Assembly (NCBI GenBank): GCA_944326705.1
Contig: CALVEY010000007.1
Span: 1 to 64,000 of the forward strand
Reading direction: 5' to 3'
DNA length: 64,000 bases
DNA from: an uncultured Mucispirillum sp.
Lineage (GTDB): Bacteria > Chrysiogenota > Deferribacteres > Deferribacterales > Mucispirillaceae
Shown here: piece by piece, positions 1 to 64,000 of the stretch
Position numbering within the stretch: position 1 is the first letter of the stretch
How the letters are laid out: each line of letters begins with the position of its first letter
Program-made: the position numbers and the translations under genes
Notes under the pieces: generated by a model
The model's database searches: none
Seen by the model: only the letters and a program-made list of their open reading frames with translations
Told to the model about the DNA's origin: nothing

Positions 1-89
1 TAGAAAATATAAAACACAAATTTTACTGTAAAATAATTACTTTTCTATGCAGTTTTAAAAAATGGGGTACCCCCAGTCAAAAATATTTC

Positions 90-116
90 TTGACAAAAAG
101 TAAGCATATCTATAAT
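90..116 (+). promoter_or_regulatory. Putative sigma-70 promoter of carAB
   Basis: A TTGACA hexamer at 90-95 is followed by TATAAT at 111-116. The 15-base spacer is shorter than the usual 17, so the exact -10 is uncertain; TAATAT at 113-118 would give 17. About 60 bases separate it from the carA start. A perfect 10-base palindrome, GGGGTACCCC, lies just upstream at 64-73 and stands out in this AT-rich sequence; it could be an operator. Confidence 0.5.
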
Positions 117-179
117 ATACTAAAGTTTTGCCTACATTTAGATAAAACTACAAAATCAATAAATACGGGGTAAGATTAT

Positions 180-1283
180 ATGAGTTTTAATTGGAAAGAG
201 AAACGCTTAAAAAAAGCTTTTCTTGCTCTTGAAAATGGAGAAGTATTTAAGGGCTATTCTTTTGGTGCCTCTGTTGATAAACTTGGGGAAACAGTTTTTA
301 ACACAGGTATGAGCGGATATGAAGGTATCATAAGTGACCCATCTTATGCAGGCCAGTTTGTTTCGCTAACTGCTCCAGAAATAGGTAACTATGGTATTGA
401 TTTAAACTTTTTAGAATCACGCAGTCTTTTTTTAAACGGGCTTATAGTTTGTGATATAAATGAGCCATCTAACTATTCTTCTCAAATCAGTCTGCAGGAT
501 ATGCTGAAAAAACATAATATTCCAGCTATTGCAGGAATCGATGTTAGAAGACTTACATTAATGATTAGAGAGCAGGGTTCTTTAAAAGGCTTTTTACACT
601 GCAGCGATGAAAATATTTCTACAGAAGATGCTGTTGCAAAAGCAAAAGCATGGGAAGGGCTTGATAATCAAGACTATGCATCTCGTGTTACTGCTGGTGA
701 AGTTTTTAAATGGAATGAAGAAGGCACATATAAAGTTGTGGCTTATGATTTTGGTGTAAAATATAATATCTTAAGAAGTCTTGCAGCTCACGATATGCAG
801 GTGACTGTTGTGCCTGCTGGTTATGATGCTGCAAAAGTTATGGAAATGAAACCCCATGGCGTATTTTTATCAAACGGACCAGCTGACCCCTCATCTCTGC
901 ATTATGCAATAGATGCTGCAAAATATTTTACAGGTAAAGTTCCTTTAATGGGTATATGCTTAGGTCATCAAATTATGGGAATATCTGCAGGCTGTTCATG
1001 CTACAGGTTAAAATTTGGTCACCATGGTCTTAATCATCCAGTAAAAAACTTACTCACTAATCAGGTAGAAATTACATCACAAAACCATAACTTTGCTCTT
1101 GATGTTAAAAATATACCATCTTCCTTAGAAATAACTCATATAAATATGAATGATAATACATTAGAAGGTATCAGACATAAAACTGAACCATTTTTCAGTG
1201 TCCAGTATCACCCAGAAGCTGCACCTGGACCAAACGATTCACTTTATCTTTTTGAAACATTTAGAAAAATGATGGAGCGTTAA
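180..1283 (+). CDS. carA: Carbamoyl-phosphate synthase small (glutaminase) subunit
   Basis: This subunit hydrolyses glutamine and passes ammonia to CarB for carbamoyl phosphate synthesis, feeding pyrimidine and arginine pathways in the cytoplasm. The 367-residue protein has the CPSase small-chain N-terminal domain (about 12-150) and a class I glutamine amidotransferase domain (about 185-365). The triad is complete: the nucleophile Cys260 lies in GICLGHQ, with His344 and Glu346 in YHPE. ATG 180 is the first start that fits the family's N-terminus. carB begins one base after the stop, so the pair is co-translated. Confidence 0.97.
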
Positions 1284-1284
1284 G

Positions 1285-4200
1285 ATGCCTAAAAGAAATG
1301 ATATAAAAAAAGTAATGATTATAGGCGCAGGTCCTATTGTAATAGGTCAGGGCTGTGAGTTTGACTATTCTGGTGTGCAGGCATGTAAAGCTTTAAAAAA
1401 TGAAGGCTATGAGATAGTGCTTGTAAACTCAAATCCTGCTACAATTATGACTGACCCAGAATTTGCTGATAGAACATATATTGAGCCATTATCTGCAGAT
1501 ATTTTACATGAAATAATAAGAAGGGAAAGACCAGATGCTATTCTGCCTACTCTTGGCGGCCAAACTGCCTTAAACTTAGCTGTAGAGCTTTATGATAAAG
1601 GTATCTTAAAAAGATATGGCGTAGAAATGATTGGTGCTTCTGTTAAAAGTATTAATAAGGCAGAAGACAGACAGCTTTTTAAAAAGACCATGAAAGAAAT
1701 TGGTCTTGATTTACCACGCTCAGGCTCAGCACACACTATGCAGGAAGCTGTGGCAGTTGCTGAAGCTATCGGCACATGGCCATTAATTATACGCCCAGGC
1801 TTTACTCTTGGCGGCACAGGCGGCGGTATTGCCCATAATAAAGAAGAATTTCATCAAATAGTTACACGCGGTCTTTTTGAAAGCCGTAACAGCGAAGTTT
1901 TAATTGAAGAATCACTTCTTGGCTGGAAAGAATATGAAATGGAAGTGATGAGAGATAAAAAGAATAATGCAGTAATTGTATGCTCTATTGAAAACTTTGA
2001 CCCAATGGGCGTGCATACTGGTGACTCTATTACTGTAGCACCTATTCAAACTTTAACTGATAGAGAATATCAGGCAATGCGTGATGACAGTTTAAGAGTT
2101 ATGCAGGCAATAGGCGTTGAAACAGGTGGAGCAAATGTTCAGTGGGCAGTTAACCCAAAAGACGGCAGAAGAATAGTTATTGAAATGAACCCTAGGGTAT
2201 CTCGCTCTTCTGCACTTGCTTCAAAAGCTACAGGCTTTCCTATTGCTAAAATTGCAGCATTACTTGCAGTTGGATATACTCTTGATGAATTAATTAACGA
2301 TATAACAGGCGAAACACCTGCATGCTTTGAGCCAGCTCTTGACTATATAGTTACAAAAATCCCACGATTTACTTTTGAAAAATTCCAAAAGGCAGATTCA
2401 ACTCTTGGCACACAAATGAAATCAGTAGGGGAGGCAATGGCTATTGGTAAAACTTTTAAACAGTCATTCCAAAAAGCACTGCGTTCTCTTGAAATTGGCA
2501 GAAGCGGCTTTGGCGCTGACGGCAAAGATGAGTCTTATGAAAAAATGACAGATGAAGAGTTAAATGTAGCTCTGCAGGTGCCAAAAGCTGATAGAGTTTT
2601 TGCTTTAAGGGCTGCTTTTAAAAGAGGATATTCTATTGATACTGTATATGAACATTCTAAAATAGATAAATACTTTTTAAGGCATTTACAGGAAATTACT
2701 GCTTTTGAAGATGAAATCAAATCTGCTGGCAGTTTAGATAATTTATCAAAAGATAGAGAGCTTTTTATTCAAGCTAAAGAGTTTGGATTTTCTGATAAAC
2801 AAATAGCATTTTTATTACAGGTTACAGAAAAAGATGTTAGAGATAAAAGAAAAGAAGTAAATATTGTACCAAGCTATGCAGCAGTTGATACATGTGCTGG
2901 TGAGTTTTATGCAAAAACTCCATATTATTATTCATCTTACAGTGAATACTCTGAGCCTGCACGCCTTGATAATAACAGGAAATCTATTATGGTATTAGGC
3001 GGCGGACCAAACAGGATTGGTCAGGGTATAGAATTTGACTATTGTTGTGTTCATGCTTCCTTTGCATTAAAGATGGCAGGATATGACTGTATTATGGTAA
3101 ACTCTAACCCAGAAACAGTTTCTACTGACTATGATATTAGTGACAAACTTTATTTTGAGCCATTAACTATTGAAGATGTGCTGCACATTTATGAAAGAGA
3201 ACAGTGTGTTGGTGCTATAGTGCAGTTTGGCGGCCAGACACCTTTAAATCTTGCAAGAGAACTTGAAAACTGCGGTGTAAAAATTATAGGAACTAACCCA
3301 GACAGCATTGAGTTTGCTGAAGACAGGGACAGATTCCAAAAACTTATTAATAAACTTAATATTAAACAGCCAGAAAATGGTATTGCTTATAAAGAGCAGG
3401 AAGCGTTAGATATTGCTGATAGAATTGGATATCCAGTTCTTGTGCGTCCGTCATTTGTTTTAGGCGGCAGGGGTATGGTTATAGCTTATACTCGTGAAAC
3501 ACTTGAAAAATATATAAAATATGCTGTTCAGCTTTCTAATGATAACCCTATATTAATAGATAAGTTTTTAAATGATGCAGTAGAAGTGGATGTAGACTGT
3601 ATATCTGATGGAAATACAACTGTTATTGGCGGTATTATGGAGCACGTAGAGCCAGCAGGTATTCACTCAGGGGACTCTGCAGCAGTTATTCCTACAATGA
3701 CATTAAGTAAAGAAATACTTGATACTATCAGAAGCCATACTTTTGCATTAGCAAAAGAATTAAATGTATGCGGTCTTATGAATATTCAGTATGCTGTGCA
3801 TAATAACCAGGTATATATTATTGAAGCAAACCCTAGAGCATCAAGAACTGCACCATTTGTAAGTAAATCTATTGGTGCGCCATTAGTTAAATATGCAGTT
3901 AGGTGTATGCTTGGTGAAACATTATCACAAATCGGCTTTACTGAAGAAATTATACCACCATATACCACAGTGAAAGAAGCAGTATTTCCATTTTCTAAAT
4001 TTATAGGGGCAGATATCTTTTTAAGTCCTGAAATGCATTCTACTGGTGAAGTTATGGGTATGGATACAAGCAAAGGACTTGCATATCTTAAATCACAAAT
4101 AGCAGCAGGCGGCAAACTTCCAGAAAGCGGAAATATTTTTGTATCTCTTAATAACAGAGATAAAGAAAGAGCTGTGCCATATTTAAAAGATTTAGCAGAG

Positions 4201-4548
4201 CTAGGATTTAATATTTATGCAACAGAAGGCACTTCTACTATGCTTTATGATAATAATATTAAATCAAATGCAATATTTAAAATATCAAAAGGACGCCCAA
4301 ACCTTGTAGACCTTTTAAATGAAGATAAAATCCAGTGGATTATAATGACCAGGGAAGATGGGGAAGATGCGATTACAGATGAAATTAAAACACGCTCTAT
4401 AGCAATCTTAAAAGGCGTGCCTATGACATCTACATTTTCAGGTATTGCAGCGGCTGTTGACGGCTTAAAAGAAAAAGCTGACTTTGGCAGATTTGAAGTA
4501 TATTCTCTGCAGGAATATCATAGAAAAATAAAATTAAAACATAAATAA
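1285..4548 (+). CDS. carB: Carbamoyl-phosphate synthase large subunit
   Basis: CarB uses two ATP, bicarbonate and ammonia from CarA to make carbamoyl phosphate. At 1087 residues it is full length (E. coli about 1073). It shows the internal duplication: a first carboxyphosphate ATP-grasp half starting with [20 protein letters not shown], an oligomerisation region around 400-550, a second half opening with the matching [19 protein letters not shown] motif, and a C-terminal MGS-like allosteric domain from about 940. No other pyrimidine or arginine gene lies nearby. A terminator follows immediately. Confidence 0.97.
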
Positions 4549-4565
4549 TTTTTATAATCTATAAT

Positions 4566-4594
4566 GGGGCAGAAATAAAAACTGCCCCTTTTTT
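4566..4594 (+). terminator. Rho-independent terminator of carAB
   Basis: A perfect 7-bp stem, GGGGCAG (4566-4572) with CTGCCCC (4582-4588), encloses a 9-base A-rich loop and is followed by six T residues (4589-4594). It starts 17 bases after the carB stop. Confidence 0.9.
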
Positions 4595-4722
4595 GTATAT
4601 ACTCTAAACAGAATAATAAGTATAAAAGTATATAATTTTTTAGTTTTTATTATTTACTGCACAATAAGATACTGCCTTACAAAAGATGATGTTATCTTTT
4701 TAAGACCAGCTGATTTAAAATA

Positions 4723-4753
4723 TGAAACAAAAGCATACTTTCAAAGTATGCTT
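4723..4753 (-). terminator. Rho-independent terminator of the minus-strand oxidoreductase operon
   Basis: AAGCATACTT (4731-4740) and AAGTATGCTT (4744-4753) form a perfect 10-bp hairpin with a 3-base loop. Read on the minus strand it is followed by TTTTGTTT (4730-4723). It lies 55 bases past the stop of the TorD-like gene, so it should end that operon. With the carAB terminator it makes a convergent pair in the 259-base gap. Confidence 0.75.
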
Positions 4754-4807
4754 GAAAAACCACTTGTAACTGGTGTGATTGTAAAAAAATTAAAATAAGT
4801 ATGAATA

Positions 4808-5440
4808 TTATTCATAACTTTTAATAAAATCATACTCTATGTATTTTTTTATAATATAAGCAGTTTCATAATAAAACTTACTGTTATCATATTTCTTTAA
4901 ATCTAAAATTAAATAATGAATAAGCGGCAGTATATGTTCTTTTATAAAATCATACTGCTCATAAATATTATCATCAAGCATTTGATTACTATAATCATCT
5001 GCTAATATCTCTTTATTTTTCATAGAAATATAAGAAAATTCTGCTGCAATATGGTCTTCCTGCTCTTGAAATGTTTCAGCAAGACTTAGTTTATTTTTAG
5101 CGTATATTTCAAGAACAGTATCTCTTTTTTCTCCCATAACAAGTCCTGTATTTTCAAGATAAATAGATTCAACAGGGCATATTATTTTTCCATATCCACC
5201 AGATACAAATAAAGATGTATATATTCTATTTAATTCTTCTTCATTATTTTTTTGTAAAAAGTTTATAACAAATTCAAGGCTGTTTTTTAAACTGTCATCT
5301 TGTATCTTTTTTGCAAACACAATAAGACTGTTAAACAGATTTATTATAATTTGTTTTGTATTATTATCAACAGGACCTGCAAATATTTTTGAAAAGACGG
5401 CATACTCTTTATGCCGTCTTATATATAATTCTTTTTCCAT
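4808..5440 (-). CDS. TorD/DmsD-type molybdoenzyme maturation chaperone
   Basis: The 210-residue all-helical, soluble protein fits the TorD/DmsD/NarJ family. These chaperones bind the Tat leader of a molybdoenzyme and hold it in the cytoplasm until the cofactor is inserted. The family is recognised from length, helical acidic character and position rather than from one diagnostic motif. It is the last gene of a minus-strand trio; its start touches the stop of the Fe-S subunit gene (the two share one base at 5440), implying translational coupling. Its client is presumably the catalytic subunit at 6142-8805. Confidence 0.75.
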   Translation of the reverse strand: MEKELYIRRHKEYAVFSKIFAGPVDNNTKQIIINLFNSLIVFAKKIQDDSLKNSLEFVINFLQKNNEEELNRIYTSLFVSGGYGKIICPVESIYLENTGLVMGEKRDTVLEIYAKNKLSLAETFQEQEDHIAAEFSYISMKNKEILADDYSNQMLDDNIYEQYDFIKEHILPLIHYLILDLKKYDNSKFYYETAYIIKKYIEYDFIKSYE

Positions 5441-6132
5441 TATTTTGCTGCGTATTTAGCTTTTAATAAAAGATTTGGTTTATGAAGATTGATTTTTTCT
5501 ACATTATTAAAATTAGCTGTAGAAGTAACCGCATCTTTATATTTAACTTTCAGTTCTTCAATAGGACCTGCATCTAATGCTCTAGCAGGACATACAGCAA
5601 CACATGCTGGTTTTAATCCTTCTTTTATTCTGCCTATACATAAGTTGCATTTTGTCATACGCGGCCTTGCTGGGTCTTCTTCTGCATAATCTGCATAGTT
5701 TTTATCATAATACTGTGGTGCACCCCAAGGGCATTCTGCTTCGCAGCTGCCACAAGATATACATATACTTCTATCAGACTGCACAATACCATATTCACTG
5801 TCTTTACTGATAGCTTCAACAGGGCATGCAGGAATACATGCAGGGTTTGTACAGTGGTTGCAGGATATAGAAAGGTTTGTCATTTTTAATGCTGGGAAAG
5901 TGCCTTCTATTGTTTGTGATACTCTTCTCCAGTTTTCTTTCATATAATATTTGCTGCATTCTTCCATAGAAGGAAGGTTTACTTTATTATCTTTTGTATA
6001 ATCTGTATTAACATCATATTGGTGAATATGAATATCGCCTCTTAATTCTTCATTATTTTCTTTGCAGGCAATCATGCAGGCTTTACAGCCAACACATCTT
6101 GTTTCATCAAAATAAAAACCCCATTGTTTCAT
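5440..6132 (-). CDS. Four-cluster ferredoxin-type electron-transfer subunit (DmsB/PhsB/PsrB-like)
   Basis: This 230-residue protein should carry electrons to the molybdenum subunit. Four cysteine groups are visible: CVGCKACMIAC near 15-25, CNHCTNPACIPAC near 92-104, CISCGSCEAEC near 124-134 and CNLC...CVAVC near 165-185, enough for four [4Fe-4S] clusters. It has no Tat signal, so it is probably exported as a passenger with the catalytic subunit, as is usual for the family. The ATG lies 9 bases after the upstream gene. No NrfD/DmsC-type membrane anchor accompanies it. Confidence 0.9.
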   Translation of the reverse strand: MKQWGFYFDETRCVGCKACMIACKENNEELRGDIHIHQYDVNTDYTKDNKVNLPSMEECSKYYMKENWRRVSQTIEGTFPALKMTNLSISCNHCTNPACIPACPVEAISKDSEYGIVQSDRSICISCGSCEAECPWGAPQYYDKNYADYAEEDPARPRMTKCNLCIGRIKEGLKPACVAVCPARALDAGPIEELKVKYKDAVTSTANFNNVEKINLHKPNLLLKAKYAAK

Positions 6133-6141
6133 AATATTCTC

Positions 6142-8805
6142 CTAATTTGGTTTTTTAACACTTATTTCGCATAAGTTACCGCTGGCAGCAAATCCGCCTG
6201 ATTTATTTGTAAACTGATGAGTAACTGGGTCGCCTGCGCCAGATTCCATATCAACAGTAAGAGTAGATACACATGCACCTAAATCAACAGGTGTTACTAC
6301 TTCTTTATATTCACCTTTACCAGTAACATCAAAATAAGCTGTATATGTTTCTTCGCTGCTTGGGTTATATATTCTGCCTTCATTAATAACTATAACACCA
6401 GGCATAGGACGTGAGCTTACAAGTGCAGGAAGTTTTATACATCCATAATCATTATAAACATACACAATATCTCCTGTTTTTATACCCCTTGTTTTAGCAT
6501 CTATATCAGATATTTCAACACAGTTATCAAATGTATTTTGCAGTAAAGGAACAGTATCAAAAGTAGAGTGTGCTCTGTGGATAACATGCGGAGTTATAAA
6601 TTGTAAACTATAAGCAACACCTTTACGGCTTTTTTCTTTTTTCTGTATTGTTTCATATCCTTCTTTTAAAGGGATATATCTAGGGCCGTAAACTGGGTTT
6701 TGTGCCCTTTGTCTCATAGCCATATATGGAGAATAAAAGTTAATTCTGCCAGTATCAGTTGGGAATTCCCCTGGTTTATATTTCATAGTATCAATATAAG
6801 TTTTATCAAGTGGAGTTGGCAGCTGGTATTCGCCCATTTGCACCATTGTATTATAATCAGGCATAGTTCTTTTTGGGTTTATATCTGCATATCCTTTTGG
6901 AAATTCTGCTTTTTCCCACTGAGCTTTCATTATTTCTTCATCTGTATAATTTTTAAGTTCAATACCAAGTTCTTTACAGATAAGTCTAGTTATTTCTCTA
7001 TCAAGTTTACATTCATAAAGTGGGTCTGACACTTTATTTGCCACATCAAGTTCACAGTTCATTTGACCATAAGTAAAGAATGACTGCTCTAAATTCATAG
7101 CTGCAGGAAGAACAATATCAGAATATTTTGCTGTTGTGCTCATTTGCTGTTCATAACATACAACATATTTCACTTTTTTAAATGCTTCTATTTTTCTGTT
7201 AATATTTGCTTTTTGAGTAAAGAAATCACCAGAACCTTCGCCTTTAATAACCATTTCTATATGAAGCCTTGGGTCATCACCTAAATCAATATTATTTAAT
7301 AATTTCACATCATCTCTTAACTGCTCTGCAGTTCTTGCGTCTCTGCCTGTTAAAATAACTTCTGGCAGTGAAAAAATAGAAAATTTAATAGAGCCGTATT
7401 TTTTAGCATCAGTTAATGGCGGGTTAGAGCCTATTTTAATTTTATAACCATCACTTGGTGCAATCATACCAAAACCGCCGCCTCGTCTTGCAATGTTGCC
7501 AGTCATAGCAGCAAGCGCTATTAAAAACCATGAATAATATAATCCATTATTTGTTCTTTGTGCACCGCCTGTAGTCCAGCCGCAGAAAAATGAAGCTGCA
7601 GGAGCTTTTCCATATTCTAATGCAAGGTTTTCAATATTTTCTGCAGTTGTACCTGTTAATGATGCAGCCCAGTTGAGCACACCTTTATAATCTTTATGTT
7701 CTTTTTCAAGGCTTTCAAGATATTCTACAAAAGATTCGCCTGCTGGCACTGTAAATGTCTGACCTTTATAAGATTGTTTTGTCACAGGGTTTTCTATATT
7801 AGAATTGCTTGTTACAGTATCATTTGGAAAAAAGCCAAAAGTATATTCTTTTAAAAATTTTTCATTATAAAGTTTTTTCTTATAAAGAACGTAAGCCATA
7901 GCAGCAAGCATAGCGCTGTCTGTCCCTGGTCTTATAGCAATAAAGCCTGGAACTTTGCCTATACCTGTGCTGTATGTTGCTGCAGTATCTGTAAATCTGC
8001 TGTCTACTACAACAATAGGAATACCAGCTTCTTTTGCTTTAGTTAAAAAGAATGTTAAATGTGGCTGTGTAGTTCTGGTATCTGTAGACCATATAATTAT
8101 TAATTTAGAGTTTAAAACATCTATTGCAGGGTTACCCTGAACTTTTGGTCCAAGAGCTGCATACATTGCGTCCATTTGGTTACCAGCAGAGTGGTGGCCG
8201 TATATATCAAGAGTTGTACCTAAATATTTTGCAGGAGAATTTCCTGTTGCAAAAACTGGCAGATATCCAAGCTCTTTTGCTCTTTCCTGCATTTCTTTTA
8301 AATAAGATGCTACTGTTTTAGCAGCTTCTTCCCAGCTTATGCGTACAAAACCTGTTACATCGCCTCTTTCTTTCGTCTGTTTCATAGGATATTTTATTCT
8401 ATTTGGAGCATATAAGCGTTTCTTTTCAGAAAGACCTCTAGGGCAGGCTCTGCGTTGACGCATAAATAAATCTTCATCTTTTTCTTTTGAATTTTCTCTA
8501 GGAATATCTCCCATAGATGTAAGGTTTACAAGTCTGCCGTTTTTCACATATGCTTTTAACATACATGAGCCGTGGCAGTGGATTCTGTGGTGAGTATTAA
8601 CCACTTTTAATGAAGTATCAAATACTGCTTCAGGGTTTTTAATAAGTGGCTGGTTTTCAGTAATATTATCCACTGTTTTTTCTTCTACCGCTGCTTCTTC
8701 AACTGCTTTTTTAGATGTGCAGGCAGTAAGCATAAAAGCTGCACTGCCTTTAAGCAAAGTTCTGCGGGTAATACTAAGTTTTTCTTTTCCTTGACTTTTT
8801 CCCAT
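6142..8805 (-). CDS. Tat-exported molybdopterin oxidoreductase catalytic subunit (DMSO reductase family)
   Basis: The 887-residue protein has a twin-arginine leader (Arg14-Arg15 in TRRTLLKG) followed by a lipobox-like LTAC at 26-29, so it may be an exported lipoprotein. The FS0 cluster ligands appear to be His73, Cys77, Cys81 and Cys121. The His-x3-Cys-x3-Cys form is typical of NarG, whereas DmsA has Cys first. Aligned by eye on DmsA's YGTYS, the Mo ligand would be Ser206 in YGHHS. The C-terminal molydopterin-dinucleotide domain (about 745-885) resembles DmsA (HRAHSTF). The substrate is unknown: S-oxide, N-oxide or a sulfur oxyanion are all possible. A ribosome site GGGAG (8813-8817) supports the start. 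Confidence 0.88.
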   Translation of the reverse strand: MGKSQGKEKLSITRRTLLKGSAAFMLTACTSKKAVEEAAVEEKTVDNITENQPLIKNPEAVFDTSLKVVNTHHRIHCHGSCMLKAYVKNGRLVNLTSMGDIPRENSKEKDEDLFMRQRRACPRGLSEKKRLYAPNRIKYPMKQTKERGDVTGFVRISWEEAAKTVASYLKEMQERAKELGYLPVFATGNSPAKYLGTTLDIYGHHSAGNQMDAMYAALGPKVQGNPAIDVLNSKLIIIWSTDTRTTQPHLTFFLTKAKEAGIPIVVVDSRFTDTAATYSTGIGKVPGFIAIRPGTDSAMLAAMAYVLYKKKLYNEKFLKEYTFGFFPNDTVTSNSNIENPVTKQSYKGQTFTVPAGESFVEYLESLEKEHKDYKGVLNWAASLTGTTAENIENLALEYGKAPAASFFCGWTTGGAQRTNNGLYYSWFLIALAAMTGNIARRGGGFGMIAPSDGYKIKIGSNPPLTDAKKYGSIKFSIFSLPEVILTGRDARTAEQLRDDVKLLNNIDLGDDPRLHIEMVIKGEGSGDFFTQKANINRKIEAFKKVKYVVCYEQQMSTTAKYSDIVLPAAMNLEQSFFTYGQMNCELDVANKVSDPLYECKLDREITRLICKELGIELKNYTDEEIMKAQWEKAEFPKGYADINPKRTMPDYNTMVQMGEYQLPTPLDKTYIDTMKYKPGEFPTDTGRINFYSPYMAMRQRAQNPVYGPRYIPLKEGYETIQKKEKSRKGVAYSLQFITPHVIHRAHSTFDTVPLLQNTFDNCVEISDIDAKTRGIKTGDIVYVYNDYGCIKLPALVSSRPMPGVIVINEGRIYNPSSEETYTAYFDVTGKGEYKEVVTPVDLGACVSTLTVDMESGAGDPVTHQFTNKSGGFAASGNLCEISVKKPN

Positions 8806-8860
8806 ACTTTTACTCCCGTTGTGTATTTATTTTATTATTTCATAAATATTTAAAATAATA

Positions 8861-8888
8861 AATATAAATACCGAGTAAAGATTGTAAA
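8861..8888 (-). promoter_or_regulatory. Putative promoter of the molybdoenzyme operon
   Basis: On the minus strand TTTACA (8888-8883) and TATATT (8866-8861) are separated by 16 bases, about 55 bases from the start codon. The gap between the divergent operons (8806-8996) is very AT-rich, so chance matches are likely. I found no convincing FNR box. Confidence 0.35.
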
Positions 8889-8926
8889 AAATGTAAAAGA
8901 TTTCTTGTAATATTGATAAAAAATAC

Positions 8927-8955
8927 TTGTTATATTATTTTGTAAATATTATATA
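8927..8955 (+). promoter_or_regulatory. Putative promoter of the PHP-xer-nucleotidyltransferase operon
   Basis: TTGTTA (8927-8932) and TATATT (8950-8955) lie 17 bases apart, about 40 bases upstream of the PHP gene. The sequence is AT-rich, so the match is only suggestive. Confidence 0.4.
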
Positions 8956-8996
8956 TTATATATATTAGTAAATTACATAAATAAAAGGATAATTAT

Positions 8997-9830
8997 ATGA
9001 TAGATTTACACTGCCATTCTTTAGCCTCTGATGGCTCATACAGCCCTAAAGAGCTTATTAAAATGGCTGAAAATTTAAATATTACTCATCTTGCTTTAAC
9101 TGACCATGATACTACTGCAGGAATAAAAGAGTTTATGGCTGTAGAAAGCTCAGTAGTAAGAATACCAGGAATAGAAATAAGTGTAGAAAAAGAAAAAGGA
9201 GAGCTGCATATTGTAGGTCTTTTTATTGATACATCAAATAAAGACTTACAGGAAATGGAAGAAGAAGTTCAGTATTATAGAAAAAAAAGAAATGAAAAAA
9301 TGCTTGCAGCTTTATCTAAACTGGTTAAAAAAAATGTAAAAATAGAAGATTTAGTAGATAACCCTAACTCTCAGCTTGGCAGACCTCATGTAGCTAAATA
9401 TTTATTAAGAAATAATATAGTCACATCTATTCAGGAAGCCTTTGATTTATATTTAAAAGACGGCGCAAGTCTTGCATTTAAAAAACAGCAGGTATCAATA
9501 GAAAGAGCATTAAATGTAATAAAAAATGCAGGTGGTATATCTATTATTGCTCACCCATATACATTAAAACTTGAAGATGATAAACTTGATGAATTAGTTA
9601 AAGAATATAAAAAATTAGGGCTTAATGGACTTGAAGCATACTCAAGTCATAACCCTGTTGATAAAAAAAATGTATTTGCAGATATTGCAAGAAAAAACGG
9701 GCTTATTATTTCCTGTGGCAGTGATTTTCACGGAGCAAATGGAAAAGTTGCATCTCTTGGTGCAGATATATGCGGTTTATCAGATGACGATATATTACAG
9801 CCAATGTATAATATATTAAAAAACAGGTAA
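8997..9830 (+). CDS. PHP-domain phosphoesterase (RNase AM/YciV-like)
   Basis: This 277-residue cytoplasmic metal-dependent phosphoesterase belongs to the PHP family that includes 3',5'-nucleotide phosphatases and RNase AM. Metal-binding motifs are visible: HCH at 5-7, Asp12, TDHD at 35-38, Glu60, His71, then IAHP and the C-terminal GSDFHG. Its likely role is degradation of 5'-phosphorylated oligonucleotides or 3'-phosphoadenosine-type nucleotides; the substrate cannot be read from sequence. It leads an operon with the Xer recombinase seven bases downstream. Confidence 0.85.
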   Translation: MIDLHCHSLASDGSYSPKELIKMAENLNITHLALTDHDTTAGIKEFMAVESSVVRIPGIEISVEKEKGELHIVGLFIDTSNKDLQEMEEEVQYYRKKRNEKMLAALSKLVKKNVKIEDLVDNPNSQLGRPHVAKYLLRNNIVTSIQEAFDLYLKDGASLAFKKQQVSIERALNVIKNAGGISIIAHPYTLKLEDDKLDELVKEYKKLGLNGLEAYSSHNPVDKKNVFADIARKNGLIISCGSDFHGANGKVASLGADICGLSDDDILQPMYNILKNR

Positions 9831-9837
9831 TCTTTAT

Positions 9838-10737
9838 ATGGATACAGAAACCAAACCTTATAAGTATAATGAATTTAAACAGTTTTTACGGTTTGAACTT
9901 GGAATGAGTGATAATTCTGTTATCTCATATCTTTCTGATTTAGAAACTTTATATAAATTTTATAAAAAGGATATTAAAGATATTACACCTGAAGATATTG
10001 TTGCTTTTATGTCATATATGCGTAAAAATCAGCAGTCACTTGAAACTATTCTTCGCAGGCTTTCAGGGATTTCTCAGTATTTTGACTTTTTAATAATAGA
10101 AAAAGAAATAAAAGTAAATCCAGTAGAGTTTATAGCAAAGCCTAGACAGTGGCATAAACTGCCAGATTTTCTTGATTTTGATGAAGTGGAAAAATTAATA
10201 TCAAGAGATGATTTATCTACCCCTGTAAAAGAAAGGGACTGTTTAATAATGGAAACTCTTTATGCAACAGGTATGCGTGTAAGTGAATTAGTATCTGTTA
10301 AAATCAGAGATATTGATTTTAAAAGGGGCATAATAAAAGTAACAGGTAAAGGTTCAAAACAAAGAATTGTTCCCCTTTATCCGTCGTTATTAAAAAGATT
10401 AGAAGATTATCTTGCTTTAAGACAGGAATATTTTGTAAAAGAAAGCGATACTGGTTATTTATTTTTAAACCAGCATGGAAGTATGCTTACAAGGCAGCAT
10501 ATATGGAATATTGTAAAAGAAAAATGCAAAAAAAATAATATTACAAAACATGTATCACCACATACTCTGCGCCACTCATTTGCAACACACATGCTTTCAA
10601 ATGGTGCAGATTTAAGAACTTTACAGATATTTTTAGGGCATTCTAATATTTCTACAACAGAAATATATACTCATGTTACAGATGATGATAAAAGAAAAAC
10701 TATAATGAACTTTCATCCGAGATTTGCTAGAAAATGA
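9838..10737 (+). CDS. Tyrosine recombinase of the XerC/XerD family
   Basis: The 299-residue protein has the length and two-domain plan of XerC/XerD, which resolve chromosome dimers at dif before division. It has a SAM-like N-terminal DNA-binding domain (about 10-95) and a catalytic domain with Arg147, a beta-hairpin Lys (171 or 174), His242, Arg245, His268 and the nucleophile Tyr277 (EIYTHV). Which of the two Xer proteins it is cannot be settled without its partner. The surroundings are housekeeping genes, so it is not an integrase of a mobile element. It overlaps the next gene by four bases (ATGA). Confidence 0.9.
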   Translation: MDTETKPYKYNEFKQFLRFELGMSDNSVISYLSDLETLYKFYKKDIKDITPEDIVAFMSYMRKNQQSLETILRRLSGISQYFDFLIIEKEIKVNPVEFIAKPRQWHKLPDFLDFDEVEKLISRDDLSTPVKERDCLIMETLYATGMRVSELVSVKIRDIDFKRGIIKVTGKGSKQRIVPLYPSLLKRLEDYLALRQEYFVKESDTGYLFLNQHGSMLTRQHIWNIVKEKCKKNNITKHVSPHTLRHSFATHMLSNGADLRTLQIFLGHSNISTTEIYTHVTDDDKRKTIMNFHPRFARK

Positions 10738-13358
10738 AGATAGTTATAACTCATATTAACCCAGATTTTGATGCAGTTGCCAGTGCTTATGCAGTATATA
10801 AATTATATAACTGTGACCATATCGCTTTATGCACTAATATGGAAAATAATGTATATAATTTTATTAAAGACAGTGGATTTAATATTAATATAAAGCAGTA
10901 TAATGATAAACTTTTAAATGAATTAGATAGTATTGATACTTTAATCATTACTGACTGCAACCAAAGGCAAAGGCTTGGCAGGCTGGCAGTTTTAATAGAT
11001 ATTGCAAAGGAAGTTATAATTTTTGACCATCATGCAGGTATAAGCTGTGATATATTAGCAGATAAAAGCAATATATTAGAAATAGGTGCTACAACATCTA
11101 TTCTTTGCCTTAAAATGCAGGAAAAAGGTATAACATTATCATCTTTAGAAGCTACACTTTTAGCTCTTGGTATATATGAAGATACAGGGCTTTTTACTTT
11201 CAGTAAAACTACATCAAATGATGCACTTGCTTTATCATACTTATTATCACAAAAAGCAGACACAACAGCAGCAAATGATTATGTGCAAAGAGAATTAAGC
11301 AATATTCAGGTTATGCTTTTAAACGAACTGCTTTTAAACCTTTCAATTATTACAGTAGGTGGTGTAGATGTTGCTTATTCCTGTGCTACGGTAGATGAAT
11401 ATGTTGATGAGGCAGCCTTTATTGCCCATAAGCTTATGATAATAGAAGGTTTAAGCTCTCTTTTTATTCTGCTTTCAACAGGCGGCAGACTTGTTCTTAT
11501 AGGCAGAAGTAACGATTCACGAGTTAATGTATTAAGTATTGTATCTCAATTCGGCGGTGGCGGTCACAGTGTTGCAGGCAGTGCTATTATTAAAGATAAA
11601 ATGATTGCTGAAACATTAGAAATGCTTAAATATGTTATAAGAGAAACAGTAAAGCCTGTTAAAACTGTTCAGGAAATAATGACAACTCATGTTAAATCAG
11701 TTAAAAGCCATTCTATATTAAAAGATGCTATGGATTTAACTATGAAGTATAATCTTAACTATCTTCCTGTTGTAGAAAATAATAAAACAATAGGTATTAT
11801 TTCAAGAAAAGATATACTTCATGGTGTTAAACACGGCCTTGAATATGACAGCATTAATAATATTATGCAGACAGAGTTTGAAACTGTGCATCCTGATACT
11901 TTATTTTATGAAGCTGAGGCTATTATGGTTTATCAAAACCAGAAACTTCTGCCAGTAGAAACAAATAAAGGGCTTGTGGGAGTTATTACAAGGACAGACC
12001 TTTTAGGGCTTATGCATGAAGATATTATCCTGCAGTCAAAATATGCAGAAAGTAAACGGAAAGAGCTTGGCATATTAAAAAACAGAAATGTTTTATCTAA
12101 AATGCAGGAAAATCTTGATAAAAAAATATTATCTTTATTAAAAGATATAGGTGCTGCAGCAGAAGAAATGCACTATAAAGCTTATGTTGTAGGCGGGTTT
12201 GTTCGTGATTTGCTTATGGATAAAGATAATTACGATATAGATATTGTTATAGAGGGCGATGGAGCAAAATTTGCAGTAGATTATGCTAAAAAACATAATG
12301 CAAAAGTTTTTGTTCATCAAAAATTTAAAACCGCTGTTGTATCTTTTGATGATGGATTTAAAATAGATTTTGCAACTGCTAGAACAGAATATTATGTAAC
12401 GCCGGCAGCTGCGCCAGAAGTTGTGGAATCATCTGTTAAAAGTGACCTTTTCCGCAGAGACTTTACAATAAATGCTATGGCTGTTAGATTAGATGGAGCT
12501 CAGTTTGGTTTACTGCTTGATTTTTTTATGGGGCAGAAAGATATTCTTGATAAAAAAATAAGAGTGCTTCATTCATTAAGTTTTGTTGATGACCCATCAC
12601 GAGCATACAGAGCAATACGCTTTGCTGTTCGTTTTGGATTTGAGATAGGAAGCCATACAGACAGGCTTATAAAACATGCAGAAAGTTTAGATTTATTCAG
12701 CAGAATAATAGGGCAAAGGCAGTTTTTAGAGCTTAAATATATTTTAACAGAAGATGGTTATTTATTAGCATTGCAGTTAATGAATAAATATAATATGCTT
12801 AGATTTTACAGCACTAAAATAAAATATGATGAAGAATTAATAAATAAATTTAAGCGTTCAGAAAATCTTTTAAACTGGTATAAGATACAGTTTGAAGAAG
12901 ATATTGAAGTATGGAGAATGCGTTTTAATATACTATTTTTCCCTGAAAAAGGAGAAAATTTTATATCTTTAATAGATAAATTTGAGCTGGCATCTAAAGA
13001 AGCAGCAATATTAAAAAATGACCATAAATATATGGAATATGCTGTAAGCCTGTTTAAAAGATATAAAGACCATAAACCATCATTTATATATGGAGTATGC
13101 TCTAATTTATCAGCAGAAAGTGCTCTTGCTCTTGCAGCACTAATGGGGGAAAATAAGCAGGATATTATAAAAGATTATCTTACAGAATATAAAAATGTAA
13201 AAATTGATTTATCAGGGCAGGATTTAATAGATGCAGGTGTACCAAAAGGCCCAGAGATAAAAAAAGCACTTGATATATTATTAAAAGCAAAGTTAGATGG
13301 TATAGTGAAAACAAAAGAAGATGAAATCTTATTTATAAAAAAGGAATATGGAGTATAA
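10734..13358 (+). CDS. DHH phosphoesterase - CBS pair - tRNA nucleotidyltransferase fusion
   Basis: This 874-residue protein joins three modules. Residues 1-300 are a DHH/DHHA1 phosphoesterase: HINPDFDA with Asp11 and Asp13, Asp74, DHH at 98-100 and a GGGGHSVAG loop. Residues about 310-430 are a pair of CBS domains (nucleotide-sensing). From about 480 follows a class II tRNA nucleotidyltransferase/poly(A) polymerase with GGFVRD near 485, the DID metal site near 501 and RRDFTINAMA. The same architecture is known for the A-adding enzyme of Aquifex. It probably matures tRNA CCA ends; whether it adds CC, A or all three is not evident. Confidence 0.88.
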   Translation: MKIVITHINPDFDAVASAYAVYKLYNCDHIALCTNMENNVYNFIKDSGFNINIKQYNDKLLNELDSIDTLIITDCNQRQRLGRLAVLIDIAKEVIIFDHHAGISCDILADKSNILEIGATTSILCLKMQEKGITLSSLEATLLALGIYEDTGLFTFSKTTSNDALALSYLLSQKADTTAANDYVQRELSNIQVMLLNELLLNLSIITVGGVDVAYSCATVDEYVDEAAFIAHKLMIIEGLSSLFILLSTGGRLVLIGRSNDSRVNVLSIVSQFGGGGHSVAGSAIIKDKMIAETLEMLKYVIRETVKPVKTVQEIMTTHVKSVKSHSILKDAMDLTMKYNLNYLPVVENNKTIGIISRKDILHGVKHGLEYDSINNIMQTEFETVHPDTLFYEAEAIMVYQNQKLLPVETNKGLVGVITRTDLLGLMHEDIILQSKYAESKRKELGILKNRNVLSKMQENLDKKILSLLKDIGAAAEEMHYKAYVVGGFVRDLLMDKDNYDIDIVIEGDGAKFAVDYAKKHNAKVFVHQKFKTAVVSFDDGFKIDFATARTEYYVTPAAAPEVVESSVKSDLFRRDFTINAMAVRLDGAQFGLLLDFFMGQKDILDKKIRVLHSLSFVDDPSRAYRAIRFAVRFGFEIGSHTDRLIKHAESLDLFSRIIGQRQFLELKYILTEDGYLLALQLMNKYNMLRFYSTKIKYDEELINKFKRSENLLNWYKIQFEEDIEVWRMRFNILFFPEKGENFISLIDKFELASKEAAILKNDHKYMEYAVSLFKRYKDHKPSFIYGVCSNLSAESALALAALMGENKQDIIKDYLTEYKNVKIDLSGQDLIDAGVPKGPEIKKALDILLKAKLDGIVKTKEDEILFIKKEYGV

Positions 13359-13361
13359 GTT

Positions 13362-14318
13362 TTGAGCATTACAAAAGAAATTATAGTTCCTTCTGTTATT
13401 CAGCCTTATATTTTTGGCAGGCAGGACAGCAATATTAAAGTAATTGAAAACAATCTGCATGTTAAATTATCAGCACTTGGCGATAATGTTACTATTGAAG
13501 CAGAAAATGAAGATAATGCCATAAAAGCATTTAGATTATTTGAAGAATTAATGAAAACAGCAGAAAAAAGAGAGCTTTCATTTGAAGATGTGGCTTATGC
13601 TGTTAAAATGATTAATAAAGATAATAATGTAGATGTAAGCGGCGTATTAACTGAAAAAATAAAAGTAGGCGGCTGGGCAAAAATTGTAACAGCAAAATCT
13701 CCATCGCAAAGAGAATATATTAAAGCTATGAGCACAAGCGATATGATTTTTGGTATAGGACCAGCAGGTACTGGCAAAACTTATCTTGCTATGGCTATGG
13801 CTGTAAACCAGTTTTTATCTAAAAAAGTGGCTCGTATTATATTAGCCCGTCCTGCTGTAGAAGCTGGGGAAAAATTAGGCTTTTTACCGGGAGATATTGC
13901 TGATAAAATAAACCCATATTTAAGACCACTCTATGATGCACTTTATACAATGATGGATATTGATTATGTTACTAAATTAATAGAAAAAGGTGTTATAGAA
14001 GTTGCTCCACTTGCATTTATGAGAGGAAGAACATTAAATGATTCTTTTGTTATATTAGATGAGGCACAAAATACAACAGAAGAGCAGATGAAAATGTTTT
14101 TAACACGCCTTGGTTTTAATTCAAAGGCAGTTATTACAGGCGATGTTACTCAGATTGATTTGCCAAGTGATAAAAGAAGCGGTTTAGTAACAGCTATGCA
14201 TGTATTAAGTAATATTCCTGAAATTAAATTTATAAAATTCAGTGATAAAGATGTTGTGCGTCACCCGCTTGTATCAAAAATTGTCAGAGCATACGATGCT
14301 GCAATGAAAAAGGATTAG
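13362..14318 (+). CDS. phoH: PhoH-family ATPase
   Basis: The 318-residue PhoH-like protein has a KH-like N-terminal portion, Walker A GPAGTGKT at 133-140 and a DEAQNT Walker B. Members are thought to be RNA-related ATPases and often sit beside ybeY, as here. The start is a TTG at 13362: the only good ribosome site, GGAG at 13350-13353, is eight bases upstream, and the first in-frame ATG is over 60 codons in, beyond conserved sequence. It lies three bases after the nucleotidyltransferase gene. Confidence 0.93.
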   Translation: MSITKEIIVPSVIQPYIFGRQDSNIKVIENNLHVKLSALGDNVTIEAENEDNAIKAFRLFEELMKTAEKRELSFEDVAYAVKMINKDNNVDVSGVLTEKIKVGGWAKIVTAKSPSQREYIKAMSTSDMIFGIGPAGTGKTYLAMAMAVNQFLSKKVARIILARPAVEAGEKLGFLPGDIADKINPYLRPLYDALYTMMDIDYVTKLIEKGVIEVAPLAFMRGRTLNDSFVILDEAQNTTEEQMKMFLTRLGFNSKAVITGDVTQIDLPSDKRSGLVTAMHVLSNIPEIKFIKFSDKDVVRHPLVSKIVRAYDAAMKKD

Positions 14319-14322
14319 TAAT

Positions 14323-14757
14323 ATGAAAATATTATATACTGATGAAATGAACTGTAATTTAAGTTATGAATTTTTTACGCTTGTTGCTGAAGCTGTATTT
14401 AATGAGCTTGATATGAGTAATAATGAATATGAAATATCGTTACTTATTACTGATGATGAAACAATAAGGCAGTATAATAAAGAATATAGAAATAAAGACA
14501 GAGCAACAGATGTATTATCTTTTCCTATGGAAGATGAAGTAATGCTTGGAGATATTGCAATATCACTCGATACTGCAAAAAGGCAGGCAGAAGAGGCAGA
14601 AATTAATATAGACAGGGAGACTGCATTTCTTTTTATACATGGTTTACTGCATCTTTTAGGTTATGACCATGAAACAAGTAAGGAAGATGAAGAAGAAATG
14701 TTTGCATTACAGGAAAAAATATTAAAAAAACTTGTTGACTATGGCTCTGTTTCATAG
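14323..14757 (+). CDS. ybeY: Endoribonuclease YbeY (16S rRNA maturation)
   Basis: The 144-residue metalloprotein carries the UPF0054 zinc motif HGxLHLxGYDH, with His106, His110 and His116, and the RATDVLSFP segment near 60-68. YbeY acts in 16S rRNA 3' end maturation and 70S quality control. It begins four bases after phoH, the widespread phoH-ybeY pairing. The following 143 bases are AT-rich and hold no gene that I can recognise. Confidence 0.96.
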   Translation: MKILYTDEMNCNLSYEFFTLVAEAVFNELDMSNNEYEISLLITDDETIRQYNKEYRNKDRATDVLSFPMEDEVMLGDIAISLDTAKRQAEEAEINIDRETAFLFIHGLLHLLGYDHETSKEDEEEMFALQEKILKKLVDYGSVS

Positions 14758-14900
14758 TTAATATATAGTAAATATTATTTAGTATTGGTGACTTTTTTAT
14801 ATGGACTATCACAGTTGCAGCTTATATTTTTCATTTAAAACTTTTCTAATTTTATTATCATGTATTTTAACAAACTAAATTTTATATATGGAGTTTAGCC

Positions 14901-16190
14901 GTGGATATTAGTATCTGGTGGGAGATTGCAATACTCATAATCTCTTTATTTTTATCTGCTTATTTTTCAGCAATGGAAACAGCAGTAGCTTATTTAAGTG
15001 AAGTAAAAACAAGGCAGCTTTTTGCAAAAGATGATGATGAAAATAATCTATCTATGTGGATTACTCAGCGTAACAAAGTATTAAACACTATATTTTTGGG
15101 TAATACATTATTTAATATAATTAATGTATTTTTAATAATGGATATATTAAGCAGGTATATTTCATCATATACTCTTTTGATTTCAGCAGTTGCTGCATTT
15201 ATTTTAATATTAATGTTTGGAGAAACTATCCCTAAAACTCTTGCCAGATATGAAGTAATTAATATGTCAGTTGGGCATGTGAAAATATTAAATAAATTTT
15301 ATATTCTTTTTTCTCCAATTATATTTATATCTGATATTTTAACAGCTTTTTCTTTAAAACTTTTTGGCAAAAGCTTGAAAAAAGACCCTAAATTTTCTGA
15401 AGATGAGCTTGAGTTTTTAATAAATGTTGGAGAAAAAGAAGGCAAACTGCAGCCAGATAAAGGGGAAATGATTACTAATATTTTTGATATTTCAGATATA
15501 GATGTAAAAGAAATTATGGTGCCGCGAACTGATGTAACTGCTGTACCTGAAGATATATCTACTGAAGAAATAAAACAAATAGTTAGAGAAACAGAATATT
15601 CAAGAATACCAGTTTACAGAAACTCTCTTGATAATATTATAGGCATATTATATGTAAAAGATTTAATACGCCTTAAAGGCACAGATTACAGTGTAGAAGA
15701 TTTACTTAAACTTTTACGCAAGCCTTTATTTGTGCCGGAAACTAAAAAAATAGACTTAATGCTTAAAGAATTCCAAAAAAATAAACTGCATATAGCTGTT
15801 GTAGTAGATGAATATGGCGGCACAGCAGGTATTATTACAATGGAAGATATTTTAGAAGAAATAGTTGGCGATATTTTAGATGAATATGATATAGACAGCG
15901 AAGAAATTAAACAAATCTCAGAAAATAAATATATTATTAATGGTAGAATGACAGTTAATGATTTTTGTGACCATTTTAATATAGAAGAATTTGATGAAGA
16001 TGATGATTATGATACTGTTGCAGGTCTTGTATTTGATATAGCTGGTGAAGTGCCTAAAATAGGTGATGTTTTTACATGGAATAATTTTAAATTTACAATT
16101 AAGCGCCTTGAAAATAGAAGAATAGATTTAATGGAAGTAGAAGTTTTAGGCGTTAAAAGTGAAAATCAAGAGGAGCCAGGCAATGAGTAA
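14901..16190 (+). CDS. CorC/HlyC-type CNNM-CBS membrane protein
   Basis: The 429-residue protein has a DUF21/CNNM membrane domain with about four helices (1-165), a pair of CBS domains (about 195-325) and a C-terminal CorC_HlyC/transporter-associated domain (about 335-420). Members are linked to magnesium or cobalt efflux and tolerance; the old hemolysin label should not be taken literally. The start is GTG at 14901 with GGAG at 14890-14893. The last bases overlap the era start, so the phoH-ybeY-corC-era order common in bacteria is preserved. Confidence 0.92.
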   Translation: MDISIWWEIAILIISLFLSAYFSAMETAVAYLSEVKTRQLFAKDDDENNLSMWITQRNKVLNTIFLGNTLFNIINVFLIMDILSRYISSYTLLISAVAAFILILMFGETIPKTLARYEVINMSVGHVKILNKFYILFSPIIFISDILTAFSLKLFGKSLKKDPKFSEDELEFLINVGEKEGKLQPDKGEMITNIFDISDIDVKEIMVPRTDVTAVPEDISTEEIKQIVRETEYSRIPVYRNSLDNIIGILYVKDLIRLKGTDYSVEDLLKLLRKPLFVPETKKIDLMLKEFQKNKLHIAVVVDEYGGTAGIITMEDILEEIVGDILDEYDIDSEEIKQISENKYIINGRMTVNDFCDHFNIEEFDEDDDYDTVAGLVFDIAGEVPKIGDVFTWNNFKFTIKRLENRRIDLMEVEVLGVKSENQEEPGNE

Positions 16191-17079
16191 TGAAGAAACT
16201 AAACCTTTTCATGCAGGGCTTATTGCTTTAGCTGGGCTTCCAAATGCAGGAAAGTCTACATTATTAAATACTATTATTGGCGAAAAAATAGCTATTGTAT
16301 CCCATACTCCACAGACTACTAGAAATGCAATATATGGAATAAAAACTACAAAAGAGTATCAGGCAATTTTTGTAGATACTCCAGGCTTTCATTCTCCAAA
16401 AAATACTCTTAATAAAGCAATAGTCCAGCAGGCAGTAGACAGCCTTTCTATTGTTGATGTTATATGTTTATTGGTGGAAGCAGGCGGTAAAAGGGGAAAA
16501 GATTTTAATAACCTTGTATCTCTTATAAAAGAAGCACCACAGGAAAAAATATTGATTATTACAAAAATAGATGCAGTGCCAAAAGAAACTGTTTATAAAA
16601 CTGCAGAAGATATTTTCCCACTGTGTAAATTTAAACATGTTCTGCCTGTTTCTGCTGTTAAAAATATAAATGTAGATACACTTATGAATCTGCTTTATGA
16701 TGAACTGCCTGAAAATGTTATGCAGTATGATGAAGATTTAATTACTACTCAGCCAGAAAAGTTTTTGATTTCTGAATATATTAGAGAGCAGATTTTTATG
16801 AGACTGCGTAATGAAGTGCCACATGATACATTAGTGTATGTGGAAGACTATTCTGATAAATCTAAGTCAATGGAAATAAATGCAATTATCTATGTTAATA
16901 GAGAATCTCAAAAAGGTATCGTAATAGGTGAGGGCGGCTCTATGCTTAAAACTATAGGCACTGCAGCTAGAAAAAATTTAGAATCTTTTTTTGAGAAAAA
17001 AGTAAGGCTTAATCTTTGGGTTAAAGTTAAAGAAAACTGGGTTGCAAGGCCTGAATATTTAGATATGCAGGGGCTTTAA
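16183..17079 (+). CDS. era: GTPase Era
   Basis: Era is an essential GTPase that binds 16S rRNA during 30S assembly. The 298-residue form has G1 GLPNAGKS at 18-25, G3 DTPG at 65-68, the G4 TKID motif and a C-terminal KH domain with the GEGG-type loop near 245. ATG 16183 is preferred over an in-frame ATG 24 bases upstream because AGGAG (16171-16175) is seven bases before it. It overlaps the corC stop by eight bases. The convergent MutS-like gene ends eight bases away, with no terminator visible between them. Confidence 0.97.
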   Translation: MSNEETKPFHAGLIALAGLPNAGKSTLLNTIIGEKIAIVSHTPQTTRNAIYGIKTTKEYQAIFVDTPGFHSPKNTLNKAIVQQAVDSLSIVDVICLLVEAGGKRGKDFNNLVSLIKEAPQEKILIITKIDAVPKETVYKTAEDIFPLCKFKHVLPVSAVKNINVDTLMNLLYDELPENVMQYDEDLITTQPEKFLISEYIREQIFMRLRNEVPHDTLVYVEDYSDKSKSMEINAIIYVNRESQKGIVIGEGGSMLKTIGTAARKNLESFFEKKVRLNLWVKVKENWVARPEYLDMQGL

Positions 17080-17086
17080 TCTGTCT

Positions 17087-18856
17087 TTAATCATTTAATA
17101 CATTTTTTAAAAGGATAGATGCATTCATATTGTTTGATACACCTTTTTTAAGTTTGTAATCAAAATGCATCTCTCCGCTTTTATCTACTTCAAAATCAAA
17201 AAAATAGTTTTCAAAATTTTCTTTATATTCTTCAGAAAGGCTTCCAAGAGCTGTATCATGAGTAGCTAAAATACCTGTAATATTTAATTTAATAAATTTT
17301 AATAATACAAGCTTTGAGCCCTGCAGTTTATCCTGAGAGTTTGTGCCTTTTAATATTTCATCAAGCAGCACAAGCATTTTTTCACTTTTTTCTGCATTTT
17401 CCTTTAATAGTTTTAACCGCTGCAGCTCTGCATGAAAATAAGAGGAGCTGTCCATTAATTTATCACTTGTTCGCATACTTGAAAAAATATCTACACTTGA
17501 AAACTCAAAAGAAGATGCACATACAGGCGCACCCATAGATGCAAGTATTAAATTTACACCTATACTTCTTATAAATGTGCTTTTCCCTGCCATATTTGCA
17601 CCAGTTATAATCAAAAACTTATGGATTTTACTTATTTCTATATTATTTCCAATTCGTTTTGAGCTTTCTATCAATGGATGAGACATATTTTCTGCTTTTA
17701 TAATAGTGCTTTCATTTATTGCTGGAAAAATAAAATCGCTGTTGTTATATCCAAATACTGATATACTATTTATAACATCTATATATGCAGCTGCTTTATT
17801 CCATGCAGGAATATCATTAATATTTTCTTTTATCCATTTATTTATTTTATAAGAAAGGATAATATCTTTTAAAAGCAGTCCATTAGATATTAAATAATAT
17901 AGTCCACTGTTTCTTTGGTCAAACTCTCTGTTTATTTTCTGCAGCTCTTTTATTTTACTGCTGAGAGCACATATATCATTTTTTATAGATTTTAACATTT
18001 CTGACTGAAAATCAGTATCTTTAATAGTTTCACTAATTAAAAGATATATTTTAGCAGCATTATTTGCTTTATTCAGCTTTGCATATTCATCATTTGTTTT
18101 TTTGGCAAATAATGAAGCTGTTGCAAACTGGTAAATAAAAAGCCCAAGCGGAATAAATGATGGTATTAACCCTAAGCTGTATGCAATAAGTGATAAAATC
18201 GTTATAGATGCTGAAATATACGCATAAATTACAGTTGATTTTTTAGGCGGAGTAATATCCCTGCTTACTGCTTTAATGAAATTATCAAGTGATACAGGGT
18301 TTTTATAAGAAATAGATGATATATTATGGCTTAATTCTCTTAAAGGTATCATTTCTTTAACAGAATCCTGTATTTTTATTATATCTTCATTATTTCTTTT
18401 AGGGCTTAAAAGCAGCTGTTTAAGTAATTCTTCCCCATCTGCTGTTGTACATCTGTTTATAGAGTGGTATATGGCACCTTTTTCAAATATATCTAAATCA
18501 TAAGCATAGTTATGGTTATAGTCTATAAAGTGAGTATTAGGGCGAAAAACATTATAATCTTTATTGAAAAAAGATATTTCGTCACTAATAAGCTCATGAA
18601 GGCTTTTATATCTTGCATATAAATCTATATATTTTTGACCAAAAATTACTAAAAATATATATACAAGAAAAGGGACTGTAAGAAATAATATATTAAATAT
18701 GCTGTTAAAATACCAAAATATAAAAAGTCCAACAGCAAAAACAAATGATACAAGTTTTGCAACTGCCGTATATTTATTAATGTTGTTATATTTATTTACT
18801 TCTTTTGATAAAGCATTAAGTTTGTCTTTATAAAATAATAAAGCCTTACTATCCAT
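17087..18856 (-). CDS. Membrane-associated MutS-family ATPase
   Basis: This 589-residue protein has only the MutS core and ATPase domains and lacks the mismatch-recognition N-terminus. Walker A GANMAGKST lies at 419-427, followed by an ST/SYF motif, a Walker B with LLDEILKGTN and the ATHD segment. Unlike MutS1 or MutS2 it has two predicted hydrophobic helices at about 31-50 and 53-73 and another hydrophobic pair at about 209-245. Proteins of this membrane-linked MutS type occur in Bacteroidetes and others without a known function. A role in mismatch repair should not be assumed. It starts where the HU gene stops. Confidence 0.85.
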   Translation of the reverse strand: MDSKALLFYKDKLNALSKEVNKYNNINKYTAVAKLVSFVFAVGLFIFWYFNSIFNILFLTVPFLVYIFLVIFGQKYIDLYARYKSLHELISDEISFFNKDYNVFRPNTHFIDYNHNYAYDLDIFEKGAIYHSINRCTTADGEELLKQLLLSPKRNNEDIIKIQDSVKEMIPLRELSHNISSISYKNPVSLDNFIKAVSRDITPPKKSTVIYAYISASITILSLIAYSLGLIPSFIPLGLFIYQFATASLFAKKTNDEYAKLNKANNAAKIYLLISETIKDTDFQSEMLKSIKNDICALSSKIKELQKINREFDQRNSGLYYLISNGLLLKDIILSYKINKWIKENINDIPAWNKAAAYIDVINSISVFGYNNSDFIFPAINESTIIKAENMSHPLIESSKRIGNNIEISKIHKFLIITGANMAGKSTFIRSIGVNLILASMGAPVCASSFEFSSVDIFSSMRTSDKLMDSSSYFHAELQRLKLLKENAEKSEKMLVLLDEILKGTNSQDKLQGSKLVLLKFIKLNITGILATHDTALGSLSEEYKENFENYFFDFEVDKSGEMHFDYKLKKGVSNNMNASILLKNVLND

Positions 18857-19137
18857 TATTTCTTAATAAGCATTTCTTTTATTTCTTTACCTGGTTTAAA
18901 GTATGGCACTTTTTTATCAGGAACAGTAACTTTTGTACCTGTTTTTGGGTTTCTGCCAACTTTTGAAGTTTTTTCTCTAATTTTAAAACTTCCAAACCCC
19001 CTGATTTCTACTTTCTCACCTTTTTGCAGAGATTCTTTAATGGAATTAAATACAGAATTAATAATAAATTCAATATGTTTCTTAGTGATGTTAGGATGCT
19101 CAGCAACAATATTTTCAATTAATTCAGATTTTGTCAT
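18856..19137 (-). CDS. HU/IHF-family nucleoid protein
   Basis: The 93-residue basic protein has the bacterial histone-like fold, with the GFGSFKIREK core and the RNPKTG tip of the DNA-intercalating arm near 62-67. It bends DNA in the nucleoid. The sequence does not separate HU from an IHF-beta-like subunit. A GGGGGA ribosome site precedes the ATG. It is transcribed divergently from murJ across 87 bases that contain a perfect 13-bp inverted repeat. Confidence 0.93.
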   Translation of the reverse strand: MTKSELIENIVAEHPNITKKHIEFIINSVFNSIKESLQKGEKVEIRGFGSFKIREKTSKVGRNPKTGTKVTVPDKKVPYFKPGKEIKEMLIKK

Positions 19138-19151
19138 AGTATTCCCCCATT

Positions 19152-19209
19152 TTACTTTACTTTTATCTCTAATTCAAATATAACTGACAGATTAGGAAAA
19201 GTAAAGTAA
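19152..19209. repeat. Perfect 13-bp inverted repeat between HU and murJ genes
   Basis: TTACTTTACTTTT (19152-19164) is exactly complementary to AAAAGTAAAGTAA (19197-19209), with 32 bases between the arms. Each arm itself contains a direct repeat of a CTTTA-like unit. The position in a divergent intergenic region suggests a shared operator or a regulatory hairpin; no T-run makes it a normal terminator. Confidence 0.6.
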
Positions 19210-19224
19210 TATTAAAGGATTTTT

Positions 19225-20739
19225 ATGACAAATTTTATATTTAGTTTTATCCGCTCAGGAGCAGGGGTATTATTAAGCCGTGTTTTTGGTCTTATAAGAG
19301 ATGTGGCAATAGGTGTTGTATTTGGAGCAACAGCAGTAACTGATGTATTTTTTGTAGCTTTAGCTATACCAAATTTATTTAGAGAATTTTTTGTTGAAGG
19401 TGCAATGTCTTCAGCATTTATGCCTTTTTTGGCTGAAAAATATAAAAAGGGAGGCAGACCTGCCCAAAATTTATACCTTACGCAGATAGTTATTATGCAG
19501 ACATTTTTTGTTACTATTATCAGTATAATAATAATGGTGTTTGCAGATTATGTATTAAGAATATTTTTAAGGGGTAAAGATTATCTTTCTGATGCAGCAT
19601 TAATGTCTATGGGTGCAGACCTTATTCATATTATGATGCCTTTTCTTATATTAATATGTATCATTGGTATGTTTTCCGGCTTTTTAAATATAAATAGAAG
19701 TTATTTTATATCTTATGCTTCAAGTGCACTTTTTAATATATGTATGATACTTGGTGCATGGGTTGCATATCATAACTCAAAAGATATTGCATATCTTGCT
19801 TATGGTGTAATTGCAGGCGGCGTTTTACAGCTTATTATAGTATATATTGTTGCAATTTATTATGGTTATAGACCAAAATTTTCTAAAACATTTGATGAAG
19901 ATGTGAAAAAAACTTATCTTTTGCTTGTGCCGTCTTTAGCAGGTGTAAGTATAAGCCAGCTTAATTTTGTAATAGGCAGAATATTAACATCATATCTTGC
20001 TCAAGGCTCTATCTCATGGCTTTTTTATGCAAGCAGGCTTTTCCAGTTTCCGCTTGGAGTGTTTTCTGTAACTCTTGGAGTAGTAAGCCTTACAGAGCTT
20101 TCAAAGGCAAGGGCTGATAATGATTTAGAAAGACGCAACGAAATAATTAATAAAGCATTTTTATCACTTTTTATAATAATTATTCCTGCAACTATTGGGT
20201 TAATTGGACTTTCTACAGAGCTTATAAAGTTTGTTTTTCAGGATTTATCATCATTTTTCCTGCATAGAACAAGTGCTTTCTCTGATGAATCAGTTATTAA
20301 AACATCTATTGCATTAAAAATGTATGCATCAGGGCTTATTTTCTTTTCACTTGCTAATTTATTAACAAGAGTTTTCCACTCAGAAAAAAACACAAAAACA
20401 CCAGTAAAATGTGCTTTTTTTGCATTTTTAGCAAATGTAATGTTAAGCCTAATTTTAATGCAGTTTTTAGCTCATGCAGGTATCGCTTTGGCTGGTGCTT
20501 TAGCTGCCGTTGTTAATTCGTTATTATTATTTTATCATATAAAAGATTTTAAATTTGATGTAAAAAATAATGCTCAAATATTAGTAAAAGTTTTATTTGC
20601 CAATATTTTAATGGGTATAGCGTTAGTTTTATGTCAGTATTTAGGTGTATATGTGCTTATTAATATTGCAGTATGTATTATAGTGTATTTTGCAGCTTTA
20701 AAATTAATGAAAATAAATATATTAAGGTTATTAAGATGA
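19225..20739 (+). CDS. murJ: Lipid II flippase MurJ
   Basis: The 504-residue polytopic protein (about 13-14 hydrophobic helices) belongs to the MurJ/MviN family that flips lipid II across the inner membrane for peptidoglycan synthesis. Family landmarks are SRVFGLIRD near 19-27 and PNLFREFFVEGAMSSAFMP near 49-67. The ATG is preceded by an AAAGGA site. Its last four bases overlap the dtd start. Confidence 0.96.
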   Translation: MTNFIFSFIRSGAGVLLSRVFGLIRDVAIGVVFGATAVTDVFFVALAIPNLFREFFVEGAMSSAFMPFLAEKYKKGGRPAQNLYLTQIVIMQTFFVTIISIIIMVFADYVLRIFLRGKDYLSDAALMSMGADLIHIMMPFLILICIIGMFSGFLNINRSYFISYASSALFNICMILGAWVAYHNSKDIAYLAYGVIAGGVLQLIIVYIVAIYYGYRPKFSKTFDEDVKKTYLLLVPSLAGVSISQLNFVIGRILTSYLAQGSISWLFYASRLFQFPLGVFSVTLGVVSLTELSKARADNDLERRNEIINKAFLSLFIIIIPATIGLIGLSTELIKFVFQDLSSFFLHRTSAFSDESVIKTSIALKMYASGLIFFSLANLLTRVFHSEKNTKTPVKCAFFAFLANVMLSLILMQFLAHAGIALAGALAAVVNSLLLFYHIKDFKFDVKNNAQILVKVLFANILMGIALVLCQYLGVYVLINIAVCIIVYFAALKLMKINILRLLR

Positions 20740-21176
20740 TATCAGTAGTTCAAAGAGTTTATGAAGCATCAGTTAAAGTTGATGGTGAAGTAAAAGGCAG
20801 TATAGGCAGTGGTTTATTAGTATTTTTCTGTGTAGAAGATGGAGATACTTATGATAAAATATCCTATATGTCTGAAAAAATACTTAATTTAAGAATTTTT
20901 GAGGACGATAATGGAAAAATGAGCAAAAGTCTGCAGGATATAAATGGTGATATGCTGATTATAAGCCAGTTTACACTTGCTGGAGACTGCTCAAAAGGAA
21001 GAAGACCTGATTTTACAGGGGCAGCAAAGCCAGATATTGCAAAAGAAATGTATAATAAATTTATAGAAGATGTATCATCTAAAATAAACGGCAATACAGC
21101 CTGCGGTATTTTTGGTGCAGATATGAAAGTATCTTTAATAAATGACGGCCCTGTTACAATGATTATAAAGAGGTAG
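20736..21176 (+). CDS. dtd: D-aminoacyl-tRNA deacylase
   Basis: Dtd hydrolyses D-aminoacyl-tRNAs and mischarged glycyl-tRNA-Ala. The 146-residue protein shows both family signatures, SQFTLAGD near 78 and NDGPVT near 138 (the Gly-cisPro chiral filter). The start is ATG 20736, giving the canonical MISVVQRV N-terminus and an ATGA overlap with murJ; an upstream in-frame ATG would add 21 residues read inside murJ. Confidence 0.96.
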   Translation: MISVVQRVYEASVKVDGEVKGSIGSGLLVFFCVEDGDTYDKISYMSEKILNLRIFEDDNGKMSKSLQDINGDMLIISQFTLAGDCSKGRRPDFTGAAKPDIAKEMYNKFIEDVSSKINGNTACGIFGADMKVSLINDGPVTMIIKR

Positions 21177-21178
21177 TG

Positions 21179-21802
21179 ATGCAGATAGAAAGACTTACAT
21201 TAAAACTTTTAGCAGAAAACTGCTACATTTATCACAATGAAAAAGAATGTATTGTATTTGACCCAGGCAGTGATTATGAGCATATAAAAGCATATCTTGA
21301 AAAGAAAAACTTATCAGTAAAAATGATACTTTTAACCCACTGCCATTTTGACCATGTGGGCGCAGTAAGTGATTTAAAAGAATGTTTTAATGCAAAAGTA
21401 ATGTGCCATAAAGATGACTTAATAATGCTGAAAGCTGCTAATAAAAGTGCAGCAAGTTATGGGCTTATGCCTGTAAAAATTCCAGAAATTGATGAATTTT
21501 TTAATGATAATGATATTATTTCTTTTAATGATGCAAAATTAAAAGTCATTCATACTCCAGGTCATTCTGCAGGCAGTGTATGTTTTTATGAAGAGCAGGA
21601 TAAAATTTTAATCAGCGGCGATACATTATTTTTAGAATCTGTTGGCAGAACTGATTTTCCGTCAGGCTCGCAGGCAGAACTTGAAAACTCTATTAGAAAT
21701 AAACTTTATGCTTTGCCAGATGATACAATGGTGCTGCCAGGCCATGGTTTTCATACAACTATAAAACATGAAAAAGAATACAACCCATTTGTTCATGTAT
21801 AA
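21179..21802 (+). CDS. Metallo-beta-lactamase-fold hydrolase (glyoxalase II/YcbL-like)
   Basis: This 207-residue cytoplasmic hydrolase has THCHFDH near 57-63, GHSAG, a bridging Asp in SGDTLF and a C-terminal LPGHG, giving a full binuclear metal site. Length and motifs match short glyoxalase II-like (YcbL) proteins that lack the C-terminal helical domain. The substrate is unknown. ATG 21179 is preferred over GTG 21176 because the AGAGG site lies five bases before it. Two bases separate it from dtd. Confidence 0.85.
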   Translation: MQIERLTLKLLAENCYIYHNEKECIVFDPGSDYEHIKAYLEKKNLSVKMILLTHCHFDHVGAVSDLKECFNAKVMCHKDDLIMLKAANKSAASYGLMPVKIPEIDEFFNDNDIISFNDAKLKVIHTPGHSAGSVCFYEEQDKILISGDTLFLESVGRTDFPSGSQAELENSIRNKLYALPDDTMVLPGHGFHTTIKHEKEYNPFVHV

Positions 21803-21819
21803 AAATATGATTATCAATC

Positions 21820-21849
21820 TTGACTTATTGAAACAAAGTGGTATATATT
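21820..21849 (+). promoter_or_regulatory. Putative promoter of tsaB-rimI
   Basis: TTGACT (21820-21825) and TATATT (21844-21849) are 18 bases apart. Transcription would start at about 21856, which is the best tsaB start codon, so the mRNA may be leaderless. Confidence 0.5.
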
Positions 21850-21855
21850 AAAAAT

Positions 21856-22443
21856 ATGACACGATTGTTAGTAGATACATCTAGTGATTACCTTGTTATA
21901 GTTGTTGCTCGCGATAATAATATCCTTGCAAGTCAGCTTATATACGCAGGTAAAAAAATGAGTGAATTACTGCTGGAGCAGGTTGATAACATTTTAAATT
22001 CAATATCTTTAACTATTGATGATATTGATGAATTCTATGCTGGTATCGGACCTGGCTCCTTTACTGGTGTAAGAATTGGGGTAGCTTTAATATTAGGCTT
22101 ATCATCTGGCTCTAATAAAAAAGCTTATGGTATATCATCTCTTGATGTGGAAGCTGTTGTTTCCAGCAGAGATACATTAAAAACAGCATCACTTTTAAAA
22201 GGTGACTGTTATGCAGTCAGGGATTATGATTTTACTAATAATGTGTTTTCTCCATATTATTTAGAAGAAATTATTGATAACATTAATGATTATACTCTTA
22301 TAAATAATGGCAAATCTTACTTTCCCAATTTAATGTTTGCAGTGCAGAGTGGCAGATTGTGGGATTTTCGTGCAGAGTGTTTGCCAATATACTTGAGAAA
22401 ATCTGAAGCAGAGATTAATCTTGATAAGAAAAGCCTCTCTTGA
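21856..22443 (+). CDS. tsaB: tRNA threonylcarbamoyladenosine biosynthesis protein TsaB
   Basis: TsaB partners with TsaD and TsaE to make t6A37 in tRNA. The 195-residue protein has the ASKHA N-terminal motif LLVDTSS and the family hallmark GIGPGSFTGVRIG near 63-75. It is shorter than E. coli TsaB (231), with a reduced C-terminal lobe. ATG 21856 gives the standard N-terminus; GTG 21838 is possible but would add six residues without a ribosome site. It overlaps rimI by 23 bases, a common tsaB-rimI pairing. Confidence 0.92.
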   Translation: MTRLLVDTSSDYLVIVVARDNNILASQLIYAGKKMSELLLEQVDNILNSISLTIDDIDEFYAGIGPGSFTGVRIGVALILGLSSGSNKKAYGISSLDVEAVVSSRDTLKTASLLKGDCYAVRDYDFTNNVFSPYYLEEIIDNINDYTLINNGKSYFPNLMFAVQSGRLWDFRAECLPIYLRKSEAEINLDKKSLS

Positions 22444-22849
22444 AGATTTAAATGATATATATAATATAGAAGTATTATCTTTTGAAACACCATGGGAAAA
22501 AGCTTCCATTGAAGTTGAGTTTTATAAAGATTATGCCAGTATTTATGTATATGAAGTAGATGGAAAAGTTGCAGCATATATTATTACATGGCTTATAGGC
22601 TGTGAAGCAGAATTAATTACTATTGCAGTTGATGAAGGCTGTCGCAGGCAGGGGATAGGTAAAGCCCTTTTTGCCCACATGAAAAAGCTATATGGCGAAA
22701 ATGTTTTATGGCACTTAGAAGTTGCATGTGAAAATAATGGTGCAATACAATTGTATAAAGGCTTTGGTTTTGAAATAACTTCAACCATAGCAAACTACTA
22801 TGGAGATGGTAAAAACGCTTTTAGAATGATTTTATCTCCAAATAACTAA
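22421..22849 (+). CDS. rimI: GNAT acetyltransferase RimI-like
   Basis: The 142-residue GNAT protein matches RimI, which acetylates the N-terminus of ribosomal protein S18. The acetyl-CoA loop CRRQGIG is near 69-75, followed by LEVACENNGAIQLYKGFGF. The start is TTG 22421, read inside the end of tsaB, with an AGAG site seven bases upstream. Other protein targets are possible for this family. Confidence 0.88.
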   Translation: MIRKASLEDLNDIYNIEVLSFETPWEKASIEVEFYKDYASIYVYEVDGKVAAYIITWLIGCEAELITIAVDEGCRRQGIGKALFAHMKKLYGENVLWHLEVACENNGAIQLYKGFGFEITSTIANYYGDGKNAFRMILSPNN

Positions 22850-22866
22850 TTATAGGAGCTGCAAAT

Positions 22867-23085
22867 ATGACTGAAGATAAGTTTGAGCTGTATGAGCGTA
22901 TTAGTAAAGAAAATATGGAATTTAAGAAACTTTTTGATGAACATATCCGTTTTGAGCAGGATTTAGAAGCTTTATACAGCTTAAAATATATTCCACCTGA
23001 AGTTGATGCAAGAATCAAAGAGATTAAAAAAAGAAAATTATTTGGTAAGGAAAGAATGGAGCAGATTATTGCTTCTTATCAATAA
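22867..23085 (+). CDS. Small DUF465/YdcH-family protein
   Basis: This 72-residue charged, helical protein resembles the YdcH/DUF465 family of unknown function. It has the typical helix-turn-helix hairpin layout with a central EALYSLKYIPPEVDARIK segment. A GGAG ribosome site lies a few bases before the ATG. It sits between rimI and metK in the same direction. Confidence 0.8.
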   Translation: MTEDKFELYERISKENMEFKKLFDEHIRFEQDLEALYSLKYIPPEVDARIKEIKKRKLFGKERMEQIIASYQ

Positions 23086-23109
23086 AGATATAACACTATA
23101 AAGGAGTGT

Positions 23110-25534
<2,425 letters not shown>

Positions 25535-25535
<1 letters not shown>

Positions 25536-26899
25536 TGGTTAAATCAACAGATTATATAATTATCGGTGCAGGCCCTGCGGGGGTCTGTGCCGCCAATATC
25601 CTTTCAAAAAGCGGCAAAAAAATTATTATAGTTGGCAAAGTTTTAGGGGGTTCATACTGCTCTACTAATAGTATTGTTTCTGAATCACTTGTTGGACTTT
25701 CTAAAATGTTTGAAAAATTTAGAATTATAAAAGATTCTTTTATTGAAGATGATGTTGCCAATGTTGCTCTTGATTTTAAACGAGTAAAAAAAATTGTAGA
25801 CAGCAACTTAAATAAGGCTAAAAAGCAGTTTTTAGAAGTGATAGAAAATTCTCAGGCAGAATATATTGAAGGAACAGCTGTTTTTACAGACAGTAATATG
25901 CTTGATATAACTTTACCTGATAATTCTGTGGTATCTTATAAATTTAAAAAATGCTTAATTGCAACTGGTGCTGTAGTTCCTAAATCAAGCCTTTATCCAA
26001 GCAAGAAAAATTTAGATGTTTCTACATTTATTAATATGGAAGATATTCCTGATAGTGTAGCTATTATTGGTGGTGGTGCATTAGGAGTGGAAGTTGCATC
26101 TTTTTTTAGTCGTTTTGGCTCAAAAGTAACACTTGTAGAAAAAAGTGACAGATTACTTCCTATTGTAGATACTCAGATTTCTAAAAAATTAGAAGATACT
26201 TTGAAAAAACGCGGTATTAATGTGGTTACATCTCATAATATCACAAAAATAGAGCGTGTTGGTCAAAAATATATAGCTTTATCAGAAGCAGGTCCTGTGG
26301 AAAGTGAAGAAATTTTTATATGCACAGGCAGAGTTCCTGCAGTGCAGGAATTAAAGCTTGAAAATGCAGGCGTAACTATAGATGAAAATGGATTTATAAA
26401 ATACAGCAATAATTTACAGACTGATAACAAAAATATATATATTGCTGGTGATGTTTCATATATTATGATGAATATAAGTTGGGCATATTATTCAGCAACT
26501 GTTGCTGCTAGAAATATGCTTGGAGAAAATATTGAATATACACCAGAAATACTTCCTGTCTATATTGATACAGACCCAGAAATTGCTTTGATTGGTCTTT
26601 CAGAAGAATCAGCAAAAGCCCGTGGTCTTGATTATGGTGTTTTTAAATATGTTTTTGGAGATATTTACGGCATACAAAATAATGCAGGTGGGCAGCAGAC
26701 TGTAATTAAAACAATTTATGATAAAAGCAGTAAAACTTTTTTAGGCATACAGGCTATGGGGCGTGGGGTTAATGGTTTAATTGCCACTTTTGCTATTATT
26801 ATAAAGCTGAAAATAACAATAGAGCAGATTCCAGATTTTGTATATATTAATCCTGTATTTAATGAATTTTTTAAAGAGGTATCAGAAAAACTGTTATGA
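25535..26899 (+). CDS. FAD/NAD-dependent oxidoreductase of the disulfide-reductase family lacking redox cysteines
   Basis: The 454-residue protein has the fold of dihydrolipoamide dehydrogenase and mercuric reductase: an FAD motif GAGPAG at 11-16, an NAD motif GGGALG near 176, an FAD motif ending in IYIAGD near 305, and a C-terminal dimerisation domain. The usual CxxxxC is absent: by ungapped alignment on GGTCLNVGCIPS, the two redox cysteines become Tyr41 and Ser46. The C-terminal HPT-E dyad is NPV-E-like and lacks His. It may act as a transhydrogenase or NAD(P)H oxidoreductase, as soluble transhydrogenase also lacks a full disulfide. It overlaps ahcY by one base. Confidence 0.83.
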
Positions 26900-27609
26900 A
26901 AAAAGTAGGTGGAATTTTAAGGTTTATTAAAGCAGTAATATTTGTATTAAATTATGCAATAGCAGCATATGTTGTAAATATATTTGGCAGCGGTGAAAAA
27001 TTTTTAAAGTCAAGAACAGGTACTGGTGCTAAAAAACTTATGGATATAACTGGTGCAACAATAACTGTTTCTGGAACAGAAAATATTGATACAAATAAAC
27101 ATTATATATTTGTTGGCAACCATAGAAGTTATACAGATATTTTAGTTTTATTTGCAGCAGGCGGAGTGGCAGGCTGTCATTTTACCTTTATGGCTAAAAA
27201 AGAGCTGTTTCGTATACCTTTTTTAGGAAAATCAATGAATTTTCTTCATGTAATAGGTGTAGAAAGAGGCTCTACTTCAAAAGCTATGAAAAGTCTTTTA
27301 GAAGCAATTGAGGTTATAAAAACAGGCAGAAATGTAGTTATTTTTCCAGAAGGCACAAGGAGTAATGATGGCCATACATTAAGCCCTTTTAAAAAAGGTG
27401 CTTTTACTATTGCTAAAAGAGCAGAAGTTGATGTTATTCCTTTTGTTATAGAAGGAACAGAGAAATATATGCCTAAGAAAGGTTTTGGAATGTACAAGGC
27501 CGATTTAAGTATTAAATTTTATCCTCCGATTTCTACTCATGATAAAACAGATACAGAAATTATGAATGAAGCTGAAAATGTAATAAAAGAAGCTTTATGT
27601 CAGAAGTAA
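26896..27609 (+). CDS. plsC: 1-acyl-sn-glycerol-3-phosphate acyltransferase
   Basis: PlsC acylates lysophosphatidic acid to phosphatidic acid at the inner membrane. The 237-residue protein has an N-terminal hydrophobic helix (about 8-25), the catalytic NHRSYTD (NHx4D) motif near 75 and FPEGTRS near 151. It overlaps the flavoprotein gene by four bases and folK by 13, indicating tight coupling. Confidence 0.93.
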   Translation: MKKVGGILRFIKAVIFVLNYAIAAYVVNIFGSGEKFLKSRTGTGAKKLMDITGATITVSGTENIDTNKHYIFVGNHRSYTDILVLFAAGGVAGCHFTFMAKKELFRIPFLGKSMNFLHVIGVERGSTSKAMKSLLEAIEVIKTGRNVVIFPEGTRSNDGHTLSPFKKGAFTIAKRAEVDVIPFVIEGTEKYMPKKGFGMYKADLSIKFYPPISTHDKTDTEIMNEAENVIKEALCQK

Positions 27610-28091
27610 TGTTTGGTTTAGGTTCAAACCTGAATAACCCAGTTATGCAGCTGCAGAATGCTCTTAATAATTTAAGCATGTATTTTGCACTGCAGAAGGT
27701 TTCAAATACATATAAGTCTCAATCACTTTTAAAAGATAATCAGGAAGATTATTATAATATTGCTGTTCTTGCAAAAACAGATAAAACACCTCAGGAAATA
27801 TTATCTATTACCCAGAAAATAGAGAAAGATATGGGGCGTATAAAGCTGAAAAAGTGGGGTGAAAGAGTTATTGATATTGATATTATAGATTATAATAGAG
27901 AAATTTTTAAAAGTGATAATTTAGAAATACCCCATAACCAGATGATTTACAGAAGTTTTGTATTAAAACCACTGCAGGATATTATGCCTGATTATATTCA
28001 CCCAGAATTAAAAATATCAGTTCATGATATGATTAATAATTTAAAAGATGATTATAATATTACAATTTGCCAAAATAAGTTTGTTTTTTGA
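27597..28091 (+). CDS. folK: HPPK, folate biosynthesis pyrophosphokinase
   Basis: FolK pyrophosphorylates 6-hydroxymethyl-7,8-dihydropterin; FolP, encoded at 40.2 kb, uses the product. The 164-residue protein has GLGSNLNNP near 6-14, the WGERVIDIDI metal motif near 80-89 and the P-H-x-x-M-x-x-R-x-F-V-L segment. ATG 27597 lies inside the end of plsC. Confidence 0.94.
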   Translation: MSEVMFGLGSNLNNPVMQLQNALNNLSMYFALQKVSNTYKSQSLLKDNQEDYYNIAVLAKTDKTPQEILSITQKIEKDMGRIKLKKWGERVIDIDIIDYNREIFKSDNLEIPHNQMIYRSFVLKPLQDIMPDYIHPELKISVHDMINNLKDDYNITICQNKFVF

Positions 28092-28121
28092 TAAAAAATA
28101 CATATAAATAGAAGATTTTTA

Positions 28122-28150
28122 TTGATAGAAAAAAAATATTGTTTTATATA
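28122..28150 (+). promoter_or_regulatory. Putative promoter of hisS-aspS
   Basis: TTGATA (28122-28127) and TATATA (28145-28150) are 17 bases apart in the 98-base gap between folK and hisS. The predicted RNA would have a leader of roughly 30 bases before TTG 28190. I see no T-box. Confidence 0.45.
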
Positions 28151-28189
28151 TATTTTTTAGTGTTTAAATTTATATTAGGGATAAATACA

Positions 28190-29443
28190 TTGTTACAGAA
28201 AGTAAAAGGTTTTAGAGATATTTTTGGTGAGGATACTGCATACTGGCATAAAGTAGAAGCAAAATTGCAGAAATTTTTTAAAAGCTGTGGGTTTAGTGAA
28301 TTTCGTCTTCCTGTTTTAGAAAAAACAGCTGTTTTCAAACGGGGCATTGGAGAAACAACAGATATTGTTGAAAAAGAAATGTTTACTTTTATTGACAGTG
28401 AAGAACAGGTAAGCTTAAGACCAGAGGGAACAGCAGCTTTAATGCGTGCTTATATTGAAAATAATCTTCATAACCCGCCGGGTATAAAAAAATATTATTA
28501 TTTAGGCAATATGTTCCGTAGAGAGCGCCCACAAAAGGGGAGATTCCGCCAGTTTACTCAAATTGGAGTAGAAGTGCTTGAATGTGATGCTCCACTTTTA
28601 GATGCTGAAATTATAGGAATGTTATATAAAACTTCTGAAATATTAGGGTTTAATAATTATGTGTCTATGGATATAAACTCTATTGGCTGTCCAGACTGCA
28701 GGCCAAAATATAAAGAAGATTTAATAAAATATTTTGATAAAGAAAAAGACAAGCTTTGTGATGACTGCAAAAGGCGTCTTGAAACAAATCCATTAAGAAT
28801 ATTAGACTGTAAAGTAGAAAGCTGTAAAAATATCGCAAAAGATGCACCAAGTATTTTAAACTATTTATGTGATACATGCAGCAGCCATTTTGAAAGTGTA
28901 AAAGAATATCTTACAATGATGAATATTCCTTTTAAAATAAATGAAAGAATGGTGCGCGGTCTTGATTATTACATAAGAACTGCTTTTGAGCTGGTAACTG
29001 ATAAATTAGGGGCAGCAAGTGCTGTTGGAGCAGGCGGCAGATATGACGGTCTTGTTAAAAGTCTTGGTGGTAAAGATACTGCAGGTATTGGTTTTGCAAT
29101 AGGTCTTGACAGAGTTGTGGAACTTTTAAAGGAAGTAAACCCAGTAGATTATCACTATACAGATGTATTTATACTTGTATTTGATAAAGAAAATCTTCCA
29201 TATACATTTAATCTGGTGGAAAATCTTCGCAGTGCAGGGTATGTGGCAGAATATGATTATAATATTGCATCAATGAAAAGCCAAATGAAAAAGGCAGATA
29301 AATCAAAAGCCAGATATGCTGTTATATTAGGCAGTAATGAAGTAAAAGAAAATAAAGCATCAGTTAAAGATTTAATAAGTGGTGAGCAGTCTTTAATAGA
29401 GCTTGATAATGTATTTGAATATTTAAAAAATAAATTAATCTAA
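28190..29443 (+). CDS. hisS: Histidyl-tRNA synthetase
   Basis: Class II synthetase charging tRNA-His. The 417-residue form starts at TTG 28190, giving the family's short N-terminus before VKGFRDI, with AGGG (28177-28180) nine bases upstream; an earlier in-frame TTG at 28139 would add a hydrophobic stretch that HisRS lacks. Motif 2 (FRRERPQKGRFRQF), the HisA motif RGLDYY and an anticodon-binding C-domain are present. Residues about 165-235 hold several CxxC-type pairs (CPDC, CDDC, CDTC), suggesting a zinc-binding insertion domain. Confidence 0.95.
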   Translation: MLQKVKGFRDIFGEDTAYWHKVEAKLQKFFKSCGFSEFRLPVLEKTAVFKRGIGETTDIVEKEMFTFIDSEEQVSLRPEGTAALMRAYIENNLHNPPGIKKYYYLGNMFRRERPQKGRFRQFTQIGVEVLECDAPLLDAEIIGMLYKTSEILGFNNYVSMDINSIGCPDCRPKYKEDLIKYFDKEKDKLCDDCKRRLETNPLRILDCKVESCKNIAKDAPSILNYLCDTCSSHFESVKEYLTMMNIPFKINERMVRGLDYYIRTAFELVTDKLGAASAVGAGGRYDGLVKSLGGKDTAGIGFAIGLDRVVELLKEVNPVDYHYTDVFILVFDKENLPYTFNLVENLRSAGYVAEYDYNIASMKSQMKKADKSKARYAVILGSNEVKENKASVKDLISGEQSLIELDNVFEYLKNKLI

Positions 29444-29462
29444 ATATAAGTTGGAGAATATT

Positions 29463-31259
29463 ATGTTAACAAATATGGCAGATTGGAGAAGAACGCATAG
29501 CTGCGGTGTTTTAACTGATAAAAATATCGGTGAAGAAGTTTTATTAATGGGCTGGGTTCAGCGCAGAAGAGACCATGGCGGCGTTATTTTTATTGATTTA
29601 AGAGATAGAGAAGGTATTACTCAAATTGTATTAAACGAATCAGCCCCAGTTGCAAGAGAAACTGGTGAAGCTGTTAGAAATGAATATGTTATTGCAGTAA
29701 AAGGTAAAGTTGTTGCTCGTCCTGATGGTATGATAAACCCTAATATTAAAACTGGTATGATAGATGTTATTGTAAGCGAAATTAAAATATTAAATAATGC
29801 TTTAACTCCGCCATTTATGATAGATGAACATACAGATGCAGCAGAAGATGTGCGTTTAAAATACAGATATCTTGATTTAAGACGCCCACAGCTTCAAAAA
29901 AATATTATAATGCGTAATAATATTACTAAATCTATTAGAGAATATATGTGGGCTAATGGGTTTATTGATATAGAAACACCATTTTTAGGTAAAAGCACAC
30001 CAGAAGGTGCAAGAGATTATCTTGTTCCAAGCCGTGTAAATGCTGGTAAATTTTATGCTCTGCCACAATCTCCGCAACAGTTTAAACAGTTATTAATGGT
30101 TGGCGGTTTTGAGCGTTATTTCCAAATTGTAAAATGTTTTAGAGATGAAGATTTAAGAGCAGACAGGCAGCCTGAATTTACTCAGCTTGATATTGAAATG
30201 TCGTTTATTGATAGAAACGATATTATAGATTTAATAGAAGGCTTAATTGTTAAATTATTTAAAGATATTTTAGATATAGATGTGCCAAGACCATTCCCAA
30301 CCATTATGTATAAAGATGCTATGGAGCTTTATGGTCACGATGCACCAGATACTCGTTTTGGTCTGCATTTAAAAACTATTAATAATATGGTTGAAAACTG
30401 CTCATTTAAAGTATTTTCTGATACTGTAAAAAATGGCGGTATAGTAAAAGCTGTTAATGCTAAAGGGGCAGGCAAAGCATTTTCAAGAAAAACACTTGAT
30501 GAACTTACAGAGTATGTTGTAAGCCTTGGTGCAAAAGGTTTAGCATATATTAAAATTAATGAAGATGGTATCCAATCTCCACTTGTTAAAAATTTAGGTG
30601 AAGAATTAACTTATGAAATTATAAAAGTTATGGAAGGTCAGCCAGGCGATATTATATTCTTTGGTGCAGGTGATGAAAGCCTTGTTAACCTTACAATGTC
30701 TAAACTTCGTCTTAAACTTGGAAATATGTTAGGCTTAATTAATCCAAAACAATATAATCTTGTGTGGGTATTAGAATTTCCACTTTTAGAATGGTCACCA
30801 GAAGATAAACGCTATGTGGCTGTTCACCACCCATTTACTGCTCCAATGGATGAAGATATTGAAAATCTTGACAGCAACCCAAAAGCTGTTAGAGCAAAAG
30901 CTTATGACCTTGTATTAAACGGCTCAGAAATAGGCGGTGGAAGTATCAGAATACATAGAAGTGATATTCAGCAGAAAATGTTTGAGCGTTTAGGTTTAGG
31001 TGAAGAAGAAATTAAAGAAAAATTTGGATATTTTGTGGATGCTTTAAAATATGGTACACCACCACATGGCGGTATAGCTTTTGGGGTAGACAGAATTGCC
31101 TCAATTTTTGCAGGTGCTGAATCTATTAGAGATGTTATAGCATTTCCAAAAACACAAAAAGCAACTGATTTAATGAGTGGTGCTCCTGATTATGTTGAAC
31201 CAAAACAGCTTAAAGAATTATATATAAGAAGTGATGTTCCAGCAAATAAAACTGTTTAG
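29463..31259 (+). CDS. aspS: Aspartyl-tRNA synthetase
   Basis: Bacterial-type class IIb AspRS of 598 residues: an OB-fold anticodon domain (1-110) with QRRRDHGG, motif 2 FRDEDLRADRQPEFTQ, a GAD insert (about 290-420) and motif 3 near GVDRIASIF. ATG 29463 is used because GGAG (29453-29456) lies six bases upstream; the earlier TTG 29451 lies on that site. The sequence alone does not show whether it is discriminating for tRNA-Asp. Confidence 0.97.
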   Translation: MLTNMADWRRTHSCGVLTDKNIGEEVLLMGWVQRRRDHGGVIFIDLRDREGITQIVLNESAPVARETGEAVRNEYVIAVKGKVVARPDGMINPNIKTGMIDVIVSEIKILNNALTPPFMIDEHTDAAEDVRLKYRYLDLRRPQLQKNIIMRNNITKSIREYMWANGFIDIETPFLGKSTPEGARDYLVPSRVNAGKFYALPQSPQQFKQLLMVGGFERYFQIVKCFRDEDLRADRQPEFTQLDIEMSFIDRNDIIDLIEGLIVKLFKDILDIDVPRPFPTIMYKDAMELYGHDAPDTRFGLHLKTINNMVENCSFKVFSDTVKNGGIVKAVNAKGAGKAFSRKTLDELTEYVVSLGAKGLAYIKINEDGIQSPLVKNLGEELTYEIIKVMEGQPGDIIFFGAGDESLVNLTMSKLRLKLGNMLGLINPKQYNLVWVLEFPLLEWSPEDKRYVAVHHPFTAPMDEDIENLDSNPKAVRAKAYDLVLNGSEIGGGSIRIHRSDIQQKMFERLGLGEEEIKEKFGYFVDALKYGTPPHGGIAFGVDRIASIFAGAESIRDVIAFPKTQKATDLMSGAPDYVEPKQLKELYIRSDVPANKTV

Positions 31260-31271
31260 TTGCGATATTGC

Positions 31272-31300
31272 TTGACAAAAGTATAAAAATAAATCATTAT
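31272..31300 (+). promoter_or_regulatory. Putative promoter of the LysM lipoprotein gene
   Basis: A consensus TTGACA (31272-31277) is followed after 17 bases by CATTAT (31295-31300); TATAGT (31298-31303) is an alternative -10 with longer spacing. A strong AAGGAGG ribosome site (31318-31324) follows, suggesting a highly expressed gene. Confidence 0.5.
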
Positions 31301-31330
31301 AGTATATATAAATTCACAAGGAGGTTCGTT

Positions 31331-32107
31331 GTGAGAAAGAGTATAATTTTTGTTAGTGCAGTAGCATTGTTATTGGCATCTTGTGGAGGCAAATCTACTA
31401 CAGACAGCATGACTCCAGAAGAAATTGTCAGGCAGACTTTAGGCAGCCCAAATAAAGCTTGTGTTGATAAGTATTTACCAAAAACTAAATCAAAAATGGC
31501 AGAAGCTGATAAATTAAAAGCATCTGGTGATGAAGAGGGCAGCAAAAAAGCAGAAAGTGAAGCTGTTGAAATTTTTAAAACTGAAGAAAGTTCTTATAAT
31601 CAGCAGGTTGATTCTGTAAATGCTCAAAATTCCAGATATGATGAAACAGTTGCTAGAAAAAATAATATAGCATCTCATCCTGGTGCTGCTAATTCAAGTA
31701 AATGGAAACAAATTCAAGCTAAAGTTGATAAACATTTAGCTAATGCTAAAGCAGCTATGGATAACTGTGATGCAGAAAAAGCTAAATCAGAGCTTGATGC
31801 AGCTAATGTTCTGCTTGCTGAAATGGAACAACTTTTAGGTATTGGTGGAAGTAAATCTTCTGCTAACAGCTCTGTTTATATAGTTAAAAAAGGTGATAAT
31901 CTTTGGTACATCGCTGGTAAACAGTATTCTAACCCATTTATGTGGCCTATAATTTACTGGACAAATCAGCAGCAGATTAAAGACCCAGACTTAATATTCC
32001 CTAAACAAGAGTTTACAATAGTGCATGATTCTTCTGCTGATGAAAAAGCAAAAGCAGAAAGACTTGCTAAAACAAGAGGTCCTTGGTCCTTATACGATAA
32101 CAAATAA
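31331..32107 (+). CDS. LysM-domain lipoprotein
   Basis: The 258-residue protein starts at GTG 31331, six bases after AAGGAGG, and has a lipoprotein signal peptide ending in the lipobox LASC (about 15-18), so it should be anchored to a membrane in the envelope. Residues about 30-180 are highly charged and helical, probably coiled coil. A LysM peptidoglycan-binding domain (YIVKKGDNLWYIAG) occupies about 178-230. It may tether the outer membrane to peptidoglycan or act in cell-wall remodelling. A terminator follows. Confidence 0.85.
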   Translation: MRKSIIFVSAVALLLASCGGKSTTDSMTPEEIVRQTLGSPNKACVDKYLPKTKSKMAEADKLKASGDEEGSKKAESEAVEIFKTEESSYNQQVDSVNAQNSRYDETVARKNNIASHPGAANSSKWKQIQAKVDKHLANAKAAMDNCDAEKAKSELDAANVLLAEMEQLLGIGGSKSSANSSVYIVKKGDNLWYIAGKQYSNPFMWPIIYWTNQQQIKDPDLIFPKQEFTIVHDSSADEKAKAERLAKTRGPWSLYDNK

Positions 32108-32130
32108 TAATTGTTATAAAAAAATATATA

Positions 32131-32160
32131 AGCGACTGCTTTTAGTGGTCGCTTTTTTTT
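32131..32160 (+). terminator. Rho-independent terminator of the LysM gene
   Basis: AGCGAC (32131-32136) pairs with GTCGCT (32148-32153), followed directly by a run of T to 32160. The LOG-family gene begins ten bases later, so it probably depends on read-through or a promoter in this region. Confidence 0.8.
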
Positions 32161-32170
32161 GTGAGAAAAT

Positions 32171-32818
32171 ATGCATAGTGATGATGTAGTTTATAAAACA
32201 CCTGAAAATTTTGATATTATTTCATATATGGATACTGTAGCAGATGAATTAAAATCTGGTATTTCATTATTTAAAAATAAAGATGAAAAAATAGTGGCTG
32301 TTTTTGGTTCAGCACGGACAAAAGACAGTGATAAAGAATATTTAATGGCAGAAGAAATTGGTAAAAAGTTAGTAGAAAACGGGTTTTCTGTAATGACTGG
32401 CGGAGGACCTGGGATAATGGAAGCTGCTCTTAAAGGTGCATGTTTAAATAATGGTAACACATACGGAGTAAATGTAGTGCTTCCCCATGAGCAGGAAAGT
32501 AATAAATATGTAAAAAATGGATATGTATGCAAACACCTTTTTACAAGAAAAGTTCTGCTTACTAGAAATGTATGCGGTTATATTGTGCTTCCTGGTGGTT
32601 TTGGCACTCTTGATGAGCTTTTTGATGTGCTTACATTAATGAATACTAAAATTCAAAATCGTCTGCCTTTTGTGCTTTTAGGTATAGATTTTTGGTCTGG
32701 GCTTTTAGAGTGGATAAAAACCCAGCTTTTATCAAAACACTATATTACAGAAGACGAGTTAAATTGTATTTCACTAACTGATAGTATAGATGAAGCAGTA
32801 AAAATTATTAAAGGCTAG
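32171..32818 (+). CDS. LOG-family nucleotide phosphoribohydrolase
   Basis: The 215-residue protein belongs to the LOG/TIGR00730 family (cytokinin riboside 5'-monophosphate phosphoribohydrolase-like), which hydrolyses nucleoside monophosphates such as AMP. The signature pieces GGGPGIMEA near 77-85 and PGGFGTLDE near 141-149 are intact. In bacteria the role is usually purine nucleotide turnover. It converges with mobB and the two stop codons share CTAG at 32815-32818. Confidence 0.88.
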   Translation: MHSDDVVYKTPENFDIISYMDTVADELKSGISLFKNKDEKIVAVFGSARTKDSDKEYLMAEEIGKKLVENGFSVMTGGGPGIMEAALKGACLNNGNTYGVNVVLPHEQESNKYVKNGYVCKHLFTRKVLLTRNVCGYIVLPGGFGTLDELFDVLTLMNTKIQNRLPFVLLGIDFWSGLLEWIKTQLLSKHYITEDELNCISLTDSIDEAVKIIKG

Positions 32819-33318
32819 TTTGTATTTTTCATATAATTGATAAGAAAATCACCAATTTTCTCATAATCATTTATATGAAAAATATTTTTTACATCTTTAA
32901 ATTCTTCAAAATTATCTGTTGCCACAGCTACAATATTTTTTTCAATACTATATAAGTTTGGTTTATTTATTTCTTTTCTATAAACTAATATTTTTGGTAT
33001 ATCTTCATCTTTAAATCCTTCACCAATAATAATATCCATACCCTGCGGCACTTTTTCCATTAATTCATAAAAAGTAAGCCTGTGGCTGCTGTCAGCAATA
33101 ACAGCATATTTACTTCCTGAAGAAATAGCAATACAGTCTGCACCAGCTTTTTTCATACGGTATGTATCTTTTCCTTCTTTATCCATTTCAAAATCATGGC
33201 CATCGTGTTTTAATGCAGCTACTTTGTAACCTTTTTCTTTTAAATATGCTATTACTTTAAGTAATAGTGTAGTTTTTCCACTGCCGGAATATCCTGCAAA
33301 AGTAATGTAAGGTGTCAT
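32815..33318 (-). CDS. mobB: Molybdopterin-guanine dinucleotide biosynthesis adaptor MobB
   Basis: MobB is a GTP-binding P-loop protein that assists MobA in making the bis-MGD cofactor. The 167-residue protein has Walker A GYSGSGKTT near 8-16, ALKHDGHDF near 35 and an IIGEGFKD segment. It would supply cofactor for the DMSO reductase-family enzyme at 6.1-8.8 kb. It stands alone on the minus strand; the 93 bases to the divergent helicase gene are AT-rich and presumably hold both promoters. Confidence 0.92.
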   Translation of the reverse strand: MTPYITFAGYSGSGKTTLLLKVIAYLKEKGYKVAALKHDGHDFEMDKEGKDTYRMKKAGADCIAISSGSKYAVIADSSHRLTFYELMEKVPQGMDIIIGEGFKDEDIPKILVYRKEINKPNLYSIEKNIVAVATDNFEEFKDVKNIFHINDYEKIGDFLINYMKNTN

Positions 33319-33411
33319 ATAATGTCCTATTAATTTATTATATTTGTATAATCACTATATACATATTCAAATTATTATATTATAACATTAAAAGAAAATA
33401 AAGGGGACATT

Positions 33412-35220
33412 ATGCCAGTATCGCAATTTTTTTTGGAAGATAAATATTTAAAGTCAATAATACCTGGATATATTCACCGTTCAACACAGGTAGAAATGGC
33501 AGAAATAATTGAAAATGCTTTTTCATCTTATACAAATACATGTATAGAAGCTCCAACTGGTTCAGGTAAAACTATGGCTTATTTAATACCATCTCTTTCA
33601 AGCAGCAGCAGAATAATAATTTCTACAAAAACTAAGCAGCTAATGAATCAGTTATTATATAAAGATATTCCTGTTGTTCAGAAAATTGTGGGCAGGAATA
33701 AAAGTATACGCTCTTTAAAGGGAAGAAAAAATTATTTTTGTCCATATAGATATTTTAGGTTTATTAATTCAAAAGCAGCGTTTTATATAGATGCTGTATC
33801 ATGGTTTGAAGAAAACAGCAAGTATGGTATTATTATAGAAGCACCATGGGGCAGGCTTGATAATGATGTTTGCTCTTTAATGACTGCTGACAGATACCAG
33901 TGTATAGGCAGTAAGTGCCCATATTATGAAGATTGTGCATTTTATATGCAGAAAAGGGAAGCAAATGCAGCAGATATTATTGTTACAAACCATTTTCTTC
34001 TTCTTTCAGATATTGCTATGAAAAGCAAGGATTCTTTTGGCTCTATTTTTGAATACAGAGATAATATTATATTTGATGAAGCCCACTCTGTGCCTGATAT
34101 ATTTTCTCAGTATGCTGGAGTGGAGTTTGCATTATCTTCTTTAATGATATTAGTATATGAAAATAAAGATATTATAACTATTGATAATGTTGATAAAATA
34201 TATAGAGAATACTTAAAAATTATTGATAAAATAAAAGAGCCAAAAGAGCTTTTTGAGCCTTTAAGGCAGGATTTTGATAATTTTATTAACCTTATATCAG
34301 ATATAATTTTATCACTTGATAATGAAGAAATTAAAGAAGAATATGGAACATATCTGATGCTTTATAAAGAATTTAACAGCGATAAAGCTGGTATAAGGAT
34401 AGTAGAAAAAACAATGCAGAAAAATAATACTGTATTAACATTAAAGTTTATACCTTTTGAAGCAGGTGCAGATTTTATATCAGGCTTAAAAGAGGCTGCA
34501 GTATCCAGCATATTTGTTAGTGCAACATTAAGCTCTGGCGGCAATTTTGAATACTTTTTAAAAGAAACAGGGTTAGAGGGCAGCTGCCAGACTCATATAT
34601 TAGAAAATGTATTTGATTTTCACCAGCAGGGCAGGCTTTTTGTGCCTAATATATCTTCTTTTAAAGAAAAAGATGAAATATATAAAGAGCTTATTAGTAA
34701 TATGCCAGGCTCTGCCTTAATAATATGCAATAGTTTAGAAAGAATGCAGTATATAGAGCAGCTTTTAAGAAAACTGAAAATTAATAAAAAAATATATACT
34801 CAGTCTGATGTAAATATTGGAGAGCTTGATTTTTGTAATGAAGATATGGTATTAATAGGCAGTGCTACACTTAGAGAGGGGATAGATATTTCAGGTGGTG
34901 GTTTTAAAGCTGTTATATTAGACCAGCTTCCTTTTGAATATCATAAAGATATAGTTCTTCAAAGCAAAGCTGAACAAATTTCTGAAAATAGTGCAAAGTC
35001 TTTTATTGATTTTTTCCTGCCACGTGCTGTATTATATTTTAAACAGGCAGTAGGCAGGCTTATTCGCCATGAAGATGATTACGGCTTATGGGTAGTGCTT
35101 GATAATAGAATTTTAAATAAAAATTATGGAAAGTATTTTCTAGATGTGATACATAATGTAGAGGTAATAGAAGATATAGAGAAAGCTCTCTATTTTATAA
35201 AGGAGGAAAAGCATGGCTAA
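33412..35220 (+). CDS. DinG/XPD-like Fe-S helicase
   Basis: This 602-residue superfamily 2 helicase has Walker A APTGSGKT at 47-54, DEAH at 222-225 and C-terminal motifs including a GRLIR motif VI. Four cysteines, Cys110, Cys164, Cys169 and Cys175, match the [4Fe-4S] domain of DinG/YoaA/XPD, so it probably unwinds DNA during repair or replication of damaged templates. No N-terminal exonuclease domain is present. It heads the long plus-strand run; pgi begins within its last eight bases. Confidence 0.88.
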   Translation: MPVSQFFLEDKYLKSIIPGYIHRSTQVEMAEIIENAFSSYTNTCIEAPTGSGKTMAYLIPSLSSSSRIIISTKTKQLMNQLLYKDIPVVQKIVGRNKSIRSLKGRKNYFCPYRYFRFINSKAAFYIDAVSWFEENSKYGIIIEAPWGRLDNDVCSLMTADRYQCIGSKCPYYEDCAFYMQKREANAADIIVTNHFLLLSDIAMKSKDSFGSIFEYRDNIIFDEAHSVPDIFSQYAGVEFALSSLMILVYENKDIITIDNVDKIYREYLKIIDKIKEPKELFEPLRQDFDNFINLISDIILSLDNEEIKEEYGTYLMLYKEFNSDKAGIRIVEKTMQKNNTVLTLKFIPFEAGADFISGLKEAAVSSIFVSATLSSGGNFEYFLKETGLEGSCQTHILENVFDFHQQGRLFVPNISSFKEKDEIYKELISNMPGSALIICNSLERMQYIEQLLRKLKINKKIYTQSDVNIGELDFCNEDMVLIGSATLREGIDISGGGFKAVILDQLPFEYHKDIVLQSKAEQISENSAKSFIDFFLPRAVLYFKQAVGRLIRHEDDYGLWVVLDNRILNKNYGKYFLDVIHNVEVIEDIEKALYFIKEEKHG

Positions 35221-36574
35221 ACTGACTTGTGACTACAATTTTGCCGCTTCCAAAAATCTGCTTGGAGGTATTTCTGAAGAAGACTTACAGGCATACAAAA
35301 AAAAGGCTGCTCTAGGGTATGAGCGTCTTCAAGCGATGGTTGATGATGGAAAAGTAGGTTTTCCCCATTTACCAAAATATAATACTACAGAGTTAAAAGA
35401 GTTTGCAAAAGATGTGAAAACAAACTTTAATGACTTAATTGTTGTTGGTATTGGTGGTTCAGCTTTAGGTATTGAAGCTGTCGTAAATGCTGTATTACCT
35501 TATGGCTATAATGCTATGAGCTATACTGACAGAGGCTGTCTTCCAAGAGTGTGGGTAGCAGATAATGTGGACCCATCTAAAATCCAGTCAATTTTAAAAA
35601 TATGTGCTCCTGAAGATACTTTAGCAGTTGTTATTTCAAAATCAGGCAATACTGTGGAAACTGCTGAAAACTATTCTTTAATCCATGAATGGTTTAAGTC
35701 AAAAGTGCAGGATTTAAAAAAACATATTGTTGTTGTTACTGACCCAAATAAAGGTCCATTAAGAGAATATGCTAACCAAAATAACCTGAAAAGTTTTCCA
35801 ATAGATGCCTCTATTGGTGGCAGATTTTCTGTAATGAGCCCTGTAGGTCTTGTTCCTGCTGCATTTTTGGGTATAGATATTGATAAAATATTAGCAGGTG
35901 CTGCAAGCATTACAGAAGAAGGTATGGAGCAGGTGCTGACTCTTGCTGCTATATATTTATACTTTATGGATAAAGGTAAAAGTATAAATGTTCTTATGCC
36001 TTACAGCTCAAGACTTGATAAATTTGCAGAATGGTTCTGTCAGTTATGGGGTGAAAGTCTTGGTAAAAAATATACAATAGATGGTAAAGAAATTACTTTC
36101 GGTACAACTCCAGTAAGAACTGTTGGTGCAATAGACCAGCACTCACAAATACAGCTTTTTAGAGAAGGTCCGCTTGATAAAGTTGTTACTTTCATAGGTC
36201 TTGAAACTCATGATAATGATGTTAGTGTTAAAGGTGACTTCTACGAAGCATTCAGCTATTTAAATGGACTTCATTTAGGTAAACTTTTAAATTCTGAATT
36301 AAAAGCAACAGAAGCTGCATTACTTACATCTAAAGTTCCTTCATTAAAAATAGGGCTTAATATTCTTGATGAATACAGCTTAGGTCAGTTATTTATGCTG
36401 TTTCAATATATTGTGCCTATTATTGGCTTATCAGTTAATATTAACCCATTTGACCAGCCAGGTGTTGAAGAAGCAAAAGAATATGCTTATGGTATGATGA
36501 ACAGAGCTGGTTTTGAAGCTAAAAAAACACAATTTGAAGAAATATACAAAAAAGATGACGCATTCATTATATAA
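35213..36574 (+). CDS. pgi: Glucose-6-phosphate isomerase
   Basis: Pgi interconverts glucose-6-phosphate and fructose-6-phosphate. The 453-residue protein is of the shorter bacterial type. It contains VVGIGGSALG near 74-83, the phosphate loop SKSGNTVET, the WGESLGK signature with the catalytic Glu, and the IDQHSQ His. AAGGAGG precedes the ATG. Overlaps with both neighbours show operon membership. Its substrate could feed the glmM amino-sugar branch further along. Confidence 0.95.
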   Translation: MAKLTCDYNFAASKNLLGGISEEDLQAYKKKAALGYERLQAMVDDGKVGFPHLPKYNTTELKEFAKDVKTNFNDLIVVGIGGSALGIEAVVNAVLPYGYNAMSYTDRGCLPRVWVADNVDPSKIQSILKICAPEDTLAVVISKSGNTVETAENYSLIHEWFKSKVQDLKKHIVVVTDPNKGPLREYANQNNLKSFPIDASIGGRFSVMSPVGLVPAAFLGIDIDKILAGAASITEEGMEQVLTLAAIYLYFMDKGKSINVLMPYSSRLDKFAEWFCQLWGESLGKKYTIDGKEITFGTTPVRTVGAIDQHSQIQLFREGPLDKVVTFIGLETHDNDVSVKGDFYEAFSYLNGLHLGKLLNSELKATEAALLTSKVPSLKIGLNILDEYSLGQLFMLFQYIVPIIGLSVNINPFDQPGVEEAKEYAYGMMNRAGFEAKKTQFEEIYKKDDAFII

Positions 36575-37787
36575 TGATATATTGCTTCAAGAATTAAAAA
36601 AATATAGAGATAAAAAAATCCTTGTCGCTTTTTCTGGCGGCAAGGATTCTCTTATGCTGCTTGACTTTATTAATAAACAAAGAGAAAGTTTAAATATTTA
36701 TGCTGGAGCATGTCATATAAACCATGGGTTAAGACATACTGCAAAAAGAGATGAAGATTTCTGCCGTTTATACTGCTTAAAAAACAATATAGAGTTTTAT
36801 ACATATAATATTTCAGAAGAGTTAAAAAATGATAACATCGGCGGTACAGAATCATCTGCTAGAAAATACAGATATAAATATCTTTTACAGACAGTAAAAG
36901 AAAATAATTATGATTTTTTATTTACTGCACATACTTATTCTGATGATATAGAAAGTTTTTTTGTTGATTTATATACTGGTGCATCATTATTTACATTAGG
37001 CGGCATAATGTATGAAAATAATCAAATTATTCGTCCTATGCTTAATATTACTACAGAAATGGTTAATGATTATATTGCTGAAAATAATTTAGAGCCTGTG
37101 TTTGATGAAACTAATAACGATATAAAATATGTACGCAATAGAATAAGACATAAATTAATACCTGTTTTATATGGCTGTGGTAATGAATTTGAAAAATCAG
37201 TTATTAAACTGCAGAAAGAATCAAACAGATTAAATGAATATTTGTATAAAAAGGTAAAACATGTTATTTTAAAACAGGATAACATTATTATTTTAAAAAG
37301 ATACAGCTTTATGGAGCTTGAAGATATGGAAAAAGAATACCTGCTTGGAAAAGTTTTTTCTTTATTTTTCAGGGTTTCAAAAAGCATTTTAAATGAAGCT
37401 TTATCTTTTTTAAATAATAATGATTCAAAAAGACTTGATTTGCCAAATGGTTATGTGATAGAACAATCATATAATTCTATAAAGATATTTAAAAAAATAC
37501 TTGTTAGTGATTATTTTTATAATAAACCTGCAGGTGCTGCTTTATTTAAAACTGATGAATTTCAGATAGAGTTTTTTAATGAATTAAAAGATAAAAATTT
37601 AATTATTAGAAATAGAAATAAAGGCGATAAATTAGGTAGAAAAAAACTAAAAGATTTATTTATTGATAAGCAGATAGAGCTTTTTGAAAGAGACAGGGCA
37701 GTTATAATTGAAGAAAATAATGTTATTATTTGGGCTGAATATATAAGCAAAAATAATAATATAATATTAAAAAGGTATGGTATATAA
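36555..37787 (+). CDS. tilS: tRNA(Ile)-lysidine synthase
   Basis: TilS modifies C34 of tRNA-Ile(CAU) to lysidine. The 410-residue protein has the PP-loop AFSGGKDSL near 24-32, the CHINHGLR segment and the C-terminal TilS substrate-binding domains, ending with the GDKLGRKK and KDLFID motifs. The start is ATG 36555, 20 bases inside pgi; an earlier in-frame ATG would add 14 residues from pgi sequence. The order tilS-hpt-ftsH is widely conserved. Confidence 0.94.
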   Translation: MTHSLYNDILLQELKKYRDKKILVAFSGGKDSLMLLDFINKQRESLNIYAGACHINHGLRHTAKRDEDFCRLYCLKNNIEFYTYNISEELKNDNIGGTESSARKYRYKYLLQTVKENNYDFLFTAHTYSDDIESFFVDLYTGASLFTLGGIMYENNQIIRPMLNITTEMVNDYIAENNLEPVFDETNNDIKYVRNRIRHKLIPVLYGCGNEFEKSVIKLQKESNRLNEYLYKKVKHVILKQDNIIILKRYSFMELEDMEKEYLLGKVFSLFFRVSKSILNEALSFLNNNDSKRLDLPNGYVIEQSYNSIKIFKKILVSDYFYNKPAGAALFKTDEFQIEFFNELKDKNLIIRNRNKGDKLGRKKLKDLFIDKQIELFERDRAVIIEENNVIIWAEYISKNNNIILKRYGI

Positions 37788-37788
37788 T

Positions 37789-38307
37789 ATGCACAAAATG
37801 GAAGAATTAATATCTGAAAAAGATATTGCAGTAAAAGTTTCTGAAATTGCAGCATTAATTTCTCGTGATTTTAAAGGTCAGGATTTAACTGTTGTATCAG
37901 TATTAAAAGGCAGCTTTATTTTTACTGCTGATTTAGTCCGCAGTATTGATATTCCGCTGGAGGTGGCTTTTCTTGCAGCTTCTAGTTATGGTGCATCTAC
38001 AGAATCAAGTGGGGAATTAAAAATCAGATATGATATTGATATACCAATAGAAAATAAAACAGTTCTGCTTGTAGAAGATATAGTAGATACTGGGCTTACA
38101 ATAAGCCGTTTAAAAGATTATTTATATGAAAAAGGGGCAAAATGTGTAAAAATTTGCACAATATTTGATAAACCAGATAGACGGAAAATTCAAGTAGATG
38201 TAGACTATTCTGGTTTTGTTATTCCTAACGAGTTTGTTGTGGGATACGGGCTTGATTATAATAACAAATATAGAAATTTAAAAAATCTTTGTAAAATTAC
38301 CATATAA
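37789..38307 (+). CDS. hpt: Hypoxanthine phosphoribosyltransferase
   Basis: Hpt salvages hypoxanthine and guanine with PRPP. The 172-residue protein has the VLKGSF loop, YGASTESSG and the PRPP-binding VLLVEDIVDTGLT near 90-102. The start is placed at ATG 37789, one base after the tilS stop; ATG 37777, inside tilS, would add four residues. Confidence 0.94.
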   Translation: MHKMEELISEKDIAVKVSEIAALISRDFKGQDLTVVSVLKGSFIFTADLVRSIDIPLEVAFLAASSYGASTESSGELKIRYDIDIPIENKTVLLVEDIVDTGLTISRLKDYLYEKGAKCVKICTIFDKPDRRKIQVDVDYSGFVIPNEFVVGYGLDYNNKYRNLKNLCKITI

Positions 38308-38321
38308 TATTTGGAGGATAA

Positions 38322-40196
38322 ATGAATAGTGGTATTTATAAAAATCTTGCACTTTGGCTTGTAATAGCTTTAATGATGGTGCTTGTATTTAATCTTTTTA
38401 ATACTAATACTCAGACAAATCAAAAAGTTACTTATACTGAGTTTTTAGACAGTGTTGCTAAAGAGCAGGTTAAAAAGGTAACTATAAAAGAAAATAAAAT
38501 AACTGGTGAGTATAAAGATAACAATACTCGTTTTGAAACTTATGCACCTAGTGACAATAATTTAATTTCAGAACTTCGTGATTATAATGTAGGAATAGAA
38601 GCAACTCCGCCGGATACTACACCTTGGTATATGCAGCTTCTTATTTCATGGCTTCCAATTATACTGCTTATTGCTATATGGATATTCTTTATGAGGCAGA
38701 TGCAGGGTGGCAGTGGCTCAAAAGCTTTTTCTTTTGGTAAAAGCAGAGCTAAACTTTTAAATCAGGATAATTTAAAAGTAACTTTTAAAGATGTTGCAGG
38801 TATTGAAGAAGCAAAAGAAGAATTAACTGAAATTGTGGAATTTTTAAAAGACCCTGCAAAATTTCAAAAATTAGGCGGCAGAATTCCAAAAGGTGTGCTT
38901 TTAGTTGGTCCTCCAGGAACAGGTAAAACTCTGCTTGCAAAAGCTGTAGCTGGTGAAGCAGGTGTTCCCTTTTATTCTATAAGCGGCTCAGATTTTGTGG
39001 AAATGTTTGTTGGTGTTGGTGCTGCTCGTATTAGAGATTTATTTGAGCAGGGCAAAAAAAATGCTCCATGTATTATATTTATGGACGAAATAGATGCAGT
39101 TGGACGCCATAGAGGTGCAGGTCTTGGCGGCGGTCATGACGAAAGAGAGCAGACTTTAAATGCACTGCTTGTTGAAATGGACGGCTTTGACTCTAATGAA
39201 GGTGTTATATTAATAGCTGCTACAAACAGACCTGATGTATTAGACCCAGCATTACTTCGTCCTGGTCGTTTTGACAGACAGGTAGTTGTCCCTCGTCCAG
39301 ATTTAAAAGGAAGGCTGCAGATTTTAAAAGTGCATGCTGCTAAAATTAAAATGGCACCATCTGTAGATTTAGAAATTATTGCAAAAGGAACTCCAGGTTT
39401 TTCTGGTGCAGATTTAGCAAACCTTATGAACGAATCTGCCTTACTTGCTGCAAGAGCAAATAAAAATGAAGTTGATATATCAGATATAGAGTCAGCAAAA
39501 GACAGGGTTATAATGGGTGCAGAAAGACGCAGTATGGTAATACCTGAAAAAGATAAAAAAGTTACTGCATTCCATGAGGCAGGGCACACTATTGTGGCTA
39601 TTATGACAAAAGGTGCAGACCCTGTTCATAAAGTATCTATAATACCTAGAGGTATGGCTTTAGGTGTTACTATGCAGCTGCCTAGTGACGACAGATATAA
39701 CGAAACGAAAGACCATCTTTTAGGTATGATTAGAGTTATGCTTGGCGGCAGAATTGCAGAAGAAGTTGTATTTAATTCTATGTCAACTGGTGCAAGCAAT
39801 GATATTGAAAGACTTACATCTATTGCTAGAAAAATGGTTATGAGCTGGGGTATGAGTGATAAACTTGGTACTATATCTTTTGGCAAAAGAGATGAAGCTA
39901 TCTTTTTAGGCAAAGAGATTTCAAGCCAGAAAGATTACAGTGAAAAAACAGCTGAATTAATAGATGATGAAGTTGAACGTATTATTACTACTTGTTACAG
40001 CGAAGCAAGAAAAATTATAGAGGATAACAGACTTCTTTTAGATAAAACTGCAGAAGCTCTGCTTGAAAAAGAAACTATTGAAACTCCAGAATTAAAAGAG
40101 CTTGTTAAAGAATATGCAGCAGAAGGATATAAAGATAATATGTTCTCTGAAAAAGAGCAGGAAGAAAAAGAAGAAAGTAAAAACGAAAATAATTAA
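38322..40196 (+). CDS. ftsH: ATP-dependent zinc metalloprotease FtsH
   Basis: Membrane-bound AAA protease that degrades unassembled and regulatory membrane and cytosolic proteins. The 624-residue protein has two N-terminal helices (about 8-26 and 105-125) flanking a periplasmic domain, Walker A GPPGTGKT at 196-203, Walker B IIFMDEID, the SRH and the zinc site HEAGH at 418-422. A GGAGG site precedes the ATG. In E. coli FtsH controls LpxC and thus LPS synthesis, a fitting link to the Kdo/LPS genes downstream. Confidence 0.97.
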
Positions 40197-40211
40197 TTTG
40201 GAAGAGTTTGT

Positions 40212-41399
40212 ATGAAGTTTTATAAACTTACACCTGAACATGATAGAATAAAGCAGGAATTAGCACGTATTGGTGTAGATAATTATGCATTAAATATGGT
40301 TAAAAAAGGTGTCAGTTTAAATATTTTAGTGCGGGATATAAAAGCTCCCGCTGCTAATATTTTAAAGCAGGAATCAATTGCTTCAGGAATGGACGCAGCA
40401 GTAAAAAGGGGCGCTGTTTCCTGCTCAATAGATAAAACTGATGTGCTTTTAATGGGTAATGCTGCTACATTTGCAAGGCTGATTAAAAGACTTTCAGTGC
40501 AGGTTTTTGGATTAAAAGAATTAGGAAGTGAATTAAGTCTTTTTTTAAAAAGCAAAGAAATAAAAAATATTACATATCATAAAGGGGTAATAGATATTTC
40601 TAAGCCATTATGTATGGGTATTTTAAATACTACACCAGATTCTTTCAGCGATGGCAGTATGTATGTTACAGAAGAGGCAGTTGCAGCAAGAATTAATGAA
40701 ATGGCAGAGCTTGGGGTAGATATTATTGATATTGGTGGTATGTCATCAAGGCCTTTTTCAGAAAGTATAAGCAGTGATGAAGAGATAAAGAGAATAAAAT
40801 TTGCTCTTGATTACATAAAACAATATGATATGATAGTATCAGTAGATACTAATAATTATAAAACAGCAGAATATGCATTAAATAATGGGGCAGATATTAT
40901 CAATGATATATCAGGCATGACTGATGATAATATGGTTTCTGTATGCAGTCAGACAAAGTGTGCAGTATGTATTATGCATATGCAGGGCAGCCCAAAGGAT
41001 ATGCAGACTAATGCTAATACAGAATATAATAATATTATATATGATATTCATGATTTTTTTACAAAAAGTATAGATAAATGTCTTAATGCAGGTATTGATT
41101 ATTCATCAATCATACTTGATGTTGGCTTTGGTTTTGGAAAGACTGTTGAGCAGAATTATATTTTATTAAAGTATTTAAAAGAGTTTAAATCTTTTAATCT
41201 GCCGCTGCTTGCAGGTATTTCTCGTAAGTCTATGATTGGTGCTGTTATTGATAAAGATGTAAATAACAGGCTTGCAGGTACAATTTGTGCAAATACTGCA
41301 GCTATATTAAACGGGGCAGATATTATACGAGTTCATGATATTAAAGAAGGTATTGATACAGTAAAAATTGCTGATTATATTTTAAAGGCGCATATATGA
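40212..41399 (+). CDS. folP: Dihydropteroate synthase with N-terminal extension
   Basis: FolP joins the FolK product to p-aminobenzoate and is the sulfonamide target. The catalytic part occupies about 128-395: GILNTTPDSFSDG, DIGGMSSRP, IINDISG, MHMQGSP, GFGFGK, SRKSMIG and RVHD. Loop 2 reads SSRPF where STRPG is usual; the key Arg is kept. Residues 1-125 form an extra domain not present in E. coli FolP; its function is unknown to me. It overlaps cdaA by four bases. Confidence 0.93.
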   Translation: MKFYKLTPEHDRIKQELARIGVDNYALNMVKKGVSLNILVRDIKAPAANILKQESIASGMDAAVKRGAVSCSIDKTDVLLMGNAATFARLIKRLSVQVFGLKELGSELSLFLKSKEIKNITYHKGVIDISKPLCMGILNTTPDSFSDGSMYVTEEAVAARINEMAELGVDIIDIGGMSSRPFSESISSDEEIKRIKFALDYIKQYDMIVSVDTNNYKTAEYALNNGADIINDISGMTDDNMVSVCSQTKCAVCIMHMQGSPKDMQTNANTEYNNIIYDIHDFFTKSIDKCLNAGIDYSSIILDVGFGFGKTVEQNYILLKYLKEFKSFNLPLLAGISRKSMIGAVIDKDVNNRLAGTICANTAAILNGADIIRVHDIKEGIDTVKIADYILKAHI

Positions 41400-42178
41400 T
41401 TACTACTATTTTTGAATTTATTAAAAGTTATGTTAGTATTATAGATGTAATAGATATTGCATTTATAAGTTATATTATTTACAGAATTCTGCTTCTTTTA
41501 AGAGGAACAAGAGCTATATACATGCTAGTATCTATTATGATACTTTTGGTGCTTCTTGGTCTTTCTGACTTTTTAGGTATGAGAGTAACAAGATGGGTGT
41601 TAAGTAATATGTCAGGTTACTTATTTTTAGCCTTGATTATCATATTCCAGCCTGAAATAAGAAGAGCTCTTGCCTTTATTGGAGAGTCAAAGTTTTTTGA
41701 ACGCTCTGTTACCATGAATTCTCAAATAGTAGATGAGCTTGTTAGAACAGCAACAATTTTAGCAAACAGGCAGCTTGGCGCATTAATTATTATTCAAAGA
41801 AATACAGATATTGCTCACTATGTTACATTGGGTCAGAAAATAGATTCAATTGTTAGTAAAGATTTACTGCTTAGTATATTTATTCCATACTCACCTTTAC
41901 ATGACGGGGCAGTATTACTTGAAGGTTCAAGGCTTACATACGCTGGATGTATTCTGCCGCTTACAAAAAGAGAGGATATTGCTCAGCAGTATGGAACAAG
42001 GCACAGGGCAGCAATAGGTATTACAGAAGAAACTGATGCAGTAGTTATTGTAGTTAGTGAAGAAAGAGGTGAAATTTCTGTAACAGAGGGCGGAAATATT
42101 ATTCCAAATTTAGATGCAAATGCTTTACGGGAAACTTTAAGCAAGCTGATTAAAATAAATAAATCAACGGAAGATTAA
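41396..42178 (+). CDS. cdaA: Diadenylate cyclase CdaA
   Basis: CdaA makes cyclic di-AMP from two ATP at the inner face of the membrane. The 260-residue protein has about three N-terminal helices (15-85) and a DAC domain with both catalytic motifs, DGA at 160-162 and RHR at 202-204. The cdaA-cdaR-glmM order is the classical arrangement in Firmicutes and is retained here in an LPS-bearing organism, where c-di-AMP would affect potassium or wall homeostasis. Confidence 0.95.
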   Translation: MITTIFEFIKSYVSIIDVIDIAFISYIIYRILLLLRGTRAIYMLVSIMILLVLLGLSDFLGMRVTRWVLSNMSGYLFLALIIIFQPEIRRALAFIGESKFFERSVTMNSQIVDELVRTATILANRQLGALIIIQRNTDIAHYVTLGQKIDSIVSKDLLLSIFIPYSPLHDGAVLLEGSRLTYAGCILPLTKREDIAQQYGTRHRAAIGITEETDAVVIVVSEERGEISVTEGGNIIPNLDANALRETLSKLIKINKSTED

Positions 42179-42179
42179 T

Positions 42180-43082
42180 ATGTTAAACAATAAAACTTTA
42201 TTAAAAATCCTTAGTGTATTAATTGCTCTTGGTATGTGGATAATGGTTGTATCTGGTCATGAAGAAACAAAAGAGATGACTGTTCCTGTAAAGCTTATTA
42301 ATGTAACTAATGGCAAAGTTGCAATTGCAGATTATCCAAATGTTTCTATAAATATAAAAGGTGCTGCAAGACTTATGCAGTCGCTTACTAATTCAGATGT
42401 TCTTCTTGATATTGATGTATCAGCATTTACTGATGGTCAGTCTATTAGAAGAATACTGCCTGCAGACTTTAAAACACCACTTGGGCTTGAAGTTGTTGAT
42501 GTAAAACCATCAGAACTGCGTATTACACTTGATAATATCTCAGCAAAAGAAGTGCGTGTTCTGCCATCTATTATTGGTGAAGTTAAGCAGGGTTATATGG
42601 TGGAAAGTATTACATTAAAACCAAACTCTGTTACTGTAACTGGTGCTAAAAGCGTATTATCTAAACTTGAAAATATTTCAACAATGCCTATAAACCTTTC
42701 TGAAAGAAATGAAAATTTTGTTCAGAATGTTTTATTAAAAGATTACGAAGGTGTTACAAAAACACAGCCTTCATCAGTTGAAGTTCGTGTTAAATTAAGA
42801 GAAAATATGGTAGAGCATGAGTTTACAAATGTTCCTGTAGAATGTATGAATTTAAAAAGTAACTTAATGGTAGCAAATACTCCTTCACTTTCTTATGTAA
42901 AAGCAAGGGGAAGGGAAGATATTATTGATACATTTTTAGATACAGTTACTTTTGTTACAGACTGCAGTAATATAAATGGTCCTGGAAGTTATACTGGCTC
43001 AGTTGCATATAGAACAAATTTAATTGTTGATATATTAAACTTAGAGCCTCAAACAATAAATGTAGAGATAAAAGAAAGATGA
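42180..43082 (+). CDS. cdaR: YbbR-domain protein CdaR, CdaA regulator
   Basis: The 300-residue protein has one N-terminal membrane helix (about 6-24) and then several YbbR repeats facing the periplasm. In Gram-positive bacteria CdaR binds CdaA and modulates c-di-AMP synthesis. It begins one base after cdaA and overlaps glmM by four, so CdaA, CdaR and GlmM should be made together, as expected for the known complex. Confidence 0.9.
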   Translation: MLNNKTLLKILSVLIALGMWIMVVSGHEETKEMTVPVKLINVTNGKVAIADYPNVSINIKGAARLMQSLTNSDVLLDIDVSAFTDGQSIRRILPADFKTPLGLEVVDVKPSELRITLDNISAKEVRVLPSIIGEVKQGYMVESITLKPNSVTVTGAKSVLSKLENISTMPINLSERNENFVQNVLLKDYEGVTKTQPSSVEVRVKLRENMVEHEFTNVPVECMNLKSNLMVANTPSLSYVKARGREDIIDTFLDTVTFVTDCSNINGPGSYTGSVAYRTNLIVDILNLEPQTINVEIKER

Positions 43083-44422
43083 GAAAATATTTTGGAACAG
43101 ATGGTGTGCGCGGCAGGGCTAATATTGAGCCATTAACTGCTGATTTCGCATTAAAACTTGGCAGAGCAGCTGCTGGATTATTTAAAAATAATGATACACA
43201 CAGGAAAATTATTATAGGTAAAGATACACGCCTTTCCTGTTATATGTTTGAAAATGCGTTAGTATCTGGTATCTGCTCAGCAGGTATTGATGCAGTAATG
43301 GTTGGAGTTATTCCTACGCCTGCTATTGCATTTTTAACTAAATCAATTAGAGCAGATGCTGGTGTAGTAATAAGTGCATCTCATAACCCATATTATGATA
43401 ACGGTATTAAGTTTTTTAATGCAAATGGTTATAAACTTGCAGATATTACAGAGCATGAAATAGAAAGAATGATAGATAATAATGAGCCAGCTTTAGACCC
43501 AGAATCAATTGGTAAAGCATACAGAATTGAGGGTATAGGCAGATATGTGGAATTTGTAAAAAACACATTTCCTAAAAATATCGATTTAAAAGGGCTTAAA
43601 ATTGTTGTGGACTGTGCAAATGGTGCATCATATAAAGCAGCACCCCTTGCTTTAAGAGAGCTTGGTGCAGAGCTTATCTTAATTAATGTTGAGCCAAACG
43701 GCACAAATATTAATGATAACTGTGGTGCAGTATATCCTGAAAATATGGCAAAAACTGTTTTAGAGCATGGTGCAGATGTAGGTATCTCTTTTGACGGCGA
43801 TGCAGACAGAGTTGTTTTTGCAGATGAAAAAGGCAATATAGTTGACGGCGATAAAATTATGGGAATTTGTGCCATAGATATGATGGAGCAGGGCACATTA
43901 AAAAATAACACTATTGTTGCAACTGTTATGAGCAACCTTGGTTTTGAATATTCTATGAATAAAAAAGGCATAAAACTTATCCGCTCTCAAGTTGGGGACA
44001 GATATGTTATGGAAGATATGCTGAAATATAACTGCAACCTTGGCGGTGAGCAGTCAGGACATTTAATATTTTCTGATTTTAACACAACAGGTGATGGCTT
44101 AATCAGTGCTATGCAGGTACTTGGTTTACTTGTTAAAAAAGGCAAGTCTTTATCAGAGCTTTGCAGTTTTATAGAAACATATCCGCAGGTATTAAATAAT
44201 GTATTAGTTGATAAAAAAGTCCCACTTGAAGAATTAACTAAAACTTCAGAATTAATCTTAAAAGTAGAAAAAGAGCTTGGAACTTCCGGCAGACTACTTG
44301 TAAGATATTCTGGAACAGAAAATAAATTAAGAGTAATGCTTGAAGGAAAAGATGAAAAAATAATTACTGCTTATGCTCAAGATATTGCAGATACAGCAGT
44401 AAATGAAATTAAAGGTAAATAG
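43079..44422 (+). CDS. glmM: Phosphoglucosamine mutase
   Basis: GlmM converts glucosamine-6-phosphate to glucosamine-1-phosphate for UDP-GlcNAc, peptidoglycan and LPS. The 447-residue protein starts with [12 protein letters not shown], carries the phosphoserine Ser101 in SASHNP, the metal loop DGDADR and the C-terminal RYSGTE phosphate-binding loop. In other bacteria GlmM inhibits CdaA directly, so the adjacency may be regulatory. Confidence 0.97.
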
Positions 44423-44424
44423 TA

Positions 44425-45138
44425 ATGATAAAACTTGGAGTAAATATTGACCATGTAGCTACTCTGCGTCAGGCTAGAATGGGAATAGAGCCTGAGCCTT
44501 TAATTGCTGCTCAGATTGCAGAAAAAGCAGGTGCTGATGGTATTACAATACATTTAAGGGAAGACAGGCGTCATATACAGGATAAGGATGTATATGATAT
44601 TAAAAAAGTTATTTCTATTCCATTAAATTTAGAAATGGCTTGCAGTGATGATATTATAAATATTGCAAGAGATGTACTTCCAAATACATGCACAATAGTG
44701 CCTGAAAAGCGTCAAGAAATAACAACAGAAGGCGGTCTTGATGCAGCAGGACAGTATGATATAGTTGCAGATACTGTTGCAAGGCTGCAGGAAAAAGGAA
44801 TAAAAGTAAGCCTTTTTATAGAGCCTGATAAAATACAGATTGATGCAGCTAAAAAAATGGGTGCAGAATATATTGAAATTCATACAGGGCTTTATGCAAA
44901 TACTGAAGGTGATGCTCAGCTGCAGGAATTAAACCGTATAAAAGAGGCAGCTGCTTATGCCCACAGCATTGGTTTAATTGTTAATGCAGGCCATGGGTTA
45001 AATTATACTAATACTCAGAATATGGCAGCAGTTCCTTATATGCATGAATTTAATATAGGTCATTCTATTATTTCAAGGGCTGTTTTTACTGGTCTTGAAG
45101 AAGCCGTTAAAGAAATGATAAAAATAGTTAAAAAATAG
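44425..45138 (+). CDS. pdxJ: Pyridoxine 5'-phosphate synthase
   Basis: PdxJ condenses 1-deoxyxylulose-5-phosphate and 3-amino-2-oxopropyl phosphate to PNP in the DXP-dependent vitamin B6 route. The 237-residue TIM barrel shows [12 protein letters not shown] near 7-18, HLREDRRHI near 44, EIHTGLYA and NAGHGLNY. pdxA is not in the window. Two bases separate it from each neighbour's reading frame. Confidence 0.96.
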
Positions 45139-45140
45139 TT

Positions 45141-45491
45141 ATGCTTGGTTGTGATATTATAGAGATAGAAAGAATAGAGAAATCTATTTTAAAATTTGGG
45201 GATAATTTTTTAAAACATATACTTTCAGATAATGAAATAGCATTATATAATAAACGAGGAAAAAAGGCAGAGTTTGCAGCTGGCAGATTTGCAGCAAAAG
45301 AAGCTGTTTCAAAAGCCTTAGGTACAGGTATAGGCAGGGGCTACAGCTTTACTGATATAGAAATACTGCCAGATGAACTTGGCAAGCCTTATGTTTATTT
45401 AAAAAGTCAAAAAAAAGAAAATATGGAAGTATCTATATCACATTCCCGTATGAATGCTATTGCGGTATGTGTTATTAAAGAGGCAGAATGA
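45141..45491 (+). CDS. acpS: Holo-ACP synthase
   Basis: AcpS attaches 4'-phosphopantetheine to acyl carrier protein. The 116-residue protein has the metal-binding GCDIIEIERIE at 3-13 and FAAKEAVSKALG near 51-62. It follows pdxJ by two bases, a pairing seen in many bacteria, and overlaps kdsB by four bases. Confidence 0.95.
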   Translation: MLGCDIIEIERIEKSILKFGDNFLKHILSDNEIALYNKRGKKAEFAAGRFAAKEAVSKALGTGIGRGYSFTDIEILPDELGKPYVYLKSQKKENMEVSISHSRMNAIAVCVIKEAE

Positions 45492-46219
45492 GTGCAGTAA
45501 TAATTCCAGCCAGATATGGCTCAACAAGATTTCCAGGAAAAGTTCTTGCAGATATTGACGGTAAACCAATGATTGTAAGAGTGGCAGAACAGGCAGTGCA
45601 GACTTCTGCTGATAAAGTTATTGTTGTTACAGATAATGAAAAAGTATATGAAGTATGCTCTAATATAAAAAAAGTTTCTGTTATGATGAGCCCTTCAGAT
45701 TTATCAACAGGAACAGATAGAGTTGCCTATGCTGCAAAAAATATTGATGATGATATTATTATCAATGTGCAGGGAGATGAGCCGTTTATCCCGCCTGCAT
45801 TAATTGAGCAGTTAATACAAGGATTAAAAAATGATAAATCTCTTAAAATGATAACAGCATGTGTTCCTTTTGCAGATATAAATAATTCTGAAAATCCGTC
45901 AGCTGTAAAAGTGATTCTTGATAAAAATGATTATGCTGTATATTTTTCACGTTATCCTATTCCATATAACAGAGATAATATTGAAGGGGTAGTTAGATAC
46001 CGCCATATAGGCATTTATGGTTTCAGGCGTGATTACTTATTTGAGTTTGCTTCGCAGGAGCGGACTTATTTAGAAAAATGCGAAAATTTAGAGCAGTTAA
46101 GAGCAATAGAAAATGGTGTTAAAATAAAAGTAGTAAAAACAGATTATAATCCGTTATCTGTTGATACTTTAGAAGATTTACAAAATATTTTAAAAATTTT
46201 AAACATGAGGAATAAATAA
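45488..46219 (+). CDS. kdsB: CMP-Kdo synthetase
   Basis: KdsB activates Kdo with CTP for transfer to lipid A, so it uses the product of the neighbouring pyrG. The 243-residue protein shows the nucleotide motif IPARYGSTRFPGK near 6-18 and QGDEPF. It shares one base with pyrG. The presence of kdsB shows a Kdo-containing LPS. Confidence 0.96.
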   Translation: MSAVIIPARYGSTRFPGKVLADIDGKPMIVRVAEQAVQTSADKVIVVTDNEKVYEVCSNIKKVSVMMSPSDLSTGTDRVAYAAKNIDDDIIINVQGDEPFIPPALIEQLIQGLKNDKSLKMITACVPFADINNSENPSAVKVILDKNDYAVYFSRYPIPYNRDNIEGVVRYRHIGIYGFRRDYLFEFASQERTYLEKCENLEQLRAIENGVKIKVVKTDYNPLSVDTLEDLQNILKILNMRNK

Positions 46220-47844
46220 TGGCAAAGTATATTTTTGTAACAGGTGGTGTATTATCATCATTAGGTAAGGGGATTACAGCAGCTTCTCTTGGAGCGTTAC
46301 TTGAATCAAGAGGGTATAAAGTTGCTTTAAGAAAGTTTGACCCATATTTAAACTATGGTCCTGGCACAATGAGCCCGCTGCAGCATGGAGAAATATTTGT
46401 TACAGCAGACGGCTGTGAAGGCGATTTAGACTTAGGTCATTACGAAAGATTTACTACAACTAATACTGATAAACATTCAGATATTACATCTGGTAAAATA
46501 TACTATACTGTTATTGAAAGAGAACGCAGAGGCGAATATCTTGGAGCAACAGTGCAGGTTATTCCTCATATAACTGATGAAATAAAAGGCTGTATTACAG
46601 CTGGTGCTGAAGATTATGATATCGTTATTGTTGAAATAGGCGGCACTGTTGGAGATATTGAAAGTCTGCCGTTTTTAGAAACAATCAGGCAGATGAAATT
46701 TGATTTAAGTGAAGATGATGTGTTATTTTTACATGTTACACTTGTGCCTTACATTAAAAGTGCAGGGGAGCTTAAAACTAAACCAACTCAGCACTCAGTG
46801 CGTCAGTTACAGGAAATAGGGATAAGCCCTGATATTTTAGTATGCAGAAGCGAATACCCACTTAGCGAAGGAGTTAGAAATAAACTTGCATTATTCTGCA
46901 ATGTGGAGAAATCATCTGTTATTAACTGTATGGATGCTGCTACAATTTATCAAGTGCCGCTTGTTTTAAATGAAGAAGGTCTTGACAGTGAAGTTATAAA
47001 AAAACTTGGTTTAGAAGAAAGAGAATATGATTTATCTAAATGGCAGGATATTGTCAGGCGTATTAAACAGCCAAAAGATACAGTATCTATTGCTGTTGTT
47101 GGTAAATATCTTGAAACAAAAGATGCATACTTAAGTTTAACAGAAGCATTACTGCATGGAGCTGTTGCAAACTATTTAAAAGTAGATATTAAATGGATTG
47201 ATGCAGAAAAATTAGAAGAAAAAATGGCAAGTGAATATTTAAGCAATATTGACGGTATATTAATCCCTGCAGGCTTTGGTGAGCGTGGTATGGAAGGCAA
47301 AATTAATGCTGTAAACTTTGCAAGAACAAAAGATATTCCATTTTTAGGTATTTCTATGGGGCTGCAGGCTGCAGTTATTGAATATGCAAGAAATGTATTA
47401 AAATTAGAAGATGCAAGAAGTGCTGAAATGACAAAACCAGAACATTCTCAAAATCTTGTAATTGATTATAAACATGATGAACACTATAATGAAGAAATGG
47501 GCGCATCTATGCGTCTTGGCTCTTATGTTACTTCTTTAGTGGAAGGCAGCCTTGTAAAAGAAATTTATAATGCTGATACAGTAACAGAAAGACACAGACA
47601 CAGACTTGAAATAAATAATAACTATAGAAATGCATTAGAAAGTGCAGGTATGGTAATTTCTGGCAATAATGAAGAAAGCGGATTTGCAGATATTGTTGAG
47701 TTAAGTTCTCACAGGTGGTTTATAGCTACTCAATTCTGCCCGGAATTTCAATCAAAACCATTTAATCCGCACCCACTTTATAATGCTTTTGTTCAGGCTG
47801 CTTATAAATATAAACAGGATAAAAATAACTTATCTGTTGAATAA
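46219..47844 (+). CDS. pyrG: CTP synthase with a degenerate glutaminase site
   Basis: PyrG aminates UTP to CTP. The synthase domain (1-265) is intact: GGVLSSLGKG, DPGTMSP-like GPGTMSP, LDLGHYERF, EIGGTVGDIES and KTKPTQHS. The class I amidotransferase domain (about 290-535) has lost its catalytic residues. The nucleophile position is Ser379 in FLGISMGLQ (TCT at 47353-47355), the catalytic His is Cys507 in TQFCPEF (TGC at 47737-47739) and the oxyanion loop is PAGFG instead of PGGFG. Glu509 and the ERHRHR segment remain. By analogy with E. coli Cys379 mutants it should work with free ammonia but not glutamine. Length (541) is normal, so it is not a pseudogene. Confidence 0.94.
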   Translation: MAKYIFVTGGVLSSLGKGITAASLGALLESRGYKVALRKFDPYLNYGPGTMSPLQHGEIFVTADGCEGDLDLGHYERFTTTNTDKHSDITSGKIYYTVIERERRGEYLGATVQVIPHITDEIKGCITAGAEDYDIVIVEIGGTVGDIESLPFLETIRQMKFDLSEDDVLFLHVTLVPYIKSAGELKTKPTQHSVRQLQEIGISPDILVCRSEYPLSEGVRNKLALFCNVEKSSVINCMDAATIYQVPLVLNEEGLDSEVIKKLGLEEREYDLSKWQDIVRRIKQPKDTVSIAVVGKYLETKDAYLSLTEALLHGAVANYLKVDIKWIDAEKLEEKMASEYLSNIDGILIPAGFGERGMEGKINAVNFARTKDIPFLGISMGLQAAVIEYARNVLKLEDARSAEMTKPEHSQNLVIDYKHDEHYNEEMGASMRLGSYVTSLVEGSLVKEIYNADTVTERHRHRLEINNNYRNALESAGMVISGNNEESGFADIVELSSHRWFIATQFCPEFQSKPFNPHPLYNAFVQAAYKYKQDKNNLSVE

Positions 47845-47856
47845 TAAGGTGTGCTT

Positions 47857-48828
47857 ATGGATAACAAAGAAATTATTAATTTTGGAAAAAATACTTTTCA
47901 AATAGAAATAGAAGCTATGAAAAAAGCTATGAACAGCTTATCAGAAAGCTTTGCTCAGGCTGTTAATATTATTTTAGGCTGTAAAGGCAGAGTTGTAGTT
48001 ATTGGTATGGGTAAATCTGGTATAATTGGTAAAAAAATAGCTGCAACATTAGCAAGTACAGGAACACCTGCATTTTTTATGCACCCTGCAGAAGGTATGC
48101 ATGGTGATTTAGGTATGCTTGTAAAAGGCGATGTGGTAATAGGTATATCAAACAGCGGTGAAACTGATGAAATGAAAGTGCTTCTGCCATTAATTAAAAG
48201 GCTTGGCTCTAAATTAATAGCAATAGTTGGCAGGGCTGATTCTACTTTAGGCAGAGAAAGCGACTGTATACTTGATGCATCAGTTGCAAAAGAAGCCTGC
48301 CCATTAAACCTTGCTCCTACTGCAAGCACAACTGTAGCTTTAGCAATAGGTGATGCATTAGCTGTTGCTCTTGTAGAATGCCGTGGCTTTAAAGCAGAAG
48401 ATTTTGCAATGTTTCACCCATCAGGTTCTCTTGGCAAAAGACTGCTTACTACAGTAAGCGATTTAATGCATACAGGAGATGCAGTCCCTGTTGTTCATGA
48501 AAGTGATACTGTAGAAAATGCTGTTAAAGAAATTAATGAGAAAAAATTTGGCTGCACTGCTGTTGTAGATGATAATAATAAACTTACAGGTATTATAACA
48601 GATGGCGATTTAAGGCGTGCAATTTCAAAATATTCATCAGTTCATCAGTTAAAAGTTTCTGAAATTATGACACGCGGTCCTAAAATGATTGTAAAATATG
48701 AGCTTGCAGCAAAAGCACTTCATATTATGGAAGAGTATAAAATATCTTCATTATTTATTATTGATAAAGAACAGCGGCCTGAAGGTATAATTCATTTTCA
48801 GGATTTATTAAAGTTTGGATTAGTATAA
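47857..48828 (+). CDS. kdsD: Arabinose-5-phosphate isomerase
   Basis: KdsD converts ribulose-5-phosphate to arabinose-5-phosphate, the first step to Kdo. The 323-residue protein has an N-terminal SIS domain (about 30-190, with GMGKSG and SNSGET) and two CBS domains (about 205-320). ATG 47857 is chosen over GTG 47851 because AAGG (47846-47849) is seven bases before it. kdsA and kdsC, which often flank kdsD, are absent from this cluster. Confidence 0.95.
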   Translation: MDNKEIINFGKNTFQIEIEAMKKAMNSLSESFAQAVNIILGCKGRVVVIGMGKSGIIGKKIAATLASTGTPAFFMHPAEGMHGDLGMLVKGDVVIGISNSGETDEMKVLLPLIKRLGSKLIAIVGRADSTLGRESDCILDASVAKEACPLNLAPTASTTVALAIGDALAVALVECRGFKAEDFAMFHPSGSLGKRLLTTVSDLMHTGDAVPVVHESDTVENAVKEINEKKFGCTAVVDDNNKLTGIITDGDLRRAISKYSSVHQLKVSEIMTRGPKMIVKYELAAKALHIMEEYKISSLFIIDKEQRPEGIIHFQDLLKFGLV

Positions 48829-48831
48829 TAT

Positions 48832-49401
48832 ATGTTGACTTTTAAAGGCAGACTAAGAATAATTAATGTTTTTTTGGTTATTTCTCTGCTGATATTTGCT
48901 GTTGTTGTAGTAGTTATCATTATAAGAGAAGATGAAGATATGGTACCATATCAATCTGACCTTTTAAAAAATATTGTAAAAATGAAAGAAATTGATTTAT
49001 TATATGTTATTGATAATAATACATATGTAAAATTAAAATCTGAGCATGGTAATGTAAATATTATAGATTATAATATTGATTTAATTAATCTTGATGTAAC
49101 ATATACCAGCAAAGATTTTTCTATTGATGCAAAAGCTTTGCGAGGTGAATATCTTTCTCAAAGATTTTTAAAGGCTTATGATAACATAACTGGCCATATG
49201 GATAATATGACATTTAAAACAGGTCCTGCTGGTATATTAGAGTATGATTATGCAGAAGGTAAAGGTGTTGTAAAAAATGGAGTAACTATTTATCAGGATA
49301 ATAATTCTATATCATCAAAAATTGTTGAGTTTGATGTAAAGAATAACTTTATTATCTTTAAAGATAATGTTACAGTAGATTATATACCAGCTCAAGAATA
49401 A
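48832..49401 (+). CDS. lptC: LPS export protein LptC
   Basis: This 189-residue protein has one N-terminal membrane helix (about 10-30) and a periplasmic beta-rich remainder, matching LptC, which links the LptB2FG transporter to LptA. Identification rests on topology, size and the kdsD-lptC-lptA-lptB order more than on sequence identity, which is usually low for LptC. Confidence 0.82.
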   Translation: MLTFKGRLRIINVFLVISLLIFAVVVVVIIIREDEDMVPYQSDLLKNIVKMKEIDLLYVIDNNTYVKLKSEHGNVNIIDYNIDLINLDVTYTSKDFSIDAKALRGEYLSQRFLKAYDNITGHMDNMTFKTGPAGILEYDYAEGKGVVKNGVTIYQDNNSISSKIVEFDVKNNFIIFKDNVTVDYIPAQE

Positions 49402-49407
49402 GATGAT

Positions 49408-49920
49408 ATGGTGAATAATATGTTTTATAAATATAGATATTTAATAATATTAATAATTGTTTTATCTGCACCTTTTTTAATGGGGGCAGATTCAAAAACT
49501 AAAAATATAAAGCCAACATCTCCTGTAAAAATACAGGCAGATGAAATGCGCTATTACGGTTCTGAACGTAAATCAACTTTTCATGGTAATGTGGTAGCTG
49601 TCAGCGATAACTATACACTCACTTCTGATGATGTAGTCGTATTTCTTAATAAGGATATGGATGTTTCAAAAATTCAGTGCACTGGAAATGTAAACTTTAA
49701 AAGTGATGATATTGTTTCTATTTCAAAAAGGGCAGATTTAGACCATAATAAAAAAGTGGCTGTTATTACTGGTAATGTAAAAGTATGGCAGGGCGAAAAT
49801 TATCTTGAAGGTGAAAAAGTTTTTATATATTATGAAGAAGAGCGTATTGTAGTTGATAAAGGAACAGATAAACGGGTAACAATAATATTTAAACCTGAAA
49901 ATAATGAGGGTAAAAAATAG
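49408..49920 (+). CDS. lptA: LPS transport periplasmic protein LptA
   Basis: LptA forms the periplasmic bridge for LPS. The 170-residue protein has a signal peptide (hydrophobic LIILIIVLSAPFLMGA, cleavage near 27) and an OstA/LptA beta-jellyroll with repeated turns such as ADEMRYYGSERKSTFHGNV. The start may be ATG 49408 or ATG 49420; neither has a clear ribosome site. The adjacent lptB gene begins at its stop codon. Confidence 0.88.
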   Translation: MVNNMFYKYRYLIILIIVLSAPFLMGADSKTKNIKPTSPVKIQADEMRYYGSERKSTFHGNVVAVSDNYTLTSDDVVVFLNKDMDVSKIQCTGNVNFKSDDIVSISKRADLDHNKKVAVITGNVKVWQGENYLEGEKVFIYYEEERIVVDKGTDKRVTIIFKPENNEGKK

Positions 49921-50639
49921 TGGCTTTAGAAGTAAAAGACCTTAGAAAATCTTTTAAGAAAAGAACTGTTGTAAATGGTGTTTCTTTAAATATAAGCAAA
50001 GGTGAAATTGTAGGGCTTCTTGGACCAAATGGAGCAGGCAAAAGTACATCATTTTATATGATTGTAGGGCTTTTAAAACCAGAAAAAGGCTCTATTGTGC
50101 TTGACGGCGAAGATATTACTAAACTGCCTATGTATAAAAGATGTAAAGCAGGTATCGGCTATCTTCCACAGGAAGCATCTGTATTTAGAAAAATGACAGT
50201 TTATGATAATGTTATGGCTGCATTGGAATTTACTTATGATGATAATAAAGTTAGAAAAGAAAGAGCAGAAGTGCTTATAGATGAATTTCATTTAAACCAC
50301 GTTGCAAAAAGCTATGGTTATGCTTTATCAGGTGGTGAAAGAAGGCGTGTGGAAATTGCCAGATGTTTAGCAACTGAGCCTGATTTTATTCTGCTTGATG
50401 AGCCTTTTGCTGGTATTGACCCTATCTCTGTTGCAGATATTCAAGAAATGGTTTATTCTTTAAAAGACAGGGATATAGGTGTTTTAATTACAGACCACAA
50501 TGTTCGCGATACATTAAAAATTACTGACAGAGGGTATATTATTACAGAAGGCCGTGTGCTTACACAGGGCTCTCCAAATGATATACTTTCAAATAAAGAT
50601 GTTATTGATAAATATTTAGGAAAAGGATTTTCTATTTAA
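49920..50639 (+). CDS. lptB: LPS export ABC ATPase LptB
   Basis: LptB powers LPS extraction together with LptF and LptG, which are not in this window. The 239-residue ATPase has Walker A GPNGAGKST near 36-44, the signature LSGGERRR, Walker B FILLDEPFAGIDP and the H-loop His in ITDHNV. It starts with GTG 49920, with GAGGG (49906-49910) upstream, and shares one base with each neighbour. Confidence 0.96.
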   Translation: MALEVKDLRKSFKKRTVVNGVSLNISKGEIVGLLGPNGAGKSTSFYMIVGLLKPEKGSIVLDGEDITKLPMYKRCKAGIGYLPQEASVFRKMTVYDNVMAALEFTYDDNKVRKERAEVLIDEFHLNHVAKSYGYALSGGERRRVEIARCLATEPDFILLDEPFAGIDPISVADIQEMVYSLKDRDIGVLITDHNVRDTLKITDRGYIITEGRVLTQGSPNDILSNKDVIDKYLGKGFSI

Positions 50640-52120
50640 TGAATAATTTAAATCAAAATCTTGATATAAAAAATACGCTGCAAACTACTGTTTTTATTAC
50701 ACCCCAAATGAAACAGTCTCTTGCTATCCTGCAAATGCCAATAGTTGAGCTTGAGCAGGAGCTTTCTAATATTTTAGAGGAAAACCCTATATTAGAAGCT
50801 GTAGAAGATGGGGGGAGTGATGATTTTGATAATATAGATGATTTTGATGATAACGAAAGTAAAGATTTATCTGAAGATATAGAAGATACTCAGGATAAAG
50901 ATAAAAACCTTGATAATCTTGTTGAAAAAGTAACAGGAGATGACTGGGAAGAATATATTGGCTATGAAAAGCTTGATGATATAAGCTATAAATCTACAAA
51001 TGATGAAAATAATTTTGATTTAGAGCAGGTTATTGGTGCAAAAGAATCGCTTTATGAGCATTTAATGTATCAGTTAAATATAAATATTATAGATACAGAA
51101 GAAAGACGCATAGGTGAATATATCATTGGCAATTTAGCAGAAGATGGATATTTTAGAATAGATATACATGATGCATGCAGTGAGCTTAATGTAGAAGAAA
51201 GTTTATTTGAAAAAGTATTAAATATCATAAAAACTTTTACACCATCAGGCATTGCATCATCAAGCCTGCAGGAATGTGTTATTACTCAAATAAAAGATAT
51301 GAATTGCGATGCAGTTTATATTGATTTAGCTGAAGAATTATTAGCAGGCTATTCTGCAGAGCTTGCAGCTTTTAAATATGATGATATATTAAAAGGTATG
51401 AGTATTGAAAGAGATACATTTGATTATCTGCTGCAGTTAATTAAGAAAACTGACCCGCGTCCAGGGCTTAATTTTTCAGGCAGTGATACAAAATTTATTA
51501 CACCTGATGTTTTTATAGTGCCAAATGAAGAAAACTTTGATATAATAGTTAATGAAAAAGGTCTTCCTAATATAAGACTTAATAATTACTATATAAAAAT
51601 GCTGCAGGGAAGTAATTTAGACAGCGAAGCAAAAAGCTATATTAAAGACAAAGTTAAAAATGCGGTATGGGTAATAGAAAGCCTGCAGAAAAGGCAGAAA
51701 GCTATTTATAAAGTTGTAAAAGCTATCAGTGACTATCAGGGAGAATTTTTGCAATATGGCATAAGTATGCTGAAACCTTTAAAATTAAAAGATATTGCAG
51801 AAGCTACAGGACTTCATGAATCAACTGTGAGCCGTGTAACTTCTGGTAAATACGCTATGACAAAACATGGCTTAATAGAGCTGAAATCATTTTTTTCTAA
51901 AAGCCTTGAAAGCCAGGACGGTGATATGTCAATAGGCGTTATAAAACAAAAAATTAAAGAGCTGATTGATGAAGAAGACAAAGAAGTTTGTCTTTCTGAC
52001 CAGCGAATAGTAGAGTTAATGGAAGAAAAAGGTATAAAAATTGCGAGACGCACTGTTGCGAAATATAGAGATGAGATGAATATTCCAACAATGTCGCAAA
52101 GAAGAAGGCTAAGGAGGTAA
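50639..52120 (+). CDS. rpoN: RNA polymerase sigma-54 factor
   Basis: Sigma-54 directs transcription from -24/-12 promoters with enhancer-binding activators. The 493-residue protein has the glutamine-rich region I (LQTTVFITPQMKQSLAILQM), an acidic region II, the core-binding domain, the HTH (HESTVSRV) and the C-terminal RpoN box with ARRTVAKYRDEM. Its place between lptB and hpf is the same as in enterobacteria. Confidence 0.97.
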   Translation: MNNLNQNLDIKNTLQTTVFITPQMKQSLAILQMPIVELEQELSNILEENPILEAVEDGGSDDFDNIDDFDDNESKDLSEDIEDTQDKDKNLDNLVEKVTGDDWEEYIGYEKLDDISYKSTNDENNFDLEQVIGAKESLYEHLMYQLNINIIDTEERRIGEYIIGNLAEDGYFRIDIHDACSELNVEESLFEKVLNIIKTFTPSGIASSSLQECVITQIKDMNCDAVYIDLAEELLAGYSAELAAFKYDDILKGMSIERDTFDYLLQLIKKTDPRPGLNFSGSDTKFITPDVFIVPNEENFDIIVNEKGLPNIRLNNYYIKMLQGSNLDSEAKSYIKDKVKNAVWVIESLQKRQKAIYKVVKAISDYQGEFLQYGISMLKPLKLKDIAEATGLHESTVSRVTSGKYAMTKHGLIELKSFFSKSLESQDGDMSIGVIKQKIKELIDEEDKEVCLSDQRIVELMEEKGIKIARRTVAKYRDEMNIPTMSQRRRLRR

Positions 52121-52124
52121 TATT

Positions 52125-52664
52125 ATGAATATTACAGTTAACGCAAAACACACTACTCTTACAGATGCTATCAGAGATTATTCTGAAAAGAAAATCCAAA
52201 GAATAGCAAAATATTTTGATGACAATATGGATGTTCATGTTAACCTGAATGTTGAAAAAAATATGCATATTGCAGAAATATTTGTAAATGTAAAAGGAAT
52301 GTTTTTAAAAGGGATAGAAAAATCTGAAGATATGTATGCTTCTATTGATATGGCAGTTGATAAAATAGAAAGGCAGGTTGTTAAGTATAAAGAAAAACTT
52401 ACATCTCGTAAAAACATAGAAAACAGAGAAGCTATGGAAGACTTAAAACTTAGTGTTTATGACTATAATGAAGACAGCGCCATAGATGAACCAACTGTTG
52501 TTATATCTAAACAAATACCTGCAAAACCAATGGATATTGAAGAAGCTATTATGCAGATGGACTTAATGAACAGAAACTTCTTCGTTTTCCGTAATGCAGA
52601 AAATTCTGAAGTTAATGTTGTCTATAAAAGAGATGACGGTAAAGTTGGTATTATTGAACCATAA
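52125..52664 (+). CDS. hpf: Ribosome hibernation promoting factor, long form
   Basis: HPF binds the 30S subunit at the A and P sites and dimerises ribosomes in resting cells. At 179 residues it is the long form: the N-terminal HPF/YfiA domain (1-100), a linker and a C-terminal dimerisation domain (about 125-178, including PMDIEEAIMQMDLMNRNFFVF). A GGAGG site precedes the ATG. A strong hairpin follows the gene. Confidence 0.94.
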   Translation: MNITVNAKHTTLTDAIRDYSEKKIQRIAKYFDDNMDVHVNLNVEKNMHIAEIFVNVKGMFLKGIEKSEDMYASIDMAVDKIERQVVKYKEKLTSRKNIENREAMEDLKLSVYDYNEDSAIDEPTVVISKQIPAKPMDIEEAIMQMDLMNRNFFVFRNAENSEVNVVYKRDDGKVGIIEP

Positions 52665-52671
52665 TTATATA

Positions 52672-52696
52672 AGTGTGGCTGAATACCAGCCACACT
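52672..52696 (+). terminator. Hairpin after hpf, possible terminator or attenuator
   Basis: AGTGTGGCTG (52672-52681) pairs perfectly with CAGCCACACT (52687-52696) around a 5-base loop. The sequence after it is AT-rich but lacks a clean T-run, so partial read-through into rapZ is plausible. It marks the only sizeable gap (73 bases) between the 33.4-52.7 kb run and the rapZ-PTS genes. Confidence 0.6.
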
Positions 52697-52737
52697 ATTT
52701 ATAATATTTATATAATCCTTGATTTACAGGAATTTTT

Positions 52738-53583
52738 ATGAATAACCTTTCCATAGTAATCATAACAGGTCTTTCTGGTGCAGGTAAATCTCATGCTGCA
52801 AAAGTATTTGAAGATTTAGGCTATTATACTATTGATAATGTGCCACTGCCTATTCTTGAAAAAGTAGTAGAGCTTTTTTACAGTCTTGATAATGGTATAA
52901 CAAAAGTAGCTTTTGTAATAGATTCAAGAGCAAAAGATATTAATTTAGTTTATCAATTTATTAAGATGCTTAAAGAAAAATATAATGCAACATCTATTTT
53001 TATGGATGCATCTAGTGAAACTTTAATTAAAAGGTATAAAGAAACAAGGCGTAAACATCCCCTTGGAAGTGATGTGCCTGAATCTATTAAAAAAGAAATT
53101 ACTCTTATGGGTAATGTAAAAGATATTTCTGATATTGTTTTAAATACTGATAATAAAAGTATTCATGATTTAACAAAAGAAATAGTCAGTATTTTTGCTA
53201 TGCATGCAAATGATTTTATAATCACTCTGCAGTCTTTTGGATTTAAAAATGGTGTCCCTACTGATGCAGATATGATGTTTGATGTTCGTTTTATGCGCAA
53301 CCCTCATTTTGATGACGGCCTTAGGACTATGACAGGCTTAAATGAGGAAGTTCAGGAATATGTAAAAGCTGATGAAAGTTATTATGAATTTATGGAAAAG
53401 CTGACAGGTATGGTGAAAATGCTTATTCCTTTATATGTAAAAGAAGGTAAAAAATATTTTAATATATCTATAGGCTGCACAGGTGGAAAACACAGATCTG
53501 TAACTGTTGTTGAAAATTTAGCAGCTGCATTAGCTGACAGCTCATGTAATATAAGGATTAAACACAGAGATATTGATAAATAA
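52738..53583 (+). CDS. rapZ: RNase adaptor protein / nucleotide-binding protein RapZ
   Basis: The 281-residue P-loop protein has Walker A GLSGAGKS at 11-18, GYYTIDNVP and a C-terminal domain with GCTGGKHRSV near 248. In E. coli RapZ senses glucosamine-6-phosphate through this C-domain and controls the GlmS-regulating small RNAs; elsewhere (YvcJ) its role differs. Here it stands between hpf and a mannose-family PTS, and glmM is upstream, which fits a link with amino-sugar supply. Confidence 0.93.
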   Translation: MNNLSIVIITGLSGAGKSHAAKVFEDLGYYTIDNVPLPILEKVVELFYSLDNGITKVAFVIDSRAKDINLVYQFIKMLKEKYNATSIFMDASSETLIKRYKETRRKHPLGSDVPESIKKEITLMGNVKDISDIVLNTDNKSIHDLTKEIVSIFAMHANDFIITLQSFGFKNGVPTDADMMFDVRFMRNPHFDDGLRTMTGLNEEVQEYVKADESYYEFMEKLTGMVKMLIPLYVKEGKKYFNISIGCTGGKHRSVTVVENLAAALADSSCNIRIKHRDIDK

Positions 53584-53601
53584 AGGTGAAAAGGGTTTGG
53601 G

Positions 53602-54003
53602 ATGGTAATTGTTATATTAACTCATGGAATGTTTGGTGAAGAGCTTCTTCATGCTGCTGAAATGATTATTGGAAGGCAGGATAAAGTGGAAGTTATATCT
53701 ATACAAGGCGGAGTATCTATGAACGATGCGTCTTTAAAATTAGAAGATATTTTAAAGCAGTATAAAACAGAAAGCTGTCTTGTATTTACAGATATGTTTG
53801 GCGGAAGCCCTTCTAATATATCAATGGCATATTTAAATAAAAATACAGTGGAAGTAATATCAGGAGTTAACCTGCCGATGCTTTTAAAAGCATTTACTAT
53901 GCGCATGGATAACTCTAATACTCTTGAGCAAATAGCTAAAGAATCAGCAGAAGCTGGACGAAATAGTATAAAAGTAGCAGGAGAATTGCTTAATAAAAAA
54001 TGA
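53602..54003 (+). CDS. PTS mannose-family EIIA component
   Basis: The 133-residue protein is a stand-alone EIIA-Man-type domain. The phosphorylated histidine is His8 in ILTHGMFG, and the conserved DMFGGSPSN loop is near 65-73. It accepts phosphate from HPr and passes it to EIIB, which is encoded next with a four-base overlap. All partners lie in the same operon. Confidence 0.92.
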   Translation: MVIVILTHGMFGEELLHAAEMIIGRQDKVEVISIQGGVSMNDASLKLEDILKQYKTESCLVFTDMFGGSPSNISMAYLNKNTVEVISGVNLPMLLKAFTMRMDNSNTLEQIAKESAEAGRNSIKVAGELLNKK

Positions 54004-54476
54004 AGCGTCTAATATACAGAGTAGATGACAGATTTATACATGGTCAGGTTTTAGAGGGCTGGGTAAATTATCTGCATATTAAAGATATTATTATTGTTAA
54101 TGATGTTATAGCTAACGATAGTATCCGTGCGTCTATTTACCAAAGCACTCTGCCTTCTGGTTCAAAATTTTCTGTATATACTGTAGATGATTTCTGTGCA
54201 AAAAAACCTTATCTTAAAACTAAGAAGAAATTTACATTAATTTTGCTTGGCTCTGTTGATGATTTATTAAAAACACAGGAAACTTTTTCATCAAATATTT
54301 ATTTTAATATTGGATGTGTTGCAGACAGAACACATGATGTGTGCATTAATGACAGCGTATTTTTATCATTAAATGATTTTCATAAACTTCAAACATTATC
54401 AGAAAATTATGATATTTACTTCCATAAAGTTCCATGGGAAAAACCAGTAATATTTTCTCACAACCAAAGAGCGTAG
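54000..54476 (+). CDS. PTS mannose/sorbose-family EIIB component
   Basis: The 158-residue protein has the EIIB-Man N-terminal motif RVDDRFIHGQ with the phospho-accepting His14. It transfers phosphate from EIIA to the sugar bound by the IIC-IID membrane complex. Overlap with the EIIA gene and an eight-base distance to the IIC gene indicate one transcript. Confidence 0.92.
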   Translation: MKRLIYRVDDRFIHGQVLEGWVNYLHIKDIIIVNDVIANDSIRASIYQSTLPSGSKFSVYTVDDFCAKKPYLKTKKKFTLILLGSVDDLLKTQETFSSNIYFNIGCVADRTHDVCINDSVFLSLNDFHKLQTLSENYDIYFHKVPWEKPVIFSHNQRA

Positions 54477-54483
54477 GTGCGGT

Positions 54484-55167
54484 ATGGAAGAAATATCTAT
54501 TTGGCAGATAATATTTCTTATCATTTTCTCTGGGTTTATTTCTATAGACAGGCTTGCTGGCTTAAATATAATGATTTCTCGTCCTATTATTGTATCAGGT
54601 ATTATAGGTATAGTTTTTAATAATATTTATGCAGCACTTATGATAGGGCTTATATTTGAGTTTATAGGTATGCTTGAAGTGCCTGTTGGAACAACTATTG
54701 CTCATGATGATACTTTTGGCGGTTACGCTGGAGCATCAGCTGTGCTTCTTGGGTATATAAACCCTGATGCTGTTAATATTTTAGCTGCTATTTTTATTAT
54801 TTCACTTTTAATGTATCCTGTTACTTTATCAGACAAAGGTTTTAGGGAAATCAACAGATATCTTGTTAAAAAAAGTGTTATTAATAACAAAACAGGTAAT
54901 GAAAACAGGCTGATTTCTTTAGGTATTTTTTTAGCATTTATACGCGGAGTAGTAGTTTATAATGCAGGTCTTATAATTGTTTTAGTTTTTATGAGCATTA
55001 TAAGCACTATTGAGCTTCATTTTACAAACCTTTATAAACCAGTTGTAGCTTTAACTATTATAGCTACATTTATGTCTGACTATTTGTTAAGATTTTTAAT
55101 TATTAATAGATTATATAAAGTATTACTGCTGGCATTAGGTGTAGCTGCAGGCTGGTGGATAATATGA
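54484..55167 (+). CDS. PTS mannose-family EIIC membrane component
   Basis: The 227-residue hydrophobic protein has about six to seven membrane helices and the IIC-Man features, including the early GLNIMISRPIIVSGIIG region and EVPVGTTIAHDDTFGG near 72-87. With IID it forms the sugar channel. The sugar specificity cannot be deduced from sequence; mannose, glucosamine, N-acetylglucosamine and related sugars are typical of the family. Confidence 0.9.
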   Translation: MEEISIWQIIFLIIFSGFISIDRLAGLNIMISRPIIVSGIIGIVFNNIYAALMIGLIFEFIGMLEVPVGTTIAHDDTFGGYAGASAVLLGYINPDAVNILAAIFIISLLMYPVTLSDKGFREINRYLVKKSVINNKTGNENRLISLGIFLAFIRGVVVYNAGLIIVLVFMSIISTIELHFTNLYKPVVALTIIATFMSDYLLRFLIINRLYKVLLLALGVAAGWWII

Positions 55168-55868
55168 GAAGATTGGTTATATTTCCAACACTTTTAAAAA
55201 GTATGTTTTATCAAGGCAACTGGAATATTACCAATATGCAGGGCACAGGCTTCAGGTGGCTTTTAAAAGATTTTTTTAAACATAATAAAACTGAGCTGCC
55301 ATCAGATTTTGATTCTTCGCCACTTTACTATTTTAATACTAACCCTTATTTAGTGACTTTTATTTTAGGTTTATTATTAAAAGAAACACAGGAAAAAGGC
55401 AAAATAGGGGATTATGATAAAATATATTCATCTGCGCTTGCTGCATTAGGTGATACTTTTTTCTGGCATTCTTTAAGACCTTTTGCGTTTTTTGTTTCAA
55501 TATGGGCAATTGTAGTAAACCCTGTATTATTGATAATTTTATATCTTGTTGTTTTTAACTTATTTAACATAGTTTTTAGAGTGCTTGGTTTTTATTACGG
55601 CTATACATTTGGTGCAAATGTAATGTTTTTATTTAATAAGATAGGCTTTAATAAATGGAGTGCCATTTTTGATGCAATGACCACCTTTATGGCTGGTTTT
55701 GTAATAGCCTATGTTATTAAATATCAATATTATGAAGGCTCTATACACGTTATTAAATCAGTTTTATTGTTTATTGTAGGTATAATACTTTCTAAATGGG
55801 TGCGAGGACCGTTAGAACTGATAATTGTAACTACAATACTTGGAGTGCTGTTATTATTTGGAGTATAA
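55164..55868 (+). CDS. PTS mannose-family EIID membrane component
   Basis: The 234-residue protein has the IID-Man N-terminal pattern (LLKSMFYQGNWNITNMQGTG) and C-terminal membrane helices. ATG 55164 overlaps the IIC stop as ATGA and is preferred to GTG 55155. HPr starts one base after the stop. With IIA, IIB and IIC this completes the permease. Confidence 0.9.
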   Translation: MRRLVIFPTLLKSMFYQGNWNITNMQGTGFRWLLKDFFKHNKTELPSDFDSSPLYYFNTNPYLVTFILGLLLKETQEKGKIGDYDKIYSSALAALGDTFFWHSLRPFAFFVSIWAIVVNPVLLIILYLVVFNLFNIVFRVLGFYYGYTFGANVMFLFNKIGFNKWSAIFDAMTTFMAGFVIAYVIKYQYYEGSIHVIKSVLLFIVGIILSKWVRGPLELIIVTTILGVLLLFGV

Positions 55869-55869
55869 T

Positions 55870-56142
55870 ATGAGTTATACATTTGAAGCAGTTATCAAAA
55901 ATAAATTAGGAATACATGCGCGTATTGCTGCATTACTTGTGAAAACAGTTAATAAATATGATGCAGAAGCATATATACTTTTCCATGGTTATAAAGTAAA
56001 TATAAAACATTTAATAGATGTTATATCTTTATCTATTACTCAGAATTCTGTAGTAGAAATAAATGTGGAAGGAAAAGATGCTGCAGAGTGCAGTGAAGAA
56101 CTGCAGCAGTTAATAGAAAATAGTTTTGGAGAAATATCTTGA
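55870..56142 (+). CDS. ptsH: PTS phosphocarrier protein HPr
   Basis: HPr shuttles phosphate from EI to EIIA. The 90-residue protein keeps the active His16 in LGIHARIA. The regulatory serine site, Ser46 in the usual KSIMG motif, reads KHLID here, so His47 replaces Ser and HPr kinase could not act at that position. ATG 55870 is used; an upstream in-frame start would lie within the IID gene. It overlaps ptsI by four bases. Confidence 0.92.
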   Translation: MSYTFEAVIKNKLGIHARIAALLVKTVNKYDAEAYILFHGYKVNIKHLIDVISLSITQNSVVEINVEGKDAAECSEELQQLIENSFGEIS

Positions 56143-57851
56143 TTATTAAAAAAGGTGCTGCAATATCAAATGGTATTGCTATTGGTAGAGCGTTAGTTAT
56201 ATGTCGCGATAAAATCAGTGTTAAAGGTTATAAAATACAGGATACTAATACTGAAATAGAAAAACTGCATACTGCAGTATCCCACACATCAAAACTTTTA
56301 GACCAAATGCAGCTTTTAAGTAAAACATATAAAGAGCTGTATGATGTATATAAACTGCTTTTAACTGATGAATCATTTATTGGAAAGGCAGTATCAATTA
56401 TTGAAGAAGAAAAAGTTAATGCAGAATATGCTTTGAAAAAAGTAACTGATAATTTAATGAATAAACTCTCTCTTTCAGATAATGAATATTTTCAAGCAAG
56501 AATGCATGATATAAAAGATATATATATGCGTCTTGTCCGTTATATGTCAAATATTGTTGTAGAAAATATTGAAGAAGCAGACGAAAATTCTATTTTAATA
56601 TTTAGTGATTTTACTGTTTCAGATATTGATGCTATGGTGAAAAAGAAAGTTAAAGGCTTTGTTTCTTCATCAGGCAATAAAATGAGCCATAAAAGCATAA
56701 TAGTTAGAGAATCAGGCATTGTATCAGTATCTAATATAAAAAATATAGATACAGTAATAAAAACTGGCGATACTGTTATTGTGGATGGGTTTCTAGGCTA
56801 TGTTACTGTTAACCCAGATGAAGCAACATTAAAAAAATATAAAAAGAAAAAAGAAGATTATGATAATTTCTTATATTCTGTAAAAAATGAACATGATACA
56901 ACATGCAAAACAAAAGACGGCAGTGTTGTTTCATTATATGCGAATATAAATAGTAATGACGAATTAACCCATATAAATGTGCATGGATTAAATGGAGTAG
57001 GGCTTTACAGAACTGAGTTTTTATATATAAATAATGGTCTTTTATCAGAAGAAGAGCAGTATAATATATATAAAACAGCACTGCTTGCTTTACATAATAA
57101 ACCGCTTGTAGTAAGAACTTTTGATTTAGGCGGTGATAAAATCAGCAGATTTATGCCAAACTCTATAGAAGAAAACCCTGCACTTGGTCTTAGAGCTATA
57201 AGATATAGTATGAAATACCGTGATTTTTTCAGTGCGCAGATAAGGGCTGTTTTAAGAGCTGGCACATCTGGGGATATAAGACTTTTACTGCCTATGATAT
57301 CATCTGTTGATGAGCTTTTGGAAGTAAAAGCTATTATAGAAAGCGAAAAAAAACGCCTGCAGGAAATGAATATTCCGTATAGAGATAATATACCTGTTGG
57401 TATAATGATAGAAGTGCCGTCTACTGCTATTGCAATAGACAGGTTTATTAAATATGCAGATTTTTTCAGTATAGGGACAAATGATTTAATTCAGTATATG
57501 ATAGGCGTTGATAGAAATAATGAAGATGTAAGCAGCCTTTATTCACCTGTGCATCCTGCTATCCTTTACACTTTAAAAAATATTTACGATAAAGTATCAG
57601 AATCAGGCAAACCAATATCAATATGTGGGGAGTTAGCAGGTGACGGTAGATATACTGCAGTATTAATCGGGCTTGGATACCGTTCATTCAGTATGAATCC
57701 GCGTTCATCTTATATGATTAGAAAAATGCTTTCAACTTTTAATGTTAATGACTGTAAAAGGCTTGCAAATATCTTGTTAAGCTGTGATACAATAGATGAA
57801 ATTGAAGCATTAATTACTGATTTTAATGGAAAACAAATTTTGTCCGATTAA
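56139..57851 (+). CDS. ptsI: PTS enzyme I
   Basis: EI autophosphorylates from PEP and donates to HPr. The 570-residue protein has an HPr-binding N-terminal domain, the swivel domain with phospho-His184 in KMSHKSIIVR, and the PEP-binding barrel (about 255-560) with RTEFLY, the metal ligands near EVPS and Cys496 in ICGELAGD. The usual GGRTSHTAI motif around the His is SGNKMSHKSI, a divergent form. The start is TTG 56139, inside the ptsH stop. Confidence 0.93.
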   Translation: MIIKKGAAISNGIAIGRALVICRDKISVKGYKIQDTNTEIEKLHTAVSHTSKLLDQMQLLSKTYKELYDVYKLLLTDESFIGKAVSIIEEEKVNAEYALKKVTDNLMNKLSLSDNEYFQARMHDIKDIYMRLVRYMSNIVVENIEEADENSILIFSDFTVSDIDAMVKKKVKGFVSSSGNKMSHKSIIVRESGIVSVSNIKNIDTVIKTGDTVIVDGFLGYVTVNPDEATLKKYKKKKEDYDNFLYSVKNEHDTTCKTKDGSVVSLYANINSNDELTHINVHGLNGVGLYRTEFLYINNGLLSEEEQYNIYKTALLALHNKPLVVRTFDLGGDKISRFMPNSIEENPALGLRAIRYSMKYRDFFSAQIRAVLRAGTSGDIRLLLPMISSVDELLEVKAIIESEKKRLQEMNIPYRDNIPVGIMIEVPSTAIAIDRFIKYADFFSIGTNDLIQYMIGVDRNNEDVSSLYSPVHPAILYTLKNIYDKVSESGKPISICGELAGDGRYTAVLIGLGYRSFSMNPRSSYMIRKMLSTFNVNDCKRLANILLSCDTIDEIEALITDFNGKQILSD

Positions 57852-57862
57852 TAAATATATAT

Positions 57863-57891
57863 TTGACAAATAATATAATTCTATTTATAAT
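57863..57891 (+). promoter_or_regulatory. Consensus sigma-70 promoter of the efflux operon
   Basis: TTGACA (57863-57868) and TATAAT (57886-57891) match the consensus exactly with the ideal 17-base spacer, 60 bases before the first start codon. This predicts strong basal transcription unless repressed; the leader of about 50 bases is AT-rich, with no clear operator. Confidence 0.75.
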
Positions 57892-57950
57892 ATAATAGTA
57901 AATTATATAATATTTAGTAGTGATAATTATATATTATGTTTAGGTGAATT

Positions 57951-58736
57951 ATGAAAAAAGTGATTATTTTACTTGTTGTTATAGCAGTATTAGCAATAGG
58001 ATTTTTTGCAGGATATAGATATTTATATAAAAAAGCCGACAGTGTTTTCAAACTTTCTGGTGAAATACAGATGACACAAGTTGATGTTGCTTTTCAAGTG
58101 CCTGGCACTATTTCTCACAGATATTTTTCAGAAGGTATGGCAGTTAAAAAAGACCAGCTTCTTGCAGAATTAAATAACGAAACATATTTAACTCAACAGA
58201 AAATGGCTAAAGCTAATGAAGAAGCAGCAAAATGGGGCTTGGAAGAATTAAAAGCCAGCTTAAAAAAAGCAGGCACAACTAATAACAATTTATTAGAAAA
58301 AACTCAGGCACAGTTAGATGCTGCATCTGCAAATAGAGAGCTTGCTGATTATCAGTTATCATATACTAAACTTAATTCACCATTAAACGGAGTTATTTTA
58401 GCAGCTTATAAAGAAGAAGGTGAAGTGGTTGCAGCAGGTGCTCCTGTATTTTCTATTGGTGATACAGATAAACTTTGGCTTAGAGCATATCTGCCAGAAA
58501 CAAAAACTGATGCTGTTAAATTAGGTCAGAAAATGATTATAAAAATTGATAGTATGCCTAATGAAAAATTTGAAGGAAAAATTGTTTTTATTTCTGATAA
58601 AGCAGAGTTTACTCCAAAACAAATTTATACTACAGAAGAAAGAGTTAAACTTGTTTATAAAGTGAAAATAGAAATTACAGATACAAAAGGTATCTTAAAA
58701 CCAGGTATTCCAGCAGATGCATTTTTAGAGGAATAA
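57951..58736 (+). CDS. HlyD/YbhG-type periplasmic adaptor protein
   Basis: The 261-residue membrane-fusion protein has an N-terminal anchor (about 4-22), lipoyl-like halves flanking a short helical hairpin (about 70-120) and a beta-barrel segment. It is a short adaptor resembling YbhG. It precedes two ABC ATPases and two ABC-2 permeases, matching the E. coli YbhGFSR drug and cation efflux system. An outer-membrane TolC-type partner is not encoded here. Confidence 0.88.
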   Translation: MKKVIILLVVIAVLAIGFFAGYRYLYKKADSVFKLSGEIQMTQVDVAFQVPGTISHRYFSEGMAVKKDQLLAELNNETYLTQQKMAKANEEAAKWGLEELKASLKKAGTTNNNLLEKTQAQLDAASANRELADYQLSYTKLNSPLNGVILAAYKEEGEVVAAGAPVFSIGDTDKLWLRAYLPETKTDAVKLGQKMIIKIDSMPNEKFEGKIVFISDKAEFTPKQIYTTEERVKLVYKVKIEITDTKGILKPGIPADAFLEE

Positions 58737-58740
58737 TCTA

Positions 58741-59661
58741 ATGTCTAAATCAGAATTGATTATTTCTGAAAACTTATCAAAATCCTTTGGAGATAACCAT
58801 GCGTTAGTAGATTTTTCTCTTTCAGTTAAGCAGGGAGAAATTTCTGGTATTGTAGGACCTGATGGTGCAGGTAAAACTACAGCTATGCGCATATTATCTA
58901 CAGTATCTATGCCTGATAAAGGCTCTTTATTTATCAATGGTGTAAATGCCTTAAAAGATTACCGCGGTGCAAGAAAAAGTATTGGTTATATGAGCCAGAA
59001 ATTTGGCTTATATATAGATATGAGTGTAGAAGAAAATATTAATTTCTTTGCAGATTTGCAGGGTGTTCCTAAATCAGAAATAAACGATAGAAAAAAAATG
59101 CTTTTAACAGCAAGCGGTATGTATCAGTTCCGCTCTCGGCTTGCAGGCAGGCTTTCAGGTGGTATGAAGCAGAAACTTGCATTATGCTGTGCATTAATCC
59201 ATGAACCAAAAGTATTAATATTAGATGAACCTACAAATGGGGTGGACCCTGTTTCTCGCAGAGAATTCTGGCAGATATTAAACAGGTTTGCTTCAGACGG
59301 CACAGCTATTGTATATGCTACAAGTTATCTTGATGAAGCAGAAAGATGTAATACTATTAACTTAATGAATAAAGGAAGTATTATTGCAGGTGGTCATTTA
59401 GAATATCTGCAGTCACTGCCTGAAATAGAAGTTATTGAAGTAAAAGGGGAAAAAGTCCGCAATATAATGGAAAATATACCTGCAAAATATGGTAAAGTAT
59501 GGTCTTTTGGTTCAGCTTTGCATATACATGCACCAAAAGGTAGAAATTATGCGGAAAGTCTTAAAACTTTATTAAACAATAATTATGAAATATCTGTTAT
59601 ACCACCTTCGCTGGAAGATATTTTTACTTATCTTACATATAAAGGTGATACAAATGAGTAA
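58741..59661 (+). CDS. ABC transporter ATPase, first of two (YbhF N-half-like)
   Basis: The 306-residue ATPase has Walker A GPDGAGKT at 39-46, the signature LSGGMKQ near 138, and Walker B LILDEPTNGVDP near 159. The H-loop histidine is missing: the sequence is YATSYLDEAE with Ser195 where His is usual. This copy may bind but poorly hydrolyse ATP. In E. coli YbhF two such domains are fused; here they are separate genes overlapping by eight bases. Confidence 0.9.
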   Translation: MSKSELIISENLSKSFGDNHALVDFSLSVKQGEISGIVGPDGAGKTTAMRILSTVSMPDKGSLFINGVNALKDYRGARKSIGYMSQKFGLYIDMSVEENINFFADLQGVPKSEINDRKKMLLTASGMYQFRSRLAGRLSGGMKQKLALCCALIHEPKVLILDEPTNGVDPVSRREFWQILNRFASDGTAIVYATSYLDEAERCNTINLMNKGSIIAGGHLEYLQSLPEIEVIEVKGEKVRNIMENIPAKYGKVWSFGSALHIHAPKGRNYAESLKTLLNNNYEISVIPPSLEDIFTYLTYKGDTNE

Positions 59662-60580
59662 TATTGCTGTTTCTGTTAAAAACCTGACAAAAAAATTTGG
59701 TGATTTTACTGCTGTATCAGATGTTACTTTTGATGTGGAAAAAGGTGAGATTTTTGGCTTTTTAGGTGCAAATGGTGCTGGTAAATCTACAACTATCAGA
59801 ATGTTATGCGGGATTTTGCCCCCAACTTCAGGCACAGGTATTATTGCAGGATATGATGTTTTAAAAAATCCTGGTATGGTCAGGCAGAATATTGGATATA
59901 TGAGCCAGAAATTTTCTTTATATGATGAGCTTACAGTTTATGAAAATATGAAATTTTTTGCTAAACTGTATTCTGTTTCAGGTAAAAATATAAATGATGC
60001 AGTTAATGAAGCTGTTGAACAGGTAAAATTAAACGGTTATGAGCATGTGAAAACTAAAAGTCTTTCATCAGGTATAAAACAAAGGCTTTCTTTAGCATGT
60101 GCTATTATCCATAAACCACAGATTATTTTTTTAGATGAACCAACATCTGGTGTAGATCCTGTATCAAGACGCAATTTCTGGGACTTAATTTATAATTTTG
60201 CATCAGTTGGTGTTACAATATTTGTTACAACTCACTATATGGACGAAGCCGAATACTGTGATAGAATAGCAATGATAAGCTCTGGTACATTAAAAGAAAT
60301 AGGCACTCCAGAAGAGCTTAAAACAAGTAAAATGATATGGAATGTATATAAAATTAAAGGGTTTGGGTTATATGATGTGGCACAAACTATATTAAGAATG
60401 GAAAATGTTTTTGATGTAGGGCTGCTTTCTGATTCTATCCGTATTTTATCATCTAACTTAACGCCTGATGATATTATGAAATATTTAGATAAAAATGGCT
60501 ATAAAGGTTATATTGTTGAGCAGGCAGAAGCTGTGTTAGAAGATGTATTTGTCAGCTTTGCTGGAGGTCAAAACAGATGA
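59654..60580 (+). CDS. ABC transporter ATPase, second of two (YbhF C-half-like)
   Basis: The 308-residue ATPase has Walker A GANGAGKS at 38-45, signature LSSGIKQR, Walker B IIFLDEPTSGVDP and an intact H-loop, His194 in TTHYMDEAE, so it is probably the hydrolysing partner. ATG 59654 overlaps the previous stop codon; an earlier in-frame ATG would add 23 residues read within the first ATPase gene. It overlaps the first permease gene by four bases. Confidence 0.9.
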   Translation: MSNIAVSVKNLTKKFGDFTAVSDVTFDVEKGEIFGFLGANGAGKSTTIRMLCGILPPTSGTGIIAGYDVLKNPGMVRQNIGYMSQKFSLYDELTVYENMKFFAKLYSVSGKNINDAVNEAVEQVKLNGYEHVKTKSLSSGIKQRLSLACAIIHKPQIIFLDEPTSGVDPVSRRNFWDLIYNFASVGVTIFVTTHYMDEAEYCDRIAMISSGTLKEIGTPEELKTSKMIWNVYKIKGFGLYDVAQTILRMENVFDVGLLSDSIRILSSNLTPDDIMKYLDKNGYKGYIVEQAEAVLEDVFVSFAGGQNR

Positions 60581-61707
60581 GTATAAGAAGAATTAAAGCC
60601 ATAAGCTATAAAGAATTTATTCATCTGTTTCGTGATATTAGAAGCCTTATGGTTATAATACTTGTGCCTGTAATACTGCTTGTATTATTTGGTTATGCAT
60701 TAAAACTTGATGTAGAAAATGTAAGCATAGGAGTTCTTGATTTTTCTAACAGTGAAAGAAGTAAAGAGTATATTGCAGGTTTTGATGCAACAAGTGCTTT
60801 TAATGTAAACTATCATCTATCTAATTATGAAGAAGCGGAATATCTGCTTGATACTAATAAAATTAAAATGATACTTGTTATTAAAAGTGATTTTGATAAA
60901 GAACTTAATACTAACTATAATACAAAAATACAGGCAATCATTGACGGCAGTGATATAACAACTGCATCATCTATTATGAACTATGTAACAGGAATTACTG
61001 CTGAATATAACAGATCATTTATTGAATATGTTTTAAGAAATAACCAGATAAATGTTGCTTTTGGTACAGTTATTCCAGAGATTAGATACTGGTTTAATGA
61101 AGATATGAGAAGTGTAAACTATCTTTTTCCTGGTCTTGTAGCTATTATTATGTCAGTTGTTGCAGGTTTTTTAACATCTCTGACCATTTCAAGAGAGTGG
61201 GAAACTGGCACAATGGAGCAGCTTATCCCTACACCAGTTACAGAAGGAGAGGTAATTACAGGAAAACTTATTACTTATTTTTTAATAGGCTTAATAGATG
61301 TTATAATATATATACTTATGGGTGAGTTCCTGTTCCATGTGCCATTAATGGGTAACTCTTTATTAGTATTTTTATTTGCCACAATCTTTTTAATGTGTAT
61401 GCTTTCTTTTGGTATTTTTGTAAGTATTGTTATGAAAAGCCAGTTAGCATCAAGTCAGGTAACAACAACGACAACAATGCTTCCTGCATTTTTATTATCA
61501 GGATTTGTTTTTGATATTAATAATATGCCTGTAGTTATCCAGTGGATAACATATCTTTTCCCTGCAAGATATTTTGTGGATATTTTAAGGGGGCTTTATT
61601 TAAAAGGTGTTGGAATAGAATATTTATATATTAATGCAGGCTTTTTAATATTTTATTCTGTAATACTGCTTGTGCTGTGCAGACTGTTATTTAAATTGAG
61701 AGCATAA
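60577..61707 (+). CDS. ABC-2 type permease (YbhS/YbhR-like), first
   Basis: The 376-residue protein has one N-terminal helix (about 20-42), a large external domain (about 45-175) and five C-terminal helices, the ABC-2/YhiH-type plan. The RESREWETGTMEQLIPTP-like coupling segment is near 205-218. It should form the exporter core with the following permease and both ATPases. Confidence 0.9.
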   Translation: MSIRRIKAISYKEFIHLFRDIRSLMVIILVPVILLVLFGYALKLDVENVSIGVLDFSNSERSKEYIAGFDATSAFNVNYHLSNYEEAEYLLDTNKIKMILVIKSDFDKELNTNYNTKIQAIIDGSDITTASSIMNYVTGITAEYNRSFIEYVLRNNQINVAFGTVIPEIRYWFNEDMRSVNYLFPGLVAIIMSVVAGFLTSLTISREWETGTMEQLIPTPVTEGEVITGKLITYFLIGLIDVIIYILMGEFLFHVPLMGNSLLVFLFATIFLMCMLSFGIFVSIVMKSQLASSQVTTTTTMLPAFLLSGFVFDINNMPVVIQWITYLFPARYFVDILRGLYLKGVGIEYLYINAGFLIFYSVILLVLCRLLFKLRA

Positions 61708-61709
61708 CT

Positions 61710-62831
61710 ATGAAAAATATAATTAATCGTTTAATGGCAATGCTTTATAAAGAATTTATCTACCTTATACGCGATAAAAAAATGCGTATAATAATTATTG
61801 CTGTGCCAATAATACAGGCAGTTTTATTAGGTTATGCTGTTAATATGGATTTAAAGGAAGTAAAAACAGCAGTTGTTAATATGGATAACTCTATAGAAAG
61901 TAATGAGTTTATTGATTCATTTTTTTCAAGCAATATATTTACTCAAGTATCTGCATCTAATATGCACCAGGCAGAAGAACTTGTGCTTGGCGGCAAAGCA
62001 TTAATGATAATAGTTATACCAAAAGGGTTTTCTGAACAGCTTAAAAACAACAGAACAGCACCAGTGCAGGTTATTTTAGATGCTACTAACTCTGTAAATG
62101 CTGGTATGGCTTCTGGATATATTGTTAACCTTATAACAAAATATAATGTAGAATATGTAGAAAATAAAACAGGCTTTAAAAACAGTATGGGTGTAAATGT
62201 AGAGTATAGAACATGGTTTAATGATGATTTTGAAAGTAAAAATTTCTTTGTGCCATCTATGCTTGCTATGCTTTTAATTATTGTAACAGTAATGCTTTCT
62301 GGTATGGCAATAGTGCAGGAAAAAGAATCTGGCACATTAGAACAGCTTACAGTAAGCCCTATTACTGCATGGGAATTTATTATTGGTAAAAGTATTCCTT
62401 TTGCTATTGTAAGCTTTATTGATGTATTATTAATTATTGCAATTTCTGTATTTTGGTTTGGTATAAAAGTAACAGGCAGTTTTTCACTTCTGCTTTTTGC
62501 ATCAGTTTTATATATTATGTGTACATTAGGTATAGGTCTTTTAATTTCTGCAATCAGCTCTACTCAGCAGCAGGCAACAATGAGTATGTTTATGATTATT
62601 TTCCCAGTAATACTTCTTTCTGGCTTTGCATTTCCAATAGTTAATATGCCTGAAGTAATACAGTGGATAACATATATTAACCCTATGCGTTATTATCTTG
62701 ATATAATAGTAGGTGTATTTTTAAAAGGTCTTTATTTTGACAGGCTTCAAGACCCTACATTTGCGTTATTTATCTTAAGTGTATTATATATTGGTCTTGC
62801 AGCTTTATATTTAAGAAAAAAATTAAATTAG
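61710..62831 (+). CDS. ABC-2 type permease (YbhS/YbhR-like), second
   Basis: This 373-residue paralogue of the preceding permease has the same layout: one N-terminal helix (about 24-45), an external domain and five C-terminal helices, with the coupling segment EKESGTLEQLTVSP near 205-218 and WITYINPMRYYLDI near the end. The two permeases presumably form a heterodimer. It starts two bases after its partner. Confidence 0.9.
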   Translation: MKNIINRLMAMLYKEFIYLIRDKKMRIIIIAVPIIQAVLLGYAVNMDLKEVKTAVVNMDNSIESNEFIDSFFSSNIFTQVSASNMHQAEELVLGGKALMIIVIPKGFSEQLKNNRTAPVQVILDATNSVNAGMASGYIVNLITKYNVEYVENKTGFKNSMGVNVEYRTWFNDDFESKNFFVPSMLAMLLIIVTVMLSGMAIVQEKESGTLEQLTVSPITAWEFIIGKSIPFAIVSFIDVLLIIAISVFWFGIKVTGSFSLLLFASVLYIMCTLGIGLLISAISSTQQQATMSMFMIIFPVILLSGFAFPIVNMPEVIQWITYINPMRYYLDIIVGVFLKGLYFDRLQDPTFALFILSVLYIGLAALYLRKKLN

Positions 62832-62839
62832 AAATATAT

Positions 62840-63175
62840 ATGCCGTCATCAAAAGAGTATCTTGATTTTATATTAGACTGTTTATCAAATATAGATAATA
62901 TAACATATAAATCTATGATGGGTGAGTATCTGATATATTATAATGGTAAGCATATTGCGGGAATTTATGATAACAGATTACTGCTTAAAAATGCAGATAA
63001 TCTTTCATCTATTATGCATGAATATATTCTTGAAAAACCTTATCCAAATGCAAAAGATATGGTAGTTGCTGATGATATAGAAGATAAAGAGTATTTAGCA
63101 GATATATTTAACTTTTTATATGAAAGACTGCCATTTCCAAAAAAGAAAAATAATAAGAATAAAAAAGCCTTATAA
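62840..63175 (+). CDS. TfoX N-terminal-domain protein
   Basis: The 111-residue protein resembles the TfoX N-terminal domain (YKSMMGEYLIYYNGKHIAGI near 24-43, KNADN). Such single-domain proteins are widespread, and their function is unclear; competence regulation applies to the full TfoX of some gammaproteobacteria and should not be assumed. The C-terminus is Lys- and Asn-rich. The stop codon lies within the stem of a terminator. Confidence 0.75.
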   Translation: MPSSKEYLDFILDCLSNIDNITYKSMMGEYLIYYNGKHIAGIYDNRLLLKNADNLSSIMHEYILEKPYPNAKDMVVADDIEDKEYLADIFNFLYERLPFPKKKNNKNKKAL

Positions 63176-63198
63176 ATTTTATATAATTTATAAGGCTT
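63165..63198. terminator. Bidirectional terminator
   Basis: A perfect 14-bp stem (63165-63178 with 63185-63198) encloses a 6-base loop. A six-A run at 63161-63166 serves as the T-run for the minus strand, and the plus side is followed by AAAATTTTAT. It separates the convergent TfoX-like and nitroreductase genes. Confidence 0.8.
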
Positions 63199-63204
63199 AA
63201 AATT

Positions 63205-64000
63205 TTATAAATAAGTAATATTATTAGGTTTTCTTGAAGTTATCTGGCGAGTTTTATATACTGGAACGCCAAAAAGCTGTGCGCCAGCAATATATTCATC
63301 ATCTTTAAGCCCTAAAGCATCTCTTAATGGTTTATATACTCTTGCCACACTTGTAAAATAACCAGCCCATACGCAGCCAATATTATGAGCATGAGCAGAC
63401 AGTTCAAAATAAGCAAGTGCAGTGCAGCCGTCTTCTGCTTTCCAGTCATAATTATCTGGAAGAACTGATACAACAATATGTGGTGCATCTCTCATAATAA
63501 CATCTCTTCCACTTTTATATGCTCTGCATAAAAGTTTATAGTGAAGTGCATGTTCTTCCGGCACTTCTGAAATATGTTCCTGCATATACTGAGCTACTAA
63601 ATCGCCAAGTTTAACAGTTTCTTCTCTTGATTTAGTAATAATCCATCTATTGTTATGTGTATTTTTTGCAGAAGGTGCATATCTAACATTATCCATGATT
63701 TTATTGATTGTTTCATCATCTACAGCATTTTTTCTAAAAACACGCACACTTCTTCTTGTTTTTATAAAAGTATCAAGCTGCTCAGGTGTAGCAAGTGTAT
63801 CTCTATCTACCTTGCTGAACTGTGCAGGGTCTAAGTTTTCAACATAACATGCTTCATGAGGGCAGAAAGCAACACACAGCCCACAGGAAATACATTTATA
63901 AGTATTTTTTTCATCAATATATGGTGAACGCTCATCATCATTTTTGATAATTCCTGTTACACATACTGCTGAACATATTCCATCTTTTTTGCATTTCTCT
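63205..64000 (-). CDS. Ferredoxin-nitroreductase fusion, 5' end outside the window
   Basis: At least 264 residues are readable from the right edge to the stop. The upstream part carries cysteine motifs of a two-cluster ferredoxin domain (CKKDGICSAVC, then CISCGLCVAFC), and the rest is an FMN nitroreductase domain starting near TRRSVRVFRKN. Such fusions reduce nitro compounds or quinones with ferredoxin-type electron input; the substrate is unknown. The start codon lies beyond position 64000, and an internal ATG near 63747 would cut off the ferredoxin part and should not be used. Confidence 0.85.
   Translation of the reverse strand, partial: EKCKKDGICSAVCVTGIIKNDDERSPYIDEKNTYKCISCGLCVAFCPHEACYVENLDPAQFSKVDRDTLATPEQLDTFIKTRRSVRVFRKNAVDDETINKIMDNVRYAPSAKNTHNNRWIITKSREETVKLGDLVAQYMQEHISEVPEEHALHYKLLCRAYKSGRDVIMRDAPHIVVSVLPDNYDWKAEDGCTALAYFELSAHAHNIGCVWAGYFTSVARVYKPLRDALGLKDDEYIAGAQLFGVPVYKTRQITSRKPNNITYL

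Follow-up and report, generated by a model that had tools for sequence, protein, structure and literature searches.

Inherited loss of the glutaminase active site in the native CTP synthase of Mucispirillaceae and a sister family

The native CTP synthase encoded in the stretch of DNA analysed here (64,000 nucleotides from an uncultured Mucispirillum, hereafter the window) has lost its glutaminase active site, and this loss is real, inherited, and unusual. The reading that best accounts for our observations, to which we give a probability of about 0.7, is that this enzyme (PyrG1) would act as an ammonia-only CTP synthase beside an acquired, glutamine-dependent second copy (PyrG2), with the two splitting the work.

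Results

PyrG1 lacks the glutaminase nucleophile and triad histidine

The pyrG1 gene is a full-length open reading frame of 541 codons (46219..47844, + strand). Its synthase (ammonia ligase) domain spans residues 1-265 (46219..47013, +) and its glutaminase-like (GATase) domain residues 288-541 (47080..47841, +), with profile matches to CTP_synth_N (PF06418; residues 3-265, 410.7 bits) and GATase (PF00117; residues 301-526, 115.7 bits). Alignment to E. coli CTP synthase places Ser at the nucleophile C379 (codon 379, TCT, 47353..47355, +), Cys at the triad H515 (codon 507, TGC, 47737..47739, +), and Ala at the oxyanion-loop G351 (codon 351, GCA, 47269..47271, +), where the loop reads PAGFG in place of PGGFG. 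Of the features of a catalytic class-I amidotransferase, the GxCxG nucleophile Cys and the triad His are thus absent, and the triad Glu is retained (codon 509, GAA, 47743..47745, +; E. coli E517). An earlier note on this DNA had reported exactly these residues and positions, and codons and alignment agree with it.

The active-site residues of the synthase half appear untouched. CTP_synth_N is present together with the P-loop Lys and the UTP/ATP site residues, and every substrate residue that we checked is unchanged (E. coli numbers K18, K40, H57, D72, E140, D147, E149, K187, K189, Q192, and K223). The preservation of synthase domain and overall length claimed in the earlier note is therefore borne out. 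Both profile and fold also assign the C-terminal domain to the class-I GATase fold. An AlphaFold model (25 sequences; mean pLDDT 88.7) matches solved CTP synthases over the whole length, with a TM score of 0.94 to the E. coli structure 8fve_A. Within the GATase domain, pLDDT is mostly high except at residues 419-430 and the C-terminus; values below 50 occur at residues 419-430 and in the tunnel loop (50-56).

We compared the genus of the window (g1) with 73 intact PyrG rows, taking columns with at least 93% conservation as highly conserved. The genus changed 2 of 107 such columns in the synthase domain (D48G and V60I) and 8 of 61 in the GATase domain, where Q383 and E403 are kept. Position D48 is Asp in all 73 intact rows and F404 is Phe in 93% of them; both are replaced in all 16 rows that lack the nucleophile. 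Compared with E. coli PyrG (TIGR00337), then, PyrG1 shares domain order, length, fold, and the checked synthase residues, and differs in its replaced nucleophile Cys, triad His, oxyanion Gly, D48, F404, and V60. Against the NCBIfam equivalog 'glutamine hydrolyzing CTP synthase' (TIGR00337), PyrG1 reaches 763.8 bits, far above the cut-off of 462.75, and the loss is therefore invisible to automatic naming.

The loss is also specific, as the earlier note had argued from CarA. The other three PF00117 class-I amidotransferases of the window's genome, CarA, GuaA, and HisH, all keep Cys-His-Glu, which rules out a genome-wide loss across this class. We also considered a stand-alone glutaminase partner and rejected it, as the PF00117 search of this genome returns CarA, GuaA, PyrG1, and HisH only.

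The loss is shared by relatives and sits in the ancestral gene

We sampled 45 genomes of the order, 44 of which hold a PyrG (the exception, G004, is 57% complete). The nucleophile Cys is missing from PyrG in 16 of these 44. In genus g1, Ser at 379, His to Cys, and Gly351 to Ala occur together in all nine genomes that hold pyrG1 (the window's included), with synonymous codon variation at the three sites (TCT/TCA, TGC/TGT, and GCA/GCT). Such agreement indicates inherited changes rather than chance, and rules out sequencing error. In the single genome of genus g3, Ser stands at 379 and His is kept; the four genomes of genus g2 have Gly at 379 and also keep His. In two genomes of a sister family (f4; G017 and G031), one inserted residue precedes Ser in the nucleophile loop, and Leu replaces His. 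Three coordinated changes, as the earlier note described them, are thus true of g1, whereas the sister genera lost the Cys yet keep His and Gly351.

All 26 PyrGs read from the other 28 genomes of the order have an intact Cys-His-Glu (G018 is partial; G037 and G041 lie outside the 26). Cys-His-Glu is also present in 79 of 80 PyrG loci from genome contigs, which are the best-matching 80 rather than a random sample. The remaining locus, from a Bacillota bin (L078, JAAYMV010000033.1), has Ser at the nucleophile position and retains His and Glu; no other PyrG was found in that genome.

The 16 nucleophile-less PyrGs form one clade (support 97/97.9) nested among the normal PyrGs of the order in a careful 67-row tree, and a quick tree of 89 rows gives this clade a support of 99. 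Both trees omit open reading frames below 350 residues, the careful tree also omits the partial L127, and we chose the distant rows ourselves (34 in the quick tree, 13 in the other); catalytic columns stayed in the alignment.

Gene order tells the same descent. In the window, pyrG1 is preceded by kdsB (45488..46219, +), whose stop overlaps the pyrG1 start by 1 base, and followed by kdsD (47851..48828, +); we take these open reading frames to encode CMP-Kdo synthetase and arabinose-5-phosphate isomerase, respectively. Across the order, kdsB lies immediately upstream of pyrG in 28 of 29 flanked loci (L003-L031; L018 is cut by its contig) and kdsD downstream in 28 of the same 29 (L019 is cut), adjacent in families f1 and f6 and about one gene length away in f2, f3, f7, and f8. 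Among the nucleophile-less rows, kdsB is directly upstream in 15 of 16, the exception being G017, which has another gene there and retains only kdsD; G031 has both flanks. Nested position and a gene order like that of normal relatives establish pyrG1 as the native, vertically inherited pyrG at its ancestral place beside kdsB. KdsB consumes CTP, and a local supply from PyrG1 to lipopolysaccharide synthesis is possible; since the kdsB-pyrG arrangement is ancestral, it is no special sign of such a supply.

Codon 379 is TCN in g1 and g3, GGN in g2, and AGT in f4. Each is one step from TGY, suggesting that the Cys may have been lost repeatedly, following some earlier shared change.

Both domains of PyrG1 are under strong purifying selection

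We estimated dN/dS by the Nei-Gojobori method for the 13 PyrG1 sequences of g1 and g2. In g1, the synthase and GATase domains of PyrG1 (nine sequences) give 0.038 and 0.078, and those of the intact PyrG2 (eight sequences) 0.042 and 0.086. The corresponding values in g2 are 0.037 and 0.100 for PyrG1 and 0.033 and 0.080 for PyrG2 (four sequences each). Both domains of PyrG1 are therefore strongly constrained in these genera and, as the two copies give similar values, the constraint on the dead GATase domain is close to that on a working one.

For five single-copy genera, dS was saturated and codon ratios were odd (0.011 to 0.628), so we restricted the comparison with these genera to dN, expressed as the GATase value divided by the synthase value. 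This ratio is about 2.0 (g1) and 2.9 (g2) for PyrG1, 1.8 and 2.6 for PyrG2, and 1.5 to 3.0 in the single-copy genera, and thus gives no sign of relaxed GATase evolution in PyrG1 of g1 and g2.

Most family genomes with PyrG1 encode a second, intact CTP synthase

Of the 14 family genomes with PyrG1, 13 also hold PyrG2 (8 of 9 in g1, 4 of 4 in g2, and 1 of 1 in g3). This second copy is 47-52% identical to PyrG1, and all 13 copies (L112-L124) have Cys-His-Glu. Both genes lie on the single 2,347,083-base contig of G006. In both trees the PyrG2 copies group together outside the order, set apart by a long branch; PyrG2 was therefore probably acquired, and this branch length leaves its origin unsure. 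PyrG2 is, like PyrG1, a full-length CTP synthase, and differs from it in its triad, its sequence, its placement outside the order, and its glmS/guaA neighbourhood.

glmS adjoins pyrG2 in all 13 loci (cut by the contig end in L118), and guaA adjoins it in 11 (the contig of L113 stops first, and guaA was not seen in L118). Three glutamine-using genes, guaA, pyrG2, and glmS, are thus clustered in 11 of 13 loci. Three PyrG2 copies with intact triads (L114:4989-6563, L121, and L122) carry Q or Y at D107 and N or K at L109, residues reported in E. coli to couple glutamine-derived ammonia to CTP synthesis (PMC9138612).

The genus thus most likely has another CTP synthase besides PyrG1. The earlier note had proposed that this enzyme makes CTP only from free ammonia or takes ammonia from another protein, and had itself named a second intact pyrG as evidence against this; such a gene is what 13 of the 14 family genomes hold, including that of G006. 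Its conclusion would follow naturally for the enzyme and most likely fails for the cell.

An assembly gap probably hides pyrG2 in the window's genome

The exception among the 14 is the window's own genome (G000), in which our search found no second PyrG. The flanks of pyrG2 in the closely related genome G003 match two G000 contigs, the guaA flank reaching C40:17318 (of 17391 bases) and the opposite flank C26:26891 (of 26965 bases). Absent from G000 are the intervening 4.3 kb, which in G003 hold pyrG2, glmS, and an isomerase-like gene, and glmS was not found elsewhere in it, the only match being one of 32% to residues 2-168. The final bases of C40 and C26 are dispersed repeats with many copies at contig ends (42 and 41 matches listed in G000, self-matches and weak short ones included; 40 candidates scored). 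The missing pyrG2 and glmS would thus lie where two repeat-ended contigs break off, and the simplest reading, which is also a likely one, is a gap in the assembly. A length cut-off was rejected as the sole cause, because contigs down to 2,502 bases exist (the shortest of the 13 looked at).

The window's contig (C7) likewise starts and stops in two different dispersed repeats of about 75 bp (window 1-92, C7:3-92; and C7:86790-86859). Both also terminate many other contigs and read CCCCATTTTTT beside the flank, as if they were two ends of one mobile element.

The sister family may rely on the nucleophile-less enzyme

In the sister family, no second PyrG besides the dead copy was found in the drafts G017 (95% complete) and G031 (87%). 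Two further drafts, G024 (88%) and G035 (78%), yielded only a third, unrelated intact PyrG in another neighbourhood. This third type (L143 and L144) sits on a long branch, and the native pyrG was not found in either draft. In G017 and G031, glmS adjoins glmU, and the pyrG2-glmS link is therefore no pointer to a gap in these two genomes. Family f4 is most likely where ammonia-only CTP synthesis would be real, with the qualification that its genomes are drafts and genes may be missing.

GlmS of G017 (L192:1498-2601) matches only residues 237-601 of the full G031 protein; approximately the first 236 residues, the glutaminase half, are missing. The gene lies within a 37.9-kb contig, with the end of glmU 40 bases before its start, and GlmS is full length in G031 and G024. 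This truncation would point the same way as the glutaminase-dead PyrG, to dependence on free ammonia.

An uncultured insect-gut family has been described as the sister of Mucispirillaceae, with de novo nucleotide synthesis apparently possible in two of its genomes (PMC12887300); neither 'CTP' nor 'glutamin' occurs in the main text of that paper. We infer that f4 is this family. A broader proposal is that the native enzyme of one gut-dwelling Deferribacterales branch abandoned the use of glutamine for CTP synthesis, and that in G017, G031, and possibly the window's organism the dead enzyme is the only CTP synthase, with all new CTP coming from free ammonia; we regard this as tentative, at slightly below even odds.

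Discussion

Proposed ammonia-only CTP synthesis by PyrG1

In the reading that we favour, the PyrG1 synthase domain would aminate UTP with free NH3 that reaches it by way of the interdomain vestibule and tunnel. The C-terminal domain, from which no glutamine hydrolysis is expected because its Cys and His are gone, would serve a structural and perhaps an allosteric or assembly role. Glutamine-dependent synthesis would have passed to the acquired PyrG2, encoded with glmS and usually guaA, such that PyrG2 would work under plentiful glutamine and PyrG1 under plentiful ammonium. From the sequences we infer the catalytic behaviour and the division of labour, and also that PyrG2 was acquired and that the window's organism has it.

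Studies of E. coli CTP synthase are consistent with this proposal. The wild-type enzyme is reported to use exogenous NH3, and a G352P variant, whose change adjoins the position of A351 in PyrG1, to lose glutamine use with almost full activity on NH4Cl (PMC9138612). With its Cys blocked by DON, the enzyme is described as still using NH4+ through a solvent-accessible entrance (PMC11211670). Ammonia use by PyrG1 could also be altered, as P54/H57/V60 are reported to form the ammonia tunnel constriction (PMC9138612), and both V60 in the tunnel and D48, near it in sequence, are replaced.

A supply of ammonium is plausible, since Mucispirillum schaedleri, which has GdhA and GlnA, is reported to reduce nitrate completely to ammonium (PMC5285517). 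This partly backs the suggestion in the earlier note that gut mucus is rich in ammonia. Counting against our reading, the same paper reports no rise in M. schaedleri growth from added ammonium alone.

Alternative explanations

The differing active-site residues and the variable degree of loss between lineages might suggest that pyrG1 is a pseudogene decaying after the arrival of pyrG2. All 16 genomes, however, carry an uninterrupted reading frame of full length, gene order is kept, and dN/dS is 0.04-0.10 in both domains of the 13 g1 and g2 sequences; on the last of these grounds we reject decay, which we consider scarcely credible. It is very improbable, too, that the site was rebuilt around Ser379 or Cys507 as a nucleophile that still hydrolyses glutamine. 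Fixation of both residues in 9 of 9 g1 genomes with pyrG1 and retention of Q383 and E403 would suit such a site, but g2 has Gly379, and the f4 proteins combine Leu for His with an insertion in the nucleophile loop. Residues that differ from lineage to lineage argue for loss rather than rebuilding. PyrG1 might instead be mainly a regulatory or structural partner that tunes PyrG2 in mixed tetramers or filaments, with its own CTP synthesis minor. Co-occurrence of the two copies in 13 of 14 family genomes and a dead domain constrained as strongly as a live one would fit this idea. Against it stand the retention of all checked synthase residues, needless for a pure scaffold, the identity of only 47-52% between copies, and the two sister-family drafts in which PyrG1 was found without a second copy. 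We therefore consider it unlikely.

A separate question is whether the window's organism truly lost pyrG2 and glmS together, for instance by recombination between dispersed repeat copies, and lives on ammonia-only CTP synthesis. Neither gene was found in its genome, contigs of 2,502 bases mean that a length cut-off alone is no explanation, and a single repeat element between C26 and C40 would suit both contig ends. However, both neighbouring contigs stop right there, inside repeats that end many contigs, pyrG2 lies beside glmS in all 13 other family genomes with PyrG1, and cell wall synthesis cannot normally proceed without GlmS. Real loss is thus improbable, and ammonia-only synthesis by PyrG1 beside a PyrG2 hidden by the assembly remains our preferred account.

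Relation to known systems and significance

In the titles and abstract openings of the open-licence PMC articles that our searches listed, we found no description of a natural glutaminase-site loss with CTP synthase kept. A close parallel is human CPS1, in which Ser294 is reported to replace the Cys, the inactive glutaminase-like domain is kept, and ammonia comes from outside (PMC4655335). PyrG1 shares this Cys-to-Ser change within a retained glutaminase-like domain; it is a different enzyme, however, that has also lost the His and has an intact PyrG2 paralogue in relatives. NAD synthetases are likewise described as one family drawing nitrogen from ammonia or glutamine, with a fused nitrilase-like glutaminase domain in eukaryotes (PMC3376133), unlike the dead triad-type domain of PyrG1.

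CTP synthase is regarded as a textbook glutamine amidotransferase. Because automatic annotation names PyrG1 as glutamine-hydrolysing, comparable losses elsewhere may be hidden. If our reading is correct, an ammonia-run CTP synthase would have been maintained through the divergence of two bacterial families, and would offer a natural test of the other roles of the glutaminase half (assembly, CTP feedback, and the GTP response) and of whether ammonia-rich habitats make glutamine channelling dispensable.
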